Positions 1-64,000 of a stretch of DNA of 64,000 bases are shown piece after piece. A model generated the notes under the pieces. That model had not been told where the DNA came from, searched no databases, and worked only from the letters and a program-made list of their open reading frames with translations. The stretch comes from an uncultured Coriobacteriaceae bacterium. Lineage in GTDB: Bacteria > Actinomycetota > Coriobacteriia > Coriobacteriales > Coriobacteriaceae. The stretch spans positions 124,001 through 188,000 of the forward strand of contig CALUIM010000012.1 of assembly GCA_944320725.1 (NCBI GenBank), given 5' to 3'. The translations under genes were made by a program, and so were the position numbers. How positions within the stretch are numbered: the stretch's first letter is position 1; each line of letters opens with the position of its first letter.

Positions 1-26
1 AGTACACGTGCTCGCAGCGCTCTTCT

Positions 27-479
27 TTGGCGTTCGCGGGCATGTTTCGTATCGTACGCCTTCATGCTAAGGGAGCATCGGTGCGCTCGGTTATCAACAA
101 GCCAGCAACTCAGCAGTTCGCCAAGTTCGCGATCGTGGGCATTGTGTCCTTCGTCGTCGATTGGCTGTTGCTCATCGTGCTCGTTGAGGGGTTCCACATG
201 GACTATCTTTTGGGAACCTCGATTTCCTTTTTGGCGTCGGTTGCGCTGAACTATGCGCTCAGCATGCGCTTTGTGTTTGAGCATCGCGATGATATGAGCC
301 GTAAGCGCGAGTTCACCATCTTCGCAATTCTCTCTGCTATCGGGCTTGCCCTCACCGACGCCCTCATGTTCGTGGGCGTCACGGTCTTGGGCGTTGTATA
401 CCAGGTCATGAAGATCGTCGCGACCTTCTGCGTGACCTGGTACAACTTCTTCAGCCGCAAGCGCTTCCTCGCGAGCTAG
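27..479 (+). CDS. GtrA-like family membrane protein (5' end may lie outside the window)
   Basis: Small integral membrane protein of the GtrA/DPMS family, which helps move or use polyprenyl-linked sugars for cell-surface glycosylation. About 150 residues carry four hydrophobic segments, beginning with a typical GtrA first helix (KFAIVGIVSFVVDWLLLIVL) and ending with a basic tail (FFSRKRFL). The frame stays open to the left edge, so the TTG at 27 or the ATG at 42 may not be the true start. A GtrB/DPM1-like glycosyltransferase lies far downstream at 37612, and the two could act in one pathway; that link is inference. Confidence 0.75.
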   Translation: MAFAGMFRIVRLHAKGASVRSVINKPATQQFAKFAIVGIVSFVVDWLLLIVLVEGFHMDYLLGTSISFLASVALNYALSMRFVFEHRDDMSRKREFTIFAILSAIGLALTDALMFVGVTVLGVVYQVMKIVATFCVTWYNFFSRKRFLAS

Positions 480-505
480 GCGCGTTTTCCGGCGATTTTC
501 ATTAT

Positions 506-622
506 GTGAGTGTCTCGATTGGTGTACGCCAACTACACCACATTGCTATAGTAAAGCGTTATCTGCGGTTTTATAGCTTTTGCATAGCATGAAACTCTTG
601 AGTTCGCTTACGAGACACTCAC
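506..622. repeat. 117-bp segment bounded by a perfect 12-bp inverted repeat
   Basis: GTGAGTGTCTCG at 506-517 is repeated as its exact reverse complement at 611-622. Inside lies a second stem-loop, TGGTGTA (520-526) against TACACCA (534-540). TATAAT at 629-634 follows the right arm, and an ATAATG-like sequence follows the left arm when read on the other strand, so both arms face outward towards promoter-like sequence. No gene lies within it. It could be a pair of operators, a small structured RNA, or a miniature mobile-element remnant. No clear target-site duplication is visible. Confidence 0.5.
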
Positions 623-687
623 TTCGCATATAATGGCCTTGTTTGCCCTCGGCTCGACGCATGCCGCTGGATCAGGATGTGGTTTTC

Positions 688-1098
688 TTAGAGCTCGACC
701 GGCTTCCATTGTTCGTGGTCGCAAATCCACGCCTTCGGCTCCTCAACCGAGAAAAACGTCAGCGTAGGGTCATGCGGCCCCTCGTAATGCTCCCCGAGCC
801 CGGTCAGGTGTCGATAGCCCGCCTCGCGCACCTCTTCGCTCACACGGTCCTCAAGGCCGGCAACGCCGCGCAGAATGAGCCAACCGCGACCAGGCCACCA
901 TGCTGTCGCCTCGAGGCGAGGGTTGGCAACAAGCTCGCGCCACACGTCTTTGGTCGTCGCAGTGCAGAACCAGATCTTGCCATCGCATACCTGCGCAAAG
1001 CTAAACGGACGCACATGCGGCTGACCATCTTCGCTCGTGGCAAGATACCACGCCGGAACGCTCGTGAGATACGTTACAACCGTGTCGATGCCATGCAT
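688..1098 (-). CDS. Pyridoxamine 5'-phosphate oxidase-like FMN-binding protein
   Basis: A 136-residue protein of the PNPOx-like split-barrel fold, which binds FMN or related flavins. The family pattern is visible: PAWYLATSEDGQPHVRPF near residues 15-32, then a GKIWFCTATTKDVWRELVANPRLEATAWWP block. Start chosen at ATG 1098, with AAAGGGG about five bases upstream. It lies about 30 bases after ecfT on the same strand, so it is probably the last gene of the FMN-riboswitch operon, which fits a flavin-binding role. Substrate is unknown; members range from pyridoxamine oxidases to general flavin reductases. Confidence 0.8.
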   Translation of the reverse strand: MHGIDTVVTYLTSVPAWYLATSEDGQPHVRPFSFAQVCDGKIWFCTATTKDVWRELVANPRLEATAWWPGRGWLILRGVAGLEDRVSEEVREAGYRHLTGLGEHYEGPHDPTLTFFSVEEPKAWICDHEQWKPVEL

Positions 1099-1128
1099 AG
1101 CAACCCCTTTCTTAGATGCGCCTGAGCG

Positions 1129-1926
1129 CTAGAACACCACGTTCACCGTGATGAGGCAAACAGCGAATACCACAAGCAACACGAGCGCCGCAACATCGAG
1201 CGCGCTGAAGCGCAAGGGATGCAGGCGCGTGCGACCAGCACCACCATGGTAGCAACGGGCGTCCATGGCGCAGGCAAGCGTCTCGGCATGGCGAAACACG
1301 CTCGTGAACAGCGGAACCATGAGCGCCGGCAGCATGCGTGCGCGGGCAAGCGCACTGCCCCTCCCCGCGCCGCGGCTCACCTGCGCCCGATAGATATTCA
1401 CCAGCTCGCTGGCAAACTGCGGCATGAAGCGCAGTGCGATACCCATAATCATGCCGATCTCGTGAGCCGGCACGCCGAAGCGCGCAAGCGGCGCGAGCAA
1501 GCGCTCGAGGGCCTCGGTAAGATCGAGCGTCTGCGTGGTCAAGGTAACCAAACTCATCCCGGCCATCATGAGCGCCAGCCGTGCTGCGACAAAGCAGCAC
1601 GACCAGACGCCGCCTTCGCTCACAACAAGAGGTCCCAAACGCAACAGCACATCGCCGCCCTGGACCACAAACAGGTTGAGCACCGAGGCGAGCACCACGA
1701 TGGCCATGAGCGGCGCGAGCGAAGCAAGCGCCTCATGAAGTGGAATGCGCGCGAGCGCGTAGAGCACGCCCACGAACGCAAGCACCACGGCAAGCCCTGC
1801 CCAATCGTGCGCGGTGAGCACAAGCACGATAAACGCAAGACCACCTAGGAGCTTCGTGCGTGGGTCAAGCCGATGCACGAGGCTTGTGCCCGGGTAATAG
1901 CTGCCAAACGAGAAGATGGTGCCCAC
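1129..1926 (-). CDS. ecfT: ECF transporter T component (EcfT)
   Basis: Membrane-embedded scaffold of an energy-coupling-factor vitamin importer. It joins the two ATPases to the substrate-binding S protein. The 265 residues have several hydrophobic helices, an N-terminal GTSLVHRLDPRTKLL block typical of CbiQ/EcfT, and two arginine-containing coupling motifs near residues 185 (SRGAGRGSA) and 220 (AMDARCYHGG). The GTG start at 1926 directly abuts the TAA of ecfA, so translation is probably coupled. It belongs to the ribU-ecfA-ecfT operon under the FMN riboswitch. Confidence 0.92.
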   Translation of the reverse strand: MGTIFSFGSYYPGTSLVHRLDPRTKLLGGLAFIVLVLTAHDWAGLAVVLAFVGVLYALARIPLHEALASLAPLMAIVVLASVLNLFVVQGGDVLLRLGPLVVSEGGVWSCCFVAARLALMMAGMSLVTLTTQTLDLTEALERLLAPLARFGVPAHEIGMIMGIALRFMPQFASELVNIYRAQVSRGAGRGSALARARMLPALMVPLFTSVFRHAETLACAMDARCYHGGAGRTRLHPLRFSALDVAALVLLVVFAVCLITVNVVF

Positions 1927-3822
1927 TTACGCGTCACCTCCCGCGCCGCAGGCCGCCGCGATGCCGCGGGCGAGCGATTGCTCGTCGAGATATGCGCGCT
2001 GTGCAAGCGAAACGCCCTGCTCGGCGATACGCCGCGCGAGACGTTCCGTCGCAGGGATATCGAGCCCTGACGCCGCAAGGTCGCACGCGCCCGAGAAGAT
2101 GTCATCGGGTGTGCCAGCGCATGCCACCGTGCCCTCGCGCAGCACCACAATACGTCCGCAATGGGCCGCAAGGTCTTCCATGACATGAGACACCATGACG
2201 ATGGTAGTGCCCGCGCGGTTGAGCTCGTCGAGCAGGCCAAGCAGCTCGCGACGCGATGCGGGGTCGAGGCCGGCGGTGGGCTCATCGAGCACAAGCACCC
2301 GGGGCTCCATGGCAATCACGCCGGCGATGGCAGCGCGCCGCTGCTGGCCACCGGACAGCTCGAAGGGACTCACATCTCCTATGTGCGCCGCATCGAGCCC
2401 CACGCGCTCGAGCGCACGCCGCGCGCGCTCACGCGCCTCGGCATCCGTGCAACCAAGGTTGCGGGGGCCAAACGCCACATCCTCAAGCACCGTGGGCGCG
2501 AACAGCTGATGCTCGGGATATTGAAAAACCACGCCCACCAGCTGACGAGCATGCTCGGCACCAGTGCGCCCCGCAGACGCAACACCATCGACGATCACGC
2601 ATCCCTGCTCGGGTGCGATCAAGGCGTTCATGAGTTGAATCAAGGTCGACTTGCCCGACCCCGTATGGCCGGCGATGCCCAAGAACTCACCGGCGTACAC
2701 CTCGAACGATACATCTGCGAGCGCCCACACGGCATCGGGCGATGCACCCCATGCGCGATCATCGCCCACCTTGGCGCGCCGCCGCTCATGGCGCCGCCTT
2801 CGCGCACGATCGAGATAGGAATAGAACACATGATCAAACGATAGCAACGCGCGGGTTTTGTGCGCGGTCGCGGCACACGCGGCGCCGCGGTGCGTCGCGG
2901 AGCATGCCCGTGAGAGGCGCAGGCCCCCATCCTGCGACCGATGCATCCGTCGCACCGCGGCGGCGATCGATACGGCAGCCTCGCCCTCATCGACATACGG
3001 CGCAACCTCGATACCTTCCTGCGCAAGCGCTGCGGCAAGCCGCACCGAACACGGCGGCTCGAGATGCTGCCGCGCAAGAAGTTCCGTGCGAGTGAGCACA
3101 TCCCCGGGTGCACCATCCGCCACGATACGGCCCCGCTCGAGCAGCACGACCCGCGACGCCTCAGCCGCCTCGTCCATAAGATGCGTGATCATGACGATCG
3201 TCATGCCGCCCTCGTTGAGCTCGTGCAGCAAGCGCATAAGGCCGCGCCGCCCACGCGGATCAAGCATTGAGGTTGCCTCATCAAGCACAAGGATTCGCGG
3301 CCGCATCGCCAGGATGCCCGCAATGGCAACCCGTTGCTTCTGGCCGCCGGAAAGCGCGTGCACCTCGCGCGCGCCAAACCCCTGGAGCCCCACCTCTCGA
3401 AGCGCCGCTTCGACACGTGCGGCAATCTCCGTGCTCTCGATGCCGAGGTTCTCGGGGCCAAAGGCGATATCGCCCTCAATGAGGGAGGCAACCAGCTGAT
3501 CATCGGGATTCTGGAAAACCATGCCCGTGCACGCGCGAATGGGCAACACGTTCTCGGGACGCGCGGTATCGCGCCCCTCGATTTCGACCACACCTTCATC
3601 GGGCACAAGCAACGCGTTGAGATGGCGTGCCAACGTGCTCTTCCCGCTGCCGTTACCGCCGAGCAGGCAGACAAACTCCCCTGGAGCGATTGTAAGGTCC
3701 ACGCCATCGAGCGCGCGCGTCACGCCATCGTGGCTAAATGAAACGCCGTGACACGCAATGGCGGGTTGCACCGCTCCGCCCGAAGCCCCATCGGCGCCGC
3801 GCGACGCACTGCTAGCGGGCAT
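1927..3822 (-). CDS. ecfA: Fused double-ATPase subunit of an ECF transporter (EcfA1-EcfA2)
   Basis: A single 631-residue protein carries both ECF ATPase domains, which are usually two polypeptides. Domain 1 has Walker A GGNGSGKST near residue 55, signature LSGGQKQRVAIAG and Walker B ILVLDEAT. Domain 2 has Walker A GHTGSGKST near residue 385, signature LSGGQQRRAAIAG and VLVLDEPT. A linker of roughly 80 residues joins them. It hydrolyses ATP to drive vitamin uptake through RibU and EcfT. The ATG overlaps the 3' end of ribU by 11 bases and the stop abuts ecfT, so the three genes form a tight operon. Confidence 0.93.
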   Translation of the reverse strand: MPASSASRGADGASGGAVQPAIACHGVSFSHDGVTRALDGVDLTIAPGEFVCLLGGNGSGKSTLARHLNALLVPDEGVVEIEGRDTARPENVLPIRACTGMVFQNPDDQLVASLIEGDIAFGPENLGIESTEIAARVEAALREVGLQGFGAREVHALSGGQKQRVAIAGILAMRPRILVLDEATSMLDPRGRRGLMRLLHELNEGGMTIVMITHLMDEAAEASRVVLLERGRIVADGAPGDVLTRTELLARQHLEPPCSVRLAAALAQEGIEVAPYVDEGEAAVSIAAAVRRMHRSQDGGLRLSRACSATHRGAACAATAHKTRALLSFDHVFYSYLDRARRRRHERRRAKVGDDRAWGASPDAVWALADVSFEVYAGEFLGIAGHTGSGKSTLIQLMNALIAPEQGCVIVDGVASAGRTGAEHARQLVGVVFQYPEHQLFAPTVLEDVAFGPRNLGCTDAEARERARRALERVGLDAAHIGDVSPFELSGGQQRRAAIAGVIAMEPRVLVLDEPTAGLDPASRRELLGLLDELNRAGTTIVMVSHVMEDLAAHCGRIVVLREGTVACAGTPDDIFSGACDLAASGLDIPATERLARRIAEQGVSLAQRAYLDEQSLARGIAAACGAGGDA

Positions 3823-4411
3823 CGCGACCGCCGGACACGCGCTGCTTGCGCGGCGTGATGAGGTTCGAGATCGACTTGTAGACCACGCAGGTCAGCACAG
3901 AGTTCAACATGGTCTTGACCAGATTGAACGGAACGATCGCCGGCAGCAGCATGGGCAGAATCACGTCGACCGAGCCATACCAGAACCACACGCCAATCGT
4001 AAGGTTGGATGCGAGCGCGCCGAGCGTCGCCGCGATGCAGCTCACCACGAGACCTGCAATGGCACCGCCGAACGTGTGGCTTTTGCGGTAGATGAGTGCC
4101 GCCGGCAGCACGTAGCACACCGTGGCAACGATATTCATGAGCGAACCGACCCACTCGCCCAGCACCAAGCCGTGGATGACCGATGCGATGGTGCCCACCA
4201 CGATACCCGCCGCGGGCCCGAACGCAAATCCGCACACCATGGCGGGCACGAGCGAAGGGTCGTACGTGAGGAACGTGACGCCTGGAATGATGGGGATCTG
4301 GATGAACTGGAAGACCGCCGAAAGCGCACACATGAGCGCCATCGTTACCAATTGACGCGTGCTCCATGCGTTCGTGTTGACATACGAGGTCTGCTGACAC
4401 TGCTCAGACAT
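3812..4411 (-). CDS. ribU: Riboflavin-type ECF transporter substrate-binding protein (RibU-like)
   Basis: A 199-residue S component with about six hydrophobic helices, such as LVTMALMCALSAVFQFIQIP and the PSLVPAMVCGFAFGP block. It binds vitamin in the membrane and works with the EcfA/EcfT module encoded directly downstream. Riboflavin is assigned because an FMN riboswitch lies immediately upstream. The start is ATG 4411 (MSEQCQQ) with a GAGGCAGGT ribosome site. A longer reading from 4459 runs into the riboswitch and should be discarded. The substrate call rests on the riboswitch more than on binding residues. Confidence 0.9.
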   Translation of the reverse strand: MSEQCQQTSYVNTNAWSTRQLVTMALMCALSAVFQFIQIPIIPGVTFLTYDPSLVPAMVCGFAFGPAAGIVVGTIASVIHGLVLGEWVGSLMNIVATVCYVLPAALIYRKSHTFGGAIAGLVVSCIAATLGALASNLTIGVWFWYGSVDVILPMLLPAIVPFNLVKTMLNSVLTCVVYKSISNLITPRKQRVSGGRDAR

Positions 4412-4424
4412 ATGATCACCTGCC

Positions 4425-4606
4425 TCTTCCATCCGGACTATAACCGTTGGTCCCGGCATCTCACCGGGTCAGCCCGTCCATGCGCCAGCATGCACGGGGT
4501 CGCGGACTCGCCGGACAGCGCACGGCCCCATGCCCTGCGCATGCAAGCTCCATATTGCTTGCACCCGACATACCGCCAGTGAGGAATTCCACCTCGCCCT
4601 GAAACA
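4425..4606 (-). promoter_or_regulatory. FMN riboswitch (RFN element)
   Basis: On the minus strand this shows the conserved RFN blocks in order: GAGGTGGAATTCCTCACTGG then CGGT, GTCCGCGACC, CCGGTGAGATGCCGGGACC, and TTATAGTCCGGATGGAAG. The last block ends only about 13 bases before the ribU ATG, so the closing stem lies close to the GAGGCAGG ribosome site. That suggests control of translation initiation, although I did not fold the RNA. It represses riboflavin uptake when FMN is plentiful. Confidence 0.95.
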
Positions 4607-4669
4607 GCACCTGCATCGTAGCGCCAAGATAGGGACAGGTCAAATCTTGCTATTTCGGTGCCAACACAA

Positions 4670-4703
4670 AGCGGGGGCGCGCCGAAAAACCGCGCACCCC
4701 CGC
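4670..4703 (-). terminator. Probable Rho-independent terminator after the DUF4430 gene
   Basis: A GC-rich hairpin (AGCGGGGGCGCG pairing with CGCGCACCCCCGCT, loop CCGAAAAAC) is followed on the minus strand by a T-rich stretch, CTTTGTGTTG. It lies about 45 bases past the stop of the DUF4430 gene and before the FMN riboswitch, separating the cobalamin-controlled unit from the riboflavin unit. Confidence 0.75.
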
Positions 4704-4745
4704 TCACCAGCTGCAACACCTCGCAGCGTTGGTAACCCTTGTCCG

Positions 4746-5810
4746 CTACTCCACGTTCACATAGCGCCAAACCACCGCGTCACCATCGTTGAGCGCATAC
4801 GACGAACAGGCTACATTGGGCTCAGACCCGTTCACGGTGTAAATCCAGCCGCTCATGCTGCCGTAATCTTTCTCCGCAAGGCCACCAATAGCAGATACAT
4901 ACATGCCATAGGCGGTTGATTGGGCATTCACGCTCACACCGCACGCCATGAGCGCATCGTAGACCGATGAGCCGTGGGCGATCGATACCCGGGCGGAAGA
5001 GCTGCCGGCGCCCGCAGCGGAACCATCGACCGTCACGCTTACCGTGATGAGGTTCTGACCGGATGTGCCGGTTTGCACCCCGCCGGATGAAGACCGGCCA
5101 CTCGTGATGAGCGCTTCGGTGCGCGTGGATTCCGGCGCCTCCTCTTCGTCCACTCGATCAAGCTCGACGGGAATCTCCGAACCGTCAGGTAACACAGGCG
5201 CGCTACCGCCACTCTGCGCATACCCAACGCCCGCGAGATCGACCATGGTGTTGCCGGAGATGCGATAGCCATCGCATGCTGTAAGCAGCGCTTCGGTCGA
5301 CCCCGCTTCAGGGGCGCGATCCGTTGCCATCGAGAGCGCCAAACACACAGCGCCACCGGTGTCTTCCGAGATCCACGTCACCCGCTCGACCCCGGCCTCT
5401 TGAGCCGCTGCCCACTGCGCAAGCGCGCTTGCGCGACGCGCAGCAAGATCCACCTGAGTGGATGCCGGTTCGTCTTCGCGCAACTCAACCCAAATACCGC
5501 CGTCGGCGAGCACGACATTCGCACCGCTATCCGCTGCTACAGAAACATCATCGCCCAGAAACGCGAGCTTTTCGAGCTCCATCTCGACATCATCGACCGT
5601 AAGGACGACCTCGCTCGACTCGCTCGCTTCGACCGTCTCGTCACCTTCGGCATGTTCAACCGTGGTAAATGCATCCGACGAAAGGAAGGCGAATGGATCC
5701 CCGCCGCTTGCATAGACGCCAGCGCACCAACCGCATACCGCGATAATCGCAACCGCGACCACGGCGGCAATAATTCTAAGGCCACGTCCCGATGCGCGCT
5801 CGGTATCCAT
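4746..5810 (-). CDS. Membrane-anchored DUF4430 (transcobalamin C-terminal-like) protein
   Basis: A 354-residue exported protein. An N-terminal hydrophobic helix (LRIIAAVVAVAIIAVCGWCAG) is followed by an acidic linker, a domain of unknown type around residues 60-200, and a C-terminal DUF4430 domain with the hallmarks SGWIYTVNG, EPNV and LNDGDAVVWRY. DUF4430 resembles the C-terminal domain of host transcobalamin and intrinsic factor. ATG 5810 is preferred to GTG 5819 because GGGGAGGGG then sits correctly. It starts two bases after the giant surface protein ends, so both are governed by the cobalamin riboswitch. A B12-binding role is inference. Confidence 0.85.
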   Translation of the reverse strand: MDTERASGRGLRIIAAVVAVAIIAVCGWCAGVYASGGDPFAFLSSDAFTTVEHAEGDETVEASESSEVVLTVDDVEMELEKLAFLGDDVSVAADSGANVVLADGGIWVELREDEPASTQVDLAARRASALAQWAAAQEAGVERVTWISEDTGGAVCLALSMATDRAPEAGSTEALLTACDGYRISGNTMVDLAGVGYAQSGGSAPVLPDGSEIPVELDRVDEEEAPESTRTEALITSGRSSSGGVQTGTSGQNLITVSVTVDGSAAGAGSSSARVSIAHGSSVYDALMACGVSVNAQSTAYGMYVSAIGGLAEKDYGSMSGWIYTVNGSEPNVACSSYALNDGDAVVWRYVNVE

Positions 5811-5812
5811 GG

Positions 5813-8800
5813 CTACCACCCCTCCCCGTTTTTACGCGTACGCAATGCAAGGGCGATAAGCACGACCGCGCCGACCGCCATACCTGCAAACGGCCAGAGT
5901 GGCATCAAGCGTGCCGAAGCGCTCGAGCCCTCCGCGCCCATCTTGTCCTCTGCAGACACTCCGAGCAACGAGCGTATCACGTCTGCCGAGGTATACCCCT
6001 CAAGCAGCGACGATAAAGACGCATCGCCCTCGCTCGATTGCACGTTGCCCGTCAGCCTGATCGAAGTCGCGACCCTCGAAACCAACTGCTCGAGCGTCAG
6101 GGTCGCGCCGCCAGACGCTGCATCGCGATCTGGCGCGGTATCCCCCTCTACCGGCTTCTCCGGCTCAGGGTCGTCAATCGCAGAACCGGGCGTGAGCTTG
6201 AAGAGGTGGCCGCTGTCGTTAATGTAGTACAGCGAGCCATCGGCACCCGCCACCACGCTTGCCATGGTGTAGCCTGTCTGCGCGTCCTCGGGTTGGTAGA
6301 GTACGCGAGCGAACGCCTCACCCACGCGGTAAAGATACGCCGCCCCGCCCGCCGCGTTGCAGGTGAAATAGACATACGTCTCGCCATTTCGCACCGACAC
6401 CGTTGGCGTGGACTTGACGTCGCCGGGAAGATTCGCGCCGCTAGCGAAGCCCGTAATCTGATGCTCCACCGTCATGCTGGCAAGGTCGATCACCGCGAGC
6501 ACGCCTGTGAAATCGGCGCTGGCGCCGCCCACGTACGCGCGACCGTCCACAATGGTGGGCGTGGAGGTAGAGCTTGCCGCGAAGCTGACGCTGCCCGCAA
6601 GCTCAAGCGAGCCATCCTCCGCAAGCGCGATGCGATGCAGCGTGCCATCATTGGTAACGGCATACATGGTCGAGGCATCCGCGGGGTCTGCCACCAGCTG
6701 AGCACGCACCGTGCTACCCAGCTCGAGCGTGCTCAGTGTCTCGCCCGTCTGGGCGTCTCGCACGCACACCGTGCCGGCGTTATCCACCGTCACCAGGCTC
6801 TGCCCGGCCATGACAGCGCCGGTCCAGTAGTTGCCCGCGTCCTCGCTGGACCACACCACGGCGCCCGTGCGCAGGTTCACGCAGAAGTACGCGCCCTCCG
6901 TGCCGGCACCGTCCGTCGTACCAAAGTACGCATAGCCGCCGTTCACGGTGAGCGACGAGAGCGACTGCTGACCCTGACTGAGCTTTTCAGTGAGTGATAC
7001 CGTGGTAAGCGCGTCAGCCGTAAGCACCTGCATGCGCCCACCGTCGAGCGGCACTACGATCAAGCCGTCCGTATACACCATACGCGCGACCGAATTGATG
7101 GCCGTGGCAAGCTTCGCGGTGGCCAGCTGCTCATGCGTGGTCGCGTCGTATGCACGCAGCTCGTCGCCCACCGCCACGAAGATGCGACCGCCCGCGATGA
7201 TGGGGTCGCTCGCGTAGATGGATGTATCAATGTTGCTGCCCAGGTCGACGCTCCAAGCAAGCTCACCGCCCTCGGTGGGCGTAGCGACGCCGTCGAGCGC
7301 GCCGGACGAGATGCCGTCCCACTCCGCCGTCCAGTCGCTCGGACGGTCGTCCCATGCATCGGGATTCAGGTCGATATCGTTTTCGGGCAGCGATTCGCCG
7401 TACGACGAGTAGAACCATACCACCTGGTCATCAGGCTGAAGCTCCACGTTGCCGGCGCCCAGCTCGGACACCTCGCCGTTCACGAACAGCTGCCAGTACG
7501 ACCATACTTTGGGCTCGGTTTCCACCGTGCCCAGCACCTCGCCGGTGATGGGCGACGTGATGCTGTTGAGGAACCAGCCGTACGAACCGGTGCCGGTGTC
7601 TGCCTCAAGGCCCGCGAGCTCAAGCGCGCGCTCGGTGAGGTCTGCCGCCGTGGATCCTTGTGGGAGCGAGATTTCGGTGAGGTTCATCCACGAGGTGTCG
7701 GCGCCCTCTGCATCTGGACCGATGATCTGCACGGTCGCCGTTATCTTTGCCTGGCCGATATCATCGAGCGACGTGCCGTAGGCGGAGTAGTACCACACCA
7801 CCTCGTCACCCGGATTGAGCGTGACAGATCCCGCACCAAGATCGGATGCCCTGCCGTTCACAAAGAGCTGCCAATACTTGCCCGTGGCCGCATCATAGCC
7901 GAGCACGCGCCCGTCGGGGGCGGTGATGGTGTTGAGGTACCATCCGTAGGCACCCTCACCGTAGTCGGCCTTAAGGCCCATGGCAGCGAGCATGGCCTCG
8001 GTGAGGTCGGCTGCCGTAGAGCCCTTCTCAAGCACGTACGACGTGGATGCCGTCCACACCTGGTCATCGCCGAAAGCGTCCGTGCCCACGACGGAGATGG
8101 TGGCCTCGACGTTGGGGTTCTCAGCGCCCTTGGCACCTGCCACGGTGAAGGTAGCACTCACCTCTTGGCCGGCAAGCTGGGCAAACGTTTCGCCCCACGT
8201 GGCATCGCCCGCATAACGCTCGATGTAGCGCGCGTACTTCTCGCTCGAAAGCTTGCTCGTAACGGTGACCTGCGTGTCGTAGTCGGGCTTGGTCACCAGC
8301 AGCGTATCGTGCGCGATCACACTCGCGTTGCTCGACTTGAACCAGTGGCCGGGCACGGTGCCCATCTCATCGCCGGGTTCGAGGTCGTCCGTGACGATAC
8401 CGTCACCGGCGGCGTTTGCCTCATCGTAGCTACGCGCCCAGGCGAGCTCACCGCTCTCGTCGAGGTACGCCTTCTGGAAGATGGAAAGGTTACGCGTTAC
8501 GGCATCTGCGCTCTGGCCGTTGAGAAGCGCCGTAGCATAGCCTGCCTTCGCTTGCTCCATAAGGGTGAGCTCGGCTTCGATGGCGTCTGCCTCAAGCGGC
8601 GCCACCGTGAGCTCAATGGTCTTAGCCGCCTTGATCTCGGCGTTTTCCTTGGATGTTACGGTAAGCGTGAGCTCGACCGACGCACCCGCCCCGCCCGGTA
8701 GCGGCTGATACACGTTGGCACGGTAGCCATTGACCTCGATGGCATCGTTGGAAGCGGTGTATTCGACCGTGTAGTACTTGCCGTCGATGTCGATCGCAGA

Positions 8801-11800
8801 GGTGCGCGGCAGCTGGAGGTCGCCCGCAACCGCCGAAGCATCGACCTTGGAACCATCCTCGGCATACGTAAGCGCCACGGCCGTAAACGCCGTGTCGACC
8901 TTCTTCTGCAACTCGGCCCGGGCCGCCTCGATGGCCTCGGGATCCGCCTTGACGGTCACCTCAAAGGGCACCTCGACCGAAAGCTCGGGGGCGCCCGACT
9001 TCATGATGCTCACGCTCGCCGTCAGCGTTACCTTGGTGTCGGCCGAGGGACGTGCCACCTTGCCGGTGTTGGTTTCATCCCATGCGTAGCCGGTGATCTG
9101 GATGACGTCCTCGTTGGATGAGGACCAGCTGACCTTCGACCAGTCTTTGTCTGTAAGCTCAAGCGGCAGCGTCACGTTCTGCGTAACGGACGCAGCGGTA
9201 TCGCCCTCGGCATACGCGATGGCGAGCGCCTCGGCAGCCTCGACCTTGAGCATCTCGACAACGCGCGCCTCGTCCCACGGCATGGTGGTGGTACGCTCGG
9301 GCGTGAACGTGACGGTCTCACCGTCGCGCGAAAGCTCGAACGTGGGCGTGAACGTTTGATATGTAGTAAAGCCGCTCCAACCAGTGAGGTCGTCGGGGTC
9401 CATGAAGAAGTAGGTGATGGCGCCGTTGTCAGCATCACCGGTCGAGATGCCGAGGGTGGCCTTCTCGTTGGGATTCGTTACCTCGACGGCAGTCGTGCGC
9501 ACCGTGACGTCCTCGACGCCCATGGCCGCAAGCTTGGCGAGAAGCACATCGTTTGCGTTGGTATCCTCGCCATAGGTGAGGCTCAGACGCCAGTTCTCGT
9601 CCTCAAGCTTGGCCACGATACCCGCGAGCGAGTTCGCATCGATAACCGGGTTGACAGATGCGATCTCTACCTGCGAAGAACCGCTCGTCGCCACGGCCTT
9701 GAGGTACTTGCCCGCAAGGTCTGCGGTAAGCGTAAGCTCGGCGGAGTCGGCACCCTCGATGGCCGCGAACTCGCCGTCGGGCGCGTCGGAAGCGTACCAT
9801 TGCACCTCAACATCTTCGGTAACGTCATCCCCGTAGGACGAGGACGTGTCCATACCGCGCGCCTGCACCGTCGCCGTGAGCGTATCGCCCGTGAAGAGCT
9901 GCGTGGCAGTACTGTTGATAGAAGGCGAGGTGGTCACGCGCAGCAGGTCGTAGACGCCCTCAGGCAGAACCGTAAAACTGTCTGACGTGACCTCGTTGTC
10001 GAGCGCCGAGGCGCTCACGCGCAGCATCTTGCCCACATAGCTATCGAGCAGCAGCAGTTTGCCCTGAGGCATGTCCTCGACGCCCTCGATCAGGGGCGTC
10101 CACACGCCGTCCTCGCCGCGCTCCTCCCACGTAAACGTGAGCTTGGCATCGGAGGGCGCGGGGTCATCACCGTAGTATTCGCCCTCGACCATGGCCGTGG
10201 GAGTGATGGTGTTGCCCGCCTGCGCGGCCTGGCCGGAGGACTCGAGCTCCACGCCCGAGAGCGTGTACTGGCCCTCGAGCATGATGGGGCCAATGGGATC
10301 AACGTACGTCGTCCCGTAGTAGCTCGGCTTCTTTGTGCTTACCACCGAGCCGTCACTTGTGGCCTTGACGCGCAGGTACTTGCCATGCATGTCCTCGCCG
10401 ATAACGTAGGTCGAGGCGGTCGCACCGGGAATATCCGTGAACGCCGAGTCGGACGTAGTGTTGGTATTGGCGTACTGCCACTGGTAGTGAACCTTGTCGC
10501 TTGCGGAAACCTCGGTGTACGAGTTCCCCTTGTAGGCCGTCGCCGTGAGCTTGGAGCCCACGCGCGCGTCGCCGGAAACCGTGACCTGGTAGAGCTCTAC
10601 CGAGCCCGGCTCAATCACGGGGCCGACGGTGCCCGTGGAGGCTTCCTCGCCGAAGCCGCCGTCCGCTCGCGCCTCAATGTACTTGCCGAGAAGGGCGTCC
10701 GTCACCACGAGCGTGCTGCCCGTTGCGTTCTCGATCTTGGTGTCAATCGATGAGGAGCTGTCGCCGTAGTACCACGACCAGGTCACATGGCTGTCGTTGG
10801 TCACGTCTCCCGTCGAGGCCGTTGCCGTGGCTGTGAGCGTATCACCCACGTTGACCTTGCCGGTGGGGCTCACGCGCACCGAGGTGATGTTGAGCGAACC
10901 AGGCGCCGCGATCTTCATCGTGGCCGTGGTGGGATAGGTGCTCCCGCCCACCTTGGCGGTGACGACGCAGCGCACGTAGGCGCCCTCGTACCCTGAGAGC
11001 GAGAGGGACTCTGACGTGGCACCATCGATGTTCTCGAAATTGTCGTCGCCGGCGCGGCTCGTCCAGCTGACCTGCCACTGATAGGTCAGGTTCTCGGACG
11101 CGATGGTAGTGCTGGCACCCTTCTCCTTGGCCTTGGCGTACACGGTCTGGTCGGAGGTGTACACGTAGCCGCCGCTGGACGCGTCGCTGCTCGCCGCGAG
11201 AAACGCGGAATAGATGTCAACCTGGCCCTCAAGCTTCACGGGGCCGACGGCGTTGTAGTAGCTCACTTCGACGTCGTTGGCGCCGGCGTTGGCGAACACC
11301 GTGAAGTAGCAGCCCGCGTACTGTTCGTCATCGATAACGAGCGTGGAACCGGTCTCGCCCTCGATGGTCGTCCACTCGGTGCTATAACTCGGAGAGGCGG
11401 TCTTGGCGTACTTCCAGGTGTAGGTGACCTTGCTGTCGTCGACATACGTGGGGCTATAGGAGCTGCCCGTATAGGCCTTCGCCGTGAGCGTGAGCGGCAT
11501 CTGGAGCGAGTCCGGTGCCTCGAGCCCCACGCCCGCCAGCTTGACGGCACCCTCGGCCATGACGGCATCGGAGGTGGTCGCCTCCTTCTCGTTCACGCCG
11601 GCACTGGCGATGACCTTGATGTATTTGCCCTGCTGCGCCTCGGTGAGCGTGAACGCGTTACCATTGCCCGCGCCCTCGATGGTGGTGAAGGTGCCGTAAC
11701 GCGAGTCGCCCTGCTGCCATGTGTACGTGACATTGACACCCTCGCCCACCGGGGTGGAGTAATCGGTGTAAGCCGTCGCCGTGAGCGTGTCGCCCACGCT

Positions 11801-12718
11801 GGGGCTCGTGTTGCTGAGCCTCACCTGGTAGAGCTCGACCATGCCCGCCTGTATCACCGGACCGGGCAGGTAGTTCATGTTGATGTCGGTATAGGTGCTG
11901 CTTGTGCGTGGACCGTAATGCACTGACCCGTCGACCGTTACCTGAACAGCGATGTACTTGCCCGCCAGGCTATCGGTTACGGTAAGGCTCTGGCCCGTCT
12001 CGCCGCTGATGGGCGTGAAGTCACTCGCATTGCCCGATTTCTTGTCACTCTGCAGCCACTGGTAGGACCAGCCATCCTCCGCCGGCACCACATCGGCCCC
12101 GTAGTAGCCGGACGGCTCGTACATGTTTGCCCAAAGCACGGCGCCGGCAGACACTGCTCCCGAGACGTAGCTGTACGTAGAATCCTTGTCTTTCGTGTCC
12201 TGGATGAGCAGGAACGCGTCCTCGGCGAGCGCGCGGTTTTCCTCCCCGCCGTCTGCTCCCCCGCTACCAGCTATATCGGCAACACCGCTCTTTGATTGAG
12301 GGGGGGCCTGGGTCGAGCGCGACGCACTCTTTGTCTCAGCATTCTGCGGCTGCGTCGTATCGCCCGACGGCGTGGCCTCGTTACCCTCGGAAGAGGTATC
12401 GCCCGCCTCAGCGGCAGCACCGGCGTCGTTTTGAGCGCTGTCTCCCGAGCCGTCACCTGTCCCCGTCGTTTCGGTCTCAAATTCCACCGTATCTGGGGAG
12501 GTAATCGACGAAGATCCTTCGCCCGATCCCTGATCTTGGATACCGCTCGCCTCGGAGAACGCCTGAACCAAGCCCTCGGCACCATCCGCCCAAAGCTGCG
12601 CCGGAGTTTGTCCAAATACCAATATGGCGCTCAACGCAACAACCGCCACGCGCGAAGCCGCGCAACGAGCCCGCTGCAACGCCTCAGGCGCATTATCGCG
12701 CCAGCTTGACCCCTGCAT
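5813..12718 (-). CDS. Giant surface protein: Ig-like repeats, two DUF4430 domains, PQQ-type beta-propeller, C-terminal membrane anchor
   Basis: A 2,301-residue exported protein. A signal sequence (residues 1-45, VAVVALSAILVFGQTPAQLWA) is followed by a Ser/Thr/Gly-rich stretch to about 165. Eight Ig-like repeats of about 105 residues run to about 1030, each ending with a motif such as GKYIAVQVT, GKYIKVIAS or GKYLRVKAT. Atrophied-Ig-like modules run to about 1530. Two DUF4430 domains (YWQLFVNG near 1616 and 1743; GDEVVWYYS, DDQVVWFYS) precede a PQQ-type beta-propeller at about 1818-2174. The tail is a membrane helix (about 2275-2293) with RTRKNGEGW and no LPXTG motif. A cobalamin riboswitch lies just upstream, so a role in capturing or presenting B12 is likely but unproven. 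Confidence 0.9.
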   Translation of the reverse strand: MQGSSWRDNAPEALQRARCAASRVAVVALSAILVFGQTPAQLWADGAEGLVQAFSEASGIQDQGSGEGSSSITSPDTVEFETETTGTGDGSGDSAQNDAGAAAEAGDTSSEGNEATPSGDTTQPQNAETKSASRSTQAPPQSKSGVADIAGSGGADGGEENRALAEDAFLLIQDTKDKDSTYSYVSGAVSAGAVLWANMYEPSGYYGADVVPAEDGWSYQWLQSDKKSGNASDFTPISGETGQSLTVTDSLAGKYIAVQVTVDGSVHYGPRTSSTYTDINMNYLPGPVIQAGMVELYQVRLSNTSPSVGDTLTATAYTDYSTPVGEGVNVTYTWQQGDSRYGTFTTIEGAGNGNAFTLTEAQQGKYIKVIASAGVNEKEATTSDAVMAEGAVKLAGVGLEAPDSLQMPLTLTAKAYTGSSYSPTYVDDSKVTYTWKYAKTASPSYSTEWTTIEGETGSTLVIDDEQYAGCYFTVFANAGANDVEVSYYNAVGPVKLEGQVDIYSAFLAASSDASSGGYVYTSDQTVYAKAKEKGASTTIASENLTYQWQVSWTSRAGDDNFENIDGATSESLSLSGYEGAYVRCVVTAKVGGSTYPTTATMKIAAPGSLNITSVRVSPTGKVNVGDTLTATATASTGDVTNDSHVTWSWYYGDSSSSIDTKIENATGSTLVVTDALLGKYIEARADGGFGEEASTGTVGPVIEPGSVELYQVTVSGDARVGSKLTATAYKGNSYTEVSASDKVHYQWQYANTNTTSDSAFTDIPGATASTYVIGEDMHGKYLRVKATSDGSVVSTKKPSYYGTTYVDPIGPIMLEGQYTLSGVELESSGQAAQAGNTITPTAMVEGEYYGDDPAPSDAKLTFTWEERGEDGVWTPLIEGVEDMPQGKLLLLDSYVGKMLRVSASALDNEVTSDSFTVLPEGVYDLLRVTTSPSINSTATQLFTGDTLTATVQARGMDTSSSYGDDVTEDVEVQWYASDAPDGEFAAIEGADSAELTLTADLAGKYLKAVATSGSSQVEIASVNPVIDANSLAGIVAKLEDENWRLSLTYGEDTNANDVLLAKLAAMGVEDVTVRTTAVEVTNPNEKATLGISTGDADNGAITYFFMDPDDLTGWSGFTTYQTFTPTFELSRDGETVTFTPERTTTMPWDEARVVEMLKVEAAEALAIAYAEGDTAASVTQNVTLPLELTDKDWSKVSWSSSNEDVIQITGYAWDETNTGKVARPSADTKVTLTASVSIMKSGAPELSVEVPFEVTVKADPEAIEAARAELQKKVDTAFTAVALTYAEDGSKVDASAVAGDLQLPRTSAIDIDGKYYTVEYTASNDAIEVNGYRANVYQPLPGGAGASVELTLTVTSKENAEIKAAKTIELTVAPLEADAIEAELTLMEQAKAGYATALLNGQSADAVTRNLSIFQKAYLDESGELAWARSYDEANAAGDGIVTDDLEPGDEMGTVPGHWFKSSNASVIAHDTLLVTKPDYDTQVTVTSKLSSEKYARYIERYAGDATWGETFAQLAGQEVSATFTVAGAKGAENPNVEATISVVGTDAFGDDQVWTASTSYVLEKGSTAADLTEAMLAAMGLKADYGEGAYGWYLNTITAPDGRVLGYDAATGKYWQLFVNGRASDLGAGSVTLNPGDEVVWYYSAYGTSLDDIGQAKITATVQIIGPDAEGADTSWMNLTEISLPQGSTAADLTERALELAGLEADTGTGSYGWFLNSITSPITGEVLGTVETEPKVWSYWQLFVNGEVSELGAGNVELQPDDQVVWFYSSYGESLPENDIDLNPDAWDDRPSDWTAEWDGISSGALDGVATPTEGGELAWSVDLGSNIDTSIYASDPIIAGGRIFVAVGDELRAYDATTHEQLATAKLATAINSVARMVYTDGLIVVPLDGGRMQVLTADALTTVSLTEKLSQGQQSLSSLTVNGGYAYFGTTDGAGTEGAYFCVNLRTGAVVWSSEDAGNYWTGAVMAGQSLVTVDNAGTVCVRDAQTGETLSTLELGSTVRAQLVADPADASTMYAVTNDGTLHRIALAEDGSLELAGSVSFAASSTSTPTIVDGRAYVGGASADFTGVLAVIDLASMTVEHQITGFASGANLPGDVKSTPTVSVRNGETYVYFTCNAAGGAAYLYRVGEAFARVLYQPEDAQTGYTMASVVAGADGSLYYINDSGHLFKLTPGSAIDDPEPEKPVEGDTAPDRDAASGGATLTLEQLVSRVATSIRLTGNVQSSEGDASLSSLLEGYTSADVIRSLLGVSAEDKMGAEGSSASARLMPLWPFAGMAVGAVVLIALALRTRKNGEGW

Positions 12719-12759
12719 ATTTGGGTCCTCTCTGTCCAGGGCCCGCGCCTAAGCGCTTG

Positions 12760-12920
12760 AGATGGGAGGCGATCCGGCTTATCGCGCATCTAGCCGCGCA
12801 CGCCGTCCGATCTGCGACGCGCCGTTCGCGGCCATGCGAATCACGGTTACTGGTATAGCTGGGGACTTGAACCCCATTCCCCTGGGCTGCATGCGCCCGT
12901 GCGTCTCCGCACCACCATCT
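12760..12920 (-). promoter_or_regulatory. Cobalamin (adenosylcobalamin-type) riboswitch
   Basis: The minus strand carries the cobalamin core: GGGGAATGGGG, loop TTCAAG, TCCCC, then GCTATACCAGTAACCGTGA, ending with AAGCCGGATCGCCTCCC. The closing stem is visible as AGATGG at the 5' end (12915-12920) pairing with CCATCT at the 3' end (12760-12765). The ATG of the giant protein follows about 42 bases later with GAGAGGA as ribosome site. No U-tract is seen in that stretch, so translational control is more likely than termination. Confidence 0.9.
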
Positions 12921-13097
12921 AGGCCAAAACTACAATCGGGATTCATGCTATCACAGCATGTACTGCCTGTGATTCTCGTGAGCACAATGCAGGATGCGCA
13001 AACGAGAGTTGCTTATCAGACATAATATGCGTGACGATCAAGCCCTCATCGCCCGCCATATCCTGAACGGCAGGTGACGATCTAGAAAGGATGTCCC

Positions 13098-13610
13098 ATG
13101 CCGCAGGCACATGAGCCCCACGCCGCCAAACCCGAGCGTGCAGAGGTCGAGAGCTTCCAGCTCGACCATACCAAGGTCGTGGCACCCTACGTGCGCCTCA
13201 TTGGATGCGAGCACGGGCCCGCAGGCGACGTCATCTCCAACTACGACATCCGCCTTGCACAGCCCAATGAGACCGCTATCGAGACCGGTGGCCTGCATAC
13301 GCTCGAGCACATGCTCGCCACGTATCTGCGCCCGCGGCTTGCAGGGTATATCGACTGCTCGCCGTTCGGCTGCCGCACGGGGTTCCATCTGCTGCTGTGG
13401 GGCGAGCATGACACGCACGAGGTGGCGTGCGCGCTCAAGGCCGCGCTCGAAGACATCGCCTACCGCACGACATGGGAGGATGTCCCGGGCACCGAGCCCG
13501 AAAGCTGCGGCAACTATCGCGATCACTCGCTGTTCTCGGCTCAGGAATGGGCGCGGCGCGTGCTCGACCAGGGCATAAGCTCCGATCCTTTCACACGCGC
13601 CTGCGTTTAG
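13098..13610 (+). CDS. luxS: S-ribosylhomocysteine lyase (LuxS)
   Basis: Cleaves S-ribosylhomocysteine to homocysteine and DPD, the precursor of autoinducer-2, in the activated methyl cycle. The 170 residues show the whole family pattern: [14 protein letters not shown], metal ligands in HTLEH (His67, His71) and Cys137 in the ESCGNY motif, plus catalytic Cys92 in GCRTGFH. ATG 13098 follows AGAAAGGATGTCCC, a good ribosome site. It stands alone, with no pfs or metabolic partner next to it. Length is close to the family norm. Confidence 0.97.
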
Positions 13611-13797
13611 TGGTGCCCCTCTTCCATATCGACGTTACGCAAACTCGGCGCTGACCAGCGCATCGTTTGGCGCACCGTGTCAAGCTTTAACCTTAAACAT
13701 GAACTTGAAACTCCATCGTTTCTTAACGACTCATTAAAGGCGCAGGTCAATCGCCATCCTAAACCTTCAACTTGAGCCTTAAGGATTGCACAGGGGG

Positions 13798-13825
13798 TTA
13801 TTCGTTTTAGATCACGTAATATAAT
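13798..13825 (+). promoter_or_regulatory. Probable promoter of the coiled-coil cell-wall enzyme gene
   Basis: A perfect TATAAT lies at 13820-13825 in an AT-rich stretch, with a weak TTATTC 16 bases upstream. The remaining 239-base interval between luxS and the next gene is AT-rich with several short near-palindromes (for example AACCTTAAAC and AAGGTTTAGG-like pieces) but no other recognised element. Confidence 0.6.
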
Positions 13826-13864
13826 CGTTTTGCGTTTCAGGCAAGCAGAATGTCGAGGACATCT

Positions 13865-15019
13865 ATGCGAGATACAAAACGTTCGATTATCAGCGTGATT
13901 GCAACGAAGCCGGCCCGCGCGCTCACGTGCGCCGCGCTCGCCGTCGCCTTCACGGCAACCCCGGTGCTCTCCCCTGTTGCGGCGTATGCCGTCTCCGCTC
14001 AGACGCAAGACGAGCTCAGCTCTGCCGCGCAGCAGGTCGAGGATTCCGCCGCAGCGTACAACGACGCCGTCGCGCGCTTGGATGAGCTGCAGCAGAAGAT
14101 CGACGACAACACCGCGAGCATCGCCGAGATCGAGTCTGAGCTCCCCGCGCAGCAGGAAGAGGCCGGCAAGGCCATGCGCGAGCTGTACAAGTTCCAGAAG
14201 GGCTCGAACCCGCTCGCGAGCTTTGTCCTCAACTCCGAAAGCCTGAGCGATTTCATCACCACCTGCGTCTACATGGACGAGATTACCTCCTCCAACGTTG
14301 GCGCCATCGAAGAGCTCAACAGCATGCAGCAGGAGCTCGAGCAGAAGCAGACCGAACTCGATCAGGCGAAGGTGCAGATCGAGGAAGAGAAGAAGACCGC
14401 CGAGGATGCCCTGGCAACGGCTCAGGCTCAGCGTGCGTCCGCGCAGGCGAAGGCCGAGGAGGAAGCTGCGGCCGAGCTCGCTGCGCTTGCCGAGCTCGAG
14501 GCTCAGAACTCCGCCGAGGCAACGGCACCTGCCGAGGGCACCGGCGAGAGCGGCGAGAACCCCAACAGCACCGCCAACCAGCCCAACCAGTCCGTCGATA
14601 CGAGCAGCAAGCCCAGCGGTGGTTCCGTGGACTGGAACAGCGACTACGACGCCTTCATTAGCGAGTGGACCGGTCGCATCAACAACTACCTTGCTGGCTC
14701 CCCGCTTGCCGGTTACGGCGAGACGTTCGCCATCGCCGCATGGAACAACGGCGTCGACCCGCGTTGGTCGCCCGCGATTGCCTGCATCGAGAGCACCAAG
14801 GGCGCGCACTGCGCCAACAGCTACAACGCATGGGGCATGAGCAAGAAGGGCGGCGGCTGGCTTGGCTTCAGCAGCTGGACCGAGGCTATCAACTACCATG
14901 TCGCCTATCTCAAGCGCATGTACGGTACCACGCTCACCGTTGCGGCTGCCCAGAAGTACTGCCCGCCCACCTGGCAGGATTGGTACAACAAGGTTTCTGG
15001 ACAGATGAACCGGATCTAG
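13865..15019 (+). CDS. Secreted coiled-coil protein with a lysozyme-like/glucosaminidase-type C-terminal domain
   Basis: Probable peptidoglycan-processing enzyme. A signal peptide (about 45 residues, ending AAYAVSA) is followed by a long PcsB/CwlO-like coiled coil to about residue 220, a Gly/Ser/Pro-rich linker, and a roughly 110-residue catalytic-type domain. In that domain, FAIAAWNNGVDPRWSPAIAC followed by IESTKGAHCANSYNAWGM resembles lysozyme-fold glucosaminidases, with Glu in IES as candidate catalytic residue. ATG 13865 has GAGGA at the right distance; ATG 13850 is the alternative. The coiled coil suggests regulated activity at the division site, as in PcsB; that is inference. Confidence 0.8.
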   Translation: MRDTKRSIISVIATKPARALTCAALAVAFTATPVLSPVAAYAVSAQTQDELSSAAQQVEDSAAAYNDAVARLDELQQKIDDNTASIAEIESELPAQQEEAGKAMRELYKFQKGSNPLASFVLNSESLSDFITTCVYMDEITSSNVGAIEELNSMQQELEQKQTELDQAKVQIEEEKKTAEDALATAQAQRASAQAKAEEEAAAELAALAELEAQNSAEATAPAEGTGESGENPNSTANQPNQSVDTSSKPSGGSVDWNSDYDAFISEWTGRINNYLAGSPLAGYGETFAIAAWNNGVDPRWSPAIACIESTKGAHCANSYNAWGMSKKGGGWLGFSSWTEAINYHVAYLKRMYGTTLTVAAAQKYCPPTWQDWYNKVSGQMNRI

Positions 15020-15043
15020 CGGTACATTCTCTAACCTACATCA

Positions 15044-15078
15044 AGCAAGAGGCCGCCTCGCGGCCTCTTTTGCTATAC
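15044..15078 (+). terminator. Rho-independent terminator
   Basis: GAGGCCGC, loop CTC, GCGGCCTC followed by TTTTGCT, about 25 bases after the stop of the coiled-coil wall enzyme. The outer bases AGCAA and TTGCT extend the stem, so it may also work for transcripts from the other strand. Confidence 0.9.
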
Positions 15079-15111
15079 CTCACATGGAAAGACGCCCCGT
15101 AAACGCCAGCC

Positions 15112-16383
15112 TTACACAGAAACTCCGGTTGCCACCGATGCTGTCACCAGCACGAAAAACACGATGAGCAGATAGGCGCCGAGCGTCAAAAGATCATCTT
15201 TCCAGCTTCTCCCCGCCAGACGGGGGAACTGCCGGTAGAGCGCGCGTTTATCGAGCATGAAATACAGACATCCCCAGATGAGCGGCAATACGAAGCCAAC
15301 CTCAAGACCAACGATATACCACATCGGCTTGCCCGCCAGCGCCTCACCGGGATCCTGAATATCCTGCGCACACACGGCGGCAAACAGCAGGGCAATCAAT
15401 ACAACGACGATGTTCCACGCCAGCGCGGCGCGCTCCGATCGCGCACGCGGTGCGGGCGGGGCCGTCACAGGCGCGGGCGGTGCCGGCGCAAGATCGCTCC
15501 GCTTTGAGCTCGTGCGAGTATGCTCGCCTGGTTGAACAGCATCGATAAACGCGTGTTTCAGCTCACGTACCGAAGCGTAGCGGGACGCAGGGTCAAACGC
15601 GGTCGCTGTACGTACCACCGCAACAAGCCGCCTGTCAATCGCTGCAGGCAGCTCCAAGCAGCCCGCTCCCTCCGCAGGCTCCGCACCCGTCAGACAAAAG
15701 GCAAGTATGCCGCCGAGCGCAAACACGTCGCTCGCGATGCCCGTCTGCCCAAACCCATACTGCTCAGGCGGCGCATAGGCGCGCGTGCCCAAACGAATCG
15801 TATCGCGGGACGCATCCACACGATACCTGCGCGCAATGCCAAAGTCGATGAGAAAGACACCCGCCTGAGTGACCACGATGTTCTGCGGCTTAAGATCGCG
15901 ATGAATCACCGGTGGATCAAACGACTCATGCAGCTCTGCCACCGCATCGCATATCTGGGGAAAGAGCTCACATGCTATCTCATACCCCGCCTGGTCAACG
16001 TGATCCGGCGACGCATACGACAGGCATTGCGCAACGCGCGTATCGAGCGTGTCGCCCTCGATAAACTCACTCACCACTACAAGATTGCGCCCCGTCTTAA
16101 AGCATTCCAACACGCGTGGAATGTGGGCAAAACGGCGCCCGGTGCGCTGCGCGCGATACAGGTCCTCATATACCGAACCTGTGCCTTGATCGATATCGAT
16201 CACCTTGCGCACAAACGGGCCAAGGGAGGCGCCGCCCTCGCCCTTGAAGCGCACGAGCTCGGTTACGCTCCCCTCTCCTGTCGAAAGCCTCCGGACGGGC
16301 ACATAGCTATCTGAACGCGCAACGGCGTCAAGATAGTCTTTAAGCTCATCGGTTGTGTCTTCATGCGTATCCATGGCACCCAT
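15112..16383 (-). CDS. Membrane Ser/Thr protein kinase (PknB-like catalytic domain)
   Basis: A Hanks-type kinase of about 423 residues. Catalytic loop HRDLKPQN lies near residue 159, DFG near 178 and the APPEQ segment after it. FVRKVID probably supplies the ATP-binding lysine. The glycine-rich loop is atypical (LSTGEGSVTE). After a Pro-rich linker come three hydrophobic segments (roughly 310-423), so the catalytic domain is cytoplasmic and the protein ends in the membrane without an external PASTA sensor. ATG 16383 is chosen (16374 possible); the longer reading overlaps the upstream gene. It lies 20 bases after the HTH gene, so the two are co-transcribed. Confidence 0.85.
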   Translation of the reverse strand: MGAMDTHEDTTDELKDYLDAVARSDSYVPVRRLSTGEGSVTELVRFKGEGGASLGPFVRKVIDIDQGTGSVYEDLYRAQRTGRRFAHIPRVLECFKTGRNLVVVSEFIEGDTLDTRVAQCLSYASPDHVDQAGYEIACELFPQICDAVAELHESFDPPVIHRDLKPQNIVVTQAGVFLIDFGIARRYRVDASRDTIRLGTRAYAPPEQYGFGQTGIASDVFALGGILAFCLTGAEPAEGAGCLELPAAIDRRLVAVVRTATAFDPASRYASVRELKHAFIDAVQPGEHTRTSSKRSDLAPAPPAPVTAPPAPRARSERAALAWNIVVVLIALLFAAVCAQDIQDPGEALAGKPMWYIVGLEVGFVLPLIWGCLYFMLDKRALYRQFPRLAGRSWKDDLLTLGAYLLIVFFVLVTASVATGVSV

Positions 16384-16403
16384 GGTATCAGAGCGACAGG
16401 ACG

Positions 16404-16898
16404 CTACGAGCCGAGCGTCGTCTCCCCAAAGCGGTACAGCTCCTCGTCGGTTTCTTGCAACGAGCGGCCGCGGTCGATGCAAAACAGAATGATGGCATCG
16501 CGCCGGTCTTTGCAATACAGCTCGTTGACACCCGCCGCTTGAAGCAGGCGATTGGTTTCAATCAAGCTGCAGCGCATGGCAAAGGCGAGCTGCAGCACCT
16601 TGTCGCGCGAAGGATTGCGCTGCCCCTTGAAGATCTGATAGCCAAAGGTCTCGTTGATGCCTGCGGCACGTACCACCTCAGATCGCTTGAGTCCCTTTGC
16701 TGCAAGCAGCTCGTTGAGATAGGTATCGAGCGAACGATGGGTGATACCGCGCGCTGCAGCGAATGCCGCTGGGCTTGACGACGAAAGCAGCTCATCGAGC
16801 AGCTCCTCGGTAAGCGGCTCGGTGGAGCGCGCCACGCGCGCGTCCCCTGCGCCCACCGTCTCATCCATCTTCCATGCCGCCATCTGCTGTGCCCCCAT
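16404..16898 (-). CDS. Helix-turn-helix (XRE-like) protein paired with the Ser/Thr kinase
   Basis: About 164 residues. The region LNELLAAKGLKRSEVVRAAGINETFGYQIFKGQRNPSRDKVLQLAFAM reads as an XRE-type helix-turn-helix, and the C-terminal ELYCKDRRDAIILFCIDRGRSLQETDEELYRFG tail is of unknown function. The open frame extends to 17039, but that stretch is Arg-rich and contains a strong hairpin (16954-16988), so a start at 16898 or 16883 is more likely. It sits directly ahead of the kinase gene and may be its substrate or regulator; this is inference from gene order. Confidence 0.7.
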   Translation of the reverse strand: MGAQQMAAWKMDETVGAGDARVARSTEPLTEELLDELLSSSSPAAFAAARGITHRSLDTYLNELLAAKGLKRSEVVRAAGINETFGYQIFKGQRNPSRDKVLQLAFAMRCSLIETNRLLQAAGVNELYCKDRRDAIILFCIDRGRSLQETDEELYRFGETTLGS

Positions 16899-16953
16899 TA
16901 CGCCATCAGCCAGATCCGTTTTCACTGTATCCCATCGCCGCCGCCTACGCACG

Positions 16954-16988
16954 CGTGACCGGGCACGCGTCTCACGCGCCCGGTCACG
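16954..16988. other. Strong GC-rich hairpin in the leader of the HTH-kinase operon
   Basis: CGTGACCGGGCACGCG and CGCGCCCGGTCACG form a long stem around TCTCA. No U-tract follows on either strand, so it is not an ordinary terminator. A second inverted repeat, GGCATGTT and AACATGCC, lies around 17015-17042. Together they suggest a structured or operator-containing leader rather than coding sequence. Confidence 0.6.
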
Positions 16989-17076
16989 ACCACGGTCCTC
17001 GCTATGGGGATGCCTCGGCATGTTGTTCATCTTGAACATGCCTGTCGTGCTATGCGTTTCTCACCCATCTAATAGC

Positions 17077-17526
17077 TTAGAAGCCCGTAACATCGATGAG
17101 TTCAAACGAGACGACTTCGTCGGGGGAAGCTGTACCGAGGGCCTCGAACTTCCAAGTACCTCCCGGCTGAAGATTGTTGGTGTTGGCAAGCGCCGTGCCA
17201 ACTTGCGCCCCATCCGCATCGTAAAGGTTGTACTCAACCTGAATGTAGCCAACCTCGTTTTCGGTATTGTTGGTCAGAGTCCCATCGATATAGACAGCGA
17301 AACCGTTCGAGGTGTCCATAACCTCCTCCGTAACGGTATAGGGCTCAGGCTCAGGTGCCTGCACCTCGGCTGCCTGCTCTGCGGGTTGGTTCGCATCTGC
17401 CGCCGAAGCATCACCAGAAGAGCTATTTGCCCCATTCGCCATCGAGCCGATTGCGCCTACCACGACCAAGACGGCCAGTACGACCAATATGATCTTGCCA
17501 ATCCCCTTTTTCTTCCCCTCAGCCAT
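17077..17526 (-). CDS. FxLYD-domain membrane-anchored protein
   Basis: A 149-residue exported protein of unknown role. A short basic start (MAEGKKKG) leads into one transmembrane helix (IILVVLAVLVVVGAIG), an Ala/Glu/Pro-rich linker, and a C-terminal FxLYD-type beta-sandwich with YIQVEYNLYDADGAQVGTA and LQPGGTWKFEA. Such domains are common in Gram-positive cell-envelope proteins. ATG 17526 has a perfect AGGAGG six bases upstream; an upstream in-frame start at 17556 lacks one. It is monocistronic. Confidence 0.82.
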   Translation of the reverse strand: MAEGKKKGIGKIILVVLAVLVVVGAIGSMANGANSSSGDASAADANQPAEQAAEVQAPEPEPYTVTEEVMDTSNGFAVYIDGTLTNNTENEVGYIQVEYNLYDADGAQVGTALANTNNLQPGGTWKFEALGTASPDEVVSFELIDVTGF

Positions 17527-17749
17527 GATTCCTCCTATCGGTTGGTGTTCCAACAAAAGATGAAACTCATGCTAGGGATTCTCAAAATGCGTTTCATTAG
17601 CTCGGAGCTAAGGCACGCGATGCCGATCTGGATGCACGTCATGCCATCTCAACGCCCCGCGCCTGCAACCCCTGCAGCGGGGTATCATGGCTTCGAGATA
17701 GGATCGGCTACGGCGCCTACACGGAGCCGTGCGCAGAACGGGAGCAACG

Positions 17750-18136
17750 ATGCACATCGAGCACCTCGCCATGTATGTAAACGACCTCGAGGGCACCAAA
17801 GCCTTCTTTGAGCGCTATTTCGGTGCCTCGTGCCCCGACGAGCCGTACCACAACCCCGCCACGGGCTTCCGCTCGTACTTCCTCACCTTCGAAGACGGAG
17901 CGCGACTCGAGATCATGAACAAAGAGCATATGGAGAACCCCGAGAAGACGCTCACACGCACCGGCTTCATTCATGTGGCGTTTTCCGTAGGTAGTTCCGA
18001 GCGCGTCGATGAGCTCACGGCGCAGCTGCGTGCAGATGGTTACGAGGTCTTGAGCGGCCCACGCGCCACCGGTGGCGGCTATTACGAAAGCTGTATCGTA
18101 GGACCCGAAAACAATCAGATCGAAATCACCGTGTAG
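17750..18136 (+). CDS. VOC-family (glyoxalase/bleomycin-resistance-like) protein
   Basis: A single-module vicinal-oxygen-chelate protein of 128 residues. MHIEHLAMYVNDLEGTKAFFERYFG at the start, RSYFLTFEDGARLEIMNKE in the middle, GFIHVAFSVGS, and IVGPENNQIEI at the end match the two beta-alpha-beta-beta-beta repeats. His4, Glu in LEIM, His in FIHVAF and Glu in IEI are candidate metal ligands. ATG 17750 has GGGAG upstream. Substrate cannot be told from sequence. The 190-base gap before it carries an ATGAAAC/GTTTCAT inverted repeat (about 17560-17600) and nothing else recognised. Confidence 0.85.
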   Translation: MHIEHLAMYVNDLEGTKAFFERYFGASCPDEPYHNPATGFRSYFLTFEDGARLEIMNKEHMENPEKTLTRTGFIHVAFSVGSSERVDELTAQLRADGYEVLSGPRATGGGYYESCIVGPENNQIEITV

Positions 18137-18328
18137 CACACCATTGCCAAGCCTCTGACCTGCCCGTTACACGCGGGGTCAAATAAATCTTGATAAGCGT
18201 CGCGATGGGCGCAAAACCTATGTGTTAAACGCACGAGACATGGGGTACCATAACCCTCGCGGTATTGCCGCATCGTCAACGCGCATGAGCGCACCAGTTG
18301 CCATTTTGGCAAGATAGAAAGGCACGTT

Positions 18329-18532
18329 ATGTCTCAAGGAACTGTTAAGTGGTTCAACCCCGACAAGGGTTATGGCTTCATCTCCCGCGAAGATGGCGAC
18401 GATCTGTTCGTTCACTTCTCCGAGATTCAGATGGACGGCTACAAGACCCTTGATGAGGGTCAGGCCGTCGAGTTCGAGATCACCCAAGGCCAGAACGGCA
18501 AGCTGCAGGCTTCGAACGTCCATAAGCTCTAA
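18329..18532 (+). CDS. Cold-shock protein (CspA family)
   Basis: A 67-residue single-strand nucleic-acid-binding protein with both RNP motifs, GYGFIS (residues 15-20) and DLFVHF (25-30), preceded by [10 protein letters not shown]. It acts as an RNA chaperone in the cytoplasm. AGAAAGG precedes the ATG. The leader between 18137 and 18328 is long (about 190 bases), as is common for cold-shock genes whose leader controls translation; I see no specific element in it. A terminator follows at 18569. Confidence 0.97.
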
Positions 18533-18568
18533 GGGCGTTTGATTCGCCACACGCCATAGAGGCTGAGA

Positions 18569-18593
18569 GGGCACCTCGCGGGGTGCCCTTTTC
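18569..18593 (+). terminator. Rho-independent terminator of the cold-shock gene
   Basis: GGGCACC, loop, GGTGCCC followed directly by TTTTCC, about 37 bases after the stop. Confidence 0.92.
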
Positions 18594-18626
18594 CATTTCA
18601 TCCGATATATGGGCACCGAGCTTCGC

Positions 18627-19790
18627 TCATGCCATGAGCAGCAGTCGCTTATACGCATCGAGGCCAGCAAGCAACACGTGCTCATCGAAATCGAACGTAT
18701 CGGCATGCAGCGGAATACCTGTCCCCGTGCCCAGCAACAAAAACACGCCGGGAAGGCAGCGCTGGTAGAAGGAGAAGTCCTCTGCGATGAGCAAGGGCTC
18801 TTCTACGCGCTCGAGCCCCGGCAGCACACCCGATGCCTGTTCAAAAAGACCCTCATCGTTGATGACCGGCGGATATCCTTCAGAAAACGTCACATGGCAT
18901 GTGCAGCCCTCTTCAGACGCCGCCGTCTCGGCAAGTGCGCGAATCTCGCGCGTCGCACGATCGAACATCGCATCAGAAAACACCCGGAGGCTTCCCTCGG
19001 CGCGGGCCGACGCCGCCACCGCATTGCGCACACTTCCTGCCATCAGGTGACCGAACCGCAGGGTGCACGGCTCATCTTGCTCCAAACGACGGGAAAGCCA
19101 CTTCGCCCCCACAATGAACCGCGCGGCGGCGCCCAGGGCATCACGCCCTTCGCGCCACTTCGCGATATGAGCGGAGGCACCATGGAACTCGACCGTCGTC
19201 TCGCTTGATCGCGCCAACAGCGCATCCGGACGAGATGCGATCACGCCTTGCGGAAGGTCGGGCCAGAGGTGAAATCCGAAAATGCGATCGACGTGTAACC
19301 GTTCAAACATACCGCTTTCGCATACACGCTTCGCTCCGCCGGTTGTCTCCTCTGCAGGCTGGAAGATAACGAGGACGTTGCGAGGAAGATCTGCCGATCC
19401 GGCGCCCGCGATATCGCCCGCACGCACGCGATCGATCCATGCGGCGGCGGCAAGGGCCATCGCCATATGGCCGTCGTGTCCACAGGCATGCATCCTGCCG
19501 GAGCAGGTGCTTGCAAATGAGCGCCCCGTGGCCTCGGTTACCGGCAGCGCATCCATGTCGGCGCGAATCGCCACGGTGCGCGCTTGGCCACAATCGAAAT
19601 AGGCGCACACCGTACTCGCACAGGGCTCGAATACCGTGCAGGCCAAGCCTTCGAGCACATGGTTCACATAGGCGATCGTTTGGGGCAGATCATCGTCAAG
19701 CTCGGGGATGCGGTGCAGGTCGCGCCGATACCGCGTGAGGGCATCGAGCTCGCACGCCGCCTCGGCGCTTGTATCTCGGCAATCGTTCAT
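18627..19790 (-). CDS. M20-family amidohydrolase, candidate N-acetyldiaminopimelate deacetylase
   Basis: A 387-residue zinc-type amidohydrolase of the hippurate hydrolase/YkuR group. It starts with LTRYRRDLHRIPELDDDLPQT and has IRADMDALPV, metal motif MHACGHDGHMAMAL and catalytic PAEE. ATG 19790 is preceded by AAGGGAG; a longer frame to 20036 is unsupported. It is divergent from the lysA-dapA-dapB-dapH operon. DapH produces N-acetylated intermediates, so a deacetylase is needed to finish the pathway and this enzyme is a good candidate. A general aminoacylase or IAA-amino-acid hydrolase remains possible. Confidence 0.82.
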   Translation of the reverse strand: MNDCRDTSAEAACELDALTRYRRDLHRIPELDDDLPQTIAYVNHVLEGLACTVFEPCASTVCAYFDCGQARTVAIRADMDALPVTEATGRSFASTCSGRMHACGHDGHMAMALAAAAWIDRVRAGDIAGAGSADLPRNVLVIFQPAEETTGGAKRVCESGMFERLHVDRIFGFHLWPDLPQGVIASRPDALLARSSETTVEFHGASAHIAKWREGRDALGAAARFIVGAKWLSRRLEQDEPCTLRFGHLMAGSVRNAVAASARAEGSLRVFSDAMFDRATREIRALAETAASEEGCTCHVTFSEGYPPVINDEGLFEQASGVLPGLERVEEPLLIAEDFSFYQRCLPGVFLLLGTGTGIPLHADTFDFDEHVLLAGLDAYKRLLLMA

Positions 19791-19989
19791 GACGTCTCCC
19801 TTGCGACGGCGGTGCGACGCCGCGGCGATCGTGTGCACGGAACAGGATGGTTTCCTGCCAGTATAGCCCCACGGAAACACGCTGCGGGATTTTGCTGCCG
19901 CGAGCATCGACATGCTGCCGCCCGTAACACTCCCGACACAACGCCGCATGCAGCAAACCTGCACCCCAACATGTGGTACAGTGACCTTC

Positions 19990-20151
19990 ACGATAGAGGC
20001 GCGGATGAGAAGACGCGCGGGCGAGCCGGCAGGCAAGGATCCCGCGCCGGGGCGATTCCGCCGAACTCGGCCGAGCGGGCGCGCTCGCCGGGTGGGCTCG
20101 CGGGAAACACCCGCGAGACTGTCTGCGGTGTCCCTGCAGGAGCGCTATCAC
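19990..20151 (+). promoter_or_regulatory. Lysine riboswitch (L box)
   Basis: Conserved blocks appear in order: GATAGAGGCGCGGATGAGAA, then CCGCCGAACTCGG, the CGCCGGGTGGGCTCGCGGG stem region, and GAGACTGTCTGCGG. The closing stem is GATAG at the 5' end (about 19992) with CTATC at the 3' end (about 20145). The ribosome site AAGGAG of lysA lies only three bases after that stem, so lysine binding probably blocks translation of the operon. A TACAGT possible -10 lies at 19977. The remaining 200 bases to the M20 start hold no other recognised element. Confidence 0.9.
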
Positions 20152-20164
20152 CCAAGGAGCTTGC

Positions 20165-21490
20165 ATGAAGCGCCCATTTGTTACGAAAGACCAGCTCGTT
20201 GCCATTGCCAACGAGTTTCCCACGCCATTTCATCTCTACGACGAAGCCGGTATCCGCGCCAATGCGGAAGCTGTTCGCGATGCCTTTTCTTGGAACCCCG
20301 GGTTCAAGGAATTCTTCGCCGTCAAGGCAAACCCCAACCCCGCGCTCATTTCCATCCTGCGCGACTACGGATGCGGCTGCGACTGCTCCAGCGCAACCGA
20401 GCTCATGATCGCCGAGGCGCTTGGCATGCGCGGTGAGGACATCATGTTCTCCTCGAACGATACGCCCGCGCTCGACTTCGCGATGGCGCGTGACCTTGGT
20501 GCCATCGTAAACTTCGATGACATCTCGCACATCCCCTTCTTTGAACAGGTTGCGGGCGCCATTCCGCGCACTGTTTCATGCCGCTTCAACCCCGGCGGGC
20601 TCTTCAAGCTCGCCAACGGCATCATGGACAACCCCGGCGACTCGAAGTACGGCATGACCGAACCCCAGCTCTTTGAGGCATTTCGCATGCTGCATGAGCG
20701 CGGAGCGGAACGGTTCGGTATCCACGCCTTCCTCGCCAGCAACACGCGCGGCAACGATTACTACCCCGCACTCGCCCGCATCCTCTTTGAGCTCGCGGTA
20801 CGCCTTGAACGCGAGACGGGTGCGCACATTGCTTTCATCAACCTCTCCGGCGGTGTGGGCATCCCCTACCGGCCTGACGATGAGCCCTGCGACATCCGCG
20901 CCATCGGCGCCGGCGTCCAGCGAGCCTTCGACGATGTGCTTGTGCCCGCAGGCATGGATGACGTCGCCATCTACACCGAAATGGGCAGGTTTATGCTGGG
21001 ACCATATGGTTGCCTTGTCACCCGAGCCATCCATGAGAAGCGCATCTACAAAGACTATATCGGCGTCGACGCGAGCGCCGTCGATCTCATCCGCCCGGCG
21101 ATGTACGGTGCCTACCACCACATCACGGTCATGGGGCAGCAGCATGGCCCCGACAAATCGGCCGCGCCAGCGACATGCGTCTACGACATCACCGGCAATC
21201 TCTGCGAAAACAACGACAAATTCGCCGTAGATCGCGCGCTACCCGAAATCGAGCCGGGTGACCTTCTGGTTATCCACGACACAGGCGCGCACGGCTACGC
21301 CATGGGCTACAACTACAATGGGCGCATGCGTTCAGCCGAGGTCCTGTTGCGTGAGGACGGCTCATGCAAACTCATCAGACGCGCCGAAACACCCCACGAT
21401 TATTTTGCAACCCTCGGTATAGCGCCTGTTGGGCGCGAGCTGCAAGCTATGGCTCGCGCACGGGAGGCGAATGGATACCACATCAAGTAG
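20165..21490 (+). CDS. lysA: Diaminopimelate decarboxylase
   Basis: Last step of lysine synthesis: decarboxylates meso-diaminopimelate using PLP. The 441-residue protein is of the alanine-racemase-fold type III family. PLP lysine is Lys54 in EFFAVKANPNP; SGGVGIPYRP supplies the glycine-rich phosphate loop; GDLLVIHDTGAHGYAMGYNYNGR near the end is the usual Tyr-containing active-site segment. The acid-cysteine motif reads GNLCENND instead of the common GPICESGD, a variant worth noting. It is first in the operon, directly after the lysine riboswitch, with dapA 14 bases downstream. Confidence 0.93.
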   Translation: MKRPFVTKDQLVAIANEFPTPFHLYDEAGIRANAEAVRDAFSWNPGFKEFFAVKANPNPALISILRDYGCGCDCSSATELMIAEALGMRGEDIMFSSNDTPALDFAMARDLGAIVNFDDISHIPFFEQVAGAIPRTVSCRFNPGGLFKLANGIMDNPGDSKYGMTEPQLFEAFRMLHERGAERFGIHAFLASNTRGNDYYPALARILFELAVRLERETGAHIAFINLSGGVGIPYRPDDEPCDIRAIGAGVQRAFDDVLVPAGMDDVAIYTEMGRFMLGPYGCLVTRAIHEKRIYKDYIGVDASAVDLIRPAMYGAYHHITVMGQQHGPDKSAAPATCVYDITGNLCENNDKFAVDRALPEIEPGDLLVIHDTGAHGYAMGYNYNGRMRSAEVLLREDGSCKLIRRAETPHDYFATLGIAPVGRELQAMARAREANGYHIK

Positions 21491-21504
21491 AAAGGATGGC
21501 GGCC

Positions 21505-22395
21505 ATGGACATCAGAAAGCTCGAAGGATCCGTCGTCGCACTCGTGACACCTTTCGACCGCCAGGGCAAGGTGGATTTCGAGGCGCTTGAGCGCCTGGTC
21601 GATTTTCAGATTGAAGCGGGAACCGACGCCATTCTCGCGCTGGGTACCACCGGCGAGAGCTCGACCATGACGCACGAGGAAGACAACGAGGTCGCGCGGT
21701 GCGTGGTCGAGCGTGTGGCGGGACGCGTGCCCGTAATCGCTGGCTCGGGCTCCAACTGCACGGAGACCATGCTCGAGAAAAGCCTCGCCTATCAAAAGAT
21801 TGGTGTCGATGGTCTGCTCACCATCACCCCCTACTATAACAAGTCGAGTGAAGAGGGCATCTACCGGCACTTCAAGGTGGTGGCCGATGCCGTTGATATC
21901 CCCTGTATCCTCTACAACATCCCCGGGCGCTGCGGCTGCTCGATATCGGTGAACAATGTCGAGCGCCTCTCCCAGCATCCCAACATCATGGGCATCAAAG
22001 AGGCCAGCGGCAACGTCTCGTTCGCAGCGAGCATCGCCCATCTGCTGAGCGATGATTTTCGCATGTATTCCGGTGAGGACGCGCTCACGCTGCCGCTTAT
22101 GGCACTTGGTGCATCGGGCACGATCTCGGTATGGGCAGATGTGCAGCCGGCGCTCGTCCACGAGATGTGCCGCTCCTTCCTCGACGGCGATATCGAGCGC
22201 GCCCGTGAGATACAGATCGCGGGCATTCCGCTCATCCACGCCCTCTTCTCCGAGGTCAATCCCATTCCGGTGAAGGAGGCCGTCGCCCAGATGGGGCTCA
22301 TCGAAGCCAACTATCGCCTGCCGCTTTGCCCCATGGCAAAGGACACGCGCGCCCGCCTCATTGAGGCCATGAAGGGGGCTGGTATCCTTGATTAG
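21505..22395 (+). CDS. dapA: 4-Hydroxy-tetrahydrodipicolinate synthase
   Basis: Condenses pyruvate with aspartate semialdehyde, the entry step to diaminopimelate and lysine. 296 residues, the usual length. GTTGESSTM binds pyruvate carboxylate, YYNKSSEEG near residue 110 contains the catalytic Tyr, and GIKEASGN carries the Schiff-base Lys near 164; YNIPGRCG lies between them. ATG 21505 gives the right distance to AAAGGA, whereas the ATG at 21496 overlaps that site. The last eight bases overlap dapB. Confidence 0.96.
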   Translation: MDIRKLEGSVVALVTPFDRQGKVDFEALERLVDFQIEAGTDAILALGTTGESSTMTHEEDNEVARCVVERVAGRVPVIAGSGSNCTETMLEKSLAYQKIGVDGLLTITPYYNKSSEEGIYRHFKVVADAVDIPCILYNIPGRCGCSISVNNVERLSQHPNIMGIKEASGNVSFAASIAHLLSDDFRMYSGEDALTLPLMALGASGTISVWADVQPALVHEMCRSFLDGDIERAREIQIAGIPLIHALFSEVNPIPVKEAVAQMGLIEANYRLPLCPMAKDTRARLIEAMKGAGILD

Positions 22396-23146
22396 CCTCG
22401 TTATCATGGGAAACGGCCGCATGGGAACACTCATCCGAGAGCACGCCGAAGCCGCGCGCGATGCAAGCAGCGCAGAGCTGTTTGAAATCGTTGCCCAGGT
22501 GGGGTTCGACCTTGATCAACTCACCGAAGCCCCGGCGGCAGACGTTATCGTCGACTTCTCCAACGCCGCCGTCCTCGAAGCCGTCGCTGGCTATGTTCGA
22601 CGCACGGGAGCCGCTCTCGTATCGGGTACCACGGGCTACTCCGCTGCACAGATGGAGACGCTCCATGCTCTGGGCGCACAGGCGCCGGTGCTGCACTCGG
22701 GCAACTACTCGATCGGGGTTGCCGCGCTCAGGCATCTCGTTGCCATGGCTGCGCGCGAGCTACCCGGTTTTGATGTCGAGATCTGCGAGACGCACCATAA
22801 CAAGAAGGCGGATGCCCCCAGCGGTACAGCGAACATGCTGCTCGATGCGGTAACCAGTGCCAAAGAGCCCACAGATGCCCCCTGGCATCCGATCTTCGGG
22901 CGCCAAGGCATGTGCGGCGCGCGCGAGGCGACCGAGATTGGCATGCATTCGCTGCGTGGCGGCACGGTAGCGGGCACGCACACCGTGTCGTTCTTCGGCC
23001 CCAGCGAAGAGCTCACGCTCACCCATCGAGCCGAGAGCCGCGAGATCTTCGTGAACGGCGCGCTCGCAGCCGTCCAGCGGCTCGTCGGTCGACCCGCAGG
23101 CGTCTACACCTTTGACGAAATCATGTTTGGCGAGTCGGCCTCCTAA
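22388..23146 (+). CDS. dapB: 4-Hydroxy-tetrahydrodipicolinate reductase
   Basis: Reduces the DapA product with NAD(P)H. The 252 residues start with [15 protein letters not shown] (Rossmann glycine-rich loop) and contain [20 protein letters not shown], the diagnostic active-site motif with the catalytic histidine and lysine. The start is TTG at 22388, overlapping the dapA stop by eight bases, which implies translational coupling; no better ATG keeps the first beta strand. Third gene of the lysine-riboswitch operon. Confidence 0.95.
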
Positions 23147-23184
23147 ACGCTGCAAGACCTTACTACGTATCGAGAGGAACCCTC

Positions 23185-23901
23185 ATGAACGCCCAGGAAA
23201 TCATCAACTATATTGCAACCGCACCCAAGAAGACCCCGGTCAAGGTGTATGTCCGCGAGCAGCCGGGCAGCCACATTGACTACCATGCCGGCAACACCGA
23301 TCACGTGAAGGTGTTTGGAACGCCCGACGGACGCATCCTCTTCGGCACGTGGGAGGATATCGAACCGGTGCTCGAGCGCAATGCGCTTGCGATTGCAGAC
23401 GTGGTCGTAGAAAACGATTGCCGCAACACCGCGGTGCCCCTTCTCGACCTGAAGCACATCAATGCGCGCATCGAGCCCGGCGCGATCATTCGCGACCAGG
23501 TGGAGATTGGCGATAACGCGGTCATCATGATGGGCGCGATTATCAACATCGGCGCGGTTATTGGCGAGGGAACCATGATCGACATGGGTGCCGTGCTGGG
23601 CGGGCGCGCTACCGTGGGTAAACGCTGCCACATTGGCGCGGGAACCGTGCTGGCCGGCGTTATCGAACCCGCAAGCGCCACACCGGTACGCATCGACGAC
23701 GACGTGATGATTGGTGCCAACGCCGTTGTGCTCGAGGGCGTGCATGTGGGTGAACATGCCGTGGTGGCCGCCGGCGCCGTGGTTGTCGAGGACGTACCCG
23801 CCAATGCCGTGGTCGCGGGTGTTCCGGCGCGCGTCATCAAGCAGCGGGACGAGCAGACCAACAGTAAAACCGGCCTCGAAGACGCCCTGCGCCAACTGTA
23901 G
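23185..23901 (+). CDS. dapH: Tetrahydrodipicolinate N-acetyltransferase
   Basis: Transfers acetyl from acetyl-CoA to tetrahydrodipicolinate, defining the acetylase branch of the diaminopimelate pathway. 238 residues: an N-terminal domain ([20 protein letters not shown]), then a left-handed beta-helix of hexapeptide repeats ([20 protein letters not shown]-like) and VPARVIK at the end. Size and N-terminal domain fit DapH rather than succinyl-type DapD. It follows dapB by 38 bases. The window shows no dapE-like succinylase partner, but an M20 deacylase lies divergent to the operon. Confidence 0.92.
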
Positions 23902-23919
23902 GGCCACATACCGGTATAG

Positions 23920-24003
23920 AACGGACCCTCCCGGGTGCTCTGCCAAACGTCCTCGCCGAGTTGCGGCTGCGGATGGTTTGGCAGGGCATCCGGGAGGGCC
24001 CTT
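23920..24003 (-). repeat. Long hairpin A with a 28-base core, downstream of dapH
   Basis: Arms of about 25 bases (CCCTCCCGG...CTGCCAAAC against GTTTGGCAG...CCGGGAGGG) enclose a core at 23948-23975. On the minus strand the core reads CATCCGCAGCCGC, AACT, CGGCGAGGACG. The same core, apart from its four apical bases, occurs in hairpin B about 210 bases away on the plus strand. It may terminate dapH transcription, but no U-tract follows on the plus strand. Confidence 0.7.
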
Positions 24004-24103
24004 CGCACTTGGAGGCCTTCCATGACGCAGGGATCCTCGAACGTGCCCCAAAGTAAGATAACCGCGTGTCCCCCACTCTCCGTGCCGAGACCTTCAAGTA
24101 GAC

Positions 24104-24244
24104 CGGCAGCATCGAGAAAGGAAGGGCACCTAGGCCCCACGGGGCTTTTCCTGGCGAATCATCCGCAGCCGCCTCGCGGCGAGGACGTTCGTCAGGAAAA
24201 GCCCCGTGGAACCCGTACGGCCTTACCTGTTCTCGATGCTGCCG
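24104..24244 (+). repeat. Long hairpin B sharing the 28-base core of hairpin A, inverted
   Basis: Two perfect arm pairs flank a core at 24160-24187 (CATCCGCAGCCGC, CTCG, CGGCGAGGACG). The inner pair is 17 bases (CCACGGGGCTTTTCCTG at 24137-24153 with its complement at 24193-24209). The outer pair is 15 bases (CGGCAGCATCGAGAA at 24104-24118 with its complement at 24230-24244). The right outer arm is the 3' end of the convergent nucleoid-protein gene, so the left arm is an inverted copy of coding sequence. Confidence 0.75.
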
Positions 24245-25227
24245 ATTTGCTTGAGCTCGATTGAAATGAGGCCATTCGGCTCGTTCACGAACGATACGTA
24301 CTCCGAGTTGTGCGCCAGCTCGGCGGGAAGCGTAATCTCGATACCGGTATCAGTGCGAATCTTCACGTTGCGCACGGCGGCACGACGCCCCTGAGCTCGC
24401 TCCACATGAACGCGCTCAGGAACCTGCTCATCGCGCAGTGCCTGTTTCACAGCGTCACGCAGCTGCGGCTCGTCCTCAAATGCCTCGTCCACGATATCCC
24501 ACGGCGGAAGCTCCTCGTCTTCCTCAATCGCCTCGACCATAGCCGCCTTCGCCGCTGCGAGCGCCACCGCAGTGTTCGCACCATGCTCCTCGGCAACCTC
24601 GGTCACCACACGCGATACCTGCTCGATAACCTCTTTGCTCGAAACGCCCTCGGTGCACTGAAGCAAGCCCTCGGGAATAACCTGTCTGCGCTCGCCGGCG
24701 ATAACGCGCTCCTTATCGCGGTAGAGCACCTCAAGCGAGCTCGCGCGAACGAGCGCATACGATGCCACCTTTTGCGAGGGATTCGGCAGAATAGCGTAGT
24801 GGCGCGCAATGCCGCAGCTCGTTGAGCCTGAAGCACTCTCCACCTCGTGCATGAATGCTTGACGGCTGCTCAGCAGCAAGATGGCAAACCAGCGCACGTC
24901 GTCCTCATCGTCGAAATCTGCGATCAGGACATCGCTCGACTCGAGCTTTTCCGCCCGCGAGAGCTCACCACTCAAAAACTCAGCAATATCAAGCGAGAGA
25001 TCCAGGAACTCCCGCTCACCAAACAGATACCGCTTGATCTCACCCGCAAACGCGCTCTGCTCGGCAAATGAACCAAGGCGATTGTCGGCCGCCGAGCGAG
25101 CGCGCAGGAGATGCCTCGACACAAACGACCGCGCAGCGCGGGTATCAAGGTCGAGCTCACGCTCGGAGAACACATTGACCGCAGAGTCGAAGTCCAGCAC
25201 GTGCAAGACAGCATGGTTGATCTGCAT
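24223..25227 (-). CDS. 37-kDa nucleoid-associated protein (NdpA/YejK family)
   Basis: A 334-residue cytoplasmic protein whose start, MQINHAVLHVLDFDSAVNVFSERELDLD, is diagnostic of the NdpA family (PF04245). The family is described as nucleoid-associated; its biochemical role is not well settled. The C-terminal part includes an acidic stretch (AIEEDEELPPWDIVDEAFEDEP) and a beta-rich end (GIEITLPAELAHNSEYVSFVN). GAGGG precedes the ATG. Its 3' end lies in the right arm of hairpin B, and its upstream region carries the 52-base-period motif array, an interesting pairing for a DNA-binding protein. Confidence 0.85.
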   Translation of the reverse strand: MQINHAVLHVLDFDSAVNVFSERELDLDTRAARSFVSRHLLRARSAADNRLGSFAEQSAFAGEIKRYLFGEREFLDLSLDIAEFLSGELSRAEKLESSDVLIADFDDEDDVRWFAILLLSSRQAFMHEVESASGSTSCGIARHYAILPNPSQKVASYALVRASSLEVLYRDKERVIAGERRQVIPEGLLQCTEGVSSKEVIEQVSRVVTEVAEEHGANTAVALAAAKAAMVEAIEEDEELPPWDIVDEAFEDEPQLRDAVKQALRDEQVPERVHVERAQGRRAAVRNVKIRTDTGIEITLPAELAHNSEYVSFVNEPNGLISIELKQIGSIENR

Positions 25228-25436
25228 GAAATACCCTCACTACCTGCAAAACTAATATGGATACCTGTTACGTGCGCATGCTGCCGTGAGAGGCCGAGCG
25301 CACGCTCGACAACATGTCAGCCCAACGGCGTCATGGCATGCTCGTTGCAAAACGCGTAACAGAATAGCACACGCTCATGCGCAGGCGGCGCGTGCGGGGC
25401 TCCCGGCAAGGCGAAATCCCACCGCCATGCAACCTT

Positions 25437-25809
25437 GTGGTCATTTGCCTAGGGGTATGGGTGAGCGCCCCGCAGCACTACCGCATCCATGGTCACGACT
25501 GAGGGACTATGGGTGATCTCGGCGTAGCACATCCACCTTGGTGGTCACGAATGAGGACATATGGGTGGAAGATCCGTAAGGAGCACGGAGAACGGCACTC
25601 AAATCGCCATATTTTATGGCGAAATACCACATCAAGCTTGGATAGATGGCTCTGGTACGCTGCCGCTTACGTCCATACAACCCATAGGTCCCTGATGATG
25701 ACCATCGAACACGGCATGCTACGCTCCAAGAACCCATAGGTCCCCGTTCGTGACCATCAGCAGCATGATGCTAAGACGTGAGCGCCCATACGTCCGCGAT
25801 CGTGACCAT
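25437..25809. repeat. Inverted array of six 26-bp motifs at exact 52-bp period
   Basis: Motif TGGTCA-N12-TATGGG occurs at 25437, 25489 and 25541 on the plus strand, and in reverse complement at 25680, 25732 and 25784. Spacing is exactly 52 bases within each trio. The consensus between the boxes is CACGA-N4-GGACN. The 26 bases between motifs are less conserved but share a central CGTAGC-like patch. The third and fourth units share CGTAAG-N2-GCA, so copies correspond pairwise about the centre. A separate palindrome, TCGCCATA-TTT-TATGGCGA, lies at 25604-25622. The rest of the 685-base gap (25228-25912) shows a CTGTTACG/CGTAACAG pair near 25266 and 25354 and no gene. Confidence 0.85.
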
Positions 25810-25912
25810 CGCGCAAGGCCGCGCACGCGGTGCGGCGCGGCGCGTGCGCCAAACGGCACGACGCCACACCTTGCGACACTGCAATGCGACGCAATGCCAC
25901 GGTGGCAAGAGG

Positions 25913-27253
25913 TCACGCAGCAGGATAACGTTCCCGCAACTCGGCAATAAGCTCGCCAAGCCTGTCGAGCGCGTCGATATCCACCAACCCGCCGAAGTCG
26001 GACGTCGCCCCATCCCCTTCTTCCGACGCATCCTGCTGCGCGCCGGCGCCCTGCAGATACGATGCGGCTCTACTCGCTGCCTGCGTCGCCGACTCCACGA
26101 ATTTACCAGCGGCATCAGCGGCACGGCCCGCCGTTTCGGCAACCTGGCCGAGCGTCGCTGTGCGCACGAGTGCCTTGACGAGACGCTTGAAGAGATCCCA
26201 GGTCTCGGGCGGCACCTCGCCTGCCGCCACAAGCATTTTCGGCAGGCTCTCCTGCCAGCTATCACGTATCTCGGCGAAATACATCGCATCCGTCGCGCCG
26301 ATCACATCAAAGACGGCATCGATGACCTTGCCGCGCTCCTCGGGTGAGATGCGCGCCATCCAGTCGGAAAGCGTTTTATCGAGATACCGAGCGCCCGCGG
26401 AGATGCGCTCGACACGCTTGAAGTCGGTGCCTTCGACCACCCATGAGAACGGGTTATGCTGCAACAGCGAGAAGCTTGTGCTGTCCACGATGGCGTAATC
26501 TTCCTGGTCTTCGAAAATCATGCCAAACATCGAGGAGCGCGGCAGCGTCTTGTCGATGCGCCCGCGCATGCGCGCAAACCCCTTGCCGCGCAGAAACTGC
26601 TCGTTAAAGCCGGGACCATCGTGCGAAAACACGCGCGCAATACGATCTTGCAAGGCATGCGGGCACATGATCGCCGCGTAAACCGCCAAGTTGCCACCCT
26701 TGGAATGACCGCCGGCATACAGTGTGCCTGGCAACGCGCGTGCCGCCTCTTCGAGATATTCTGCTGCCGAGACCTGTGCGGGCACAGGGCTCTGGAACGC
26801 CATGTTGAAGTCTTCTTTCCAGCCCACAAGCGTGGAGTCGGTGCCGCGGAACGCCGCGTACACCGAACCGTCCGGCAGCTGAAACGTCACGGCAGCGAAC
26901 TGCTCCTCGGCTTCCTCTGAAAAACTCGTACGGTAGCCGCATACGCGCATATCGCGAAAACGAGGACTCGAGCACACGGCGAACAAGAGCTCGCGACTTC
27001 CCTCGGGATCCCAGCTATCGCCGAACATGGCTTCAAAATCCTCAGCGCGCAACAGCTCCCTAACCGGCAAACCGTCCCATGAGCAAAATCCCTGGTAAAC
27101 GAAGCTTTGATCATTCAGTTTGAAATACGAGAGCCACGAGAGCACCAAGCTGTCGACGGCGCAGAGCGGCCGCTCGTGCAGCGGCTCAAGTTGCGTCTTC
27201 GCATAGGTAACGAAGTTCCCCGCCTCGCTTGCTCGCTCTGCCGCGTCTGCCAT
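25913..27253 (-). CDS. Mbeg1-like (DUF2974) alpha/beta-hydrolase
   Basis: A 446-residue hydrolase with a lipase-type fold. YAAFRGTDSTLVGWKEDFNM precedes the nucleophile elbow GGHSKGGNLAVYAA (GxSxG-like, candidate Ser in HSKG), as in the Mbeg1/DUF2974 group. The C-terminal 100 residues are Ala-rich and helical. No signal peptide is visible, so it is probably cytoplasmic. Its ATG overlaps the aminotransferase stop by one base (ATGA), so it is translationally coupled as third gene of nadE-aminotransferase-hydrolase. Substrate unknown. Confidence 0.82.
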   Translation of the reverse strand: MADAAERASEAGNFVTYAKTQLEPLHERPLCAVDSLVLSWLSYFKLNDQSFVYQGFCSWDGLPVRELLRAEDFEAMFGDSWDPEGSRELLFAVCSSPRFRDMRVCGYRTSFSEEAEEQFAAVTFQLPDGSVYAAFRGTDSTLVGWKEDFNMAFQSPVPAQVSAAEYLEEAARALPGTLYAGGHSKGGNLAVYAAIMCPHALQDRIARVFSHDGPGFNEQFLRGKGFARMRGRIDKTLPRSSMFGMIFEDQEDYAIVDSTSFSLLQHNPFSWVVEGTDFKRVERISAGARYLDKTLSDWMARISPEERGKVIDAVFDVIGATDAMYFAEIRDSWQESLPKMLVAAGEVPPETWDLFKRLVKALVRTATLGQVAETAGRAADAAGKFVESATQAASRAASYLQGAGAQQDASEEGDGATSDFGGLVDIDALDRLGELIAELRERYPAA

Positions 27254-28416
27254 CAGCGAATACCCGCCGCCTCGATAGCAGCAACCGCCGCCTGCAAACC
27301 CTCAGGTGGCAGCACGAGCGCCATGCGCACAAAGCCCTCGCCGTGTGGACCGAAGCTCGCACCAGGCGTCACCACGACACCGGCACGCTCCATGAGCTCC
27401 TCGCAAAACGCTATGGAATCGGTCCTGCCGCCGGGGAGCTTCGCCCACACGAACATGGTGCCGTGCGCGTTGGGTCGCTCCCAGCCAATCCGTTCAAGCC
27501 CGTCGCACAGCGCATCGCGGCGCTCCTGGTAGAGATGGCGCTGGTGCTCTACCTCGTCGAGCGGGCCGGTAAGCGCGGCGATGGCAGCACGCTGAATGGG
27601 ATAGAACATGCCGAAATCGGTTTGGCCGCGCAGCTTAGCAAACGCGGCGACCACATCGGGGCGACCCACCAGAAAGCTCACGCGCGCGCCCGTGACGTTG
27701 AACGATTTAGAGAGCGAGAAGAACTCAACGCCCACCTCAAGCGCGCCCGGACGCGCAAGGAAGCTGCCGCCGCGCGGACCGTCGTACACGATATCGGAAT
27801 AGGCATTATCGTGGATGATGAGCAGGTCGTGCTCACGTGCGAAGGCAATGATCTCGTCGTAGACCTCAGGCGTGCCCACGCTGCCCACCGGATTCGCCGG
27901 CAGCGACACCACCATGTACTTCGCACGATCGGCGAGCGCGGGGTCGATGTCTGCCACGCATGGCAAAAAGTCGTGCTCGGCGGAAAGCGGGTAGTACGCG
28001 CACTCCCCTCCTGCGATCTTCACACCGCCGGCAAACACGGGATAGCAGGGGTCGGGCACCAGCGCGATGTCGCCCGGATCGAGCAGCGTGAGCGCCAGCT
28101 GACCCATGCCCTCCTGCGTGCCCGCGCATGAAGTCACCATCTCGGGTGTGATACCGCCCACGCCGAACCGGCGCTCGTAGTAGTCGCAAACAGCCTGCTT
28201 GAGCTCGGGTAGGTCGCCTAGGCTGTACTTCCAGTTATCGGCGTCCCGTGCAGCGTCGATCAGTGCATCAACCACGTGTGCATAGGGGTGAAAATCGGGC
28301 GTACCCACCGAAAGGTTGTAGATGCGACGCCCTTGGGCCTCAAACGCCAAACGCTTCTGGTTAAGCGAAGCGAAAACCTCCTCGCCGAATTGATCGAGTC
28401 GTTTCGAGAACTGCAT
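27253..28416 (-). CDS. PLP-dependent class I/II aminotransferase (LL-DAP/N-acetyl-LL-DAP aminotransferase-like)
   Basis: A 387-residue aminotransferase. IYNLSVGTPDFHP near the start, SLPANPVGSVG, HDNAYSDIVYDG and the PLP lysine in SLSKSFNVTGARVSFLVG are all present, with a substrate-binding Arg near the C-terminus (GFVRMALVLP). Overall it resembles the group containing LL-diaminopimelate and aspartate/alanine aminotransferases. Since the genome uses DapH, this is a candidate for the N-acetyl-L,L-diaminopimelate transamination step. It lies in a different operon from dapH, so the assignment is tentative. AAAGGAG precedes the ATG. Confidence 0.85.
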   Translation of the reverse strand: MQFSKRLDQFGEEVFASLNQKRLAFEAQGRRIYNLSVGTPDFHPYAHVVDALIDAARDADNWKYSLGDLPELKQAVCDYYERRFGVGGITPEMVTSCAGTQEGMGQLALTLLDPGDIALVPDPCYPVFAGGVKIAGGECAYYPLSAEHDFLPCVADIDPALADRAKYMVVSLPANPVGSVGTPEVYDEIIAFAREHDLLIIHDNAYSDIVYDGPRGGSFLARPGALEVGVEFFSLSKSFNVTGARVSFLVGRPDVVAAFAKLRGQTDFGMFYPIQRAAIAALTGPLDEVEHQRHLYQERRDALCDGLERIGWERPNAHGTMFVWAKLPGGRTDSIAFCEELMERAGVVVTPGASFGPHGEGFVRMALVLPPEGLQAAVAAIEAAGIR

Positions 28417-28432
28417 AGCAGGTCAACTCCTT

Positions 28433-30502
28433 TTAGGACAGCGTGTCGATTTCTGAAAGCCACAGCGTAGCGGAGGCATCGCTTGGCATGCGCCAGTCAC
28501 CGCGAGGCGAAAGCGTAACCGAGCCAACCTTGGGCCCGTCCGGCAGGCAGCTGCGCTTGAATTGCTGGGCAAAGAACCGTCGGTAGAACACGCGCAGCCA
28601 CACGAGAACGGTCTCATGATCAAAGACACCCTCGAACGAACGAAGCGCCATGCGGAAAATCTTGCCCGGCGCAAAGCCAAAGCGCAGCAGGTGATAGAGG
28701 AAGTAGTCGTGCAGCTCATACGGACCCACAAGATCTTCGGTCTTCTGCGCGATCTGCCCGTCGCCGGTGGGCGGCAGCAGCTCGGGTGAAACCGGGGTGT
28801 CCAACACATCAAGCAACACGCGCTCGATATCGCCACCGAACAGCGTCGCCGCGTAGCGCACCAGATGCCGCACGAGCGTCTTGGGCACGCTCGCGTTTAC
28901 GGCATACATGCTCATATGGTCGCCGTTGTAGGTTGCCCATCCAAGCGCGAGCTCCGACAGGTCACCCGTACCGATGACGAATCCGCCCTGGCTGTTCGCG
29001 AGATCCATGAGAATCTGGGTGCGCTCGCGCGCCTGGCTGTTCTCGTAGGTAACATCGGTCACAGCAGGATCGTGATCGATATCGCGGAAGTGCTGCTCGA
29101 CCGCCGCATGGATGGAGATCTCGCGGAACGAGACGCCCAGCTGCTCTGCCAAGCTCTCCGCATTGGACTTGGTGCGCGCCGTGGTACCGAACCCCGGCAT
29201 CGAAACCGCGGTAATATCGCGACGGTCATAGCAGAGCGCATCGAAGGCGCGCACGGTCACCAAGAGTGCAAGCGTGGAATCGAGCCCGCCGGAGAGACCA
29301 ATGACCGCGCGCTTGGTGCCCGTATGAGCAAGACGCGTGGCAAGTCCCGATGCCTGCAGGTTGAAAATCTCCTCGCAGCGCTCGGCAAGATCTCCAGCAT
29401 CGGCGGGCACAAACGGCGTGCGCGGAAACACGCGATCGATCTCGAGCGCGGTGCGCATGAGTGGCCCTTCAATCGGCTCGTCGTCGAGCGCATCGAGTGC
29501 GTCAACCTCGCCATCATCGAAGAAGAACTCGATATCGAGGTCGGCGAACGAGAACTCGATATCGAGCACACCCCGCTGTTCGGCGGCGGGCCGCACCCAC
29601 GTGGTTGAGCGACGACGCTCGGCAGCCAAGCGATCGATATCGACATCCGCCACGGCCATATCGCAGGTGAAAAGGTCGGTGCGCGCGAGCAGCGAACCGT
29701 TCTCGGCAATGAGATTCTCGCCGGCAAACACCAAATCGGTTGTCGACTCGCCTTCCCCGGCGTCCGCGTACGCATACGCGCAATACAGCCGCGCGCTCTG
29801 CCCGCTCACTAAGCTATGGCGATACGCCTGCTTGCCGATAATCTCGTCCGAGGCGGAACAGTTGAGCATCACCGTGGCACCGGCGCGCGCCATGCGCACG
29901 CTCGGCGGGTCGGCAACCCACAGGTCTTCGCAAATCTCAACGCCAACCACGAGGTCCTCGGCACCCTCATCGATACACCGGAACAGCATGTGCGAAGCGA
30001 GCGGTGCCGTCTGGCCCGCGATATCGACCACCAACGCATCCGAGGGACCAGGAGCCGGCGTGAACCACCGGCGCTCATAGAACTCGCCATAGTTGGGCAG
30101 GTTCGCCTTCGCGACAAGTCCGAGCAGCGAGCCACGGCAGCACACGGCAGCGCAGTTGTAGATGGCCCCCTCGCGCGCAACCGGAAGGCCAACCGTAAAG
30201 AGCAGCTCCATGTCGCGCGTCGCATCGAGCACCTGCTCGAGCGCGTGCTCGCAGGCACGCAACAGCGTGCGGTCGAAAAAGAGATCGGCGCAGGTATATC
30301 CGGTAAGACAGAGCTCTGGCAGCGCAAGCGCACGCACGCCGCGCGCAGCAGCACGCTTCACGCAGGCGAGAACCGCCTCGGTATTCGCCTGAACATCCGC
30401 CACACGAATGCGCGGTGTTGCAGCGGCCACCCGGAGAAAGCCGTCACCACGCAAAGCGGGGGTAGCGACGTACGCTGATTCGAAGGTGAACGGCCTGTCC
30501 AT
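28433..30502 (-). CDS. nadE: Glutamine-dependent NAD(+) synthase
   Basis: Makes NAD from nicotinic acid adenine dinucleotide, using glutamine as ammonia source. The 689-residue form has an N-terminal nitrilase-type glutaminase (Glu in ALPELCLTGYTCADLFF, Lys in VAKANLPNYGEFYERRWF, Cys in VGVEICEDLWV) and a C-terminal synthetase with the ATP-pyrophosphatase loop GLSGGLDSTLAL. ATG 30502 has AAAGGAG six bases upstream, better than ATG 30523. It leads an operon with the aminotransferase and the Mbeg1-like hydrolase. Confidence 0.95.
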   Translation of the reverse strand: MDRPFTFESAYVATPALRGDGFLRVAAATPRIRVADVQANTEAVLACVKRAAARGVRALALPELCLTGYTCADLFFDRTLLRACEHALEQVLDATRDMELLFTVGLPVAREGAIYNCAAVCCRGSLLGLVAKANLPNYGEFYERRWFTPAPGPSDALVVDIAGQTAPLASHMLFRCIDEGAEDLVVGVEICEDLWVADPPSVRMARAGATVMLNCSASDEIIGKQAYRHSLVSGQSARLYCAYAYADAGEGESTTDLVFAGENLIAENGSLLARTDLFTCDMAVADVDIDRLAAERRRSTTWVRPAAEQRGVLDIEFSFADLDIEFFFDDGEVDALDALDDEPIEGPLMRTALEIDRVFPRTPFVPADAGDLAERCEEIFNLQASGLATRLAHTGTKRAVIGLSGGLDSTLALLVTVRAFDALCYDRRDITAVSMPGFGTTARTKSNAESLAEQLGVSFREISIHAAVEQHFRDIDHDPAVTDVTYENSQARERTQILMDLANSQGGFVIGTGDLSELALGWATYNGDHMSMYAVNASVPKTLVRHLVRYAATLFGGDIERVLLDVLDTPVSPELLPPTGDGQIAQKTEDLVGPYELHDYFLYHLLRFGFAPGKIFRMALRSFEGVFDHETVLVWLRVFYRRFFAQQFKRSCLPDGPKVGSVTLSPRGDWRMPSDASATLWLSEIDTLS

Positions 30503-30694
30503 GGTGCGCTCCTTTGCATTCATTATGTCGACGCTATTGTAACGGTTTCAGATATGCAGACCGCCCCAGACTTGACAAGGCGAAACGATGGATGCTTAAA
30601 AACCCCGTGGCACCGGCAATGTCGTATCATGGATAAAACAGCGTCATCTCGGCGATAGTTCATCCAGATGCAAGCAACCGGAACCGGGGACCCC

Positions 30695-31813
30695 ATGGAT
30701 TCTGATAATCAAGTCGTGTCGGTCATTTTGCCAATTTACAACGCGGGGCGCTATCTCGACCAAGCCCTCGCGAGCGTGGAGGAGCAAACATATGACGCCA
30801 TAGAGATCATCTGCGTCAACGATGGATCGACCGACGACTCCCTCACCATCATGCGAGCCCATGCGAACCACGATGCGCGCATACGCGTTATCAACCAGCC
30901 AAATCGCGGATACGGTGCCGCCATGAACCGCGGCATCGCTGAAGCAACTGGTACGTGGATCGCTATCTTGGAGCCTGATGACTGGATCGAGCCCGATGCC
31001 TATTCCGAGATGATTGCATGCGCACGCAACTTCGTAAGCAGCGACACCCCTATCGATGTGATTAAGACGCCATATTGGGTCATTCGCAACCCAGACACGC
31101 CAGACGAGGTCAAGCTGAACTGCTCATACCGCCACCGCGTGCGCCCTCGGCGTCAACCATTTCAAATTCACGATGCCCCCCATCTGCTGGGGCATCATCC
31201 TTCGATCTGGTCCGCACTCTATCGCCGATCATTTCTCGATGATTTTAGTATTCGTTTCCGAGAAATACCGGGGGCCGGATGGGCCGATAACCCATTCCTC
31301 GTTGAGACCCTTTGCCAGGCCCGCAGTATCGTCTACCTTGATAAACCGTTTTATTGTTATCGAGAAGAGACCCCCGAGAAGGAAATCGCGCTTTCAAAGC
31401 GTAGCCCGCTGCTGCCGTTTGAACGCTGGCAGGATATGGCCGATATTCTCGATCGCCTTCACGTAACCGATCCCGTAGTGTGGACACAGCAGATCACCAG
31501 AGGTTTCACCTATATGGGCGGCATCATCCAGAACACTGGCCTCGAGCATCGACCCGAGCTCCAAGCGGCCGTTCACCGCATGTTCGACCGAATGGACCCG
31601 AATCTGGTGTTCAAAAACCCACGTGTCACCCCGGCTGCAAAACGCCTTTTTGCTGAATACCGCGGTATCGAACATCCGAGTTTGGGACGCCTGAATCATC
31701 TTCGCTATCTCGCAGCCGAGGCGCTCTACAATATCCGCAACAAGGGACCTCGGCAGACACTTCGGATGATTGCAAAGTTTGTCACTACGTATGGTCGGCG
31801 CGCTGGAAACTGA
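30695..31813 (+). CDS. Family 2 glycosyltransferase
   Basis: A GT-A fold transferase of 372 residues. VVSVILPIYNAGRYLDQALASV and EIICVNDGSTDDS form the nucleotide-sugar-binding start, followed by NRGYGAAMNRGIAEATG and the metal motif LEPDDWIEPDA (variant DxD). No membrane helices are seen. ATG 30695 has GGGGA upstream; ATG 30668 is possible. The 190-base upstream gap shows a TTGACA at 30572 with a poor -10. Probably builds cell-surface glycans together with the next transferase; acceptor unknown. Confidence 0.87.
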   Translation: MDSDNQVVSVILPIYNAGRYLDQALASVEEQTYDAIEIICVNDGSTDDSLTIMRAHANHDARIRVINQPNRGYGAAMNRGIAEATGTWIAILEPDDWIEPDAYSEMIACARNFVSSDTPIDVIKTPYWVIRNPDTPDEVKLNCSYRHRVRPRRQPFQIHDAPHLLGHHPSIWSALYRRSFLDDFSIRFREIPGAGWADNPFLVETLCQARSIVYLDKPFYCYREETPEKEIALSKRSPLLPFERWQDMADILDRLHVTDPVVWTQQITRGFTYMGGIIQNTGLEHRPELQAAVHRMFDRMDPNLVFKNPRVTPAAKRLFAEYRGIEHPSLGRLNHLRYLAAEALYNIRNKGPRQTLRMIAKFVTTYGRRAGN

Positions 31814-31882
31814 CATCTGCCAGTAACGAAGGTTTTTTGGCAGGCAGCTGGAGGGCTTTTCCTCCCCAGTTGCATCCTGCCG

Positions 31883-31888
31883 TATAAT
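31883..31888 (+). promoter_or_regulatory. TATAAT -10 box ahead of the second glycosyltransferase
   Basis: A perfect TATAAT overlaps the first in-frame ATG (31887), which argues that the true start lies further downstream. The -35 is poor. Just upstream, GGAGG-CTTTT-CCTCC (about 31849-31865) may be a terminator for the preceding gene. Confidence 0.5.
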
Positions 31889-31946
31889 GATGGCGCGCGA
31901 AGCGCATGACGTATCAGAGGCACGTAGGCAGAAGGGCTCCCTTTAC

Positions 31947-33011
31947 GTGAGCAGCTCCACCACATCTTTCGAGAACGCACCGTCCATCGCGACCACCCAA
32001 GGCGCCCTGGCGCCGTCGAGCAACGGCATCGACCGCCTCGCCATCGTAGTGGTGACCTACAAGCGTCGCGAGATGTTGCAGGATCTCTTCGCCTCATTCG
32101 CCGCCCTCACCTGCGCGCCCTGGCGCATCGTCATCGTTGACAACGAGAATTCCCCTGCCACCGAACGCATTGTGCGCGCATTCGACGAGCAGACACGTGA
32201 GCTCTGGGGCGAGCCGGAAGCGGATGCTGAAGGATCGACTCATCGCGTTGTCTATGCGCCGCAAACCGAGAACATCGGCGGTGCCGGCGGCTTCTCGGCG
32301 GGAACCGCGCGTGCATTTGCGCTGGGCGCGGAGTGGTTCTGGCTCATGGACGACGACGTTACCGTCTTGCCTGATGCGATTGAGAAACTCGCCCGCTGGA
32401 CGGATCGCTTCGACGTGATTCAGGGTTCCCGCCTCGACTTTGACGGCGGTCCGTTCTATTGGCAGTACCAGTTCATCACCACGCTGGGTATTCCCAATCC
32501 TGTTGCCAAGTGGGATTTCGACGAACGCGGCTATAAGCCCATGAACCAGCTGTGCTTCGAGGGCGGCCTGTTCTCACGCCGTGTGGTCGAGAAAATAGGT
32601 CTGCCCGACGCGCGCTACTTCATCTATGGCGACGATGCCGCATACGGCTATGTTGCCAGCAAGCACTTCGATGCCGCGGTGGTGGCAGACGTCATCCTCA
32701 AACGCGCGCGTGCTGTCTCGAATTGGGATATCGCCGGCAAACGCCAGCTCAACTCAACAAGCGACTTCAATCGTTACTACATCATGCGCAACCGCGGGTT
32801 CACCGCACGTTATATGAAGCTCTTTGGCGACTACCACCGTCTGCTGTTCGGCTTTGGAACGGCCGCCACCTTTGCCAAGGAACTCATCAGGCTCATCGCC
32901 GTCGACCACACGTTCAAAACAGGCATACCGGCCTTAGTGCGCGGCATGCGCGATGCGCGCAAGATCTATCGCGACCGCACCTGGGAGCCCGCATCCGCCC
33001 TCAAGGCGTAG
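31947..33011 (+). CDS. Family 2 glycosyltransferase, GlfT2/galactofuranosyltransferase-like
   Basis: About 354 residues with RLAIVVVTYKRREMLQDLFASF at the fold start, ENIGGAGGFSAGTARA, and the metal motif WLMDDDVTVLPDA, all typical of the galactofuranosyltransferase-like GT2 group. FIYGDDAAYGYVASK supplies the later catalytic region. GTG 31947 follows GAAGGG and comes after the TATAAT at 31883; ATG 31887 would overlap that promoter. Likely adds sugars to a cell-wall glycan. Donor specificity cannot be confirmed from sequence. Confidence 0.85.
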   Translation: MSSSTTSFENAPSIATTQGALAPSSNGIDRLAIVVVTYKRREMLQDLFASFAALTCAPWRIVIVDNENSPATERIVRAFDEQTRELWGEPEADAEGSTHRVVYAPQTENIGGAGGFSAGTARAFALGAEWFWLMDDDVTVLPDAIEKLARWTDRFDVIQGSRLDFDGGPFYWQYQFITTLGIPNPVAKWDFDERGYKPMNQLCFEGGLFSRRVVEKIGLPDARYFIYGDDAAYGYVASKHFDAAVVADVILKRARAVSNWDIAGKRQLNSTSDFNRYYIMRNRGFTARYMKLFGDYHRLLFGFGTAATFAKELIRLIAVDHTFKTGIPALVRGMRDARKIYRDRTWEPASALKA

Positions 33012-33192
33012 CTGAACCCCCTCAACACGCCGCATGGGACACGCCATAGCATCTCCATGTGTTCATTGTTTTTGTTAACTTGCGTACAAGGACCATGCTG
33101 TCCCACTCGGTGGGTACCGTAAGGTTACCATGCCCGTTGCCCATACGACACGAGCAGCATGAAAACCTTTCTGGCCATGACGGAGGACTGAC

Positions 33193-34170
33193 ATGGCATC
33201 TCAATATACCGACCGGCAACGAACACGCGTCTTTACCAGGGACACGCAAAACACCGCGAACAACAAACAAAAGGCCATCGGCCAAACACAGCTTATGACC
33301 ATCGAAAAAGAGGGGCTCTTCGACGGCATCTCTCTTGCGCAAATCATTGCAGGCGCCGCCGCGGCGGCAACATCGATGGTTCTTGCCTCGAAAATCGGCA
33401 TCGGCGGCTCGGTGATTGGCGCAGCGGTGAGCTCGGTGGTCACCGTGGTGTCGTCGCAGCTGTATCGCAAGTTCCTCACGGCGAGCGCGCAAAAGCTCAA
33501 GGGCGGTAAAGATGCGCTGGGCGATGTGGCGAACAGCCTGCGGCAGCCCTCGCACGATGCGAACGCCACGAGCAGATACAGCGGACACGACGATACGTCG
33601 CCCTACGGACATGGAGAGCATGCCAAAGGCGGACAACGACGCGGCGCGCGCATTGCCCCCGCATCGCTGCAGGCGAAAGCGGCTGCAGAGCGCCAGCATG
33701 CGCAACACAAGGTGATGCTGTTTTCGATTGGCATCGCCATCGTCGCCGTAGTGCTTAGCGCTGCCGCGATCTTTGCGCTTACGGCCGGTGAGGGCCTGGG
33801 CGAGAAGACGGAACCCATCATCTTCTCCGCTCCTGCCAGCGACCCGTCTGAGGGCAAGCAGGAAACAACGTCGCCAGATAGCGAGGACGCCCCCGCCACC
33901 CAGACAGACAACTCCGCAAACACCAACGCATCCACGCCCAACCAAGGCGCGCAAACAAACCCTTCCGCAGACGCAGCGAGTGAACAGCCCGGAACCAGCG
34001 ACGCAACAGATAACACCGGAGAAAATTCCGGCAGCGCAACAGGGGATACCGCAGAAGATACCCAGCGCCCTTCCGATAACTCAGACAGCGCCACCCCAGG
34101 TGATGCCACGTCAAATACCGGCGACAGCACATCCTCGACCACCAGCAACACATCTTCGTCTGCAGCATAA
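33193..34170 (+). CDS. Two-helix membrane protein with Ser/Thr/Asp-rich C-terminal tail, function unknown
   Basis: 325 residues. I do not recognise a family. The first hydrophobic region (residues 46-90, SLAQIIAGAAAAATSMVLAS) is Ala/Gly/Val-rich, and a second clear helix lies at about 173-197 (VMLFSIGIAIVAVVLSAAAIFAL). The remaining 120 residues are a low-complexity tail rich in Ser, Thr, Asp, Asn, Pro and Ala, resembling extracellular stalks. A GGAGG site precedes ATG 33193. The upstream gap carries CCCAC-TCG-GTGGG (about 33103). It may be a surface stalk protein; no anchor motif is visible. Confidence 0.7.
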   Translation: MASQYTDRQRTRVFTRDTQNTANNKQKAIGQTQLMTIEKEGLFDGISLAQIIAGAAAAATSMVLASKIGIGGSVIGAAVSSVVTVVSSQLYRKFLTASAQKLKGGKDALGDVANSLRQPSHDANATSRYSGHDDTSPYGHGEHAKGGQRRGARIAPASLQAKAAAERQHAQHKVMLFSIGIAIVAVVLSAAAIFALTAGEGLGEKTEPIIFSAPASDPSEGKQETTSPDSEDAPATQTDNSANTNASTPNQGAQTNPSADAASEQPGTSDATDNTGENSGSATGDTAEDTQRPSDNSDSATPGDATSNTGDSTSSTTSNTSSSAA

Positions 34171-34263
34171 CGCCGACCACCGGCGATCCGAGCCCCTCCA
34201 TGCGCAGCCGCGGTGCGCGGAGCATGCTATGATGCTTTACCGAACGAGATCGAAGGAAGCATC

Positions 34264-35397
34264 ATGGCACTAGCACCTGTAGCCCCGCAACTTTCGCGGG
34301 GCAACCACATTTATCTTTACCAGCTTTTGAAAAAGGAGCTCGGTTGCGGAAAGCAGACGTTTCTCCCCCGCGTGGAAGAGGCGCTTGCAACGGATGAGCT
34401 CTCGGCGGAACTGATGGGCTTCTCGAGCACGCGTGAGCTGCTTGAAGCGCTCGATGATTTCGTGACGCTCACCGTCTTCAAGGGTGGGCGCGTCTATGCC
34501 ACCATCATGAGCCAACCCGATTGGGATGCTACGGCCAAGCCCGCTGGCAAAGCTGGCACCGGCGCGAAATCATGGAAACGCAAGAAATCGGGCAAGGATG
34601 TGAGGCCGGTCCGGCCGACGTGCGTCAAGCCGATCGAGCCAGAGCCGGAGCCTGAGCCCGAATCGCAACCTGAGCCCGAGACGACGCCCGAGAACCAGAC
34701 AACATTCGAGCCAAAGGCGGCATTCGAACCGAAGCCCGAGCACGAAACGAAGCCTGAGCCTGCGTTGGAGACCGAACCCGAAGGGGAATCTGAACCGGAA
34801 CCCCTATCAGAGGCTGCGGCAGAGCTCCAACCGGAAATCGAATCCGATCAAGAGGAGGGTCTTGAAGTCGCAGCGGAGCCAAAGGCTGCTCAGGAGCACA
34901 ACGCGCCCGCGGCGCAGCTCGTGCCCGAGCCGACCATTTCGCTTACCGTCACCTACGACCCCTCAAGCAGAAAACAATCGGACAAGCAGGAATCTGTGTC
35001 CCACGAGATGTCTACACAGAATCCCGTTGAGCGTGAAGCCTCCGTTCAAATCGAGGCTCTCGAGACTCCTGCTCCCACTCCCCCGCACCCGTTCACGCCC
35101 GCCGAGCTCGACGGCTATCCGCTCGACCTCTCCCGCGAGGTCTTCTGCCCCGGCGATATCCTGAGCGAGCTTGCACAACTTCTACCGCTCGGCGCGGACG
35201 TTTTGGGCATTGCAAACGAGTACTATTACATCGCTGGTGAACAGGGAACGCTCGAGGCAGGGCGCGCGCGTGCCGCGTTTCCCCTGCGATTCACACGCGA
35301 TGGCGAGCGCCACGAGGTGACGATTCGCATGAAACGGCGCCCCAACGGCCATCTCGGCGCAACATGGACAATCTACGCTATTGAAACCATACAATAG
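34264..35397 (+). CDS. Protein with N-terminal winged-helix-like domain and Glu-Pro repeat linker, function unknown
   Basis: About 377 residues. The N-terminal 90 residues (YLYQLLKKELGCGKQTFLP, FSSTRELLEALDDF, VTLTVFKGGRVYATI) resemble a LOTUS/OST-HTH-type small domain, though I cannot confirm this. A 200-residue linker rich in Glu and Pro follows (PEPEPEPE-type repeats), then a conserved-looking C-terminal domain (YPLDLSREVFCPGDILSELAQLLP ... LRFTRDGERHEVTIRMKRRP). GAAGGA precedes ATG 34264. There is no signal peptide, so it is cytoplasmic. An RNA-binding role would follow if the LOTUS match holds. Confidence 0.65.
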   Translation: MALAPVAPQLSRGNHIYLYQLLKKELGCGKQTFLPRVEEALATDELSAELMGFSSTRELLEALDDFVTLTVFKGGRVYATIMSQPDWDATAKPAGKAGTGAKSWKRKKSGKDVRPVRPTCVKPIEPEPEPEPESQPEPETTPENQTTFEPKAAFEPKPEHETKPEPALETEPEGESEPEPLSEAAAELQPEIESDQEEGLEVAAEPKAAQEHNAPAAQLVPEPTISLTVTYDPSSRKQSDKQESVSHEMSTQNPVEREASVQIEALETPAPTPPHPFTPAELDGYPLDLSREVFCPGDILSELAQLLPLGADVLGIANEYYYIAGEQGTLEAGRARAAFPLRFTRDGERHEVTIRMKRRPNGHLGATWTIYAIETIQ

Positions 35398-35647
35398 ATA
35401 GCCAAATGCGTGGTTCATCTACCACCCAAAGGCATGGGGAAAGATTGGGTAAGCTTCGCGCGTCACCTGCAGAGTAGACGGCACTTTAGTTGCAACGTTT
35501 CCGCAGCTCAGAGAGTTGGTCGTTTTTTGTGTATATCACAGCATGCCCGTGAGACGAACAAATCTTTTTTCTACGCATCGTCACCGTCTTAAGCAGCTTC
35601 TATCATGTCAAGTTTTCGCTCTCGGCGCTTGATGGATTGCCAAAGCA

Positions 35648-35689
35648 AGATGCCGCACCGATCCGAACCGGGTCGGCGCGGCTTCATCT
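35648..35689 (-). terminator. Hairpin, probable terminator of ettA
   Basis: AGATG-CCGC-CCGA pairs with TCGG-GCGG-CATCT around a GAAC-type loop. On the minus strand it is followed by TGCTTTGG. It lies about 45 bases past the ettA stop. The rest of the 336-base gap 35398-35733 is unremarkable AT-rich sequence on its left side. Confidence 0.6.
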
Positions 35690-35733
35690 GTGCATACGCT
35701 AGGGAGATGCAATCTCACCCAAACGAAGGTTCG

Positions 35734-37413
35734 CTAATCGCGCGTAAGCTTGCGGTGGATGCGGTGCGGCTTGGCAGCATCCTCGCCCAGGCGCGCCACG
35801 CGGTTCTCCTGATAGGCCTCAAAGTTACCCTCGAACCAGTACCAGTTGCCAGGATTCTCGTCGGTGCCCTCCCATGCAAGGATATGCGTGGCCACACGGT
35901 CGAGGAACATGCGGTCGTGGCTGATCACCACCGAGCAGCCGGGGAACTCGAGCAGCGCCGCCTCGAGCGAGGAGAGCGTTTCGACGTCGAGGTCGTTCGT
36001 AGGCTCATCGAGCAGCAGTAAGTTACCACCCTGCTTCAAGGTAAGCGCGAGGTTCAGGCGATTGCGCTCGCCTCCGGAAAGCACACCCGCGCGCTTCTGC
36101 TGATCGGAGCCCTTGAAACCAAAACTCGCAACATAGGCGCGGCTTGGCACCTCGGTCTCGCCCACGAGCATCTTATCCGTGCCGCCCGAAACGACCTCCC
36201 ACAGCGTCTTGTCTGGATCGATGCCCTCGCGGCCCTGGTCGACATAGGAAAGCTTCACAGTCTCGCCCAGCGTGATGCTGCCCGAGGTAGGCTGTTCCAT
36301 CCCCATGATCATCTTGAAGAGCGTCGTCTTGCCCACGCCGTTAGGGCCAATCACGCCCACGATGCCGTTGCGCGGCAGGCTGAACGTGAGGCCATCGATA
36401 AGTACGCGACCGTCGAACTCCTTATGCAGGTGCTCGGCCTCGAGCACCTTGGCGCCCAGACGAGGACCCACGGGAATGCGGATATCGGTCCAGTCGAGCT
36501 TCTGGCTCGCACGGGCCTCCGCCTCCATCTCCTCGTACCGCGCCAGACGCGCCTTGTTCTTTGCCTGGCGCGCCTTAGGCGAAGAACGAACCCACTCGAT
36601 CTCGGACGCCATGCGCTTGGCAAGCTTCGCATCGCGCTGACCCTGCGCGGCAATGCGCGCCGCCTTCGTCTCGAGATAGGTGGAGTAGTTGCCCTTATAC
36701 GGATAGAGATGACCGCGATCGACCTCGCAAATCCACTCGGCAACGTTGTCGAGGAAGTAGCGGTCGTGGGTCACGGCGAGCACCGCACCGGGATAGTTCT
36801 TGAGGAAATGCTCGAGCCACAGCACCGACTCCGCATCGAGATGGTTGGTAGGCTCATCGAGCAGCAGCAGATCCGGGGCCTCGAGCAAAAGCTTGCAGAG
36901 CGCCACGCGACGGCGCTCACCGCCGGAGAGCACCTTGACCGGCGTATCGGAATCGGGCAGCTGCAGCGCATCCATCGCCTGGCCGAGCTTGGAATCGATA
37001 TCCCAACCGTCCGCGGCATCAATCTCGCCCTGGAGTGTGCCCATCTCGGCCATGAGGGCGTCGAAGTCCGCGTCGGGCGCGGCCATCTCCTCGCCAATCT
37101 GGTTGAACCGCTCAACCTTGGCCATGAGGTCACCAAACGCCATGCGCACGTTCTCGATCACGGTTTTCTCGTCATCGAGCGGCGGCTCCTGCTCGAGCAG
37201 CCCTACCGTGTAGCCGGGCGTGAGACGCGCATCTCCGTTGGAAACCTCTTCTTTGCCCGCCATAACCTTGAGCAAGGTCGACTTGCCCATGCCGTTGGGG
37301 CCCACGACGCCAATCTTGGCACCGGGATAAAAGCTCAGAGTCACGTCGTCCAAGATAACTTTGTCGCCGTGCGCCTTACGAGCCTGATACATCTGGTAGA
37401 TGAACTCTGCCAT
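35734..37413 (-). CDS. ettA: Energy-dependent translational throttle protein EttA (ABC-F)
   Basis: Soluble ABC-F ATPase that binds the ribosomal E site and gates the first elongation step according to ATP/ADP ratio. 559 residues with two ATPase domains: Walker A GPNGMGKST and GPNGVGKTT, signatures LSGGERRRVALC and LSGGERNRLNLAL, Walker B LLLLDEPTNHLD and LLLLDEPTNDLD. The interdomain linker (KRMASEIEWVRSSPKARQAK-type) is the P-site-tRNA-interaction motif. AAGGAG precedes the ATG. Length matches EttA closely. Confidence 0.95.
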   Translation of the reverse strand: MAEFIYQMYQARKAHGDKVILDDVTLSFYPGAKIGVVGPNGMGKSTLLKVMAGKEEVSNGDARLTPGYTVGLLEQEPPLDDEKTVIENVRMAFGDLMAKVERFNQIGEEMAAPDADFDALMAEMGTLQGEIDAADGWDIDSKLGQAMDALQLPDSDTPVKVLSGGERRRVALCKLLLEAPDLLLLDEPTNHLDAESVLWLEHFLKNYPGAVLAVTHDRYFLDNVAEWICEVDRGHLYPYKGNYSTYLETKAARIAAQGQRDAKLAKRMASEIEWVRSSPKARQAKNKARLARYEEMEAEARASQKLDWTDIRIPVGPRLGAKVLEAEHLHKEFDGRVLIDGLTFSLPRNGIVGVIGPNGVGKTTLFKMIMGMEQPTSGSITLGETVKLSYVDQGREGIDPDKTLWEVVSGGTDKMLVGETEVPSRAYVASFGFKGSDQQKRAGVLSGGERNRLNLALTLKQGGNLLLLDEPTNDLDVETLSSLEAALLEFPGCSVVISHDRMFLDRVATHILAWEGTDENPGNWYWFEGNFEAYQENRVARLGEDAAKPHRIHRKLTRD

Positions 37414-37611
37414 GAATAACTCCTTATAGATATGCGCGGATGCGCCTCTTACTTCGCTTTAGTCTAAACGGAGCCGTGCATCTAACACAACGAAAAGGCC
37501 GTGAAGACGCACTCCTCGAAAGGACCCACACAATGCGCGTGGCCATCGGCTCGTCCCATGAGGTACCATAAATGCATTGTTCGCTGCAACGCTCAAGGGG
37601 GCCTCATCGCT

Positions 37612-38619
37612 ATGCCGCTGCTTTCAATCGTTGTCCCCTGCTACAACGAACAATATGTGCTGCCCCTCTTCGTTGAAGAGCTGAGCCGCGTTGTGCGTTC
37701 ATGGCGTGACCCTGAAAGCAACATCTCAAGAACCCCCTCCCCTGGTGATATTCCAGAAGTAGAAGTCATCTTTGTCGACGACGGATCAATCGACGGCACC
37801 CTTGCGTTTTTAAAAGAACTTACCGAAGAGCCTGCGTGCAACCTACCCTTCCACGTGCGTTGGGTTTCATTCTCGCGCAACTTTGGAAAAGAGGCCGGGT
37901 TGCTTGCCGGCCTCAAAGAGGCTCGCGGTGACTTCGTTGCCACGATGGACGCCGACATGCAGGATCCACCCAGCCTCCTGCCCTCGCTCTACCTTCAGCT
38001 CATCACGAGCGATTACGACAACATCGCCACACGTCGTGTAAGCCGAACAGGCGAACCGCCGATTCGCTCGGCGTGCGCCCGACTCTTTTATCGCATTGTC
38101 TCGCATATCTCCCAAACAGAGATTGTGGACGGCGCACGCGATTTTCGTCTCATGCGACGCTCTATGGTCGATGCGATTATCTCAATGCCCGAATACAACC
38201 GCTTCAGCAAAGGCATTTTCGGATGGGTTGGCTTCAAAACGAAATGGGTGGCATTCGAGAATGTTGAGCGTCCTGCAGGCGAATCGCATTGGAACTTTTG
38301 GTCGCTGCTGCTCTACGCAATAGATGGCATCGTCGCATTCTCGACCGCCCCACTCTCAATTGCCTCAATTGCCGGCGTGCTCCTGTGCTTCGTTGCGTTT
38401 GTAGCACTCGCGTTCATCTTGGTACGCACGCTCCTATTCGGTGACCCTGTCGACGGCTGGCCATCGCTCGTTTGCATCATCGTGTTTCTCGGCGGCATCC
38501 AGCTTCTCTGCCTCGGGATTATGGGTCAATACCTCGCAAAAACCTATCTCGAGACGAAGCGGCGCCCGCCCTACATCATCAGAGAGCAAAGCCCGGATCA
38601 TCGGGAAGGTGAGCGATGA
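37612..38619 (+). CDS. Polyprenyl-phosphate glycosyltransferase (DPM1/GtrB-like)
   Basis: 335 residues: a GT2 catalytic domain (LLSIVVPCYNEQYVLPLFVEEL, VIFVDDGSIDGTL, FSRNFGKEAGLLAGL, TMDADMQDPPSLL) followed by two C-terminal membrane helices (ASIAGVLLCFVAFVALAFIL and VCIIVFLGGIQLLCLGIMG). It transfers a sugar onto a polyprenyl phosphate at the inner membrane face for later flipping. ATG 37612 follows AAGGGGG. Its stop overlaps the YfhO start by four bases (ATGA). A GtrA-like flippase partner lies at 27-479. Confidence 0.9.
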   Translation: MPLLSIVVPCYNEQYVLPLFVEELSRVVRSWRDPESNISRTPSPGDIPEVEVIFVDDGSIDGTLAFLKELTEEPACNLPFHVRWVSFSRNFGKEAGLLAGLKEARGDFVATMDADMQDPPSLLPSLYLQLITSDYDNIATRRVSRTGEPPIRSACARLFYRIVSHISQTEIVDGARDFRLMRRSMVDAIISMPEYNRFSKGIFGWVGFKTKWVAFENVERPAGESHWNFWSLLLYAIDGIVAFSTAPLSIASIAGVLLCFVAFVALAFILVRTLLFGDPVDGWPSLVCIIVFLGGIQLLCLGIMGQYLAKTYLETKRRPPYIIREQSPDHREGER

Positions 38620-41096
38620 GCAGAGGGTTGACTGCCAATGAGCGTTTCAGGCGCGCTGGTACGCGCGCCATGTTCTGGATCGCGTGCTTTCTTACGCCCA
38701 TCATCATGCTGGCTGTTATCGCGGCCGCCTCAAACGTGTACCCCTTCGGCACACAATCGTTCCTCACCGAGGATCTCAAATACCAATATGTCGATTTTTA
38801 TGCCTGGTTCAAACGCGTGCTCACGGGCGATGCGTCAATCCTGTACTCCGCATCCCAAGGACTCGGATCAAATACCTGGGGACTCTATAGCTACTATCTT
38901 GCCAGCCCGCTCAACCTACTCATCGTATTCTTCGACCGCGCGCACGTAACGGATTTCGCCATGATAGCTGCCACGCTTCGGCTCGGACTCATGGGGGTCA
39001 GTTGCGCCTTGTGGCTGCGACGGCGTTACAGCCTTCCCCCTGCGTGGACGTTTTGCCTCGCACTGTGCTTCTGCTGGTGCAGCTGGAGTGCATGTCAGCT
39101 GCGCAACCCTATGTGGATGGACGCGATCGTGCTTCTTCCGCTGCTGGCACTGAGCGTCCATCGCTTGGTGTGCAAGAGCCGGTGGTTACCCTTCTCACTG
39201 TGCATCGCTGCGTCAATTATGGTTTGCTGGTATATGGGTTACATGCTCGTCCTGTTTAGCCTGGTGCTCATTGCCTACGAGTTCTTCGGGACGACGCGAG
39301 CTGAAACAAGCGGCCAAGAACCCCATTCACTTCGGCGGCTTTTACTGTTGCTCCTCAAAGCATATGCATTCGCCCTCGTGCTAAGCGCCTGGACGTTTGT
39401 GCCCACGGTGCTCGCCATGCTTTCGGCAAGCGGAAACTCCGACTCAATGTTGCAGGCGCTCACCAGCAGCTCGGGCATACTCAATACAGGCATCACCAAT
39501 ATCGTATACGGCATACTTCCGGGCATGTGGCGTGACTACGCCGTTCCCCAGCTTCACGGCGGCATCATCGTGCTGGTGCTCTGTCTTATGTTCCTCTGCT
39601 CTCGCACCATACCCGCCAGACGCAAGGTCACCGCAGCAGCATGCGTCATCTTTTTGTTCGCCAGCATCGTAGTCATCCCCCTCGAATACATCTGGTGCGG
39701 ATTCCGCCAGCCGAACGGCTTCTACTCGCGCATCGCGATCTTCGCATGGTTTTTCCTGCTGATCATTGCCGCCGAACGTGTTGCGGCGGGCTGGCATGGT
39801 AAAGCCCGCATCGCCCCTGTCATTCCTTGGGTGATTTGCCTTATCACGTGCTTCGAGCTCTCATACTCTGCCATCACCATCTGGAAGCAACTTTACGTAG
39901 GGTATGAAGAGAGTTTTCACGAGCGCTACGTTACCGAAGCGGATGCGCAGCTCGCATACCTTACGGAATACGATACCGGCGCATGGCGCTTCGAGCGCAC
40001 CTATCAGCGTGCGTGGCCCGCCTCGCTTAACGAGGGCGCGGCATCAGGATTCAAACAGCTTTCGAGTTACTCGTCCGCAAATAACCCATCCGCGATTAGT
40101 CTGCTCAATGCACTCGGCTACAGCAATCCCGGCGAGTTCTCAACGCGCTATGCGGGCCCCATCCTCCCAAGCGATAGTCTCCTGGGCGTCAGGTACCTCT
40201 CGGCTCCAGAGCAACCGGCAGGCTACACCGCATTAATCGGCGCTCCTCAATGCATCGGCAATGGCGTTTATACGAACGAGCATGCACTGCCACTCGCCTA
40301 CCTCGTTTCCCGTGATGCAATGAACTTCTCACTTGAGGCTACAGGGGGTGCAGATAATCCCTTCGACGTTCAAAATGCTTTTGCAAGCGCGTTGCTGGGA
40401 TATGACGTCGAACTGTTCAAGGCCATTGAACCCGCGACAACACAGCGTGCGGACGACGATACATCGGTTGCGTTCGAGGTATCTGTACCTACGGGCTGTC
40501 TCGGCTATGTCTATGTCCCCTCTTCGCTGCCAGAACGCGTGGGACTTGCCATTGACGGCGCAAGTGCAATCCAACAGAATTGGCGGTTCCAACACAGCGC
40601 CATCGCTTTCGACACAATTGAAGGTGAGAGCGGCGGAATGCATACGGTGCGCCTCGAAGCGCCGCCCGACACCACGCTGCCAGACAGTGCCTCATGTCTG
40701 TTCTACTATCTTGATATTGCGGCATACGAGGATGCGATGACCGCGCTCGAGGCGGGCAGCATGGACATAACCGCGTTCGAAGACGGCTATATCGCGGGCA
40801 ATATAGCGACCGGAGCTACCGAAGAAAGCTCCCTGCTGCTTGCTACCGTTCCCTGTGAAAACGGTTGGGAGGTACGCGTAAACGGCAAACGCGTGGAGCC
40901 CATCGCCATTGCCGATGGCGCACTGACGGGCATCCCCATCGGCCCGGGTGAAAACCAAATTGAGATGCGGTTCCTGCCGCCTGGCCTCATCATTGGCTGC
41001 ACCATTACCGCCGTCGGCATACTTGGGACCGCAGCATACGCGATTCGGCAACGCGCGCGTCGACGCAAGCAGCCAATCGGCGCCCACGCATCCTAG
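38616..41096 (+). CDS. YfhO-family integral membrane protein
   Basis: 826 residues with roughly a dozen membrane helices in the first 420 residues and a large extracellular C-terminal part, as in YfhO proteins that decorate cell-surface polymers using polyprenyl-linked sugars. LTEDLKYQYVDFYAWFKRVL near residue 50 and the GLGSNTWGLYSYYLASPLNLL segment are characteristic. The ATGA overlap with the DPM1-like gene indicates coupled translation, and the pair matches GtrB-YfhO glycosylation modules known from Gram-positives. The acceptor (for example teichoic acid) is not known here. Confidence 0.88.
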   Translation: MSRGLTANERFRRAGTRAMFWIACFLTPIIMLAVIAAASNVYPFGTQSFLTEDLKYQYVDFYAWFKRVLTGDASILYSASQGLGSNTWGLYSYYLASPLNLLIVFFDRAHVTDFAMIAATLRLGLMGVSCALWLRRRYSLPPAWTFCLALCFCWCSWSACQLRNPMWMDAIVLLPLLALSVHRLVCKSRWLPFSLCIAASIMVCWYMGYMLVLFSLVLIAYEFFGTTRAETSGQEPHSLRRLLLLLLKAYAFALVLSAWTFVPTVLAMLSASGNSDSMLQALTSSSGILNTGITNIVYGILPGMWRDYAVPQLHGGIIVLVLCLMFLCSRTIPARRKVTAAACVIFLFASIVVIPLEYIWCGFRQPNGFYSRIAIFAWFFLLIIAAERVAAGWHGKARIAPVIPWVICLITCFELSYSAITIWKQLYVGYEESFHERYVTEADAQLAYLTEYDTGAWRFERTYQRAWPASLNEGAASGFKQLSSYSSANNPSAISLLNALGYSNPGEFSTRYAGPILPSDSLLGVRYLSAPEQPAGYTALIGAPQCIGNGVYTNEHALPLAYLVSRDAMNFSLEATGGADNPFDVQNAFASALLGYDVELFKAIEPATTQRADDDTSVAFEVSVPTGCLGYVYVPSSLPERVGLAIDGASAIQQNWRFQHSAIAFDTIEGESGGMHTVRLEAPPDTTLPDSASCLFYYLDIAAYEDAMTALEAGSMDITAFEDGYIAGNIATGATEESSLLLATVPCENGWEVRVNGKRVEPIAIADGALTGIPIGPGENQIEMRFLPPGLIIGCTITAVGILGTAAYAIRQRARRRKQPIGAHAS

Positions 41097-41467
41097 CTCT
41101 TACGCAGCAACACCGAAACTCTCTGGGGAGACAATCCAACAATCGATGCGATATCGCGCAGCGTAAGCCCTTCGTTCTTGAACATGCCCACCAAGTTGCG
41201 CGTAAGGCTTGAAAGAGCATTTTGCCGTTCCTCCACCTCTCGGCGAGTAGCCTCAAGCTCATCAAGCATCATGCGCGCATCCTCGTCGAGCTCAGGAACC
41301 ACTTGAACCGACGCAACCTCGACCCCCATCATATGCGCTGCATCTCGAACCATATCTTCAATCTGGTCGAGTCGCCGTACCTGAGTGAACAAACCCGGAA
41401 TACCTGAGCATGAGACCGCCCACCAACCGTCGCAGCGCGTAGCGTGCACCTCAATATCAATCGCCAT
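41093..41467 (-). CDS. hicB: HicB-family antitoxin with C-terminal HTH
   Basis: 124 residues. The N-terminal partially degraded RNase-H-like fold reads IDIEVHATRCDGWWAVSCSGIPGLFTQVRRLDQIEDMVRDAA, typical of HicB. The C-terminal NEGLTLRDIASIVGLSPQRVSVLLRK is a helix-turn-helix for operator binding. It neutralises HicA and represses the pair. ATG 41467 has GGAGG, which lies inside the end of hicA, so the two overlap by 11 bases. Its stop shares CTAG with the convergent YfhO stop. Confidence 0.88.
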   Translation of the reverse strand: MAIDIEVHATRCDGWWAVSCSGIPGLFTQVRRLDQIEDMVRDAAHMMGVEVASVQVVPELDEDARMMLDELEATRREVEERQNALSSLTRNLVGMFKNEGLTLRDIASIVGLSPQRVSVLLRKS

Positions 41468-41657
41468 TTCTGCCTCCAAACAGATACTCGAGTATCGCTC
41501 GCGCAGTTATCTCATTCACTTCACTGTGCCTCGGTATCGTTGTTGTTTTATCTCCGACGCGCACCTTGGTATGATTTGCCCCCTCGCACCACGTCACAAT
41601 CAATCCACGAGAACGAGCCCTCTCTCGAATCGTTTTGCATAACGCGCGATACTTCAT
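41457..41657 (-). CDS. hicA: HicA-family mRNA interferase toxin
   Basis: 66 residues with a double-stranded-RNA-binding-like fold. MKYRALCKTIRERARSRGL leads to the motif CEGANHTKVRVGDKTTTIPRHSEVNE, in which His (ANH) is the usual catalytic residue. HicA toxins cleave mRNA to slow translation. ATG 41657 has AGGGG upstream. The AT-rich region above it (41660-41720) carries TAAGT/ACTTA as an inverted pair, a plausible HicB operator. The lower GC of this stretch than its neighbours suggests recent acquisition. Confidence 0.87.
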   Translation of the reverse strand: MKYRALCKTIRERARSRGLIVTWCEGANHTKVRVGDKTTTIPRHSEVNEITARAILEYLFGGRNGD

Positions 41658-41819
41658 ATCTACCCCTATTGATAACATAAGTCTTTAGTTATTTACTTAA
41701 TCTTTCTCCAACTTTTTTTTCGATCACGGTGCCTCGTGAAATAAGCGTCGCACGTCGTGCGGACAAAAAACCTAAGCTACAATGCAGGACAACGGTACGA
41801 ATTCCAATGAAAGGCCACC

Positions 41820-42662
41820 ATGCCGAGTATGTGTTCTGTCAAAGCGGAATCCCCCACCTCGCGCCTTGAGCTCGTATGGGGCAAAGCTGGCGTAGACCGC
41901 CTGCGTGCCTCGTCGGTCGTGGTCTTTGGCTGCGGTGGCGTGGGTTCAAACTGCATCGAATCACTCGCACGCGGCGGCGTGGGCACACTCGTCATCGTCG
42001 ATGGCGACGAGGTGGCGCCAAGCAACATCAACCGCCAGGCCATCGCCTTCACCACAACCGTGGGGCGCCGTAAAGTCGAGGTGATGCGTGAGATGATTCT
42101 CGCCATCAACCCCGCTGCGCGAGCGATGGTCTATGACCGATTCTTGCTTCCCGACGATGCCGAACACCTCCTCAACGAGATTGCAGACGCATTGCACGGG
42201 CATATCGACTACATAATCGACGCCATCGACACCGTCTCGACAAAGCTCGCCATCGCCGCATGGGCAGAACGTGCTGGCGTGCCACTCATCTCGAGCATGG
42301 GCGGAGCGGGCAAGATCGATCCCACCCAGCTACACATCTGCGACATTGCGCAGACCTCGCACGATGCGCTCGCGCGCGTCATGCGCAAAGCATGCCGCAA
42401 ACGCGGTATCCGTAAACTCGAAGTACTCTCCTCGTCGGAGCCTCCGCGACAAATTGGGGGCAGGTCAAAACTTGTCACGAAGGAATCCGCCGAAACGGAA
42501 GCTTCCCATTCGTGCGCTCCCTCGCAGCGCCCGCCACTCGGCACCGTCTCCTACCTGCCGCCCATTATGGGCCAGATGATCGCGGGCCACGTTATTCGCC
42601 GGCTTGTTGAGCGCAACCGTAACCCCCAGCAGACCCCAGGCGAAATGACAACAGGACGATAA
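41820..42662 (+). CDS. tcdA: tRNA threonylcarbamoyladenosine dehydratase (TcdA/ThiF family)
   Basis: Converts t6A37 to its cyclic form ct6A in tRNAs reading ANN codons, using ATP. 280 residues of the E1-like ThiF/HesA family: VVVFGCGGVGSNCIESLARGGVG nucleotide-binding loop, VIVDGDEVAPSNINRQ, IDAIDTVSTKLAI, and SSMGGAGKIDPTQLHICDIAQT, a block characteristic of TcdA. A disordered-looking stretch (about 205-235) precedes LGTVSYLPPIMGQMIAGHVIR. tatD follows after two bases, so they form one operon. Confidence 0.93.
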   Translation: MPSMCSVKAESPTSRLELVWGKAGVDRLRASSVVVFGCGGVGSNCIESLARGGVGTLVIVDGDEVAPSNINRQAIAFTTTVGRRKVEVMREMILAINPAARAMVYDRFLLPDDAEHLLNEIADALHGHIDYIIDAIDTVSTKLAIAAWAERAGVPLISSMGGAGKIDPTQLHICDIAQTSHDALARVMRKACRKRGIRKLEVLSSSEPPRQIGGRSKLVTKESAETEASHSCAPSQRPPLGTVSYLPPIMGQMIAGHVIRRLVERNRNPQQTPGEMTTGR

Positions 42663-42664
42663 CC

Positions 42665-43444
42665 ATGGCACGCCCCTACCGCCTCATCGACATGCACTGC
42701 CACCTCGACCGCATGGCGAATGCACGCGAGGTCGCGCGAGACGCCGCAGCGCGCGATATCGCCATCTTCGATACCACGGTCACGCCCACAGATGCCCGCA
42801 AGGCTGCGGAGCTGCTCGACGGCGAGCCCAACGTGCACGTGGGTGTTGGCCTGCATCCCTGGTGGATTGCAGATGGAACATGCGGTGACGCCGATGTAGC
42901 GCGTGCTGCTGAGCTTGCCTCCCGGTCGGCCTTCGTGGGCGAGGTAGGGCTCGACTTCGGGCGGCGTGGCGCCGGAACCGAGAAGCACCAGCTTGCCGCC
43001 TTCGAGCAGATCATCGCCGCTATCGCCGCGAATCCGCTACCCCGCCGCGTCATCTCCATCCATGCTGTTCAGTCAGCTACAGCAGTACTCGATATCCTCG
43101 AACGCCACGGTCTCGCGGGCGCAAACACCAACACAACCTGCATCTTCCATTGGTTTACGGGAACATCCGAGGAGCTCGCACGGGCACGGCGGCACGGGTG
43201 CCGTTTCTCCATCAACGAGCACATGCTCAAAACGAAGCGTGGCCGCGAGTACGCCCGCCAGCTCCCGCTGGAACACCTGCTGCTTGAAACGGATGCCCCG
43301 CCCGGTCTCGACGCCCCATACAGCGCCGAGGCGCTCGAGCGCTCGCTCATCACAGCAGCCGAGGGCATCGCGCGCGTCAAAGATATTCCCGTGCAGGACG
43401 TGATGGCAGCTACCTCGAAAAACGCCGGAAAGCTTCTGTTCTAG
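42665..43444 (+). CDS. TatD-family metal-dependent hydrolase
   Basis: A TIM-barrel metal-dependent hydrolase related to TatD DNases. 259 residues with the metal motif DMHCHLD near the start, GVGLHPWW, FVGEVGLDFG (bridging Glu), ISIHAVQSA and LLETDAPPG near the end. It probably acts as a 3'-5' exonuclease or deoxyribonuclease in repair or RNA trimming. It lies two bases after tcdA. Confidence 0.92.
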   Translation: MARPYRLIDMHCHLDRMANAREVARDAAARDIAIFDTTVTPTDARKAAELLDGEPNVHVGVGLHPWWIADGTCGDADVARAAELASRSAFVGEVGLDFGRRGAGTEKHQLAAFEQIIAAIAANPLPRRVISIHAVQSATAVLDILERHGLAGANTNTTCIFHWFTGTSEELARARRHGCRFSINEHMLKTKRGREYARQLPLEHLLLETDAPPGLDAPYSAEALERSLITAAEGIARVKDIPVQDVMAATSKNAGKLLF

Positions 43445-43492
43445 GCTCTTGCCCTAACAAGCAGCGCGAGACGACTCCATCCGAGCAATCGA

Positions 43493-44167
43493 CTATGCCA
43501 GCAGATCGCTAACCGTGAGGATATCAGGCAGGGTATCGACAATCACGTCTGCCGCGGCCTGAGAGAACCCGAAACGCTCCTCGCGCTTGGCGATCACGGT
43601 GAGCCCGGCGCGCTTGCCCGCCGTGATACCCGGCACGGAATCCTCGATGCAGCAGCACGCGCTCGCGGGAAGTCCCAGTAAATCAAGCGTGTGCAGGTAG
43701 ATCTCGGGATTGGGCTTGCTCTGATGGAACTGCTCGCCCGAAACGATGACCTCGAACTCGTTCTCGAGCCCGCACGCTCCGAGCACCTCCATGATGTTAT
43801 CCATCGGCGAGGACGAAGCGAGCGCCACACGCACACCGCGCTCCTTGAGCGCATCGATGGTCTCACGCGCACCCGGGTTGAGCAGCTCGGCAAAATCGCG
43901 CGGCTTGTCCTGAACCCATTCGTTGAAGATGTCCTCTGGTGCGTCATAGGAGTTGGGATCGATGCCCGCGCCGTCGAACCAGCGCTTCAACATGCGCTGG
44001 AAGTCGCGATGCGACATGCCCACCTGCGCGTTGAGCTCCTCCACGGTCACGTTGATCCCCTTGTCTGCGGCAAACGCCCGAAGCTCTCTCCAATACTGCA
44101 TCTCGGTATCGACGATCACGCCGTCCATATCCGAAATGACGGCCTGAAAGGGAAACGGCTGAGCCAT
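43493..44167 (-). CDS. HAD-superfamily phosphatase (beta-phosphoglucomutase-like)
   Basis: 224 residues. Motif I ISDMDGVIVDTE supplies the nucleophile and acid/base Asp pair; a helical cap follows (ELNAQVGMSHRDFQRML), then motif II ALASSSPM and the late motifs KPNPEIYLHTL and CIEDSVPGITAGKRAG. The cap type and motif spacing match subfamily IA enzymes such as beta-phosphoglucomutase and sugar-phosphate phosphatases. Substrate unknown. A second HAD gene lies upstream on the same strand after a 117-base gap. Confidence 0.87.
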   Translation of the reverse strand: MAQPFPFQAVISDMDGVIVDTEMQYWRELRAFAADKGINVTVEELNAQVGMSHRDFQRMLKRWFDGAGIDPNSYDAPEDIFNEWVQDKPRDFAELLNPGARETIDALKERGVRVALASSSPMDNIMEVLGACGLENEFEVIVSGEQFHQSKPNPEIYLHTLDLLGLPASACCCIEDSVPGITAGKRAGLTVIAKREERFGFSQAAADVIVDTLPDILTVSDLLA

Positions 44168-44284
44168 AGGACTTCCTCCTCAACGAGAACCTGCACCGGC
44201 AATACCGCAACGCTGGCGCCTGCTCTAGCTTACGCAAGTACGATTATAGGAACAACAGCAAATTGAAAAGATTCACGCCTACCA

Positions 44285-45121
44285 TCAAGAGAGCAGGCGT
44301 TCGAGAGCCAGCGCGATGCCGTCATCGTTGTTCGAAGCCGTCACCAGATCGGCAGCATCGATGACATGCTGCTGCGCATTACCCATGGCGACACCCGTCC
44401 CAGCGAACGTGAGCATGGAAATATCGTTTTCGCCGTCGCCAAACGCAACCAACTCTGACGGCTCAATGCCGCGCCTCGGCAACGCCCCTCGAAGCGCCGC
44501 GCCCTTGTCGACACCAAGCGCGGTGAACTCGAAGTAAAAATCCGCCGTGAACATGCAGCTCAACGTCGACTTGAACGGCAAGGCCATGAGTTGGCTGTAT
44601 TCTTGCAGGTAGGTATCGGTACCCGCCGTCAAGATTTTGCTCTGGGGCGTCGTGCACCACGTCCGCAGCGAACGCACCTCATACACGCGCAGATCACATG
44701 CGTCGCGCTCGTACTTGATGATGTTCTTCGGCATTCCGCGATGTTCAATCGTGCACCGATAAGCATCCTCGACGACGAGCCGGTCGCCATCGACCAGCAT
44801 CGGAATCACGTCGAAGCTTTTCATATGCTCGAGCACGGCATGCGACAGCCCTACCGATATCGCCTTGGTAAACAATAGCTCGCCCGATGCGGCGTCGCGA
44901 ACCTCCGCGCCGTTGTAGGCGATGAGCAGGCCGTGATAGCGATCGAGCTCGAGTTCGCGCGCAAGGCGACGAAGCCCCTGGATGGGTCTTCCCGATGCCA
45001 GGATAAGCGTGATGCCCATGCGCTGCGCTGCAAGCAAGACTTCGCGCGTGCGCGGCGTCACCACCTTCTCATCGTTGGTGAGCGTTCCGTCGATATCAAG
45101 TGCAATCGCCTTGATGGGCAT
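44285..45121 (-). CDS. Cof-type HAD phosphatase
   Basis: 278 residues of HAD subfamily IIB. Motif I is AIALDIDGTLTNDEKVV, motif II LILASGRPIQGL, and the late motif VAFGDGENDISMLTFAGTGVAMGNA with NNDDGIALALERLL is diagnostic of the Cof/YbjI group, which removes phosphate from sugar phosphates or cofactors. ATG 45121 has AAGGAG; a longer frame to 45196 lacks a ribosome site. It lies 95 bases after the SIS gene on the same strand. Confidence 0.9.
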   Translation of the reverse strand: MPIKAIALDIDGTLTNDEKVVTPRTREVLLAAQRMGITLILASGRPIQGLRRLARELELDRYHGLLIAYNGAEVRDAASGELLFTKAISVGLSHAVLEHMKSFDVIPMLVDGDRLVVEDAYRCTIEHRGMPKNIIKYERDACDLRVYEVRSLRTWCTTPQSKILTAGTDTYLQEYSQLMALPFKSTLSCMFTADFYFEFTALGVDKGAALRGALPRRGIEPSELVAFGDGENDISMLTFAGTGVAMGNAQQHVIDAADLVTASNNDDGIALALERLLS

Positions 45122-45215
45122 GCCGTCTCCTTGCATATACGGTCCCCACAGGCAGAGCGGGTGCGGCCTCCCGAGCAGCCGCACCCGCCAGGGCAAGGGA
45201 GAGAGGGAGGTTATC

Positions 45216-46250
45216 TTAGTAGTTCATCTGGTGATAGTAGCGACGAACGGTGAGCGGATGGTTGCGCACAGCCTCGAGGTGGCAGCTCAGACGCTCGGTA
45301 ATGGTGTAGATGACCATCGGGGAAACGATCTTGCGGAACTCGGGGTCGCTGAAGGGAAGCTCGACCTCGGCGGTGTCAAACTTGTTCACGCGCACATGGA
45401 CACCCTTCTCGTCGGCGAGCATGTGCGTGAAGTTGTCCACGCGGTCCATGAGCTTGCGGGTATCGTCCTCGCCGTAGAGCATGATGAGGCTCGTACCCTC
45501 CTCGCACAGCTCGATGGTACCGTGGAAGAACTCGGCCGCATGGATGGACTTCGTCTTCAGCCACTGCATCTCCTCAAGGATGCACATGGCGTAGTCATAC
45601 GCCTCGCCCCACAGCATGCCGGAGCCGATCACCATGTGATAGTCGATGTCCTTGAAATCCTCGGCCATCTTGGCGCAGCGATCGTCCTGCGCCTCCTTCG
45701 CCTTGAGCAGGTACGGTGCGATCTGACCGAACTCCTCCATGAAGATGTCGTACGCGGGGAACGCACCGGCGTTCTTGAGGAAGCGGGCAACGAGGGTGAT
45801 CTGGTAGGTGTAGATGGCCTCGCAGAGCACGTCATCCTCGGCAAAGCTGAAGAACTTATAGTTCGCATACTCGGTCGCCGGCGTGTTGTCGTTGGAGACA
45901 TACATGAGCGTGCGCGCGCCGTGCTCCTGGCAGAACTTCCCGGCCTCGATGATCTCGGGCGTGGTACCGGTGCGCGTGGAGAACACGCAGACGGAATCCT
46001 TGTTGAATGCCTTGGGCGGGCACGCGAGGAATTCCGCCGCGATCTCGCAATGCACATCGATGTCGGCGGTCGTCGTGTCGACCCAGTACTTCATCGGCAG
46101 GGTGTGCGCCCATGTGCCGCCGCAGCCAATGAAGAAGATGTTGGAGTAGCCGTCGCAACACACCTCGTCGACCGCCGCCTCGATCTGGGGACGGAGTGCG
46201 AGCGCGTCGCTGACAACCTTCTCATACCGGGGCTCATCAAAGTTGAACAT
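45216..46250 (-). CDS. SIS-domain sugar-amine 6-phosphate deglycase (FrlB/GfrF-like)
   Basis: 344 residues with two SIS domains: NIFFIGCGGTWAHTLPMKYW and VFSTRTGTTPEIIEAGKF (Ser/Thr-rich phosphosugar loop) in the first, and YHMVIGSGMLWGEAYDYAMCILEEMQWL with HAAEFFHGTIEL in the second. That layout matches fructoselysine/glucoselysine 6-phosphate deglycases, which release glucose 6-phosphate and an amine. It is the last gene of the PTS cluster but has its own promoter-operator (46304-46324). It resembles the other SIS gene at 47263 only distantly, so the two may handle different substrates. Confidence 0.87.
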   Translation of the reverse strand: MFNFDEPRYEKVVSDALALRPQIEAAVDEVCCDGYSNIFFIGCGGTWAHTLPMKYWVDTTTADIDVHCEIAAEFLACPPKAFNKDSVCVFSTRTGTTPEIIEAGKFCQEHGARTLMYVSNDNTPATEYANYKFFSFAEDDVLCEAIYTYQITLVARFLKNAGAFPAYDIFMEEFGQIAPYLLKAKEAQDDRCAKMAEDFKDIDYHMVIGSGMLWGEAYDYAMCILEEMQWLKTKSIHAAEFFHGTIELCEEGTSLIMLYGEDDTRKLMDRVDNFTHMLADEKGVHVRVNKFDTAEVELPFSDPEFRKIVSPMVIYTITERLSCHLEAVRNHPLTVRRYYHQMNY

Positions 46251-46303
46251 GTTTCATCCTTTCCATCATGCCGATACACGCTCGGCGTTTGCGCTATTGT
46301 AAC

Positions 46304-46324
46304 ATAACGTATTAGTACATTATA
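46304..46324 (-). promoter_or_regulatory. Promoter with GntR-type operator-like sequence
   Basis: On the minus strand a TATAAT (46319-46324) is followed by AATACGTTATG (46303-46313). Read on the plus strand the site contains TTAGTACATTATA, one base different from TTAGTACGTTATA at 50851 ahead of the EIIA gene. The same AATACGTTATA occurs in a palindrome ahead of the GntR gene at 52554. Confidence 0.65.
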
Positions 46325-46335
46325 GACCATAATAC

Positions 46336-46364
46336 AGGGCCCACCGGATTTTTCGGCAGGCCCT
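46336..46364 (-). terminator. Hairpin just after the PfkB kinase gene
   Basis: AGGGCC and GGCCCT close a stem with an inner CCG/CGG pair and an A/T-rich loop, five bases past the kinase stop. The U-tract is poor (GTATTATGG). It probably reduces read-through into the last SIS gene, which has its own promoter next to it. Confidence 0.55.
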
Positions 46365-46368
46365 ATGC

Positions 46369-47232
46369 TTATCGAAGGTCCTGCAGCGGTTGCTCGAAGC
46401 CAAATCCACCAGCACGCATGCAGTTCTGTGCAGAATAATCTGCCGCGAACGCCATGGCGGTGGAAATGGTCTCTGCATCGAGTGCGCGATCCCTCGACCA
46501 TCCCAGCTCGAGACACTTCACCACGAAAGCGGTGATATAGGAATCTCCCGCACCCATGGTGTCGAGCGCATCCACATGCTTGACGGTCCCCGTATACCAC
46601 GACGCTCCATCAAAGAGCACAGGACCGGCCATACCGCGCGTGGCAAGCGCATAGCGGCAGCCCGCATCGTGAGCACGCTGGAGCAGCGAGCGCACGTCGG
46701 CAGCGACAACGCCGGAACATGAGAACAAGCCGAGAGTCGTCACTGGGCATACCAGGTCGAAATACGCAGGCGTGCGATACTTCTCCTTGACCGAGAAGTC
46801 GTACACCACGACACCGGAGCAATCGCGCAGCATGTGAACGTCGTCCTGCAGCTTCGCATTCACGCTGGTAAACACCGCGTCAAAATCCCGCAGGTAAGCG
46901 ATGTCTTCCTGCGTGATAGCGTCCTTGTGCGCCCATGCCGAGCCGGTATCGTAGCCAACCTCCTGGCGCTCGCCATCAAAGACATTCATATCGCAGGTCT
47001 TGGTGGTGGCACCAGCACATACGGATGCATGCGAGAGATCGACATGCAACGCGGTGAGTGCGTCCGAGATGATCGCACCGCCCAGGTCATCGCCCAGGAC
47101 ACCAAGGTACGCGGCATCTGCTCCCAACCGAGCGGCATGAGCCACAACGTTGACGGCGTTCCCGCCGGGGTACATGACGCCCTTGTTGAGATAGCGATCG
47201 ATGACGTTATCACCGATTCCCGCGATCTTCAT
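46369..47232 (-). CDS. PfkB-family sugar kinase (fructoselysine kinase-like)
   Basis: 287 residues of the ribokinase superfamily. KIAGIGDNVIDRYLNKGVMYPGGNAVNVVAHAARLG at the start is close to FrlD-type kinases, and DALDTMGAGDSYITAF near residue 225 is the PfkB signature with catalytic Asp. ATG 47232 has GGGAGG upstream. It stands between the two deglycase-like genes. The PTS should already phosphorylate incoming substrate, so a kinase here suggests a second, unphosphorylated substrate entering the cell, or phosphorylation at another position. Confidence 0.88.
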   Translation of the reverse strand: MKIAGIGDNVIDRYLNKGVMYPGGNAVNVVAHAARLGADAAYLGVLGDDLGGAIISDALTALHVDLSHASVCAGATTKTCDMNVFDGERQEVGYDTGSAWAHKDAITQEDIAYLRDFDAVFTSVNAKLQDDVHMLRDCSGVVVYDFSVKEKYRTPAYFDLVCPVTTLGLFSCSGVVAADVRSLLQRAHDAGCRYALATRGMAGPVLFDGASWYTGTVKHVDALDTMGAGDSYITAFVVKCLELGWSRDRALDAETISTAMAFAADYSAQNCMRAGGFGFEQPLQDLR

Positions 47233-47262
47233 CTCCGTACCTCCCATCTCGTCACACGATGA

Positions 47263-48261
47263 TTAGTACTCGACCGTGCGGTAATAGCGGCGAATGTCGA
47301 GCGAATGGTTGCGAATCTGCTCGAAGTTCTTGCTCACACGCGAGAGGACGGCGTTGATGACAACCGGCGAGAGCATCCAACGGAATTCGTCGCTGATGCC
47401 AGGAAGCTCGTAGTCCTTCGTGTCGAACACGGTGAAATCGTCGGCGTACTGCGTGCAGAACCGCTTGACGCGCTCGTCGAGCGGACGCGTCTCCGCCTCG
47501 GTCATGGTAAGCGCCACGCACACACCGGGCTCGACGAGCTCGATCGTGCCATGGAAAAACTCGGGTGAGCTCACCGACTTGGTACGCAGCCACTGCGACT
47601 CCTCGAGTACGCACATGGCAAACGAGTAGGTGGGTCCCCACAGGTTACCCGAGCCAATCCAAATCTGATACGGATCGTTCTGGTGCTTGAGCGCATAGGC
47701 GCGCGCCATCTCGTCGGCGGCCTTCCCCACCGAGACGAGCGCTGCGGGCAGGTTCACCAGCTCGTCGGCAAAGCGATCGTAGTCATCGAAGAAACCCTTG
47801 TTCTTCAAGATCTTGCCGATCAGCAGGTACAGCACGAGCTCCATGGGGCGACCGTTCTTGTACACGACACCGTAATCGGAAAGATCGCCAAGCGGAGAAC
47901 CGTCCTTCCCCAGCGTGGAGATGATGGTGCAGCCAGCCTCCTTCACCTTGCGCGCCGCGGCGACCGTCTCTTTGGTGTCGCCCGATTTCGAGGCCATGAA
48001 CGCAAGCGTGCCCTTGCCGATGCGACGATTGCCCGCGGTAAGCAGGTCGGCGGAGATCTGCGACTGCACCGGGATGTCCGACATCACCGAAATCATGTAA
48101 TCGAAGGGCTGCATCATGGCGAGCGAACCGCCCGACGACGTGAAGTAGATGGAATCGAAGCCCTGCTCGCAGACCGCATCGGCGATGCGCTCGATCTCGG
48201 CGCGCTGTGCGTAGATATAGGCGCCGTTGTCGAGAATAGCCTGCTCGTCGAATGTAACCAT
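47263..48261 (-). CDS. SIS-domain sugar-amine 6-phosphate deglycase (FrlB/GfrE-like)
   Basis: 332 residues with paired SIS domains: SIYFTSSGGSLAMMQPFDYM, FMASKSGDTKETVAAARKV (phosphosugar-binding Ser/Thr loop), IWIGSGNLWGPTYSFAMCVLEESQWL and SSPEFFHGTIELVEPG. The order and motifs fit fructoselysine 6-phosphate deglycases. AGAGGA precedes the ATG, and it lies 23 bases after EIID. It likely splits the imported phosphorylated Amadori product into glucose 6-phosphate and lysine; glucose 6-phosphate could feed the nearby pgi. Confidence 0.88.
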   Translation of the reverse strand: MVTFDEQAILDNGAYIYAQRAEIERIADAVCEQGFDSIYFTSSGGSLAMMQPFDYMISVMSDIPVQSQISADLLTAGNRRIGKGTLAFMASKSGDTKETVAAARKVKEAGCTIISTLGKDGSPLGDLSDYGVVYKNGRPMELVLYLLIGKILKNKGFFDDYDRFADELVNLPAALVSVGKAADEMARAYALKHQNDPYQIWIGSGNLWGPTYSFAMCVLEESQWLRTKSVSSPEFFHGTIELVEPGVCVALTMTEAETRPLDERVKRFCTQYADDFTVFDTKDYELPGISDEFRWMLSPVVINAVLSRVSKNFEQIRNHSLDIRRYYRTVEY

Positions 48262-48284
48262 AGCTATTCCTCTTTCTATACTCG

Positions 48285-49115
48285 CTAGACCGCGAAGATA
48301 CCGAAGAACGAACCAACAATGCCGACCGCCATGAGGATGATGAGAATCCAGGCGATCTTGACCTTATGCTGCACGAGCTCAAAGACACCCAAGGTGACAA
48401 GCAGCGGCAACAGACTCGGCATGATGCCGTCGATGATGCTCTGGATGGTCTGGGCGCTGTCGCCGGTTCCGAGCGAACCCGCCACGCTCACCGACACCAG
48501 ATTGGGCACCATGGCACCGATGACCATGAGACCGAGCACCGCGGCACCCATCGTGAGCTTAGGCATGAGGCCGGACTCCTCGATCTTGCTCAGGAAGCTC
48601 GTGCCGAAGCCATAACCCCACTTGAGGCAGAACCAGCGGATGATGTAGTGCGGCACATTGAAGACGATGAGGAAGAGCAGCGGACCCAAGATGCTGCCTT
48701 CCATGGCAAGCGAGACACCGAGGCCGGTGGCGATCACGCGGAGCGTACCCCAGAAGAGCGAGTCGCCAATGCCGGCGAGCGGGCTCATGAGCGCCGCCTT
48801 CACGCTGTTGATGGAAGACGCGTCGAAATCGTCATCCTTGGAGTTGCTCTCCTCCATAGCCGCCGAGATGCCCAGGATAAGCGTCGAGATGTACGGCGTG
48901 GTGTTAAAGAACTCCATGTGACGCTGCGTTGCCGCGATCTGATCTTCCTTCTTGTCGTACACCCTGCGGATGATAGGAAGCATGGAGAAGCAGTAGCCCA
49001 TATGCTGCTGGCGTTCGTAGTTCCAGGAGTACTCCATCGTGAGGGAGCGCAGGAACACCTTGTTCAAGTCCTGCTTGGTGATGCTGTGCGCACCGGAGGC
49101 ATTAGAAGTCGTCAT
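48285..49115 (-). CDS. PTS mannose-family EIID component
   Basis: 276 residues of the ManZ type. The cytoplasmic start (SITKQDLNKVFLRSLTMEYSWNYERQQHMGYCFSMLP) and AALMSPLAGIGDSLFWGTLR are highly characteristic, with a C-terminal membrane helix (IAWILIILMAVGIVGSFFGIFAV). It forms the transport channel with EIIC. ATG 49115 overlaps the end of the EIIC gene by 14 bases and has AAGGGAG upstream. Confidence 0.95.
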   Translation of the reverse strand: MTTSNASGAHSITKQDLNKVFLRSLTMEYSWNYERQQHMGYCFSMLPIIRRVYDKKEDQIAATQRHMEFFNTTPYISTLILGISAAMEESNSKDDDFDASSINSVKAALMSPLAGIGDSLFWGTLRVIATGLGVSLAMEGSILGPLLFLIVFNVPHYIIRWFCLKWGYGFGTSFLSKIEESGLMPKLTMGAAVLGLMVIGAMVPNLVSVSVAGSLGTGDSAQTIQSIIDGIMPSLLPLLVTLGVFELVQHKVKIAWILIILMAVGIVGSFFGIFAV

Positions 49116-49887
49116 CGTCAAAGCTCCCTTCCGATGTAAGCTGCGGCGTCTGTGCAACGATGCCGGGCTGAACGACTACCAGGATGACGGCGAGGCATGC
49201 ACCGATAACGGCGATGCCGAGCATGGGGATGCCGAGGTATGCGCAGAGCGCGAAGCCGAGCACGAAGAAGACCGCCGTCTGCTTGTTAATGATCATGGAG
49301 GCGAGCAGCGAAATGCCAAGTGCGGGGATGAAGCCGCCGGCGACCACGAGGCCGTTGCTCACGAACTCAGGAATGGCCTCGAGCACCGCGTTCATAACCG
49401 GCGTACCCAGGTAGAACGCGAGCGAGCAGACAACGAAGCGCGGCAGAGACTTGACCACGAAGCCGCCGAGCAGATGCATCCGCTCCATGCCCTCAAGATT
49501 GCCCTGGGCAACGTAGGCATCGGCCTTATGAACGAAGAACGGCATGACCACGAGCGTCATCGCGTTGTCGACGATGAGGTAGAGCGATGCGATCGGGAAC
49601 GCGAGCGTGAGCGCAACCTCGGCACCCTGACCGGTAGAGATCGCGAACGCCGTGCCCAAAATGCCGCCCGTAATCACATCGGGCGGCACCGCCGCGCCAA
49701 TGGTAACCGAGCCGATGAACACCATCTCGAGCGTGGCGCCCACGATGATGCCGGTCTCCAGGTCGCCCATCACCAAGCCGATGAGCACGCCGGTGACGAT
49801 GGGACGCGAAGCCAGGCAGGTACCCAGCGCCCATTCGAACGTCACGCACATGGCGACGAGGCCGACAAGGATCGCTTGAATCAACAT
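49102..49887 (-). CDS. PTS mannose-family EIIC component
   Basis: 261 residues of the ManY type: the IQAILVGLVAMCVTFEWALGT start, LIGLVMGDLETGIIVGATLEMVFIGSVTIGAAVPPDVI and several later membrane helices. It binds the sugar-amine in the membrane together with EIID. Located between EIIB and EIID in the usual order of this PTS family. Confidence 0.95.
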   Translation of the reverse strand: MLIQAILVGLVAMCVTFEWALGTCLASRPIVTGVLIGLVMGDLETGIIVGATLEMVFIGSVTIGAAVPPDVITGGILGTAFAISTGQGAEVALTLAFPIASLYLIVDNAMTLVVMPFFVHKADAYVAQGNLEGMERMHLLGGFVVKSLPRFVVCSLAFYLGTPVMNAVLEAIPEFVSNGLVVAGGFIPALGISLLASMIINKQTAVFFVLGFALCAYLGIPMLGIAVIGACLAVILVVVQPGIVAQTPQLTSEGSFDDDDF

Positions 49888-49916
49888 GAGAGATCCCCCT
49901 TCTTACAACAGTGCAA

Positions 49917-50378
49917 CTAAATCAAAATCTTCTCGTCCCGCGGGACCTGCCTGATTTCCACCTCGATTCCGGCATCTCGGAGCTCGTGCAAGAGCTCAAC
50001 GTCACGTTCGGTCGCAAAGACCGTCGAGGAGAGGCGAACATCCGCGCCTTCGCGCGGCTTCGTGCCGCCGATATTGATCTGGGTGATGCCCTGATAGCCC
50101 TTTGCCAGGCGATAGGCATCCTCAATGCTCTCGACCACGATGAAGAGGCGATATTTGTCGGTTACGCCGCTCGTGAGCGCTTTGATCGAATCGTCGATCG
50201 ACTTGATGACGAGCTTCGTCCCCGCCGGACGCGCAAGCTTCAGGGTCGTTTTGCGCACGCTGTCGTTCACAACGGCATCGTTCGCAATGAGAATGCAGTT
50301 GGTGTCGAGCGCCTGGGTCCAGGTCATGGCAACCTGACCGTGGAGAAGGCGATGGTCGACTCGTAGCAGCTTGATCAT
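49917..50378 (-). CDS. PTS mannose-family EIIB component
   Basis: 153 residues. MIKLLRVDHRLLHGQVAMTW contains the phosphorylated His of the family motif R-x-D-x-R-L-x-H-G-Q-V; NCILIANDAVVNDSVRK follows as usual. It passes phosphate from EIIA to the incoming substrate. ATG 50378 with AGAAAGGA is used; the longer frame to 50435 overlaps the EIIA gene without a ribosome site. Confidence 0.95.
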   Translation of the reverse strand: MIKLLRVDHRLLHGQVAMTWTQALDTNCILIANDAVVNDSVRKTTLKLARPAGTKLVIKSIDDSIKALTSGVTDKYRLFIVVESIEDAYRLAKGYQGITQINIGGTKPREGADVRLSSTVFATERDVELLHELRDAGIEVEIRQVPRDEKILI

Positions 50379-50392
50379 GGATGGTCCTTTCT

Positions 50393-50809
50393 CTAGAAAT
50401 CCTCGTCGTCGTTGCAATCCACCGGCATGGAGCACAGGCGCGTGCCTTCTGCTCCAACACGAGCCACAAGACGGGAAAGACCTGCGTCGTCGATGGCATC
50501 GAGTTGCGCTACGAGCTCGATTGCCAACGGCAGCGACATGCCGGCAATGAGCCTGATTGAGCTATCGCCCAGGCGCTGCATGAATGCGTTGTTAATCGAT
50601 CCGCCAAAGATATCGGTTACCACGATCCACTCATCGCCCTCGGCACGAGCGGAGTCCCAGCGATCGACCAGCGCCTCGACATCCATGGAGTCGTCGTCCA
50701 CATAGGCGCACAGTGCACTCACCCGCTCTTCCGGCCCCGTAAACAGCTCGAGCGTGCTCTTCATTGCCCGCGCAAGCGGACCATGACTGGCCAACAGCAA
50801 CCTTTTCAT
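50393..50809 (-). CDS. PTS mannose-family EIIA component
   Basis: 138 residues of the ManX-A fold: LLLASHGPLARAMKSTLELF with active-site His9, then VVTDIFGGSINNAFMQRL. It accepts phosphate from HPr. First gene of the operon EIIA-EIIB-EIIC-EIID-SIS-PfkB on the minus strand, just after the regulatory region at 50833-50887. Confidence 0.93.
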   Translation of the reverse strand: MKRLLLASHGPLARAMKSTLELFTGPEERVSALCAYVDDDSMDVEALVDRWDSARAEGDEWIVVTDIFGGSINNAFMQRLGDSSIRLIAGMSLPLAIELVAQLDAIDDAGLSRLVARVGAEGTRLCSMPVDCNDDEDF

Positions 50810-50832
50810 GCCTTCATCCCCTCGTCGGCCCC

Positions 50833-50887
50833 GTACTAATAACAGTGTTTTTAGTACGTTATATATTGTATTGTTATGTACCGTACT
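50833..50887. promoter_or_regulatory. Operator region ahead of the PTS operon
   Basis: GTACTAA (50833-50839) and TTAGTAC (50851-50857) form an inverted repeat; AGTACG (50853) and CGTACT (50882) form a second, overlapping one. TTAGTACGTTATA at 50851 is nearly identical to the site at 46312. The sequence is very AT-rich compared with its surroundings. Likely target of one or both GntR regulators encoded upstream. Confidence 0.65.
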
Positions 50888-51016
50888 TATGCAAGCAGTA
50901 TCTTGTCAACGAATTTCGGTATATCGTCTGTTGAGTGGTTGCTATTTCACCGTAAGCGGCAACGGGCACGCAGCCTGTGAGCCGCGTGCCCGAACATCGA
51001 ATCTCACGTAGCTGGG

Positions 51017-51721
51017 TTACAGGTAGAACTTCAACCGCTCCGTGCAATACACCTGGCGCGACACAAACAAAGGCTCTCCTTTATCGTCGCGTCGTTTGTC
51101 TACAAAGAGCAGCAGCGCCGACCTCGGTTCCACATGAAGGCACTCGGCCTCATAATCGGTTGCGTAACACACCTGCAGCGTGCGCACGTTATCCCCCAGC
51201 AGCACATGATGCTTGGCAAGAATCGTAAACAGCGAGCCAGAAAGGTCTTCACGCTCGAGAAACGAGAGCGCGGGAGCATAGCTGTTGGTTTCCAGCACGG
51301 TGGGCACGCCATCGACCAGGCGCAGACGGCGCGACTGGAAAATGGTCTCGTCCTCCTGCACGTCGAGAAAGCGCATGTCGCGCAGCGTTGGGTAGGTCCA
51401 CGTGGTCTCGAGCAGCTGCGTCGACGGACGCTTGCCGGCAAGCAAACAAGAACGGGAGAAGCTGCCGCGATCGTCGGCGGCATACGCCTCGCGGCTCATG
51501 GTAACGAAGGTGCCCTTGCCCCGCGTCCGCTCGACGGTCCCTGCCTCCTCGAGCTCCTTGATGGCGGAGCGAACGGTGATCCGGCTCACGCCGAACTGAT
51601 CCATGAGCTCGGCCTCGGTGGGAAGCTTGTCCCCTTCGCGATACACGCCTTGCTCGATCTCATCGAGCAGGCTTTTCACGATCTGCTTATAGAGCGGCAC
51701 AGCGCTCGATGCCTGAACCAT
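51017..51721 (-). CDS. GntR-family regulator with UTRA effector domain (first copy)
   Basis: 234 residues. The winged helix SAVPLYKQIVKSLLDEIEQGVYREGDKLPTEAELMDQFGVSRITVRSAIKELEEAGTVERTRGKGTFV is followed by a UTRA domain ending LFVSRQVYCTERLKFYL, which binds phosphorylated sugars. ATG 51721 is chosen (GTG 51730 is possible). It reads towards the PTS operon, separated by 207 bases that hold the operator region. It probably senses the phosphorylated substrate and derepresses the operon. Confidence 0.92.
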   Translation of the reverse strand: MVQASSAVPLYKQIVKSLLDEIEQGVYREGDKLPTEAELMDQFGVSRITVRSAIKELEEAGTVERTRGKGTFVTMSREAYAADDRGSFSRSCLLAGKRPSTQLLETTWTYPTLRDMRFLDVQEDETIFQSRRLRLVDGVPTVLETNSYAPALSFLEREDLSGSLFTILAKHHVLLGDNVRTLQVCYATDYEAECLHVEPRSALLLFVDKRRDDKGEPLFVSRQVYCTERLKFYL

Positions 51722-51736
51722 AATCACCACATTCCG

Positions 51737-52522
51737 TTACACGCGGCCCTCGGTAATACCGAGGCTGCTCCAGTTGATTCCCAGTTGATTCGCCTTCGTT
51801 GAGAAGAAGTACTTGAAGTAATCGCCCAGCATGACCTGCTTGGTGAAGTGAACCGGCTTGCCCGTACTCATATAGACGGTTTCGCTCAAGATAAACATCG
51901 CGGCTTCACCCTCGATGCCAAGGAGCTCCTTCTCCTCCCCGGTTGCAAGACCCGCTTCCAAGACGATGGAGGGGAAGCAGTTGTCCTCAAGCCGAAGGCC
52001 CGTCTCGCGCTCAATCGTCTGATACAGCGAGGCGTTGTTCATGTCGATGCCAAGCAAAAACGAGAAGTCGCGCGAGGGCAGGTAAATGTGCTCAATCATG
52101 GCGGGCACATGGTCGATGGAGCGTACGCGCTTCAAATAGACCGCAAGCTCACCCGCCGCCAGGCGCAGATGCCTGCGCACCGAAGCAGGCGGTTCGACCT
52201 CTTCCAGCACGAGCACCCGCGAGGATGTTTCGATATTGTTCTCATGGCAGAAAAACGTGAAGCCTTTAAACGCACTCAGACTCGAGGTGACCTTGGGCTG
52301 GTGGACAAACGTGCCCCTCCCGTGGCGCGTATCGAGCACATCATCGTCTACAAGCGTTTGAATCGCCTTGCGCACCGTAGCGCGGCTCACGCCATAATCA
52401 TCGCAAAACGTGCTTTCGCTCGGCAGCATGCCCGTTGAGGAGAACTCTCCTATCTCGATGCGCCGCCGCAGGTCATCGGCAACCTGTACGTAGAGCGGCG
52501 TGGCACTTGTAGGGTTTAACAT
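51737..52522 (-). CDS. GntR-family regulator with UTRA effector domain (second copy)
   Basis: 261 residues. Winged helix SATPLYVQVADDLRRRIEIGEFSSTGMLPSESTFCDDYGVSRATVRKAIQTLVDDDVLDTRHGRGTFVHQP followed by a UTRA domain (HLRLAAGELAVYLKRVRSIDHVPAMIEHIYLPS). It lies 15 bases upstream of the other GntR gene, so the two are co-transcribed. Sequence similarity between them is limited, which suggests two different effectors. A palindromic operator lies just upstream at 52554, indicating autoregulation. Confidence 0.92.
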   Translation of the reverse strand: MLNPTSATPLYVQVADDLRRRIEIGEFSSTGMLPSESTFCDDYGVSRATVRKAIQTLVDDDVLDTRHGRGTFVHQPKVTSSLSAFKGFTFFCHENNIETSSRVLVLEEVEPPASVRRHLRLAAGELAVYLKRVRSIDHVPAMIEHIYLPSRDFSFLLGIDMNNASLYQTIERETGLRLEDNCFPSIVLEAGLATGEEKELLGIEGEAAMFILSETVYMSTGKPVHFTKQVMLGDYFKYFFSTKANQLGINWSSLGITEGRV

Positions 52523-52553
52523 GGCAACCTCGGCAGAACACGTTCACTATTGC

Positions 52554-52583
52554 AATACGTTATAGCATATTATAGAACGTATT
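52554..52583. promoter_or_regulatory. Palindromic operator ahead of the GntR pair
   Basis: AATACGTT (52554-52561) and AACGTATT (52576-52583) flank ATAGCATATTATAG. On the minus strand TATAAT (52569-52574) sits between the arms, so a bound repressor would block the -10. The half-site matches those at 46303 and 50853. Confidence 0.75.
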
Positions 52584-52641
52584 ACCGAATTCGCCCGAGA
52601 TGCACCCCGTTCACGCTGAACGGCGCATGGTGTCTGGTAAA

Positions 52642-52672
52642 AGGGGGAGCCGAGACGCGCTCGACTCCCCCT
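52642..52672 (-). terminator. Rho-independent terminator of pgi
   Basis: AGGGGGAG and CTCCCCCT enclose an inner CGAG/CTCG stem; on the minus strand TTTTACC follows. It lies about 25 bases after the pgi stop. Confidence 0.88.
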
Positions 52673-52696
52673 ACAGCACGCAATAAACGCTCGTGC

Positions 52697-54388
52697 TTAC
52701 TTACGATGTGCGCGGTAGTACGCGATGAGCGCCTTAGTGGAGGCGTCCTGCCCGGCCAGCGCCTCGTCGTCGTGGAAGGCAGGCGTGATCTGCTTGGCAA
52801 GCTGCTTGCCCAGCTCGACGCCCCACTGGTCATAGGAGTCGAGCCCCCAGACCGTGCCCTCGACGAAGGTGATGTGCTCATAGAGCGCAATGAGCGCGCC
52901 GAGCGCATGGGCATCGAGCGTATCGCCGAAAATCGACGTGGTGGGACGGTTACCGGTGAACACGCGGGCGGGAACGATCTGCTCGGGCGTGCCCTCAGCG
53001 CGCACCTCATCGGCGGTCTTGCCAAAGGCGAGCGCCTTGGTCTGTGCAAGGAAGTTGCCCAGGAAGAGCTCGTGCACGTCCTGGTCACCGTCCTTGAAGG
53101 GGTGCTCGGTGTTGGCAAACGCGATGAAATCGGCCGGGATCAGCTGCGTGCCCTGATGGATGAGCTGATAGAAGGCGTGCTGGCCGTTGGTGCCGGGCTC
53201 GCCCCAGAAGATCTCGCCGGTGGCGGAGGTGACCGGCGTACCATCCCAGCGAACGCTCTTGCCATTGGACTCCATGGTGAGCTGCTGGAGGTAGGCCGGG
53301 AAGCGATGCAGGTACTGCGTATAGGGCAGCACGGCGTGGCTTGCGGCGCCGAAGAAATTCACGTACCACACGTTCATGAGGCCCATGAGCGCCACGACGT
53401 TCTCCTCGAGCGGCGTGTTCTGGAAGTAGTTGTCCATGGCGTGGAAGCCCGCGAGGAAGTCGGCGAAGACCTCGGGTCCAAACACGATGATGAGCGAGAG
53501 GCCCACGGCGGAGTCGACGGAGTAGCGGCCGCCCACCCAGCTCCAGAAGCCAAACGCGTTCTCAGGGTCGATGCCAAACTCGGCCACGAGCTCGAGGTTG
53601 GTGGAAACAGCGACGAAGTGCTTGGCGATAGCCTCGGCCTCGGCCTCCTTGGAGCCGTCGATAGCGCCGGCCTCCTTCAAGGCGTTCAGCATCCAAGCGC
53701 GCACCTCGCGACCATTGGTGAGGGTCTCGAGCGTGGTGAACGTCTTGGAGACAATGATCACAAGCGTGGTCTCAGGATCAAGGCCGCGCAGCTTCTCGCC
53801 CGCATCGTTGGGGTCGATGTTGGAGATGTAACGGCAATCGATGCCAGCGTTGGCATAGGGCTTGAGCGCCTCGTACACCATGACCGGGCCCAGGTCGGAG
53901 CCGCCGATGCCGATGGAGCCCAGATGCTCGATCTTCTTGCCCGTGACGCCGGTCCACGCACCGGAGCGCACCTTCTCGGCAAACGCATACATGCGGTCAA
54001 GCGTCTCGTGCACGTCTGCCACGGCATCCTGGCCATCGACCATCACCGTGCCGATCTGATCCTTGGGACGACGCAGCGCCGTATGCAGCACCGCGCGATC
54101 CTCGGTGGTGTTGATGTGCACGCCAGCGTACATGTCGTCGCGACGCTCCTCGAGCTTCACCGCGCGACCAAGATCGGCAAGGAGCTTCACCGTCTCATCG
54201 GTGATGAGGTTCTTCGAGAGGTCGAAATGCAGGCCCGCGGCGTCGAAGGAGAGCTTCGAGACGCGATCGGGATCGGCGGCAAACCACGCCTTAAGGTCAA
54301 TGCCCTCGCTCTGCAGCTTGTCATAGTGCTCCTTGAGAGCCGCCCACGCAGGGGTCTTCACAGCGTCGATAGGTGCGGAAACAGACAT
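52697..54388 (-). CDS. pgi: Glucose-6-phosphate isomerase
   Basis: Interconverts glucose 6-phosphate and fructose 6-phosphate in the cytoplasm. 563 residues with [40 protein letters not shown], the PGI signature [20 protein letters not shown], and [18 protein letters not shown] near the end. The catalytic Glu and His lie in [27 protein letters not shown] precedes the ATG. It sits next to, but is not co-transcribed with, the sugar-amine operon whose product would be glucose 6-phosphate. Confidence 0.97.
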
Positions 54389-54506
54389 AGCTCCTCCTCT
54401 GCGGCGCAGGGTGTGACCTCGCCGCGACCACGGGCGTGCGCCCGACGAATGGATGGGTTTATTTTAGCGCACCACCAGCGCGAAGACGCCCACATCGCAC
54501 GATGCA

Positions 54507-54533
54507 TTGACGAGAAACGAGGAGCCGTATACT
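54507..54533 (+). promoter_or_regulatory. Promoter of the Y-family polymerase operon
   Basis: TTGACG at 54507-54512 and TATACT at 54528-54533 with a 15-base spacer. The LexA box begins three bases after the -10. Confidence 0.65.
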
Positions 54534-54535
54534 AT

Positions 54536-54549
54536 CGAACATATGTTCA
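54536..54549 (+). promoter_or_regulatory. LexA (SOS) box
   Basis: CGAACATATGTTCA matches the Gram-positive LexA consensus CGAAC-N4-GTTC with a fully palindromic ten-base core. It lies between the -10 and the GTG start, so LexA would block initiation until DNA damage. Confidence 0.9.
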
Positions 54550-54563
54550 TGAAAGGAGGGGCT

Positions 54564-55946
54564 GTGGCCGAGCAAACCGAGCGCGAGCACACGTATCTTT
54601 GCATCGATCTCAAGACCTTCTACGCCTCGGTGGAGTGCTGCGATCGCGGCCTCGACCCCTTCACCACCAACCTCGTGGTTGCCGACCCCTCACGCACCGA
54701 GAAGACCATCTGCCTGGCCGTCTCGCCCGCCATGAAGGCGCTCGGCGTGCGCAACCGCTGCCGCGTGTTTGAGATTCCGCCCCATATCGACTACATCATG
54801 GCGCGACCGCGCATGCAGCGCTATGTGGAACGCTCGGCCGATATCTACAGCATCTACCTTGAGTTCGTAAGCCCTGAGGACATTCACCCCTACTCGATCG
54901 ACGAGTGCTTCATCGACGCGACGCCCTATCTCGATCTTTACGGTGTCTCCGCGCGCGCCTTCGCAAGCCTGCTCATCGACGAGGTTCATCGCCGCACGGG
55001 CATCAGCGCCGCAGCGGGCATTGGCCCCAACCTCTTTCTCGCCAAGGTAGCGCTCGACATCACCGCCAAGCATGTGCGCGACAACATCGGCATCCTCGAT
55101 GAAGAGTCGTTTCGCAAGCAGATCTGGCCGCACCGCCCCATCACCGACATCTGGGGCATCGGCCCGGGCATCGCGGCGCGGCTGGCCAAATACGGCGTCT
55201 GCGATCTCATGGGCGTGGCCGCACTCGACGAGGAAATCCTCTATCGCGAGCTGGGCGTGAATGCCGAGTATCTCATCGACCACGCTTTCGGGCGCGAGCC
55301 GGTAACCATCGCCGAGATCCAAGCCTATCGACCTGCCGAGACCTCATATGTCAACGGGCAGGTCCTTTCGCAAGACTATACCTACGAGGAGGGACTGCTC
55401 GTACTCAAGGAGATGGTCGACATGTCCGCCCTCGAGCTGGTGGATCGAGGACAGGTTGCAAACCATATCTCGCTGTACGTAGGCTATGCGGGCGGACGGG
55501 TGGCGTCCGGCAATGCTGAGGCCCTCCCGGATACCGCTGCGCACGGCCTCAGCGGCGCGGGCGCGGCAGATGTCTTCATCGGCGAGCACGGGACGCGGCG
55601 GCGCGGCGCATTTGCCCACGGCGGCGCATCACGCAAGATTCCCGTGCACACCAACTCGCATCGCAAACTCTTGGAATACTTTGAGCAGCTCTGGTGCGAC
55701 ACCATCGATCCCGCGTGCAGCATACGGCGCATCAACATCGGGCTTGGCAACCTCATCCCGGAGGAATTCGCCACCACCGATCTGTTCAGTGATGCCGCGG
55801 CAGACAAACGCGAGCAACAGCTCGCCCACGCCATGCTTGCCGTGAAAGGCAAGTTCGGCAAAAACGCGCTCATCCGCGGCATGAGCCTGCTCGACAAGGC
55901 GACAGCGCGCGAGCGCAACGAGCAGGTGGGAGGCCATCATGCCTGA
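54564..55946 (+). CDS. SOS-inducible Y-family DNA polymerase (UmuC/UvrX-like)
   Basis: 460-residue translesion polymerase. Palm motifs are YLCIDLKTFYASVECCDRGLDPF (first metal Asp, Phe steric gate in TFYASVE) and YSIDECFIDATPYL (Asp-Glu pair); RRTGISAAAGIGPNLFLAKVA and ITDIWGIGPGIAARL follow, with the little-finger domain after that. It matches the Gram-positive YqjW/UvrX group rather than classic DinB. GTG 54564 is the start, with AAAGGAGG four bases upstream; earlier ATGs lie in the LexA box. A YolD gene overlaps its end by eight bases. Confidence 0.92.
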   Translation: MAEQTEREHTYLCIDLKTFYASVECCDRGLDPFTTNLVVADPSRTEKTICLAVSPAMKALGVRNRCRVFEIPPHIDYIMARPRMQRYVERSADIYSIYLEFVSPEDIHPYSIDECFIDATPYLDLYGVSARAFASLLIDEVHRRTGISAAAGIGPNLFLAKVALDITAKHVRDNIGILDEESFRKQIWPHRPITDIWGIGPGIAARLAKYGVCDLMGVAALDEEILYRELGVNAEYLIDHAFGREPVTIAEIQAYRPAETSYVNGQVLSQDYTYEEGLLVLKEMVDMSALELVDRGQVANHISLYVGYAGGRVASGNAEALPDTAAHGLSGAGAADVFIGEHGTRRRGAFAHGGASRKIPVHTNSHRKLLEYFEQLWCDTIDPACSIRRINIGLGNLIPEEFATTDLFSDAAADKREQQLAHAMLAVKGKFGKNALIRGMSLLDKATARERNEQVGGHHA

Positions 55947-56289
55947 GCAAGGACGCACCGCGAACGGCAAGCCCCGAGCAGACCGCGCCGCCCAGTTCAT
56001 GCCCTTTGCGGCGCTGCGCGGCTACTACGAGCTCATCCGCACCCGCGAGCGCGTCGTGGAACCCCGCCATGAGCTTACCGAGGAAGAGGCGGTTGCGCTT
56101 TCGCGCATCGTGTCGCAGGTACAGCGTGGCGACCTCGTACGGGTGGTCCATTACGACCAGGACGCCTACATCACCACAACCGGTCGCGTCACGCGCATCG
56201 ACCTGATCTTCCGCACGATTCGCATCGTCAAAACGACCATTTCGCTCGATGATGTGCGCGAGCTCGCTATCCTCGAGCGGGCGTGCTAG
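55939..56289 (+). CDS. YolD-like protein
   Basis: 116 residues of the YolD family (DRAAQFMPFAALRGYYELIR, then a beta-rich end GDLVRVVHYDQDAYITTTGRVTRIDLIFRTIRI). YolD proteins usually sit next to UvrX-type polymerases and are thought to be functional counterparts of UmuD. It overlaps the polymerase gene by eight bases, so the pair is translationally coupled and SOS-controlled. Confidence 0.9.
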   Translation: MPEQGRTANGKPRADRAAQFMPFAALRGYYELIRTRERVVEPRHELTEEEAVALSRIVSQVQRGDLVRVVHYDQDAYITTTGRVTRIDLIFRTIRIVKTTISLDDVRELAILERAC

Positions 56290-56328
56290 CCTATTCGACA
56301 GTGACAACGACATGCAGGGAGCATCCAG

Positions 56329-57570
56329 ATGAACGACTTCACGTTCCAGTCCCCAACCGCCATCGTCTTTGGACGCGGGGCGGCCGATCGCACGGGCGCA
56401 GAGCTTGCGCGCGCGGGCTATCAGAAGGCACTTATCGTATACGGACAGGGCTCGGTTGTGCGCACGGGCGTGCTCGACCGCGTGAAGCGCTCGCTCGATG
56501 AGGCGGGGGTTGCCTATGTCGAGCTCGGCGGCGTGCGCCCCAATCCCGAGATCGGGCTTGTGCGCACCGGCGTGCGGATCGCACGCGAGCGTGCGGTCGA
56601 CATCGTGCTGCCCGTGGGCGGCGGCTCGGCAATCGATTGCGCAAAAGCCATCGCGCTCGGCGCAGTCTATGAAGGCGACGTGTGGGATTTCTTCCGCAAG
56701 CGCGCCGTGCCCTCGCGCCGGCTCCCGGTGGCGTGCGTACTCACCATTCCCGCCTCGGGATCGGAGGCATCGAATTCCTGCGTGATCAGCAGCGACGCCG
56801 AACAGCTTAAGTGCGGCATCAACACCGATCTCAACCGCCCCGTCATGGCGTTTCTCGATCCCGAGCTCACGTTCACGTTGCCGCCCTACCAGACGGCCGC
56901 TGGCGTGACCGACATGATCAGTCATGTCATGGAGCGCTTCTTCTCGGGTGAGCCGGCGGTTCCCGTGACCGACAACATCGCCCTCGGCCTCATTCGCGCC
57001 GCCGTCGAGGTGGCGCCGCGCGTCATGGCAGACCCCTGCGACTACGACGCCCGCGCGAACCTCATGTGGATCGGCACCCTCGCCCACAACGGTCTCGCCG
57101 GGTGCGGCCTGGGCATTCCTGGCAAGCGCGATGGCGACTGGACATGCCACGGGATGGAGCACGAGCTCTCGGCGCTCAACACCTCCATCACGCACGGTGC
57201 CGGGCTTGCGGTGATCTTCCCCGCGTGGATGCGCTACGTTTGGCGCGAGCACCCCAATCGCTTCCTTGAATTTGGCCGGCAGGTCTTTGGCATCGAGCCG
57301 GTCGACCCCGAGCTCGACGACCTCTCGGATATCGACGAGGAGATCACGCCCGAGCGCGCCATCGAAGACGCCGTGGAGGCCACGATCGACGAGCTCCAAG
57401 AGTTCTTCGTTTCGCTGGGCATGCCGCGCACCTTGGGCGAGCTGGGTATCAGAGCAGGCGACATCGAGAAGCTGCTCCCCGGCCTCAGAGAAACGCGAGG
57501 CGAGCGGTTCGGGAGTTTCATGGAGCTCACGCTCGATGATGCACGCGCGATCTACGAGAGCGCCCTATAG
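56329..57570 (+). CDS. Iron-containing alcohol dehydrogenase (butanol dehydrogenase-like)
   Basis: 413 residues of the Fe-ADH superfamily: NDFTFQSPTAIVFGRGAADRTG, GGVRPNPEIGLVRTGV, nucleotide loop LPVGGGSAIDCAKAIALGA, metal ligands in TDMISHVMERFF and GMEHELSALNTSITHGAGLAVI. The pattern is that of NAD(P)H-dependent BdhA/YqhD aldehyde reductases, probably disposing of aldehydes or reductant in fermentation. Gene starts 39 bases after yolD, with GGGAG upstream. Confidence 0.92.
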   Translation: MNDFTFQSPTAIVFGRGAADRTGAELARAGYQKALIVYGQGSVVRTGVLDRVKRSLDEAGVAYVELGGVRPNPEIGLVRTGVRIARERAVDIVLPVGGGSAIDCAKAIALGAVYEGDVWDFFRKRAVPSRRLPVACVLTIPASGSEASNSCVISSDAEQLKCGINTDLNRPVMAFLDPELTFTLPPYQTAAGVTDMISHVMERFFSGEPAVPVTDNIALGLIRAAVEVAPRVMADPCDYDARANLMWIGTLAHNGLAGCGLGIPGKRDGDWTCHGMEHELSALNTSITHGAGLAVIFPAWMRYVWREHPNRFLEFGRQVFGIEPVDPELDDLSDIDEEITPERAIEDAVEATIDELQEFFVSLGMPRTLGELGIRAGDIEKLLPGLRETRGERFGSFMELTLDDARAIYESAL

Positions 57571-57662
57571 CGGCACGCGTCCTACAGCCAACCGTTGACA
57601 ACCTTGCCCGGAGCCCTGGGATGTGAGAGCGTCTGGGTAGCGACTACGAGCGAGGAGTAACC

Positions 57663-58922
57663 ATGGCATACACCGCCCCCATCACCCGCCGCGCGTGGAC
57701 AGCGCTTGCGGCGAGCTGCGCCGCTGCGGGTCTCACCGGCTGCGACGCTCTGAGCACCTCGGGTGAGAACGGGACCAACTGGCCCACCCTCACCGATAAG
57801 CCACGGGAGCATCAGCCCACCGGAAGCGCCGAGGTCAACGATGGCCAGCAAGACGAGCGCAGCGTCGAGGAACGCTTGCTCGACACCATGACGCTCGAGC
57901 AAAAGGTCGCCCAGCTCTTCATCGTGACGCCCGAGGAGCTCACCGGGGTGCATACTGCCACCGTTGCAGGCGATGTCACCGCCGGTGCACTCGAGGTGAT
58001 TCCTGTGGGCGGCCTCATCTACTTCGCCAAGAATCTTGTGAGCGCCCAACAGGTGCGCGAGCTGCTTGCGAAAACCCACGATCTCGCCGTGCAGGCAGGC
58101 GCCGGCATCCCGCCGTTTCTCTCAATTGACGAGGAAGGCGGCACGCTCGTGGCGCGCGTTGCGAAGTCAGGGCTCTTCGATGTCCCCACGTTTCCCAACA
58201 TGGCCGAGATCGGTGCAACGGGCGACCCGGCGCGCGCCGCCGAGGTGGGTGAAGCTATCGGCACCTACCTGCGCGAGATTGGTTTCAATCTCGATTTCGC
58301 GCCCGATGCCGACGTCCTCACCAATCCCGAAAACACCGCCATCGGGCAACGATCGTTTGGATCCGACCCCGAACTCGTGGCATCGATGGTTGCCGCCGAG
58401 GTCGAGGCCATGCTCGAGACCGGCACGCTCCCCTGCGTAAAGCACTTCCCCGGCCACGGCGACACGGCGGGCGACTCCCACACCGGTGCCGTCTATGCCG
58501 AGCGCTCACGCGAGGAAATCGAGTCATGCGAGTTCGCGCCGTTCCGCGCCGCCATCGAGGCGGGGTGTCCTTTGGTGATGGTGGGCCACATCGAGACCCC
58601 CAACTTCGCAGGCGACGGGCTGCCGGCATCGCTCTCCCCCACCATGATCACCGATGTGCTGCGCGGCGAGCTTGGCTTCAAGGGTGTCGTCACCACGGAT
58701 TCGTTCTCCATGGGCGCCATCACCCAGAACTTCCACCCCGCCGATGCCGCCGTGCGCTATATCCAAGCGGGAGGCGACATTCTGCTCATGCCCGCAAGCC
58801 TGCGCGATGCCTACGACGGTATCCTCACCGCCGTCCAAGGCGGAACAATCTCGGAAGAACGCATCGACGAGAGCGTTCTGCGCATCCTCGCCGCCAAAAA
58901 GGCCGCCGGTCTTATTGGCTAA
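57663..58922 (+). CDS. GH3 beta-N-acetylhexosaminidase-like lipoprotein (NagZ-type)
   Basis: 419 residues. A twin-arginine-like start (TRRAWTALAASCAAAGLTGC) ends in a lipobox with lipid-attachable Cys near residue 22. The GH3 barrel follows: LEQKVAQLFIV, FLSIDEEGGTLVARV, VKHFPGHGDTAGDSHTG (NagZ-type Asp-His acid/base loop) and VVTTDSFSMGAI with the nucleophile Asp. It probably removes N-acetylglucosamine residues from wall fragments at the outer membrane face of the cytoplasmic membrane. GAGGAG precedes the ATG. Its last 11 bases overlap the convergent endonuclease IV gene. Confidence 0.92.
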   Translation: MAYTAPITRRAWTALAASCAAAGLTGCDALSTSGENGTNWPTLTDKPREHQPTGSAEVNDGQQDERSVEERLLDTMTLEQKVAQLFIVTPEELTGVHTATVAGDVTAGALEVIPVGGLIYFAKNLVSAQQVRELLAKTHDLAVQAGAGIPPFLSIDEEGGTLVARVAKSGLFDVPTFPNMAEIGATGDPARAAEVGEAIGTYLREIGFNLDFAPDADVLTNPENTAIGQRSFGSDPELVASMVAAEVEAMLETGTLPCVKHFPGHGDTAGDSHTGAVYAERSREEIESCEFAPFRAAIEAGCPLVMVGHIETPNFAGDGLPASLSPTMITDVLRGELGFKGVVTTDSFSMGAITQNFHPADAAVRYIQAGGDILLMPASLRDAYDGILTAVQGGTISEERIDESVLRILAAKKAAGLIG

Positions 58923-59868
58923 GCAAACGATTGCACATGCACAGCCGCCGTTCCTGCACGGCGGATTGACTCGACGGGGTGCCGCTGGGCGCCCCGTCCG
59001 CTGTTTCGGCAAGTTTGCGCAGGTAGGCAATCTCGCGCGCATAGCCATCAAGTTCGTTGGGCGTCTCCAAGATGAAGGGGAGATCTTTGAGCGCGGGATG
59101 CGTCACGATGCGATACAGCACGTCCTCGCCGCCTCCAAGCGCTTCGCTGCCCAGATAGCCCTCACCAATGCACGCATGGCGATCCTTATGGGCGCCGCAA
59201 GGGTTCTTCGAGTCGTTGAGGTGCACGGCGCAAAGCCGCTCGAGCCCCACGACCTCATCGAAGTGTGCCAGCACGCCATCGAGATCGTGGATGATGTCGT
59301 AACCAGCATCGCTTACATGGCAGGTATCCATGCAAACGCCGAGCGCGCCCTCGAGCTCGGGACGTGCCCGTTCGACGAGCTCGATGATGTGCGCCAGCTC
59401 CTCAAAACTCCGCCCCATCTCGGTACCTTTGCCGGCCATCGTTTCCAGAAGCACACGTGTTGGTGCACCTGCTTGCAGCACCTGACACAGTCCCTCGGCA
59501 ATGAGCGCAGCGCCGCGGTCGGCGCCCTGCCCCACATGCGAACCCGGATGGAAGTTATACAGCTGTCCTGGTAGCGCCGCCATGCGCTCAAGATCCTCGC
59601 GCATCGATGCGATGGCAAAAGCACGCGCATCCTCTTTTGCCGAGCAGAGGTTGTAGGTATAGGGAGCATGCGCAACCAGCTGACCAAATCCATGCTCGTC
59701 AAGCAGTGTGCGCAAAGCGGCAACGTCATCCTCGTTAAGGGCGCGCACTGTGCCGCCGCGTGGGTTGCGCGTGAAGAACGCAAACGTATTCGCTCCGATC
59801 GAGCACGCCGTCTTACCCATGGCGGCATATCCCTTGGAGACCGACAGATGACAACCAATGGTGAGCAT
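58912..59868 (-). CDS. nfo: Deoxyribonuclease IV (AP endonuclease)
   Basis: 318 residues of the endonuclease IV family. It cleaves at abasic sites in base-excision repair using three zinc ions. MLTIGCHLSVSKGYAAMGK, FAFFTRNPRG, VAHAPYTYNL, FHPGSHVG, LLETMAGKGTEMG, GVCMDTCHVSDAGYD, VHLNDSKNPCGAHKDRH and FILETPN cover the metal-binding histidines, glutamates and aspartates. ATG 59868 has AGGAG; a longer frame to 60000 overlaps the Fe-S aldo/keto reductase gene. It follows that gene by eight bases. Confidence 0.95.
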   Translation of the reverse strand: MLTIGCHLSVSKGYAAMGKTACSIGANTFAFFTRNPRGGTVRALNEDDVAALRTLLDEHGFGQLVAHAPYTYNLCSAKEDARAFAIASMREDLERMAALPGQLYNFHPGSHVGQGADRGAALIAEGLCQVLQAGAPTRVLLETMAGKGTEMGRSFEELAHIIELVERARPELEGALGVCMDTCHVSDAGYDIIHDLDGVLAHFDEVVGLERLCAVHLNDSKNPCGAHKDRHACIGEGYLGSEALGGGEDVLYRIVTHPALKDLPFILETPNELDGYAREIAYLRKLAETADGAPSGTPSSQSAVQERRLCMCNRLLSQ

Positions 59869-59876
59869 GGCATCTC

Positions 59877-61070
59877 CTAGTTTGCATGCGAGCGGCCCAT
59901 GAGTGCGAGGACCGCACCCACGGGGCCGGGCGTGAGACGACGGCGAACATCGACCAGACGCTCTGGAATATCGATATGCTGCGGGCAATGCCGCGCGCAC
60001 GCACCGCAGCGAATGCAGTTGCTCGCGAGCTTGGGGTGCCCGCTCCGGATTGCCGAGGCGGTGAAATACTGCGAGACGCCGGTAAACCAGCCGTGGGCGA
60101 ACGAGGCGTTATATGCGGCAAAGCAACCAGGGATGTTAATGCCCTTCGGGCACGGCATGCAGTAATTGCAGCCCGTGCAAGGCACGCGATTGGAACGCTC
60201 AAACACCTCGAGCACCTGCGCGATGCAGGCGTGCTGCTCTGGGGTGAGACTCCCCGGACATGCACGCTCCGCGATCGAGGCGTTCTCATCAATTTGCTCG
60301 GGCGACGTCATCCCCGAAAGAAGCATCGTGACCTCGGGGTGATCCCATACCCAAGAAAGCCCCCATGCCGCAGGAGTCGCGAGATGGCCCGACTTCTCGT
60401 CAGCAAGCAGCCGTTTCGCCTCATCGGGCAGCTTGCCAGCAAGCCTGCCGCCCAAGAGCGGCTCCATCACAAACACGGCAAGGCTACGACGCGCCGCCTC
60501 CTTGAGGCCTGCGGTGCCCGCCTGATAGCGCTCGTTGGCGTAGTTGTACTGAATCTGGCAGAAATCCCAATCGTACGCGTCGAGCAACACCGGGAAATCA
60601 CCCGCGCTGCCATGGTAGGAAAACCCGATGGCACCTATCTGGCCCGCCGCCTTCTTGGCAGCGATCCAATCCTCGATGCCCAACGCACGCAGGCGCTCCC
60701 ACTGCGCGGGGCTCGTCACGTTGTGCATGAGATAGTAGTCGATGCGATCGGTGCGCAGCCGGCGCAGCTGCTCAGAAAAGAAGCGGTCGAAATCTTCCGG
60801 GCGCTTGCAGGAAGCGTGCGGGAGCTTGGTGGCAAGCAGCATCTCGTCGCGCAGGCCAAGGCGCTCAAGCACGGCGCCCACACACGCCTCGTTACCCGGA
60901 TAGAGATATGCAGTGTCGAGATAGTTGATGCCGCGTTCATGCGCCCGGCACACGATGGCTTCCGCCGCATGGATATCGGGACGACCCGGTGCGACGCCCG
61001 GAAAGCGCATGCAGCCCAGCCCGAGCGCGGAGATCTTCTTACCCGTCTTCGGGTCCGTCCGGTACTGCAT
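59877..61070 (-). CDS. Aldo/keto reductase with C-terminal 4Fe-4S ferredoxin domain
   Basis: 397 residues. An AKR barrel ([52 protein letters not shown]) is followed by a two-cluster ferredoxin tail with [20 protein letters not shown] and [21 protein letters not shown]. This fusion is common in anaerobes; it probably couples substrate oxidation or reduction to ferredoxin-type electrons. GAGGAGGG precedes ATG 61070. First gene of a two-gene operon with nfo. Confidence 0.92.
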
Positions 61071-61154
61071 AACCCTCCTCTATCGTGCCGCTTCCCTTCA
61101 GCACGATAGCGCAAGCGGGCGCAGAAGGCCACCTACGGGACTGAGTGGGCGATG

Positions 61155-61295
61155 TTATCGCAGCTGCTCGATACCGCCAAACTCGTCGAGCAGGACGTCC
61201 TCCTCGGCGCGCTCACACATGCGAGCGAACTCGGATGCCATGAAGGCGATGACACCGCCGACAAATAGCGCGGCGACGCTGAGCACATCAGCCAT
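61155..61295 (-). CDS. Small membrane protein (46 residues), hypothetical
   Basis: [23 protein letters not shown] forms one membrane helix, followed by a short acidic tail ([20 protein letters not shown]). A good AAAGGGG site precedes ATG 61295, which is why I call it despite its size. It is divergent from rnhA. No family recognised. Confidence 0.55.
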
Positions 61296-61455
61296 ACTGC
61301 CCCTTTCACCTTGCGATGCGCCGCGAATGCCAAACGCATCAACCAGCAAGACCACACGATACGCCGCGCACGTGATGCGCTGGCAAGGCTTATGTAAGCG
61401 GCATGCAAGGGATACAATGGCATGCAGCATGCACCCATCCAGCACAGGGAGGACC

Positions 61456-61944
61456 GTGAAGGTAACCATCTACACCGACGGCTCGGCACGCGGCAACCCC
61501 GGCAACGGGGGCTTCGGCGCCGTTTTGAGCTATACGAACCGCCAGGGCGAGACATTCACCCGAGAGCTCTCCGCCGGCTACGAGCACACCACCAACAACC
61601 GCATGGAGCTCATGGCCGCCATCGTCGCGCTCGAGGCACTCAACCGCCCCTGCACCGTCGAGCTCCATTCCGACTCCCAATACATGGTGAACGCATTTAA
61701 CCAGCACTGGATCGACGGCTGGATCAAGCGCGGCTGGAAGACCGCCGCCAAGAAGCCCGTGAAGAACATCGATCTCTGGAAGCGCCTGATTCGCGCCGCG
61801 CAACCGCATGACATCTCGTTCATCTGGGTGAAAGGGCATGCGGGCAACAAACTCAACGAGCGCTGCGACGAGCTTGCAACCGCGGCGGCAGATTCGGGTA
61901 GACTGGTCCCAGATACAGGATTCATCGAGGGTGACGCCGATTAG
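61456..61944 (+). CDS. rnhA: Ribonuclease HI
   Basis: Degrades RNA in RNA-DNA hybrids. 162 residues with the four catalytic acids visible: Asp in [17 protein letters not shown], Glu in [10 protein letters not shown], Asp in [11 protein letters not shown], and Asp in ERCDELA; VKGHAGN carries the conserved His. The start is GTG 61456 with GGGAGGACC directly upstream; the frame is open further left, but that region is the promoter of the divergent small gene. Confidence 0.95.
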
Positions 61945-61983
61945 GCACGCGCCACGGCGTCCCGCATGAGAAGGGAAGCCCTT

Positions 61984-63075
61984 ATGCTGCGCATCGCAAC
62001 CATTGGTACGAGCCCCATCACCGACAACCTCATCGAGGTACTCAACGCAAGCAGCGAGGCGCGCTTCGTGGGCACGCTGTCACGCGACGCGGAACGCGCC
62101 GCGGTGTTCACCCGCGACCACGGTGGCGACACGCCCTTCACGCGCCTCGAAGACCTTGCGGCATCGAGCGATGTGGACGCGGTGTATATCGGCAGCCCCA
62201 ACGGCCTGCACGCAACGCAGGCGCTCGAGCTCATCGAGCACGGTAAGCACGTGCTGGTGGAAAAGCCGTTTGCCGCCAACGAGGCCGCGGCGCAGCAGGT
62301 CTTCGACGCCGCCCAGCGCGCGGGCGTCGTTGCCATGGAAGCCATGCGTCCGCTGCACGATCCGGCATTTTGCCAGGTGCGCGACGCACTTGCCAGCCTG
62401 GGCCGTATTCGCCGCGCAAGCATTCGGTTTGGTAAGTATTCCTCGCGCTACGACGAGGTGCTCGCCGGCAAGCGCACCAACATCTTCGATTGCGCCATGG
62501 CATCTGGTGCCCTCATGGACATTGGCATCTACGCCGTCGAGCCCATGGTGGCGCTGTTCGGCACGCCCGTCGACGTCGTGAGCGGCGTTGTCCTGCTCAA
62601 CGAGGACACCCGCGCCATCACCGGGGGCGCGATCGACGGCGCCGGCACGGCCATCGCGCGCTACCCCGACAAGATGGTCGAACTCGCCTGGTCCAAGATC
62701 ACCAACGACGACCTGCCGGTGCAGATTGAAAGCGAGCAGGCAACCCTCGAGCTCGACTCGATCTCCATCCCGACACATATGACCATCAAGCGCCGCGGCA
62801 AGGCGGTACGCGGAGATGCCAAGGCAACCCGCACCGATCAAGGCGGCAGCGTCGAGGATATCAACCTGCCCCGATCGAACAACACCATGGAATACGAGCT
62901 CGCCGACTTCGTGTACGCCGTCGAGGCGGTGCGCGGCGGCACACCCTGCGACCAAGCACCCGCCGGCCCCTTTGGCACCATCGGCGACCTGCAAGCAACC
63001 ACGCTTGCCGCGCTCGCCCTCACCGACGAGATTCGCCGGCAGGCAGGCATCGTCTTCCCCTTCGACGCCGCGTAA
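61984..63075 (+). CDS. Gfo/Idh/MocA-family oxidoreductase
   Basis: 363 residues. Rossmann start LRIATIGTSPITDNLIEVLNAS, AVYIGSPNGLHATQALELIEHGKHVLVEKPFAANEAAAQ (EKP motif with catalytic Lys), then a C-terminal alpha/beta substrate domain (CAMASGALMDIGIYAVEPMVALFG). It oxidises or reduces a sugar or polyol with NAD(P)H; the substrate is unknown. ATG 61984 has GAAGGGAAG upstream, preferred to 61966. The acylphosphatase gene follows after 11 bases. Confidence 0.9.
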   Translation: MLRIATIGTSPITDNLIEVLNASSEARFVGTLSRDAERAAVFTRDHGGDTPFTRLEDLAASSDVDAVYIGSPNGLHATQALELIEHGKHVLVEKPFAANEAAAQQVFDAAQRAGVVAMEAMRPLHDPAFCQVRDALASLGRIRRASIRFGKYSSRYDEVLAGKRTNIFDCAMASGALMDIGIYAVEPMVALFGTPVDVVSGVVLLNEDTRAITGGAIDGAGTAIARYPDKMVELAWSKITNDDLPVQIESEQATLELDSISIPTHMTIKRRGKAVRGDAKATRTDQGGSVEDINLPRSNNTMEYELADFVYAVEAVRGGTPCDQAPAGPFGTIGDLQATTLAALALTDEIRRQAGIVFPFDAA

Positions 63076-63086
63076 AGGAGTGCTCC

Positions 63087-63506
63087 ATGGGCTTCATCGA
63101 TCGAATGTGTTCGCGGTATGCCGAGAAGGCCTCGACACCGGAGGCAAAAGAGCGCCTACGCAGCCCGCTTGAACATGAGCTCATCGCGTGCCTGCAGGCG
63201 CTCCTTGGCACCGAGGCCGAACGCGAGCCCATGCGGCTCTCGCTGCGCTTCAGCGGGCTCGTGCAGGGCGTGGGCTTTCGCTGGACCAATCAGAGCATCG
63301 CACGCGAGCTGCATGCCACCGGCTGGGTGAAAAATCTTGCCGACGGTACGGTCGCCATGGAGCTGCAGGGACGCCCGGCGCAGATCATTCGCCATCTCGA
63401 TGCCCTTCATGCGAGCTATGGACGTGTGGGGTGCCGTGTTTGGCTGGAGGAATGCGTAGACTGTTCCGTGGTTTTCGATGAAAAGGATTTCGAGGTGCGC
63501 TTCTAG
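63087..63506 (+). CDS. Acylphosphatase with a 45-residue N-terminal extension
   Basis: 139 residues. The C-terminal 92 residues are a standard acylphosphatase, hydrolysing carboxyl-phosphate bonds: LSLRFSGLVQGVGFRWTNQSIARELHATGWVKNLADGTVAMELQG, with Arg in GFRW and Asn in VKNLADG as catalytic residues. The extension (MGFIDRMCSRYAEKASTPEAKERL) is helical and charged and not part of the usual fold. AAAGGAG precedes the ATG. Confidence 0.9.
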   Translation: MGFIDRMCSRYAEKASTPEAKERLRSPLEHELIACLQALLGTEAEREPMRLSLRFSGLVQGVGFRWTNQSIARELHATGWVKNLADGTVAMELQGRPAQIIRHLDALHASYGRVGCRVWLEECVDCSVVFDEKDFEVRF

Positions 63507-63536
63507 GTTGCATGCAGGGCATCCCCAAAGCTACAC

Positions 63537-63557
63537 TATCAGTAATTCGTACTGATA
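63537..63557 (+). promoter_or_regulatory. Palindromic site, candidate PerR/Fur box
   Basis: TATCAGTA-ATTCG-TACTGATA is a perfect 8-5-8 inverted repeat, 18 bases before the start of the Fur-family regulator; size and symmetry suit autoregulation by a dimer. Confidence 0.65.
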
Positions 63558-63575
63558 TTGTTTCAAGGAGGTGCC

Positions 63576-63962
63576 ATGGCTGTGCAGCGCCGCAACACCC
63601 GCCAACGCCAGCTCGTACTCGATACGGTGCGCGCCACCAGCGAGCACCCTACGGCCGACGAGATCTATTCCGCCATTCGCAAGGTCGACGAACACGTGAG
63701 CCGTGGCACGGTGTACCGCAATCTCAATCTGCTCGCCGAGGAAGGGGTCATCCAGACCATCAAAACACCCGGCGGCAGCAGGTTCGATTGGAATTGCAGC
63801 GAGCACGCGCATATTATCTGCACGACATGTGGAAAGGTCGCCGACCTTTCGCTCCCCTACGACAAGGGGCTCGATACGAAGGCGACCCAAGATTCAGGAT
63901 TCAGCGCGTGCTCGCATTACACGCTGTTCGAGGGCATCTGCCCTGAGTGCGCAGGGCGTTAG
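63576..63962 (+). CDS. Fur-family regulator, PerR-like
   Basis: 128 residues. A winged helix (RNTRQRQLVLDTVRATSEHPTADEIYSAIRKVDEHVSRGTVYRNLNLLAEEGVI) is followed by a dimerisation domain with a structural zinc site formed by CTTCGK and CPECAGR. The Asp in SRFDWNCSEHAH corresponds to the metal-sensing Asp of PerR, so peroxide sensing is more likely than iron sensing. ATG 63576 has AAGGAGG. Its stop overlaps the convergent FKBP gene's stop. Confidence 0.88.
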   Translation: MAVQRRNTRQRQLVLDTVRATSEHPTADEIYSAIRKVDEHVSRGTVYRNLNLLAEEGVIQTIKTPGGSRFDWNCSEHAHIICTTCGKVADLSLPYDKGLDTKATQDSGFSACSHYTLFEGICPECAGR

Positions 63963-64000
63963 TCGTCGAGCACCTCGACGAGCTCGATATCGAAGTTGAG
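63959..64000 (-). CDS. FKBP-type peptidyl-prolyl isomerase, C-terminal fragment (cut by window edge)
   Basis: Thirteen residues are visible, LNFDIELVEVLDD, followed by TAA. This sequence is the usual last strand of FKBP-type isomerases. The gene continues beyond the right edge. Confidence 0.65.
   Translation of the reverse strand, partial: LNFDIELVEVLDD

Follow-up and report, generated by a model that had tools for sequence, protein, structure and literature searches.

The window, by which we mean the whole stretch of 64,000 nucleotides that was analysed, carries six copies of TGGTCA-N12-TATGGG in a gap next to ndpA. This gap measures ~690 bp from the start of ndpA to the end of an Mbeg1-like match, compared with ~150-250 bp at the same locus in seven array-free congeners. 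A sequence-only reading of this DNA had described three such sites on each strand. Pattern search of the window found all six to be exact, with an exact 52-bp period in both trios, and placed each start 1 base further right than had been claimed (25438, not 25437). Gene calling gave no gene inside the array, in agreement with the reported lack of a coding frame. The CGTAAG noticed as common to units 3 and 4 is present, and what had been half seen there is a third conserved sub-site of the unit. With at most one mismatch allowed, the six sites were the sole matches in the 64 kb; with at most two, there were 10 matches, where 2.8 would be expected and 100 shuffles gave 8 at most. The features of the array are listed below, with the units located by pattern search, the third sub-sites by the consensus over 85 units (CGTAGCA) and the sequence, and the centre by phasing analysis.

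25438..25461, + strand: unit 1, TGGTCA-N12-TATGGG, outermost left
25471..25477, + strand: third sub-site of unit 1, CGCAGCA
25490..25513, + strand: unit 2
25523..25529, + strand: third sub-site of unit 2, CGTAGCA
25542..25565, + strand: unit 3, innermost left
25575..25581, + strand: third sub-site of unit 3, CGTAAGG
25566..25680, no strand: centre separating the arms, 115 bp, equal to 11.0 turns of 10.45 bp
25604..25622, no strand: perfect palindrome TCGCCATA-TTT-TATGGCGA within the centre
25665..25671, - strand: third sub-site of unit 4, CGTAAGC
25681..25704, - strand: unit 4, innermost right
25717..25723, - strand: third sub-site of unit 5, CGTAGCA
25733..25756, - strand: unit 5
25769..25775, - strand: third sub-site of unit 6, CTTAGCA
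25785..25808, - strand: unit 6, outermost right

In the sister genome (G001), the counterpart of unit 1 has decayed to TGATCA..TATGAG, and the central palindrome is kept with the loop TTG. Elsewhere in the window, in the gap that separates the 3' end of dapH from that of ndpA (23923-24209), two stem-loops of ~75 nt lie in inverted orientation with mutually complementary loops; their arms (23940-23985 and 24150-24195) match at 83% over 46 nt, and no such pair was seen in the other array loci examined. An Rfam search of the region gave no match above threshold, and its two sub-threshold microRNA matches in 23923-24209 are probably an artefact of the local stem-loop.

The window's own genome (G000; 2,068,344 bases in 20 contigs) contains 82 exact copies of TGGTCA-N12-TATGGG and none of the reversed control pattern. 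These sites group into 18 inverted arrays (L009 to L026, the window array being L023), roughly one per 115 kb, which range from 1+1 to 4+3 units at a spacing of 52 bp (rarely 51). The consensus over 85 units is TGGTCA-N12-TATGGG-N9-CGTAGCA-N12, the last 12 bp leading directly into the next unit. Unit positions 15-16, the dinucleotide preceding the last N, are AC (51 units) or GG (26) and hardly anything else; this choice is conserved between species and is not explained by position within the array. With genes called by a simple codon-usage script, none of 45 arrays lay between divergent genes, compared with 37 of 168 other gaps, and arrays were enriched between convergent genes (14 of 45, versus 17 of 168 other gaps). 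Because arrays never lie between divergent genes, they are not promoter elements as a class. In one array locus (L018, 4073-5001), common to G000 and G001, the ribosomal protein cluster seems broken after rplX: no rplE was called next, and an array and an opposite-strand U32 peptidase gene follow instead. At three loci (L196, L203, and L016), inverted-repeat elements lie shortly downstream of tRNA genes (Thr, Gln, and Glu/Gln, respectively).

In a scan of ~85,000 species, which may omit records very near the window's own genome, the paired exact motif was found in one other species only, an uncultured Coriobacteriaceae MAG (BRZ_MF bin44), and seven further congeners lacked the exact motif. Related genomes had been suggested as the place to look for arrays of 52-bp period, and among 301 Coriobacteriales genomes such arrays were indeed found in three besides G000, namely G001, G009, and G014, where they follow a gene subfamily. 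In the last two, which belong to genus g2, a mismatch-tolerant search revealed arrays of the variant TGGTCA(A)-N13-CTGGG, again with a 52-bp period (66 exact sites in G009 and 55 in G014); variant arrays were absent from G018 of the same genus. No array locus is shared between the genus of G000 and genus g2. Viral contigs held no array; a match of a looser pattern in a phage-like contig was an exact 52-bp tandem duplication and was rejected as chance. Our literature search found nothing on these repeats. The sequence-only reading had also considered a regulatory array for the adjacent NdpA-type gene. This idea was abandoned, since the 18 arrays adjoin unrelated genes and array-free congeners keep ndpA, and NdpA was rejected as the binder on the latter ground.

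The distance between the two arms of an array follows the DNA helix. Measured from the innermost left to the innermost right unit, the 18 centres in G000 are 42 (two arrays), 52, 62, 94 (two), 115 (three), 116, 146 (three), 156, 157, 167 (two), and 178 bp long, corresponding to 4, 5, 6, 9, 11, 14, 15, 16, and 17 turns of 10.45 bp. Their phasing at this period gave R = 0.972 (phase -0.05 bp), and with all periods between 9 and 12 bp tried, none of 20,000 random sets was as good, whether all values or only the 11 unique centre lengths were used. In genus g2, the centres of 24 arrays in G009 and G014 (52-53, 105, 116, and 156 bp) yielded R = 0.952. This phasing is strong evidence for a double-stranded-DNA complex spanning both arms.

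Twelve arrays are orthologous between G000 and G001, in surroundings of ~81-89% nucleotide identity. Motif bases differed at 13 of 636 positions (2%), N12 bases at 119 of 636, the rest of the array at 611 of 2273 (27%), and the flanks at 1375 of 5760 (motif versus other array bases, Fisher p = 5e-56). Positions 14-16 inside N12 were almost fixed too. A motif divergence of 2% versus 27% elsewhere in the arrays indicates that the sites are under purifying selection; the arrays are not decaying copies. Together with the phasing of 18 plus 24 arrays, this selection strongly supports the earlier proposal that a dedicated protein would bind double-stranded DNA cooperatively on one face.

Individual arrays nevertheless come and go. 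Six arrays of G000 are missing or lost in G001, five of them facing an array-free orthologous gap. Empty alleles could be compared at four loci of very close species with related inverted-repeat elements (G002, G003, and G007): a fragment of the repeat end remains, joined to the flank at short microhomology (e.g., GGGCG-ATTTGACCA-TCTT and GCGGGGCAATTTGACCA-AATC). Such joined end fragments mark the empty alleles as losses, not insertions. Overlaps of 5-9 bp at the empty sites were considered as target-site duplications and rejected, as they are microhomology at deletions; no target-site duplication was found at the array edges either. At orthologous places in two of these close species, the same inverted-repeat element has opposite orientations (L206 in G003 and L249 in G002), suggesting that it has inverted between its arms. 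Two G009 arrays at unrelated loci (L123 and L126) are 77% identical across just the array, and the two that flank one gene of this genome (L128) share 83% identity over most of their length. Arrays thus seem to be copied occasionally as whole units, with recent copying clearly visible in G009 only; in G000, no two arrays are recent copies, and none are as alike overall as the G009 pairs.

The gene between the two L128 arrays of G009 encodes a protein of 329-340 amino acids, and a homologue adjoins an array in all four array genomes:

C11:69838-70836 (L021:3745-4746), - strand, outside the window: G000 gene for a ~333-aa protein, ~255 bp from an array
L069:4618-5619: G001 gene
L128:4831-5820: G009 gene
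L148:2900-3883: G014 gene

The four best matches among the 301 genomes came from exactly the four array genomes (52-100% identical to the G000 protein), and the next best full-length matches reached 46% or less. Since the array genomes comprise two pairs of related species, this co-occurrence counts as about two independent events. Across 30 homologues, D235, E246, Y247, H253, D261, and R264 are invariant and K248 is present in nearly all. The residues stand in the order of a PD-(D/E)XK active site, from which nuclease activity may be predicted. In Pfam, the protein matched the MTES_1575 REase family at E = 0.011, below the family cut-off, and it had no match in PDB, NCBIfam, or PADLOC. A structure prediction from the single sequence, with no alignment, reached a pLDDT of 31, and no prophage homologues for a deeper alignment were found. 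Between G000 and G001 the gene shows dN 0.079 and dS 0.48, indicating constraint. The link between protein and arrays is one of adjacency and co-occurrence, and the likely binder of the window array is this ~333-aa PD-(D/E)XK-type protein, whose gene lies at another place in the genome. The only Y1_Tnp (PF01797) of the genome (L251, C8:18367-18723) lies ~40 kb from the nearest array; it is probably an element of the IS200/IS605 type that carries short hairpins of its own.

Remote homologues of the array-linked protein occur in 245 of the 301 Coriobacteriales genomes, often several in each, and hardly outside the order. Around 43 of 51 distinct in-order homologues have a gene-specific inverted-repeat pair nearby (20-24 of 24 bases), versus 2 of 16 ndpA loci used as the control; about 8 of the 51 have no clear inverted repeat. 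These counts are from a simple ungapped scan with one control gene family, at the loci that ranked highest in the match lists. Outside the order, none of seven distant matches had a convincing pair (in L273, a GC-rich pair lies far from the gene). The inverted-repeat scan detected gene-linked arrays that direct-repeat autocorrelation mostly missed. In closer homologues, the repeat often begins with TGGTCAAA, and a search for TGGTCAAA-N(160-190)-TTTGACCA found dispersed copies in 15 of 67 genomes of the family. Their continuations are mostly specific to the genome or paralogue and match the gene-side repeat (e.g., TGGTCAAAATACCCTGATTGTGCG in G057, G067, and G078). In the search over 176-206 bp, and with the multi-unit arrays of G009 and G014 set aside, the outer lengths were only 184-186, 195-197, and 204-206 bp. 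The restricted outer lengths and the gene-matched repeats indicate that both phasing and the pairing of gene with repeat characterise the class, and this wider rule carries more weight than the co-occurrence of array and gene in four genomes. Several gene-specific motif types can be present in one genome (G003 and G002); in G000, two other paralogues have a repeat pair of their own (L282 and L283), without further copies in the stretches examined. In G063, the reversed control AAACTGGT-N(160-190)-ACCAGTTT occurred 8 times, and nowhere else; this seems to be a further dispersed inverted-repeat family of another sequence. Taken together, the results point to an undescribed two-part DNA system that reaches across a bacterial order.

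In our judgment, a single resident protein with a PD-(D/E)XK signature probably uses the window array as one of ~18 binding stations, which are dispersed over the chromosome and fixed in place. Several copies of the protein would bind along one helix face of each arm, with one copy to each 52-bp unit, and a single closed complex would join the two inverted arms. Such joining would require the gap to be a whole number of turns. The enzyme, vertically inherited and domesticated, might be kept in REPIN-RAYT-like fashion with a few non-autonomous extragenic sequences, which would rarely copy, vanish by deletion, and otherwise persist through use to the cell or the enzyme; the leading candidates for use to the cell would be chromosome folding or transcript-end control. 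We put forward a bolder version tentatively, as a serious but unsettled prospect: most Coriobacteriales would carry a two-part chromosomal element of a categorically new class, in which a PD-(D/E)XK enzyme forms a closed synapse on phased inverted arrays and acts on them by joining, nicking, or copying, each paralogue having orthogonal stations in the same chromosome.

Persistence of the REPIN-RAYT kind best fits the distribution, and a role in chromosome architecture is its main rival. In the latter, which the sequence-only reading had listed as a nucleoid-organising centre, the arrays would be host sites for nucleoid loops, condensin loading, segregation, or nucleoid occlusion under a dedicated architectural protein; the PD-(D/E)XK protein would then either be this protein in domesticated form or stand beside an array by coincidence. 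Such a function would suit the selection that has held every site since the species diverged, the stable orthologous positions, the phased multi-site architecture, and the density of roughly one array per 115 kb. We nevertheless think it unlikely, if worth keeping in mind: the arrays are patchy (absent from seven congeners and from 297 of the 301 genomes of the order), six are lacking or lost in the sister species, positions in G000 and in G009/G014 are non-orthologous, and the coexisting gene-specific motif types of G003 and G002 would be needless for an essential chromosome function.

The sequence-only reading had also allowed for a mini-element with Mu/Tn7-like multi-site ends. Arrays do seem to be copied as units, but target-site duplications give this reading no support. 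In full, the arrays would be MITE-like non-autonomous elements, now or recently mobilised by a transposase. Terminal TGGTCA/TGACCA ends and the similar G009 array pairs agree with this, but we regard it as improbable, given that empty sites of related elements record loss by their retained end fragments, that G000 holds no recent-copy pair, and that in neutral elements the motif should have drifted like the rest (27%) instead of staying at 2%. Doubtful to a similar degree is the proposal that the inverted repeats are operators of the adjoining PD-(D/E)XK genes, in a toxin-antitoxin-like autoregulation, with solo copies as stray or regulatory operators. Many family members do have the pair near the gene start, and antitoxins of the AbiEi type bind their own promoter at inverted repeats (PMC7319586); however, at many family loci the pair lies downstream or on both sides of the gene, solo arrays shun divergent promoter gaps, and the array-linked genes, whose neighbours are partly annotated, showed no partner toxin gene next to them. 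Finally, a folded RNA or terminator cluster, including the long hairpin suggested earlier, which we reject as the main story, is very improbable despite long palindromes in ~12 of the 18 G000 centres, several of them maintained by paired changes between G000 and G001, because centre lengths track the 10.45-bp helix of B-DNA, the units are neither palindromic nor paired arms, Rfam gave no family at threshold, and short-centre arrays have no stem-loop. The central palindromes are of unrelated sequence, and since similar stem-loops also occur outside arrays, they may represent stem-loops of gene ends around which the array lies. Two arrays (L016 and L018) share the same central stem-loop (GGCGCCTGAGAAG../..CTTCTCAGGCGC) and differ in the remainder.

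If the preferred reading of resident binding stations holds, the system would be a second, independent answer to how bacteria retain a domesticated enzyme together with a few extragenic repeats, so far known from REPIN-RAYT. It would also show helical phasing across a whole genome in a very clean natural form. For a large uncharacterised protein family of gut actinobacteria it offers a handle: a candidate DNA target can be read beside each repeat-flanked homologue, which makes binding, phasing, and function testable for each homologue-repeat pair.

Several known systems share parts of this organisation. parS, matS, and Noc-binding sites are likewise chromosomal, dispersed, and served by a dedicated binding protein, but they are single short palindromes broadly conserved in clades, whereas the arrays are phased and inverted. 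BIME/REP elements of enterobacteria are extragenic, lie between tandem or convergent genes, and have an inverted arrangement. The arrays match them in all three respects; however, we recognised no shared sequence or unit size, and BIME/REP elements lack 52-bp phased units. The ends of Mu and Tn7 also carry several bipartite transposase (MuA/TnsB) sites per inverted end and TG..CA termini. In contrast, the ends of our arrays are only 42-178 bp apart and lack a target-site duplication, the 86 sites include no autonomous copy, and old copies are under selection. With the AbiEi-type, MTES_1575, and DUF559 PD-(D/E)XK proteins of actinobacteria, the array-linked protein has in common a C-terminal nuclease-like D..E-x-K domain, and with AbiEi the proposed inverted-repeat target; it differs in its sub-threshold MTES_1575 match, in having no toxin partner seen, and in its dispersed sites. 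The closest parallel is REPIN-RAYT, in which REP doublets accompany a Y1/HUH REP-associated tyrosine transposase (PMC3116915, PMC8049555). In both, one enzyme gene, resident and vertically inherited, lies beside or between copies of the extragenic inverted repeats that belong to it; non-autonomous inverted doublets are dispersed through extragenic space; a genome holds several families, each with its own sequence; and copying is rare and loss slow. Here, however, the enzyme is PD-(D/E)XK-like (D235/E246-x-K248, no Y1 match) instead of Y1 HUH; the units are ~40-bp bipartite or tripartite, non-palindromic double-stranded sites instead of single-strand hairpins; and there are up to 3-4 units per arm, helical phasing, and far fewer copies. 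By analogy, the arrays and their gene would work like REPIN-RAYT without belonging to it, both the enzyme and the repeats being of another kind.
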